Source: Halieaceae bacterium (GTDB taxonomy: Bacteria > Pseudomonadota > Gammaproteobacteria > Pseudomonadales > Halieaceae). Taken from it: a stretch of DNA of 14,875 nucleotides. The notes below the pieces were generated by a model that ran no database searches, was not told where the DNA came from, and saw only the letters and a list, made by a program, of their open reading frames with translations. Shown in pieces: positions 1-14,875 of the stretch (within the stretch, counting starts at the first letter, position 1; each line of letters begins with the position of its first letter). The stretch spans positions 1 through 14,875 of the forward strand of contig PAGS01000010.1 of NCBI GenBank assembly GCA_002705465.1. Direction: 5' to 3'. A program made the translations under genes and the position numbers.

Positions 1-2694
<2,694 letters not shown>

Positions 2695-2790
2695 AGGCGC
2701 CTCCTGATCGAATCGGCCTGCAAAAGGCAGTAGCGTACTATTTTTGCAGAATTGAACGCCTTGCGGGCTATCGTCCGAAGCGGAGCAGAG

Positions 2791-2826
2791 ACCCATAATA
2801 CTGTATAAAAATACAGTATTATGGGT
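2791..2826. promoter_or_regulatory. LexA box inside a 36-bp perfect-arm palindrome, imuB / DUF885 intergenic region
   Basis: The SOS box CTGTATAAAAATACAG lies at 2801-2816 and fits the LexA consensus CTG-N10-CAG, including the wider TACTGT-N8-ACAGTA. It sits inside two exact 16-base arms (2791-2806 and 2811-2826) separated by AAAA, so the symmetry runs well past what LexA needs. CATAAT, a near-consensus -10 hexamer, occurs on the plus strand at 2794-2799 and, by symmetry, on the minus strand at 2818-2823. TATAAA at 2804-2809 is an alternative plus-strand -10. LexA bound here would block imuB transcription and could also block the divergent DUF885 gene. The LexA assignment is strong; control of DUF885 is inferred. 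Confidence 0.9.
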
Positions 2827-2828
2827 CG

Positions 2829-4337
2829 ATGTCTCTCTGGCTTTGTCTCCGTTTCGAATTATTACCACTGGAAGCCCTGCTCACACAGCAGGGTCAACCT
2901 GATGACACCGCCGTCATCATTGCGGCTCAACGACGCGTCTTAATCTGTGATGAACGAGCCAGCCTCTGTGGGGTACTACCTGAGCAAAGCATCAGTACAG
3001 CACAAGCGCTACTCGTAGATACCCAGCACTGTGTACTCGAGCGCTCCCGGGAGACGGAAGAAGCACTACTGGAGCAACTCAGCATCTGGGCTTACGGTCT
3101 ATCGCCTCACCTACAACGCTGGCGTGATGATGCACTGATGATTGAAATTGGCGGCTGCCTGAGATTACACCGTGGCCTCGATGCATTATTGGCCCACATC
3201 GATATCGAGATGCGCTTCCGTGGCCTGACCATCGCGATCGGGATCGCCGAGACCTGTCACGCGGCTTGGTTGTTGAGTCATACGGAAAGATGTATCGCTT
3301 GCCAACCCGAACAACCTCTTACTGAGCGTTTGGCACCACTGCCGCTACATCTGATCGCAGTTGATTTTCCTCAGGTGATCAGGCGACTTGAGAAAACCGG
3401 TATACGCGAATTTCGGCAACTACTGGCTATTTCTCCCGCCGCACTGGGTAAACGTTGTGGGGAGCCTTTTCTTAACTGGGTCAATCGATTGACGGGTAGC
3501 CAGCCGGAGCCCAGCGTGACCTACCAGCCTCCCGAGCGTTTTGAAGATACACTCTGGTTCGGGTTCGACGCGCAGAACCGGCAAGAACTTTATCCAGCCA
3601 TGCAGCGCCTGTTGACGCACTTTTGCCAGTTTCTGACAAACACACAGCTCACCAGCAACATCATTGAATGGCGTTACCGACAGCCCAATCATCTGCAGTC
3701 ACAGCCTGATCAAACAAAGCCTTTATCGGTAACAACGGCAAATGGGCGACAGAGCTTCTCTGGAGCTACACTCAAGGTTTCTTCCGATACGGCACAAAAT
3801 AACGCCCAGCTCTGGTTCGAGCTATCGTGCTTACAGCTTGACAATCAGCATCTGCCAGAGGGCATTGAAGGTCTCAGCTTGATTGTCGAGCACTTGCAGA
3901 GGCGCACCGTAGCGCCTGATGATTTATTTCATGTCGGCGCCAATCCAGCATCCCGACATGAACTGGTTGATCGACTGCGCAGCAGGCTGGGGCTACAAGC
4001 TGTTGGCCATCTGGATTACCGTTACGAGCACTTACCCGAAGCATCGGTAATCGAAACTCACACGCTCTCTGCGCAGAAAAATAGTGGCCATCACTCTTTG
4101 CAGCAACGGCCATTCTGGTTATTACCGGCACCTCAACCTATCCATCAGACTGCAGGACAGCTTTACTGGAATGGGCCACTGAGCGTCATTCACGGGCCGG
4201 AACGCATTGAGGATCGCTGGTGGAAAACCCCTGTCAGCCGCGATTACTACGTGGCCTGCACACCACAGAAACAGCCAATTTGGATATATCAGGATCGATA
4301 CAATCGGCGCTGGTATTTACATGGGCTCTTTGCCTGA
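2829..4337 (+). CDS. imuB: ImuB, inactive Y-family polymerase homologue of the SOS mutasome
   Basis: A 502-residue ImuB. It is an adaptor that recruits DnaE2 to the beta clamp for error-prone translesion synthesis and does not synthesise DNA itself. Seen: the start MSLWLCLRFELLPLEALL, typical of ImuB; a Y-family-like palm and HhH region to about residue 225; and the diagnostic C-terminus RDYYVACTPQ followed by WIYQDRYNRRWYLHGLFA. Where active Y-family enzymes carry SxDE, this protein reads IEIGGCLRL (about 105-113), so the catalytic acidic pair is missing, as expected for ImuB. DDLF at 364-367 is a possible weak clamp-binding motif (inference). The ATG at 2829 lies 12 bases after the LexA box and has no good Shine-Dalgarno sequence, so the leader is very short. 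No imuA precedes it and dnaE2 does not directly follow it, unlike the usual operon. A divergent lipoprotein gene lies upstream and a convergent lipocalin gene downstream. Confidence 0.92.
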   Translation: MSLWLCLRFELLPLEALLTQQGQPDDTAVIIAAQRRVLICDERASLCGVLPEQSISTAQALLVDTQHCVLERSRETEEALLEQLSIWAYGLSPHLQRWRDDALMIEIGGCLRLHRGLDALLAHIDIEMRFRGLTIAIGIAETCHAAWLLSHTERCIACQPEQPLTERLAPLPLHLIAVDFPQVIRRLEKTGIREFRQLLAISPAALGKRCGEPFLNWVNRLTGSQPEPSVTYQPPERFEDTLWFGFDAQNRQELYPAMQRLLTHFCQFLTNTQLTSNIIEWRYRQPNHLQSQPDQTKPLSVTTANGRQSFSGATLKVSSDTAQNNAQLWFELSCLQLDNQHLPEGIEGLSLIVEHLQRRTVAPDDLFHVGANPASRHELVDRLRSRLGLQAVGHLDYRYEHLPEASVIETHTLSAQKNSGHHSLQQRPFWLLPAPQPIHQTAGQLYWNGPLSVIHGPERIEDRWWKTPVSRDYYVACTPQKQPIWIYQDRYNRRWYLHGLFA

Positions 4338-4404
4338 GTGGTAATCGTCTGCTGAGTGAGACCCTGCGACCAGTCCTCAAGCGATAGCCGCTGTCTCACC
4401 GTTA

Positions 4405-4965
4405 TCAGAGGTTGCCCGCTATCACCTCAGCGGGTTTATCCAACCAGATAAGATCGGCCGAATCGAAGCCCAATTCGGAGATAGTTTCCAGAAACTCGGC
4501 GCGTAACGTTTCGCTCACCTGAGGACTTCGGGCGAGAAACCATAAATAGCTACGGTTAAAGCCTGACACAAAGGCATAGTCGTAGTTCTCCCCCAGTTCA
4601 AAAACAACATAGCTCCCATAAAATGGCCCAAAGAAAGACACTTTCAAGTGCGCGATATCGGGAGATTGGACAAAGCGCGCGATACCATTGGCTTCTCGCC
4701 ACTCACCCTCGTCGCTATCAAACCCACGATTTAATACTGCAATACTGCCGTCAGGGTTAACGCTATAGGTTGCGCTGACGTCGCTCAGACCGTGCTCAAA
4801 GCTATGGTCCAAACGCGCGATTTCATACCAGATACCAAGATAGCGGTTTTGATCAAACCCCGTAACAGGCTCAATGCCATCAGGCACCCCGGTACACCCC
4901 GCCAGATAGAAGCAAAGCACTCCCATCAGCATGTGTCGGATACGCCGTAAACCAATAACTCCCAT
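4405..4965 (-). CDS. blc: Blc-type bacterial lipocalin, outer-membrane lipoprotein
   Basis: A 186-residue lipocalin close to E. coli Blc (177 aa), which binds lysophospholipids and fatty acids at the outer membrane and is linked to envelope stress. Seen: the lipoprotein signal MLMGVLCFYLAGC with lipobox LAGC-T; the lipocalin GxW motif in YLGIWYEIARLDHSFEHGL; then LKVSFFGPFYGSY and SYLWFLARSP, all matching Blc in order, and a C-terminal segment GFDSADLIWLDK. The ATG at 4965 was chosen because GGGGGA precedes it and the signal peptide then has normal length. The frame remains open upstream to a TTG at 5070, giving an unlikely 35-residue extension. The gene lies between imuB (convergent, 67-base gap) and dnaE2 (divergent). 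The dnaE2 LexA box is about 130 bases upstream of its start, so SOS control is possible but not shown. A terminator-like hairpin lies in its leader. Confidence 0.9.
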   Translation of the reverse strand: MGVIGLRRIRHMLMGVLCFYLAGCTGVPDGIEPVTGFDQNRYLGIWYEIARLDHSFEHGLSDVSATYSVNPDGSIAVLNRGFDSDEGEWREANGIARFVQSPDIAHLKVSFFGPFYGSYVVFELGENYDYAFVSGFNRSYLWFLARSPQVSETLRAEFLETISELGFDSADLIWLDKPAEVIAGNL

Positions 4966-4980
4966 CGCTTCCCCCGGGAT

Positions 4981-5014
4981 AAAAAACAATAACCAGGTAT
5001 GTCTCTGGTTATTG
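4981..5014 (-). terminator. Terminator-like hairpin in the blc leader, possible attenuator
   Basis: Read on the minus strand, CAATAACCAG and CTGGTTATTG form a perfect 10-bp stem with an 8-base loop, followed directly by TTTTTT. This ends 15 bases before the blc start codon and just before its GGGGGA ribosome-binding site. Stem plus U-tract is the form of an intrinsic terminator, placed where it would act as an attenuator or as a block to transcripts from the dnaE2 promoter region. The stem is only moderately GC-rich, so it may instead be an operator palindrome. Confidence 0.45.
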
Positions 5015-5063
5015 CGCACTGCAGTTTGTGTAAAACGCGAGTCTACGCTATTCGTCACCATAC

Positions 5064-5093
5064 TTTTCAAATAGGCCTCCGCCTCGCTAGAAT
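5064..5093 (+). promoter_or_regulatory. Predicted sigma70-type promoter of dnaE2
   Basis: TTTTCA at 5064-5069 and TAGAAT at 5088-5093 are spaced 18 bases apart and match the -35 (4/6) and -10 (5/6) hexamers. Transcription would start near 5100, inside the LexA box at 5095-5110, giving a leader of only about 20 bases before the GTG start. Read by eye only. Confidence 0.45.
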
Positions 5094-5114
5094 ACTGTTT
5101 ATTTATACAGTATT
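5091..5114. promoter_or_regulatory. LexA (SOS) box upstream of dnaE2
   Basis: CTGTTTATTTATACAG at 5095-5110 is a full CTG-N10-CAG SOS box. Its exact flanking symmetry AATACTGT-N8-ACAGTATT is identical to the core of the imuB box, so this appears to be the host's LexA consensus. It ends 9 bases before the dnaE2 GTG and overlaps the predicted transcription start. It also lies upstream of the divergent blc gene. Confidence 0.92.
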
Positions 5115-5119
5115 TTTTT

Positions 5120-8100
5120 GTGTACGCGGAACTCCACTGTTTAAGTCACTACAGCTTTTTGCGCGGCGCCTCGGCACCTGAAGAACTGGTAAACCGGGCG
5201 ATCCATTGCGGCTACCATGCGCTTGCCATTACTGATGAGTGCTCCTTAGCAGGCGTGGTTAAAGCTCACGTTGCCGCTAAAGAGCACAACCTGAAACTCA
5301 TTATTGGCAGCGAATTAACGCTGACCGAGGGTATCCGTCTGGTTGCACTGGTACCCGACCGCAAGGCTTATGGGGAGTTGTCAGGGCTCATCAGTCGAGC
5401 TCGCCGCCGCAGCGGCAAGGGGGAATACATCGTTCATTTGCGCGATGTGATCTTTCACCTGAAACGCTGCCTGCTCATCCTCTTACCCGATGACACCGCA
5501 AATCAGAGTGTTCATCTTCAGCAGTTGGCAAAACGATGCAAGGGGCGTGTATGGATCGGCATCAGCCGACTACTGGGTAACGACGAATGGCGACGTTTCA
5601 AACATCGCTATCACATAGCCCAAACCTTGCAGGTGCCCATGGTCGCATGTGGTGAAGTGCAGATGCACAGCGCCAAACGAAAAGCACTGCATGACGTCCT
5701 CACCGCCATCAGAACTCAAACCCCAGTACAGGAACTAGGACACCGGCGACTCGTCAACAGTCAGCAACACTTACGCAGGCTAGATACATTGACTTCACTT
5801 TACCCCGAGACACTCATTCAAGAGACACGGCATGTTGCCGACCAATGCCAATTCAGTCTTGATGAGCTCCGCTACGAGTATCCTGAAGAAGTTGTCCCCC
5901 CCCACCACACTGCCAACAGCTACTTGCGACAGGAAGTCGCTGCCGGTGCGAAATTACGCTGGCCGGATGGTATACCCGAGACCATTCAAACCCGGATTCA
6001 CCGGGAGCTCGACCTGATCACAGAGCTCTCTTACGAATACTATTTTCTGACCGTTTACGACATTGTCCGCTTCGCCAAATCCCGGCATATCCTTTGTCAG
6101 GGAAGAGGCTCCGCCGCCAATTCCGTTGTCTGCTACTGCCTACACATCACCGAAGTATCTCCCGAACAAGTCTCACTACTTTTTGAACGATTTATTTCAC
6201 GGGAGCGGGATGAACCTCCAGACATTGACGTCGACTTTGAACACGAGCGGCGCGAAGAGGTCATTCAGTACATTTACGAAAAATATTCGCGTCGTCGCGC
6301 CGCGCTAGCGGCCACCGTGATCACTTACCGATCGCGCAGTGCGGTACGCGACGTTGGCAAAGCCATGGGGTTTGATGCCACCTTTATTGAAGAACTCGCA
6401 AGTTCTCTCGCCTGGTGGAATCGCGAACGGGACCTGACCAGCCGTTTCCAACAACAGGGTATAGCGCGCTCAGGGCAAATCGCCGAACACTTCATGACGA
6501 GGGTTCGGGAAATACTGGGCTTCCCGCGCCACCTTTCACAGCACGTGGGAGGGTTTGTCATCAGCCGCGGCCCGATCTCAAATCTGGTGCCGGTTGAAAA
6601 CGCCAGCATGCCCGACCGAACAGTCATCCAATGGGACAAGGAGGATATTGAGGCACTGGGACTACTCAAGGTCGATATTCTGGCACTCGGAATGCTTTCA
6701 GCAATTCGCAAAACGTTGGAGATAGTCAATCGGAGCCACGCCGACATCCGATGCATTCAGGACATTCCTCAAGAAGACGCAGCGACCTATCGAATGCTAC
6801 AGAAAGCAGATTCGCTAGGCGTCTTTCAAATCGAATCTCGGGCACAAATGTCGATGCTGCCCAGGCTCAAGCCCGCCTGCTTCTACGATCTGGTTATCGA
6901 GATCGCCATTGTTCGGCCCGGACCCATTCAGGGCGATATGGTGCATCCTTACCTGCGCCGCAAGGCAGGCTTGGAAGCGATCAACTATCCCAACGAGGCA
7001 ATCAAATCCGTTTTATCGCGGACTCTCGGCGTCCCTATATTTCAGGAGCAGGTTATCCGCCTCGCCATGGTTGCCGCCGGGTTTACCGGAGGAGAAGCCG
7101 ACTCCCTTCGACGAGCCATCAGCAACTGGGGTAAGAACAGCAAGCTCCTGACCTTCGAGAACAAGCTCAAAGAAGGCATGATTAGCAAGGGGTATACCCC
7201 GGATTTTGCTGATCGACTGTTCAACCAAATCAAAGGGTTTGGTGGTTATGGGTTCCCAGAATCACATTCAGCAAGCTTTGCCTTATTGGCTTATGTCTCA
7301 GCCTGGCTTAAATGCCATCACCCCGCCGCATTCTATGTCGGATTACTCAACAGCCAGCCCATGGGTTTTTATTCGCCGTCGCAACTGATACAGGATGCAC
7401 GGCGACATCACATCATGGTCTTACCCATCGATGTGAATCACAGCAGTTGGGATCACCAAGTGCTGTCATCACCCAATCGGCAGCAGCCACCGATCAGACT
7501 TGGGTTGAGGCTGGTCAAGGGCTTGAGCAAGGAGGCAGGTGAACGTATCTATGCCGCGCAACGAGGACAAGGATTTTCTGATATTGGCGATTTGCGCCGG
7601 CGCGCATTCCTTGATCGCCGCAGCATGGAGGCATTGGCCGCAGCAGATGCACTCTCGAGCATCAGTGGTAACCGCTATCAATCACATTGGCAGACCATGG
7701 CAATGGAAGATGAATCTCCACTGCTACCTGCAGACACGCATTTACATCATCACCATGATGAAGAAAGTGCTATCGAAGCGCCTGCCCTCGCAGAGGAGGT
7801 GATTGCCGATTACCAAAGTACGGGGCTCACCTTAAGGTCGCATCCACTGGCCTTGCTGCGTCATCGGTACCCATTTGATCGCTGTCAACGGCAAACAGAG
7901 CTTGAGCACTTGGGCAATCACCGCTTCGTTCGCGTCGCAGGACTGGTCACTTGCCGTCAGCGCCCGGGCACTGCCTCAGGCGTAGTATTTCTGACCCTTG
8001 AGGATGAAACTGGGAACATCAACGTTATCGTTTGGCCTGCCATACAGGAGCGCTGTCGCCAGAGTTTAATGACGTCCCAATTATTGCTGGTCAAAGGCAC

Positions 8101-8203
8101 GGTTGAATCCCGGGAAGGCGTCACGCATGTCATTGCCGGCACGCTTGAGGATTGCAGTCATCATCTAACAGCGCTAAGTGTCCAGTCCCGAGATTTTCAC
8201 TGA
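5120..8203 (+). CDS. dnaE2: DnaE2, error-prone DNA polymerase III alpha subunit homologue
   Basis: A 1027-residue C-family polymerase that performs SOS-induced mutagenic translesion synthesis with ImuB. The length fits DnaE2 and is shorter than replicative DnaE (about 1160). Domains in order: a PHP domain starting YAELHCLSHYSFLRGAS, where His6 is kept but the second His of the HxH motif appears as Leu8; the palm with CQGRGSAANS and PPDIDVDFEHERREEV (Asp370 and Asp372 as catalytic pair); the third catalytic Asp at about 519 in GLLKVDILALGML; the fingers segment GFTGGEADSLRRAISNWGK; HhH near 800-860; and a C-terminal OB fold (about 928-1010). The start is GTG with no Shine-Dalgarno sequence; upstream is the T-rich edge of the LexA box. 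The linker before the OB fold holds a histidine cluster HLHHHHDEE at 874-882. It is separated from imuB by the oppositely oriented blc gene, whereas the usual arrangement is imuA-imuB-dnaE2. Confidence 0.95.
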   Translation: MYAELHCLSHYSFLRGASAPEELVNRAIHCGYHALAITDECSLAGVVKAHVAAKEHNLKLIIGSELTLTEGIRLVALVPDRKAYGELSGLISRARRRSGKGEYIVHLRDVIFHLKRCLLILLPDDTANQSVHLQQLAKRCKGRVWIGISRLLGNDEWRRFKHRYHIAQTLQVPMVACGEVQMHSAKRKALHDVLTAIRTQTPVQELGHRRLVNSQQHLRRLDTLTSLYPETLIQETRHVADQCQFSLDELRYEYPEEVVPPHHTANSYLRQEVAAGAKLRWPDGIPETIQTRIHRELDLITELSYEYYFLTVYDIVRFAKSRHILCQGRGSAANSVVCYCLHITEVSPEQVSLLFERFISRERDEPPDIDVDFEHERREEVIQYIYEKYSRRRAALAATVITYRSRSAVRDVGKAMGFDATFIEELASSLAWWNRERDLTSRFQQQGIARSGQIAEHFMTRVREILGFPRHLSQHVGGFVISRGPISNLVPVENASMPDRTVIQWDKEDIEALGLLKVDILALGMLSAIRKTLEIVNRSHADIRCIQDIPQEDAATYRMLQKADSLGVFQIESRAQMSMLPRLKPACFYDLVIEIAIVRPGPIQGDMVHPYLRRKAGLEAINYPNEAIKSVLSRTLGVPIFQEQVIRLAMVAAGFTGGEADSLRRAISNWGKNSKLLTFENKLKEGMISKGYTPDFADRLFNQIKGFGGYGFPESHSASFALLAYVSAWLKCHHPAAFYVGLLNSQPMGFYSPSQLIQDARRHHIMVLPIDVNHSSWDHQVLSSPNRQQPPIRLGLRLVKGLSKEAGERIYAAQRGQGFSDIGDLRRRAFLDRRSMEALAAADALSSISGNRYQSHWQTMAMEDESPLLPADTHLHHHHDEESAIEAPALAEEVIADYQSTGLTLRSHPLALLRHRYPFDRCQRQTELEHLGNHRFVRVAGLVTCRQRPGTASGVVFLTLEDETGNINVIVWPAIQERCRQSLMTSQLLLVKGTVESREGVTHVIAGTLEDCSHHLTALSVQSRDFH

Positions 8204-8240
8204 TCGGTTTTTACCGCACCCGTGACACTGGGGAGGCGAA

Positions 8241-8376
8241 CTAGTGCGCGCGCACCCACTCACTCACCAGCCGGTTGCTCGCCAGCCACTCAGCGGTCTT
8301 TAGCGCTTCAATCCTATCGCGGAATCCGCGGTGAGTGCCTCAGGAACAACTCATTGCGAGAGGGCTCACTCAACAT
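8241..8376 (-). pseudogene. Possible small gene broken by one frameshift, downstream of the CPXCG gene
   Basis: An ATG at 8376 overlaps the end of the CPXCG gene and reads MLSEPSRNELFLRHSPRIPR before a TAG at 8314-8316. One base further along, another frame continues as DRIEALKTAEWLASNRLVSE and ends WVRAH at a TAG at 8241-8243. That second stretch has no start codon of its own. Removing one base near 8316 would give a single basic protein of about 44 residues with an amphipathic C-terminal half. I do not recognise a family. It may be a decayed gene, a sequencing indel, or chance; the protein-like composition of the second part is the only argument. Confidence 0.25.
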
Positions 8377-8563
8377 CAGACCGGACCTCCGCCTCCAGCC
8401 AACCCCCCGCTTGCTCACGCAAGCGAAACTCAATTGGACGGCAACAAACCTGACAATCTTCAATGTAGTCCAAGCCCACGTCTTCGGGGTTTAGGAGCAC
8501 CGAGATGGATTCGCCGCAGTAAGGGCAATAAACACTGCTTTCCTGTAATCCCTGCGCCGTCAC
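8366..8563 (-). CDS. CPXCG motif-containing small cysteine-rich protein
   Basis: A 65-residue protein of the CPXCG cysteine-rich family (PF14255-like), of unknown function. CPYCG at 13-17 and CQVCC at 37-41 form two cysteine knuckles spaced as in a zinc ribbon, so it probably binds one zinc ion (inference). The acidic segment NPEDVGLDYIED between them and the ending EAEVRSDVE give an acidic protein. The start is GTG at 8563. The monooxygenase stop codon lies 6 bases upstream in the same frame, so no longer start is possible. AGGAGG lies about 14 bases upstream, inside the last monooxygenase codons, which is rather far. The gene follows the monooxygenase so closely that the two are likely cotranscribed and translationally linked. 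Confidence 0.82.
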   Translation of the reverse strand: MTAQGLQESSVYCPYCGESISVLLNPEDVGLDYIEDCQVCCRPIEFRLREQAGGWLEAEVRSDVE

Positions 8564-8569
8564 TAAAAG

Positions 8570-10108
8570 TCAGCTTGCCTCCTGCAGTGCTGGCACATCA
8601 GTTGTGACTGCAATACGCTCAAAAGTGAGCGCCTCATCTTCTAAGGGGTCATCGCGGAACATTTTGCGGTCCTTACGATAGTCTTGCGGGTTCATCCAGG
8701 GCATCTGATCACCTTGCTTGGGAAAGCGGTGCATGACGCGCTGCATATATCCCGCAGAAAAGTCATCGATCCAGAAGCGCTGACTCATAGACTCTGCCAA
8801 CTCACCCGCGATCCGCGGCGTTGCGGTCGTCCATTCTTTCGCCCGCATATGGTTTAGCAGACGACACACCCACGTCGCGATCAAATCAGAGCGCAGGGTC
8901 CAGGATGCATTGATGTATCCAAAGGTGTGAACCATGTTCGGAATGTTGGAACACATCATCCCCTTGTAAGTCCACTCATTAGCGAGGTCGATGACCTCCC
9001 CGTCGAGGGTAAACTCCGCCCCCCCGAGTATGACCAACTCCAGCCCCGTCGCGCAGACGATAATGTCAGCATCCAGATGTTCACCGGATGCCAGCTGCAC
9101 ACCGGTCGCTGTGATCTTTTCAACATGATCGGTCACGACAGAGGCTTTCCCCGACTGGATGGCACGAAACAGGTCGTCATCAGGCACCAGACACAGCCGC
9201 TGGTCCCACGGGTTATATCGCGGCGTGAAATGCTTTTCGACGTCGACCATTTCGCCGATTTCCTCTCGAACCTTTTTCAAGAGAGATCGCTTAAGTACTC
9301 CCGGCGCGATGCGACTGAGTTTATATATCCATTGCTGCCACAGGGTGTTACGCCAACGCACAATGTCGTAAGCGAGTTTGGGTGGTAAAAACCGGCGCAA
9401 TCCATTCGCAAGTCCATCGACTGACGGCCTCGAGACCACATAGGTGGGAGAGCGCTGCAACATCGTTACCTTTTTTGCTCGCCTCGCCATATTGGGCACC
9501 AGCGTCATGGCAGTCGCCCCTGAGCCGATCACCACGACAGTCTTATCTGTGTGATCGAGGTTCTCGGGCCAAAACTGCGGGTGCACCCACTCACCTGAGA
9601 AGGACGCCTTTCCCTCGAATTCGGGCTCGTAGCCCTGATCGTAGCTGTAGTAGCCCGCACACATTATCAAAAACCCGCATCGATAGCGACGAATGCCGTC
9701 TGGGGTTTCCACGGTGAGCTGCCACTGACTGCGCTCACTGCTCCAATCAGCGGAGATTAATTTCTGGCTGAACCGGATACGCTCTCGAACGCGGTATTCA
9801 TCAGCCGTCTCATTGACATAGCTGAGAATCGAGGGGCCGTCAGCGATCGTCTTTTCGGCCTCCCAGGGTTTAAAGTCATAGCCTAGAGTATGCATGTCGC
9901 TATCGGAGCGAATCCCGGGATAGCGAAATAGATCCCAGGTACCACCGATCGCCTCTCTGCGCTCCAGCAGGATGAAGTCCCTATCAGGGCAATCGCGTTG
10001 TAACCTGACTGCTGTGCCGACGCCCGACAATCCGGCACCGATCACGATGACGTCGAAGGTCTCGGCGTCCATCTGCTGCATCCCAGGGATATCAACTGTG
10101 GAGTTCAT
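8570..10108 (-). CDS. EthA-like flavin-containing (Baeyer-Villiger) monooxygenase
   Basis: A 512-residue FAD- and NADPH-dependent monooxygenase inserting oxygen into ketones or sulfur compounds. Seen: FAD-binding GAGLSG at 24-29 and GGTWDLFRYPGIRSDSDMHT after it; the Baeyer-Villiger fingerprint FSGEWVHPQFWP at 170-181 (FxGxxxHxxxWP); the NADPH-binding GSGATA at 195-200; then RYNPWDQRLCLVPDDDLFRA and CATGLE. These blocks and their order match mycobacterial EthA (about 489 aa) very closely, more than cyclohexanone monooxygenases. The native substrate cannot be read from sequence. The ATG at 10108 has AAGGAA six bases upstream. A 14-bp palindrome lies just ahead of it, but no TetR-type regulator (EthR in mycobacteria) is adjacent. 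The CPXCG gene follows 6 bases after the stop. Family certain; physiological role unknown. Confidence 0.92.
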   Translation of the reverse strand: MNSTVDIPGMQQMDAETFDVIVIGAGLSGVGTAVRLQRDCPDRDFILLERREAIGGTWDLFRYPGIRSDSDMHTLGYDFKPWEAEKTIADGPSILSYVNETADEYRVRERIRFSQKLISADWSSERSQWQLTVETPDGIRRYRCGFLIMCAGYYSYDQGYEPEFEGKASFSGEWVHPQFWPENLDHTDKTVVVIGSGATAMTLVPNMARRAKKVTMLQRSPTYVVSRPSVDGLANGLRRFLPPKLAYDIVRWRNTLWQQWIYKLSRIAPGVLKRSLLKKVREEIGEMVDVEKHFTPRYNPWDQRLCLVPDDDLFRAIQSGKASVVTDHVEKITATGVQLASGEHLDADIIVCATGLELVILGGAEFTLDGEVIDLANEWTYKGMMCSNIPNMVHTFGYINASWTLRSDLIATWVCRLLNHMRAKEWTTATPRIAGELAESMSQRFWIDDFSAGYMQRVMHRFPKQGDQMPWMNPQDYRKDRKMFRDDPLEDEALTFERIAVTTDVPALQEAS

Positions 10109-10131
10109 AACACGTTCCTTGAGCTCACTCG

Positions 10132-10145
10132 CTCATCATGATGAG
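10132..10145. promoter_or_regulatory. 14-bp palindrome ahead of the monooxygenase gene
   Basis: CTCATCATGATGAG is a perfect palindrome whose near end is 24 bases upstream of the monooxygenase start, between its ribosome-binding site and the likely promoter. It could be an operator for an unlinked repressor. Chance occurrence of a 14-bp perfect palindrome in this short gap is low but not negligible. Confidence 0.3.
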
Positions 10146-10214
10146 GCCTGACTGTTTGATTGGCTATTGGTTCTCACCGCCCGGCCACGGAACAACTCTG
10201 GCATCATTCACTTT

Positions 10215-10245
10215 ACACCGTTTTTGACCGGGCAGCGCACGGTGT
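10215..10245 (-). terminator. Weak hairpin downstream of argG
   Basis: ACACCGT and ACGGTGT form a 7-bp stem with a 17-base loop, about 40 bases after the argG stop codon. There is no T-run after it on the minus strand (AAAG follows), so it may be only a stabilising 3' hairpin or a Rho-dependent end. Low confidence. Confidence 0.2.
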
Positions 10246-10284
10246 TGAGGCGCCCACCGAACCGATAGACTCAATGATGAGCCG

Positions 10285-11505
10285 CTAGTGGTGCTGACGC
10301 CCCTTGTTCGCGGCGATTCGTAATCTTAGGGCATTAAGCTTGATGAAGCCCTCGGCGTCAGCTTGGTCATATGCGCCACCGTCAGCCTCGAAGGTCGCAA
10401 TGTGCTCATCAAAGAGAGAGTCTGCCGACCGCCTACCCGTTACTGTCACGTTCCCCTTATACAGAGCAACGCGCACATCGCCGTTAACCACCGACTGGGT
10501 CTGGTCGATCGCGGCCTGCAGAGCATGTCGCTCGGGAGACCACCAGTATCCGTTGTATATCAGCTTCGCGTAACGCGGCATGAACTCGTCTTTCAAATGC
10601 GCCACCTCGCGATCGAGCGTGATTGATTCAATAGCCCGATGTGCCCGAAGCAAAATGCTGCCTCCCGGTGTCTCATAACAGCCCCGTGACTTCATACCGA
10701 CGTAGCGATTCTCCACAATATCGGCTCTGCCAATGCCATTGGCGCCACCGCGCTCGTTGAGTTTTGCGAGCACCTCTGATGGCGAGAGCCGATGACCATC
10801 AATGGCCACCACGTCGCCACGCTCGAACGTTAAAGTCAGGTCCTCGGCCTGATCAGGCGCCGATTCAGGACTGACCGTCCAGCGCCACATCTCCTCTTCG
10901 GGCGGCACCCATGGGTCCTCTAACACATCCCCCTCATAGGAGATGTGCAACAGATTGGCATCCATCGAATAGGGGGACTTTTTCTGGGCTTTGGCGAAAT
11001 CAACAGGAATGTTGTGCTGTTCGCAATAACCCATCAATGCTTCCCGGGAGTTAAGATCCCACTCACGCCAAGGTGCGATAACTTGAATGCCCGGTTTCAA
11101 CGCGTAAGCGCCCAGCTCAAATCGCACCTGGTCATTACCCTTACCTGTTGCACCGTGGGCGATGGCATCAGCACCTGTCTCGGTCGCAATTTCTACCAGT
11201 CTCTGTGCAATTAAAGGGCGCGCAATTGATGTACCCAGAAGGTACTCACCCTCATAAACCGTATTCGCACGGAACATGGGAAAAACGAAGTCACGCACAA
11301 AAGGCTCGCGCAGATCTTCGATATAGATCTGCTCGACCCCCAACGCCTCGGCTTTCGCCCGCGCAGGCTCTACCTCCTCGCCCTGCCCGATATCCGCGGT
11401 GAAGGTAACAACTTCACAGTCATAGGTTTTCTGCAGCCAACGCACGATGACGGATGTATCTAGACCGCCGGAATACGCCAGCACGACTTTGTCGACCGTC
11501 GCCAT
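10285..11505 (-). CDS. argG: Argininosuccinate synthase
   Basis: Catalyses ATP-dependent condensation of citrulline and aspartate to argininosuccinate, the penultimate step of arginine synthesis, in the cytoplasm as a tetramer. The 406-residue length is usual for the short bacterial type. Seen: the N-type ATP pyrophosphatase P-loop AYSGGLDTS at 10-18; [13 protein letters not shown]; the substrate-binding segment [16 protein letters not shown]; and [14 protein letters not shown] and [15 protein letters not shown] [16 protein letters not shown] further on. The ATG at 11505 has GGAAG upstream. It is divergent from pyrC with 119 bases between the start codons. No clear ARG box was found there by eye, so arginine repression is undecided. 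In Pseudomonas aeruginosa argG and pyrC also lie close together, with motY between them (family knowledge); motY is missing here. Confidence 0.97.
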
Positions 11506-11624
11506 AATGCTTCCAATGAAATTTGGGGCGCGTAGTGTACGTCTGCCGCTGCCCTTTCGCTAGCAGCCAGATTCCTCAGGGCGGCCTCTGCTACACTTCC
11601 TGCGTCTTATTAGTAGCCGTGGCA

Positions 11625-12668
11625 ATGGACTCACTAACACTGACAGCACCCGACGACTGGCATATCCACCTGAGGGACGGGCCGGCCCTCAGCACGACAG
11701 TCCCTGACATTGCACGCTGGGCAAGGCGCGCCGTCGTCATGCCAAACCTCACCCCACCCGTCATTAGCGCTGCGGACGCCACGGCCTACCGGAATCGCAT
11801 TCTGGCGGAGGTCCCAGCAGGGGTTGATTTCGAACCACTCATGACGCTGTACCTCACAGACGATACGACACCGTCAATGGTCGCCGAAGCGGCGGCATGC
11901 CCGTACGTTCACGGCATCAAACTCTACCCCGCCGGCGCAACAACTAACTCAGAGGCCGGTATTACAGGCTTGCGCGCACTGTATCCGGTCATCGAGGCCA
12001 TGGAGACTCATGATTTGCCGCTGTTGGTGCATGGCGAGGTGACCGATAAGCACTGCGATATCTTTGATCGAGAAAAGGCGTTTATAGACAGTGCTTTGAT
12101 ACCCCTCATTGCGCAATTCCCGGCTCTCAGGGTGGTATTCGAGCACATCACCACAGCCGAAGCGGTGGAGTTTGTTGAGCACGTCGGCAATAAAGTGGCC
12201 GCCACCGTCACCGCACATCATCTGCTTTATAACCGCAACGACATGCTGGTTGGCGGCATCAAGCCCCATTTATTTTGCCTGCCAGTGCTCAAGCGAGACC
12301 GGCACCAGCTGGCGTTGCGCGCTGCGGTGACCTCAGGCCACACCCGCTTTTTCTTGGGCACGGACTCAGCACCACATGCCAGACATGAGAAGGAATCCAG
12401 CTGCGGTTGCGCCGGCTGCTATACCGCCGTCACGGCACTTGAGTTATACGCGGAAGTGTTTGACGAGGAGAATGCGCTGGATCAGCTGGAGTCGTTTGCC
12501 AGCTTTAACGGACCGGACTTCTACCGCTTGCCTCGTAACACGGCAGAGATCACTCTCAACAGGGTCGAGCAGGTCGTTCCACAACAGTTAGCCCTCGGAC
12601 AGCACGAAGTGATCCCTATCAGGGCCGGTGAGAGCGTGGCCTGGACGATCGCCCGTCAGACGCAATGA
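11625..12668 (+). CDS. pyrC: Dihydroorotase, class II
   Basis: Zinc enzyme that cyclises carbamoyl-aspartate to dihydroorotate in pyrimidine synthesis. At 347 residues it is almost the length of E. coli PyrC (348). Metal and substrate residues are all in place: His13 and His15 in [10 protein letters not shown], the carboxylated Lys99 in [14 protein letters not shown], His136 in LLVHGEVT, His174 in VFEHITT, and catalytic Asp247 in [16 protein letters not shown] segment follows, as in class II enzymes. The chosen ATG at 11625 gives the family N-terminus [19 protein letters not shown]. The frame is open further upstream, but the extension looks unlike the family. The ribosome-binding site is weak. 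The gene overlaps rnt by ATGA, so the two are very likely one operon with translational coupling. It is divergent from argG. Confidence 0.96.
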
Positions 12669-13348
12669 CAGACGCTCACACAGGTGAAAGCTCGCCAGAA
12701 GAGGCGGTAAGCAACGGTGCGACCATGAGAGACCGCTTTCGGGGCTTTTTACCCGTGGTCGTTGATATCGAAACCGGCGGCTTTAACTGCCATACCGATG
12801 CCATTCTGGAGATCGCTATAGCGATCCCCTCCATGACCGAGGAAGGAGAGTTGGTCATTGCAGAGACGCACAGTCGAAATGTTGAGCCCTTCGAGGGCGC
12901 CAACCTCGATCCCTCCGCACTGGAATTTACCGGGATAGACCCTGAAAGTCCGCTGAGAGGGGCGGTCCCCGAAGATATTGCGCTGGGTGAACTCTTTACA
13001 GTGGTCAGACAAGCCGTGAAGGCAAACCAATGCAACCGCGCCATTTTAGTGGGCCACAACGCCCACTTCGATGCCGGGTTTCTCACTGCGGCTACGGAAC
13101 GACTCGGGCTCAAACGCAACCCTTTCCACCCCTTCTCCTACTTCGATACGGCAACACTGGCTGGCCTTGCGGTAGGCCATACTGTGCTGGCACGAGCCTG
13201 CGCACTCGCAGACATACCCTTCGATAACAAGGAGGCTCACTCGGCGCAGTATGACGTGACAAAAACGGCAGAGTTATTCTGCCTTATCGTGAATCGTTGG
13301 CGCTCACTGGGGGGCTGGTCACCGACGGCGCAGGCTGAGGCCCTCTAA
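12665..13348 (+). CDS. rnt: Ribonuclease T
   Basis: A 3'-to-5' exoribonuclease of the DEDDh family that trims tRNA and other stable RNA 3' ends and takes part in tRNA CCA end turnover. At 227 residues it is slightly longer than E. coli RNase T (215). The catalytic set is complete: Asp34 and Glu36 in VVVDIETGG, Asp136 in [10 protein letters not shown], and His192 and Asp197 in [26 protein letters not shown] and [11 protein letters not shown] are RNase T-specific blocks. The start overlaps the pyrC stop as ATGA; an internal Met21 ([10 protein letters not shown]) aligns nearer to where homology begins and is a possible alternative start. The last 65 bases overlap the 3' end of the convergent amidohydrolase gene, an uncommon arrangement for two conserved genes. 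Confidence 0.96.
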
Positions 13349-14875
13349 TAACCCGCCCGGGGTAGTCACCGGTGGCCTGGCCATTTTGAAACGTTACTCG
13401 ACCGGACTTGATCGTGAAGTCATAACCCGCGGCCTGTTGCAAAAGACGACGCCCGCCCGCAGGCAGATCAAACGCTACCGTAGGAAGCCGCAGTGCCAAT
13501 GACTCAAAGTCAATCACGTTGAGGTCAGCCAACAGGCCCGGTGCTAATACACCTCTGTCCTCAAAACCGTATAACCGCGCTGTATCGTGGCACTGACGCT
13601 TAATTGCCTGCTCCAAGGGAATACGTTTCCCTTGTCGATCACGAACCCAATGCTGAAGCATGAAAGTGGTTGCCGCCGCATCGCAAATGGTTCCGCAATG
13701 TGCTCCGCCGTCTGACAGCGAGTTGACGCAGTCCTCTGAGTCCAGCGCCTCCTCCAAAAAATCCAGATTGCCATTGGCATAGTTCAAAAGCGGGAAATAA
13801 AGCATCCCTGTGCCGCCGTTACGCATCATAAAGTCGTAGGCGTACTCCTCCGCTAAGACGCCCGAAACCCTCGCTCGCGCCTCCACCGACTGCTCTGCGG
13901 ATGGTTCGTAATCGAACCCGGGCTGCATTTCATATTGCATCGAGAAGGCACTTTCCATGAGATCAGCGATCAGCTGCAGATCGCTGCCTGTCGGCTCACC
14001 CCGCTCAGATAGCAGCCTTTGCCGAAAGGCCGGATCCTGCAGGTGCTGCCACTGCTCGAGCCACGATTTATCCTTGATGGCTTTCCAACTCGGGCGCTGG
14101 GAAAAGGGATGGAAAGTTGCCCGCCATCCCAGAATCAAACCTGTTCCGCGCATTGAGATTTGCGCGACGATGTTGCCACCCTTGGCGTTCTCCGCGCGCA
14201 TCTGCTCAAGCTGTTGCTTGAATGACAGACCTTTGATCGGCGATTCCAGGGCGGTAAAGGTCACCGGCGCTCCAGTCTCACGGCTCAGGTCACCCATCCA
14301 CTGGAACTCGTTCCACTCCGGCAGCAAATCGCTCGCCATCTCGAACACCCCATGGCCGGCACGCTTCAGTGCACGACCGATACCCAGAAGCTCTTCTTTG
14401 GTCGCAGTGGTTCCGGGCACCAGTTCACCGTCAATGGATTTATGGAGGATCGTCCGCGATGTGGAGAACCCGACGGCTCCGGCTTCAAGCCCCTCCTCCA
14501 CAATTGCCGACATCCGGGCGATCTCTGTCTCCGAGGGCGCTTCGTTGGCCGCACCGCGATCACCCATGACGTAGGCACGCACTGCCCCGTGGGGCACTTG
14601 TGCGGCAACATCGACCGTACGATCCAGCTCTTCCAATGCGTCGAGATATTCGGGGAAAGACTCCCAGTTCCAAGTCATACCCTCGGTGAGCGCGCTCCCC
14701 GGGATATCTTCAACGCCTTCCATCAAACCGACCAACCACTCCCGCTTGTCAGGCGCTGCAGGAGCAAAGCCGACGCCACAGTTGCCCATCACGACCGTCG
14801 TAACGCCATGCCAAGATGACGGTGCCATTTCGGGGTCCCAGGTAGCCTGGCCGTCATAGTGGGTGTGAATGTCGA
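13284..14875 (-). CDS. N-acyl-D-amino-acid deacylase family amidohydrolase (N-terminus outside window)
   Basis: The last 529 residues of an amidohydrolase of the D-aminoacylase (amidohydrolase 3) type, a zinc-dependent hydrolase of N-acyl groups or related amides. The visible part opens with the metal-binding [15 protein letters not shown], so only a short N-terminal beta-domain segment is missing to the right of the window. Then [16 protein letters not shown], a family hallmark; [15 protein letters not shown]; and [15 protein letters not shown] with the catalytic Asp. The ending [20 protein letters not shown] matches the family's C-terminal fold. The true substrate cannot be told from these motifs; several members act on other amides. 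The 3' end overlaps rnt by 65 bases in convergent orientation, and the overlapped tail ([19 protein letters not shown]) is Pro/Ser-rich and looks non-conserved. Confidence 0.88.

Follow-up and report, generated by a model that had tools for sequence, protein, structure and literature searches.

The DNA considered here very probably belongs to a complete SOS mutasome of the ordinary ImuA-ImuB-DnaE2 type, the genes of which are set apart in three LexA-repressed units that are still neighbours. In the proposed layout, a boxed imuA-osmC unit would be followed at some distance by a boxed imuB and, past a reverse-oriented blc, by a boxed dnaE2. Upon DNA damage, RecA would be activated and LexA cleaved, such that the three units would be derepressed together, with ImuB bridging ImuA and DnaE2, as in other bacteria. 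This reading is the most likely one because relatives carry a boxed imuA upstream of imuB and because the contig in question ends in katG; the presence of imuA in this particular genome, the binding of LexA, induction and the formation of the complex are what we infer.

The window (i.e., the whole stretch of DNA analysed, 14,875 bp) is an entire contig (G000:C74) from a draft genome that is 62.76% complete, with 1,291,529 bases spread over 94 contigs. Profile and homology searches of the window revealed, from left to right, the 3' end of katG, a DUF885 gene, imuB, a blc-like lipocalin gene and dnaE2, confirming imuB, the reverse-oriented blc and dnaE2 where a preliminary description of the window had placed them. 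The katG part (catalase-peroxidase; positions 1-596, reverse strand) is cut by the left end of the contig and was recognized by a tblastn match (91%) at 3-596 to the KatG of genome G025, a protein that itself matches the Pfam peroxidase family. The DUF885 gene (781-2868, reverse strand; 572.6 bits with Pfam DUF885) is divergent from imuB, its start being the mechanical maximum of the ORF, with the real start probably lying further inside. The lipocalin gene (4405-5070, reverse strand) scored 196.4 bits with PRK10477.1 (Blc), below the cut-off of 267, and 128.5 bits with Pfam Lipocalin_2; these coordinates are ORF limits, the lipoprotein start probably lying at about 4965, as judged by eye. To the right of dnaE2 are found an FMO-like gene (reverse), argG (reverse), pyrC (forward), rnt (forward) and an amidohydrolase gene (reverse).

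The product of imuB (2829-4337, forward strand; 502 residues) scored 21.9 bits with Pfam IMS, slightly below the cut-off of 23.2, and gave no match in an NCBIfam profile search. It aligned over its full length with the ImuB proteins of contiguous imuA-imuB-dnaE2 cassettes. When aligned with six other ImuB proteins, four of them from such cassettes, identities of 26-41% were obtained, with the stretches L..RL..RLG..A and GPER....WW being shared (motif named by eye). By alignment, the protein is Y-family-like and presents a RecA-NT motif and the ImuB C-terminal region, having retained both that region and LVDRLRSRLG (RecA-NT-like, by eye) of the four contiguous-cassette proteins. The dnaE2 gene (5120-8203, forward strand, GTG start; 1,027 residues) encodes an error-prone DNA polymerase of the DnaE2-type C family, scoring 1396.7 bits with PRK05672.1 (cut-off 939).

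Both polymerase-related genes are preceded by a predicted 24-bp LexA box that fits the pattern AATACTGT-N8-ACAGTATT perfectly, namely AATACTGTATAAAAATACAGTATT at 2797-2820, 8 bases ahead of the imuB start, and AATACTGTTTATTTATACAGTATT at 5091-5114, 5 bases ahead of that of dnaE2, in agreement with the near-identical boxes described earlier. With separate boxes and with blc between them on the opposite strand, imuB and dnaE2 do not form one transcription unit. A candidate -35/-10 pair (TTTTCA-18-TAGAAT; 5064-5093, forward strand) would put the start of the dnaE2 transcript within the LexA box; the scan gave three promoter-like sites in the region as compared to 2.5 by chance, and like hexamers recur in the window's subclade, as judged by eye.

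Across the draft, the core CTGT-N8-ACAG was found at 20 places, as compared to 17 for the reversed control, i.e., at about background, while the strict form TACTGT-W8-ACAGTA, allowing up to two mismatches, was found at just two (control, one), these being the imuB and dnaE2 boxes. In two same-genus genomes that each comprise a single contig (G006 and G030), the strict box with up to two mismatches was found only at imuA, imuB, dnaE2 and recA; when any spacer base was accepted, the survey of these genomes yielded background, with 54 and 44 sites among the matches listed, as compared to 120 and 105 in the controls. A LexA-like box with one imperfect half is seen upstream of recA in G030, G006 and the draft (L142, L143 and L124:2151-2170, respectively). 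Likewise, weak, partly tandem or half-good LexA-like boxes resembling those of autoregulated lexA genes stand upstream of lexA at seven of nine loci (among L144, L145 and L147-L152; the frame of L146, from the sister genome, begins inside lexA, so that this promoter falls outside the reading). As these boxes point to weaker LexA targets, the notion of a very small SOS regulon was dropped. No open-licence PubMed Central paper on the Luminiphilus SOS response was found.

The preliminary description also held that imuA is absent from both sides of imuB, and offered either dispersal of the mutasome with duplicated SOS control, or a system working without ImuA or with a replacement elsewhere. Only 2.8 kb upstream of imuB are visible, and no imuA is seen in the window, most likely because the contig stops within katG, before imuA. 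A search of the draft with the ImuA model NF033429 returned RecA alone (44.7 bits, cut-off 150), encoded on contig C52. By contrast, the model scored over its cut-off in 34 of the 37 same-genus genomes (a count that includes the window's own), the nearest relative among them; below it were the draft (62.8% complete), G013 (65% complete, about 430 contigs) and G012, where the imuA match is split across two contig ends. In all 25 genomes where imuA and a full-length imuB share a contig, imuA is upstream and on the same strand. Outside these 25, imuA and imuB fall on separate contigs in G003, G018, G022, G028, G029 and G036, the full imuB of G011 is on another contig, with a truncated imuB at the end of the imuA contig, and G024 offers only the first 26 imuB codons, at a contig end; imuB was unmatched in G008 and G012, as was imuA in G013, whose neighbourhood was covered to 3,055 bp, and G000 is the window's own genome.

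All 25 genomes carry a reverse-oriented blc between imuB and dnaE2, and a predicted box with an A/T-rich spacer at every one of the three mutasome genes, although dnaE2 and its box sit on another contig in one of them (G014). The split seen in the window is accordingly conserved in the genus, and dispersal with duplicated SOS control is the part of the earlier proposal that is supported, taking the form of three LexA-boxed units. The 24 genus loci holding imuA, imuB and dnaE2 span 7.2-15.0 kb (with dnaE2 cut by a contig end in three). As the draft behind the window is fragmented (94 contigs), blc might have been misplaced, or the split created, during assembly or binning; given that single-contig G006 and G030 show the same order, as do another 23 genomes of the genus, such an artefact has practically no chance of being the explanation. 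Separately, in locus L082 (G011:C19), dnaE2 is found in two reading frames (803 and 168 aa), with one TAG within the second match; this may reflect an assembly error or a true break.

In the window's subclade, the order reads MFS gene (reverse), box, imuA, osmC, katG (reverse), DUF885 gene (reverse), box, imuB, blc (reverse), box, dnaE2, FMO gene (reverse) and argG (reverse), such that imuA-osmC adjoins katG on its far side. Judging from the gene order of these close relatives, imuA is most likely situated a short way past the left end of the window. The sister genome (G029), 97.2% identical to the window over 14,057 bp, carries a boxed imuA on a contig (C34) that ends inside osmC, and imuB on a contig (C80) that begins inside katG. 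As these two contigs do not overlap, the link between imuA and imuB in the sister relies on the gene order of other species.

Were imuA truly lost from this lineage, RecA could have replaced ImuA at the RecA-NT motif of ImuB. The search of the draft, with RecA as its only return, would agree with this, as would the ImuA-less variants described in PMC6511836, for which RecA is suggested as partner. As described there, however, those variants also lack a typical ImuB, whereas the ImuB of the window is typical. Moreover, the sister possesses imuA, while the draft is without more than one third of its genome and gave no match for lexA, found in the other nine of ten genomes searched, or for holA, a near neighbour of imuA in relatives. 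Because lexA and holA are unmatched as well and because the sister shows the same break, incompleteness of the draft, rather than loss, is the simplest explanation. In light of imuA being found in 34 of the 37 genus genomes, and boxed in the sister, its loss was rejected as highly improbable. An imuA with a matching LexA box, which the preliminary description had said would reduce its proposal to a simple rearrangement, is thus present in relatives, while in the draft the contig stops before the relevant spot. A mutasome without ImuA would have been the headline, and the relatives removed it: the two boxed units had been read correctly, and the absence of imuA had been wrongly deduced at a contig edge. 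The sister ImuA has no GKT or GKS at the place of the RecA Walker A motif, as judged by eye; ImuA proteins of this kind, without a Walker A GKT/GKS, are mentioned in PMC12926913 and PMC6511836.

To place the split in a wider context, other genera of the family were sampled (22 genera, 30 loci), using a fixed set of reference genes only. Here, imuB has its own box in 22 of the loci and follows imuA unboxed in eight, only one of which (from G154) has imuA-imuB-dnaE2 together. Within the fetched stretch, imuA was found in 17 of the 22 boxed-imuB loci, and in 14 of these 17 the reference gene that follows it is osmC (at a distance of 1.2 kb in G090). In genomes from other families of the order, the three genes are adjacent in eight of 12 (dnaE2 of G052 being cut by a contig end); G039, G044 and G050 present imuA-imuB with a distant, separately boxed dnaE2, and G051 presents imuA-imuB, with none of its DnaE2 matches exceeding 32% identity. 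Based on 22 of 30 family loci being boxed at imuB as compared to adjacency in eight of 12 other-family genomes, the second split, i.e., that of imuB from imuA, appears typical of the family, and the clustered three-unit form typical of the genus.

Such an arrangement is of a kind already described. According to section 13 of the review PMC3901139, almost all configurations exist, and one sentence of that paper, citing older work, reports cases in which imuA, imuB and imuC occupy different loci and each has an SOS box of its own. By that description, the arrangement is the same as that seen here, where, as compared to those cases as described, the units are colinear neighbours interleaved with osmC, katG, the DUF885 gene and blc. 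The imuA-imuB-dnaE2 (imuABC) SOS mutagenesis cassette of Proteobacteria, exemplified in PMC3901139 by lexA2-imuA-imuB-imuC of Pseudomonas putida, comprises the same three proteins with LexA boxes upstream; unlike that single operon, the genes here fall into three units that are boxed separately and have other genes lying between them, and lexA is elsewhere in the genus genomes searched. The split imuA'-imuB and dnaE2 of Mycobacterium tuberculosis, as outlined in PMC3901139 and PMC6511836, are similarly separate loci each under LexA, but imuA' and imuB are kept together, whereas here imuB is parted from imuA as well. The genus thus offers a well-sampled case of an SOS operon split into three boxed units with the order kept.

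The gene next behind imuA on the same strand is osmC in 16 of the 25 genus genomes (e.g., L068:4299-5627); in the other nine, genes of one family stand there, identified as TauE/SafE by Pfam in G006. Given this position, osmC is possibly SOS-controlled, and would be co-transcribed with imuA under LexA. In the imuA-osmC region of G025, no terminator-like site was found (1.8 expected) and two promoter-like sites were found (1.6 expected), one of them at the start of osmC. No open-licence PubMed Central paper treating imuA together with osmC was found. On the other side of imuA in the sister (L066:3842-3873), 5 bases separate the imuA-assigned box from an in-frame ATG belonging to the divergent MFS gene, as judged by eye, and this gene may share control by that box.

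In the genus, start codons lie 8-14 bases past the 24-bp box at imuB and 3-13 bases past that at dnaE2. AGGA, GGAG or GAGG was found upstream of the start in none of 43 imuB and none of 42 dnaE2 loci; among comparison genes, such motifs precede one of 11 distinct starts of argG, neither of two of pyrC, six of eight of lexA and three of seven of osmC, while the imuA figure (41 of 42) is biased, since starts were chosen in favour of the motif. Leaderless or Shine-Dalgarno-less translation is not claimed as a special trait of imuB and dnaE2, the motif being rare at argG and pyrC too, and a leaderless reading of dnaE2 is further weakened by the promoter-like match that would put the transcript start inside the box.

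In kind, the system is an ordinary one; what merits closer attention is the palindrome at the imuB box. The box is surrounded by a 38-bp perfect palindrome (2790-2827; 17-bp arms, 4-base centre) that stops 1 base ahead of the imuB ATG and that, as single-stranded DNA, gave -17.1 kcal/mol (z -10.96). Across 40 distinct genus operators of imuB, a mean of 7.80 pairs was obtained at the 12 outer positions (3-14 beyond the core), as compared to 4.90 when right arms were dealt among species (sd 0.26; highest of 2000 deals, 5.83). The corresponding values were 5.30 versus 4.45 expected at dnaE2 (n 40) and 4.24 versus 4.35 at imuA (n 37), the latter being no excess. At least seven unbroken extra pairs were found at 28 of 43 imuB, nine of 43 dnaE2 and none of 42 imuA genus loci.

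In an alignment of 40 of the genus loci (39 distinct), 82.3% of the outer cells pair, as compared to 26-48% after shifting by 1-3 columns, and 102 cells are changed on both sides, as compared to 37.9 upon shuffling; when pairs changed on both sides were instead counted, the value (10) was not above that of the shuffles (9.4; reached by 272 of 500). Covariation scores for this alignment are subject to the tool's warning that kinship among sequences inflates such scores. In L071, L078, L084 and L085, the extension ends after 0-1 bases when no mismatch is allowed; in L084, all 12 of the outer places nonetheless pair.

Outside the genus, the excess at imuB is smaller (5.41 versus 4.06; n 22) and some excess is seen at imuA (4.00 versus 3.36; n 35). 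The latter is largely due to loci with imuA immediately ahead of imuB: at least seven extra pairs were found at the imuA boxes of five of eight such family loci and at none of 17 with a separate imuA (Fisher p 0.001, for groups made after the data were seen and ignoring relatedness). It therefore appears that the long palindrome accompanies the box from which imuB is driven. At 10 loci from other families of the order, 0-7 extra pairs were counted at the imuA box.

Strong covariation of the arms, together with an end 1 base ahead of the start codon, could point to translational control by an RNA hairpin in the imuB leader. RNA would, however, be expected to leave a bias in G-U pairs, and these are equally frequent on the mRNA strand and on the other (26 and 26 of 480 cells); in addition, the transcript may begin inside or after the box, leaving out the left arm. 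Given the equal G-U counts, an RNA hairpin is not favoured and is considered improbable. That same lack of RNA-strand bias, as well as arm sequences that vary between species while the symmetry stays, would suit templated mutation, in which a template switch at the LexA box copies one arm onto the other and no function is involved. Between the window and its sister, two differences are seen in the 60-bp operator, with the palindrome being longer in the window (17-bp versus 15-bp arms), also in line with this origin. The two differences are, however, in different arms, so that one template switch cannot explain both, and the genus imuA boxes, which a mutational process should strike too, show no excess symmetry. 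Templated mutation is accordingly regarded as quite possible, if somewhat short of probable; no open-licence PubMed Central paper on template switching at palindromic SOS-box operators was found. Alternatively, the palindrome may result from selection, acting on DNA shape or on mirrored elements of the promoter, and the naturally varying LexA operators of these genomes offer a test of long palindromes, i.e., of templated mutation versus selection. It is only tentatively proposed, as a rather doubtful reading, that, in this family of marine bacteria, the imuB operator and, for some species, the dnaE2 operator as well are maintained as very long perfect palindromes with arms rewritten in step between species, serving as a DNA-shape element (cruciform or mirrored promoter) or being a templated-mutation hot spot right at the promoters of the mutagenesis genes, and that osmC was recruited, in parallel, to the SOS regulon downstream of imuA.

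Throughout the 1,489,301 bases of the loci, 59 perfect palindromes (arms of at least 13 bases, loop of at most 8) were found, 47 of them around a LexA core. Because the loci had been selected on the basis of their boxes, some genomes contribute more than one locus and each arm is partly made up of box sequence, this count says no more than that the region has few other such features. The longest, found in another genus of the family (L155:5941-5992, G064), is a 52-bp perfect palindrome with 25-bp arms around the dnaE2 LexA box.
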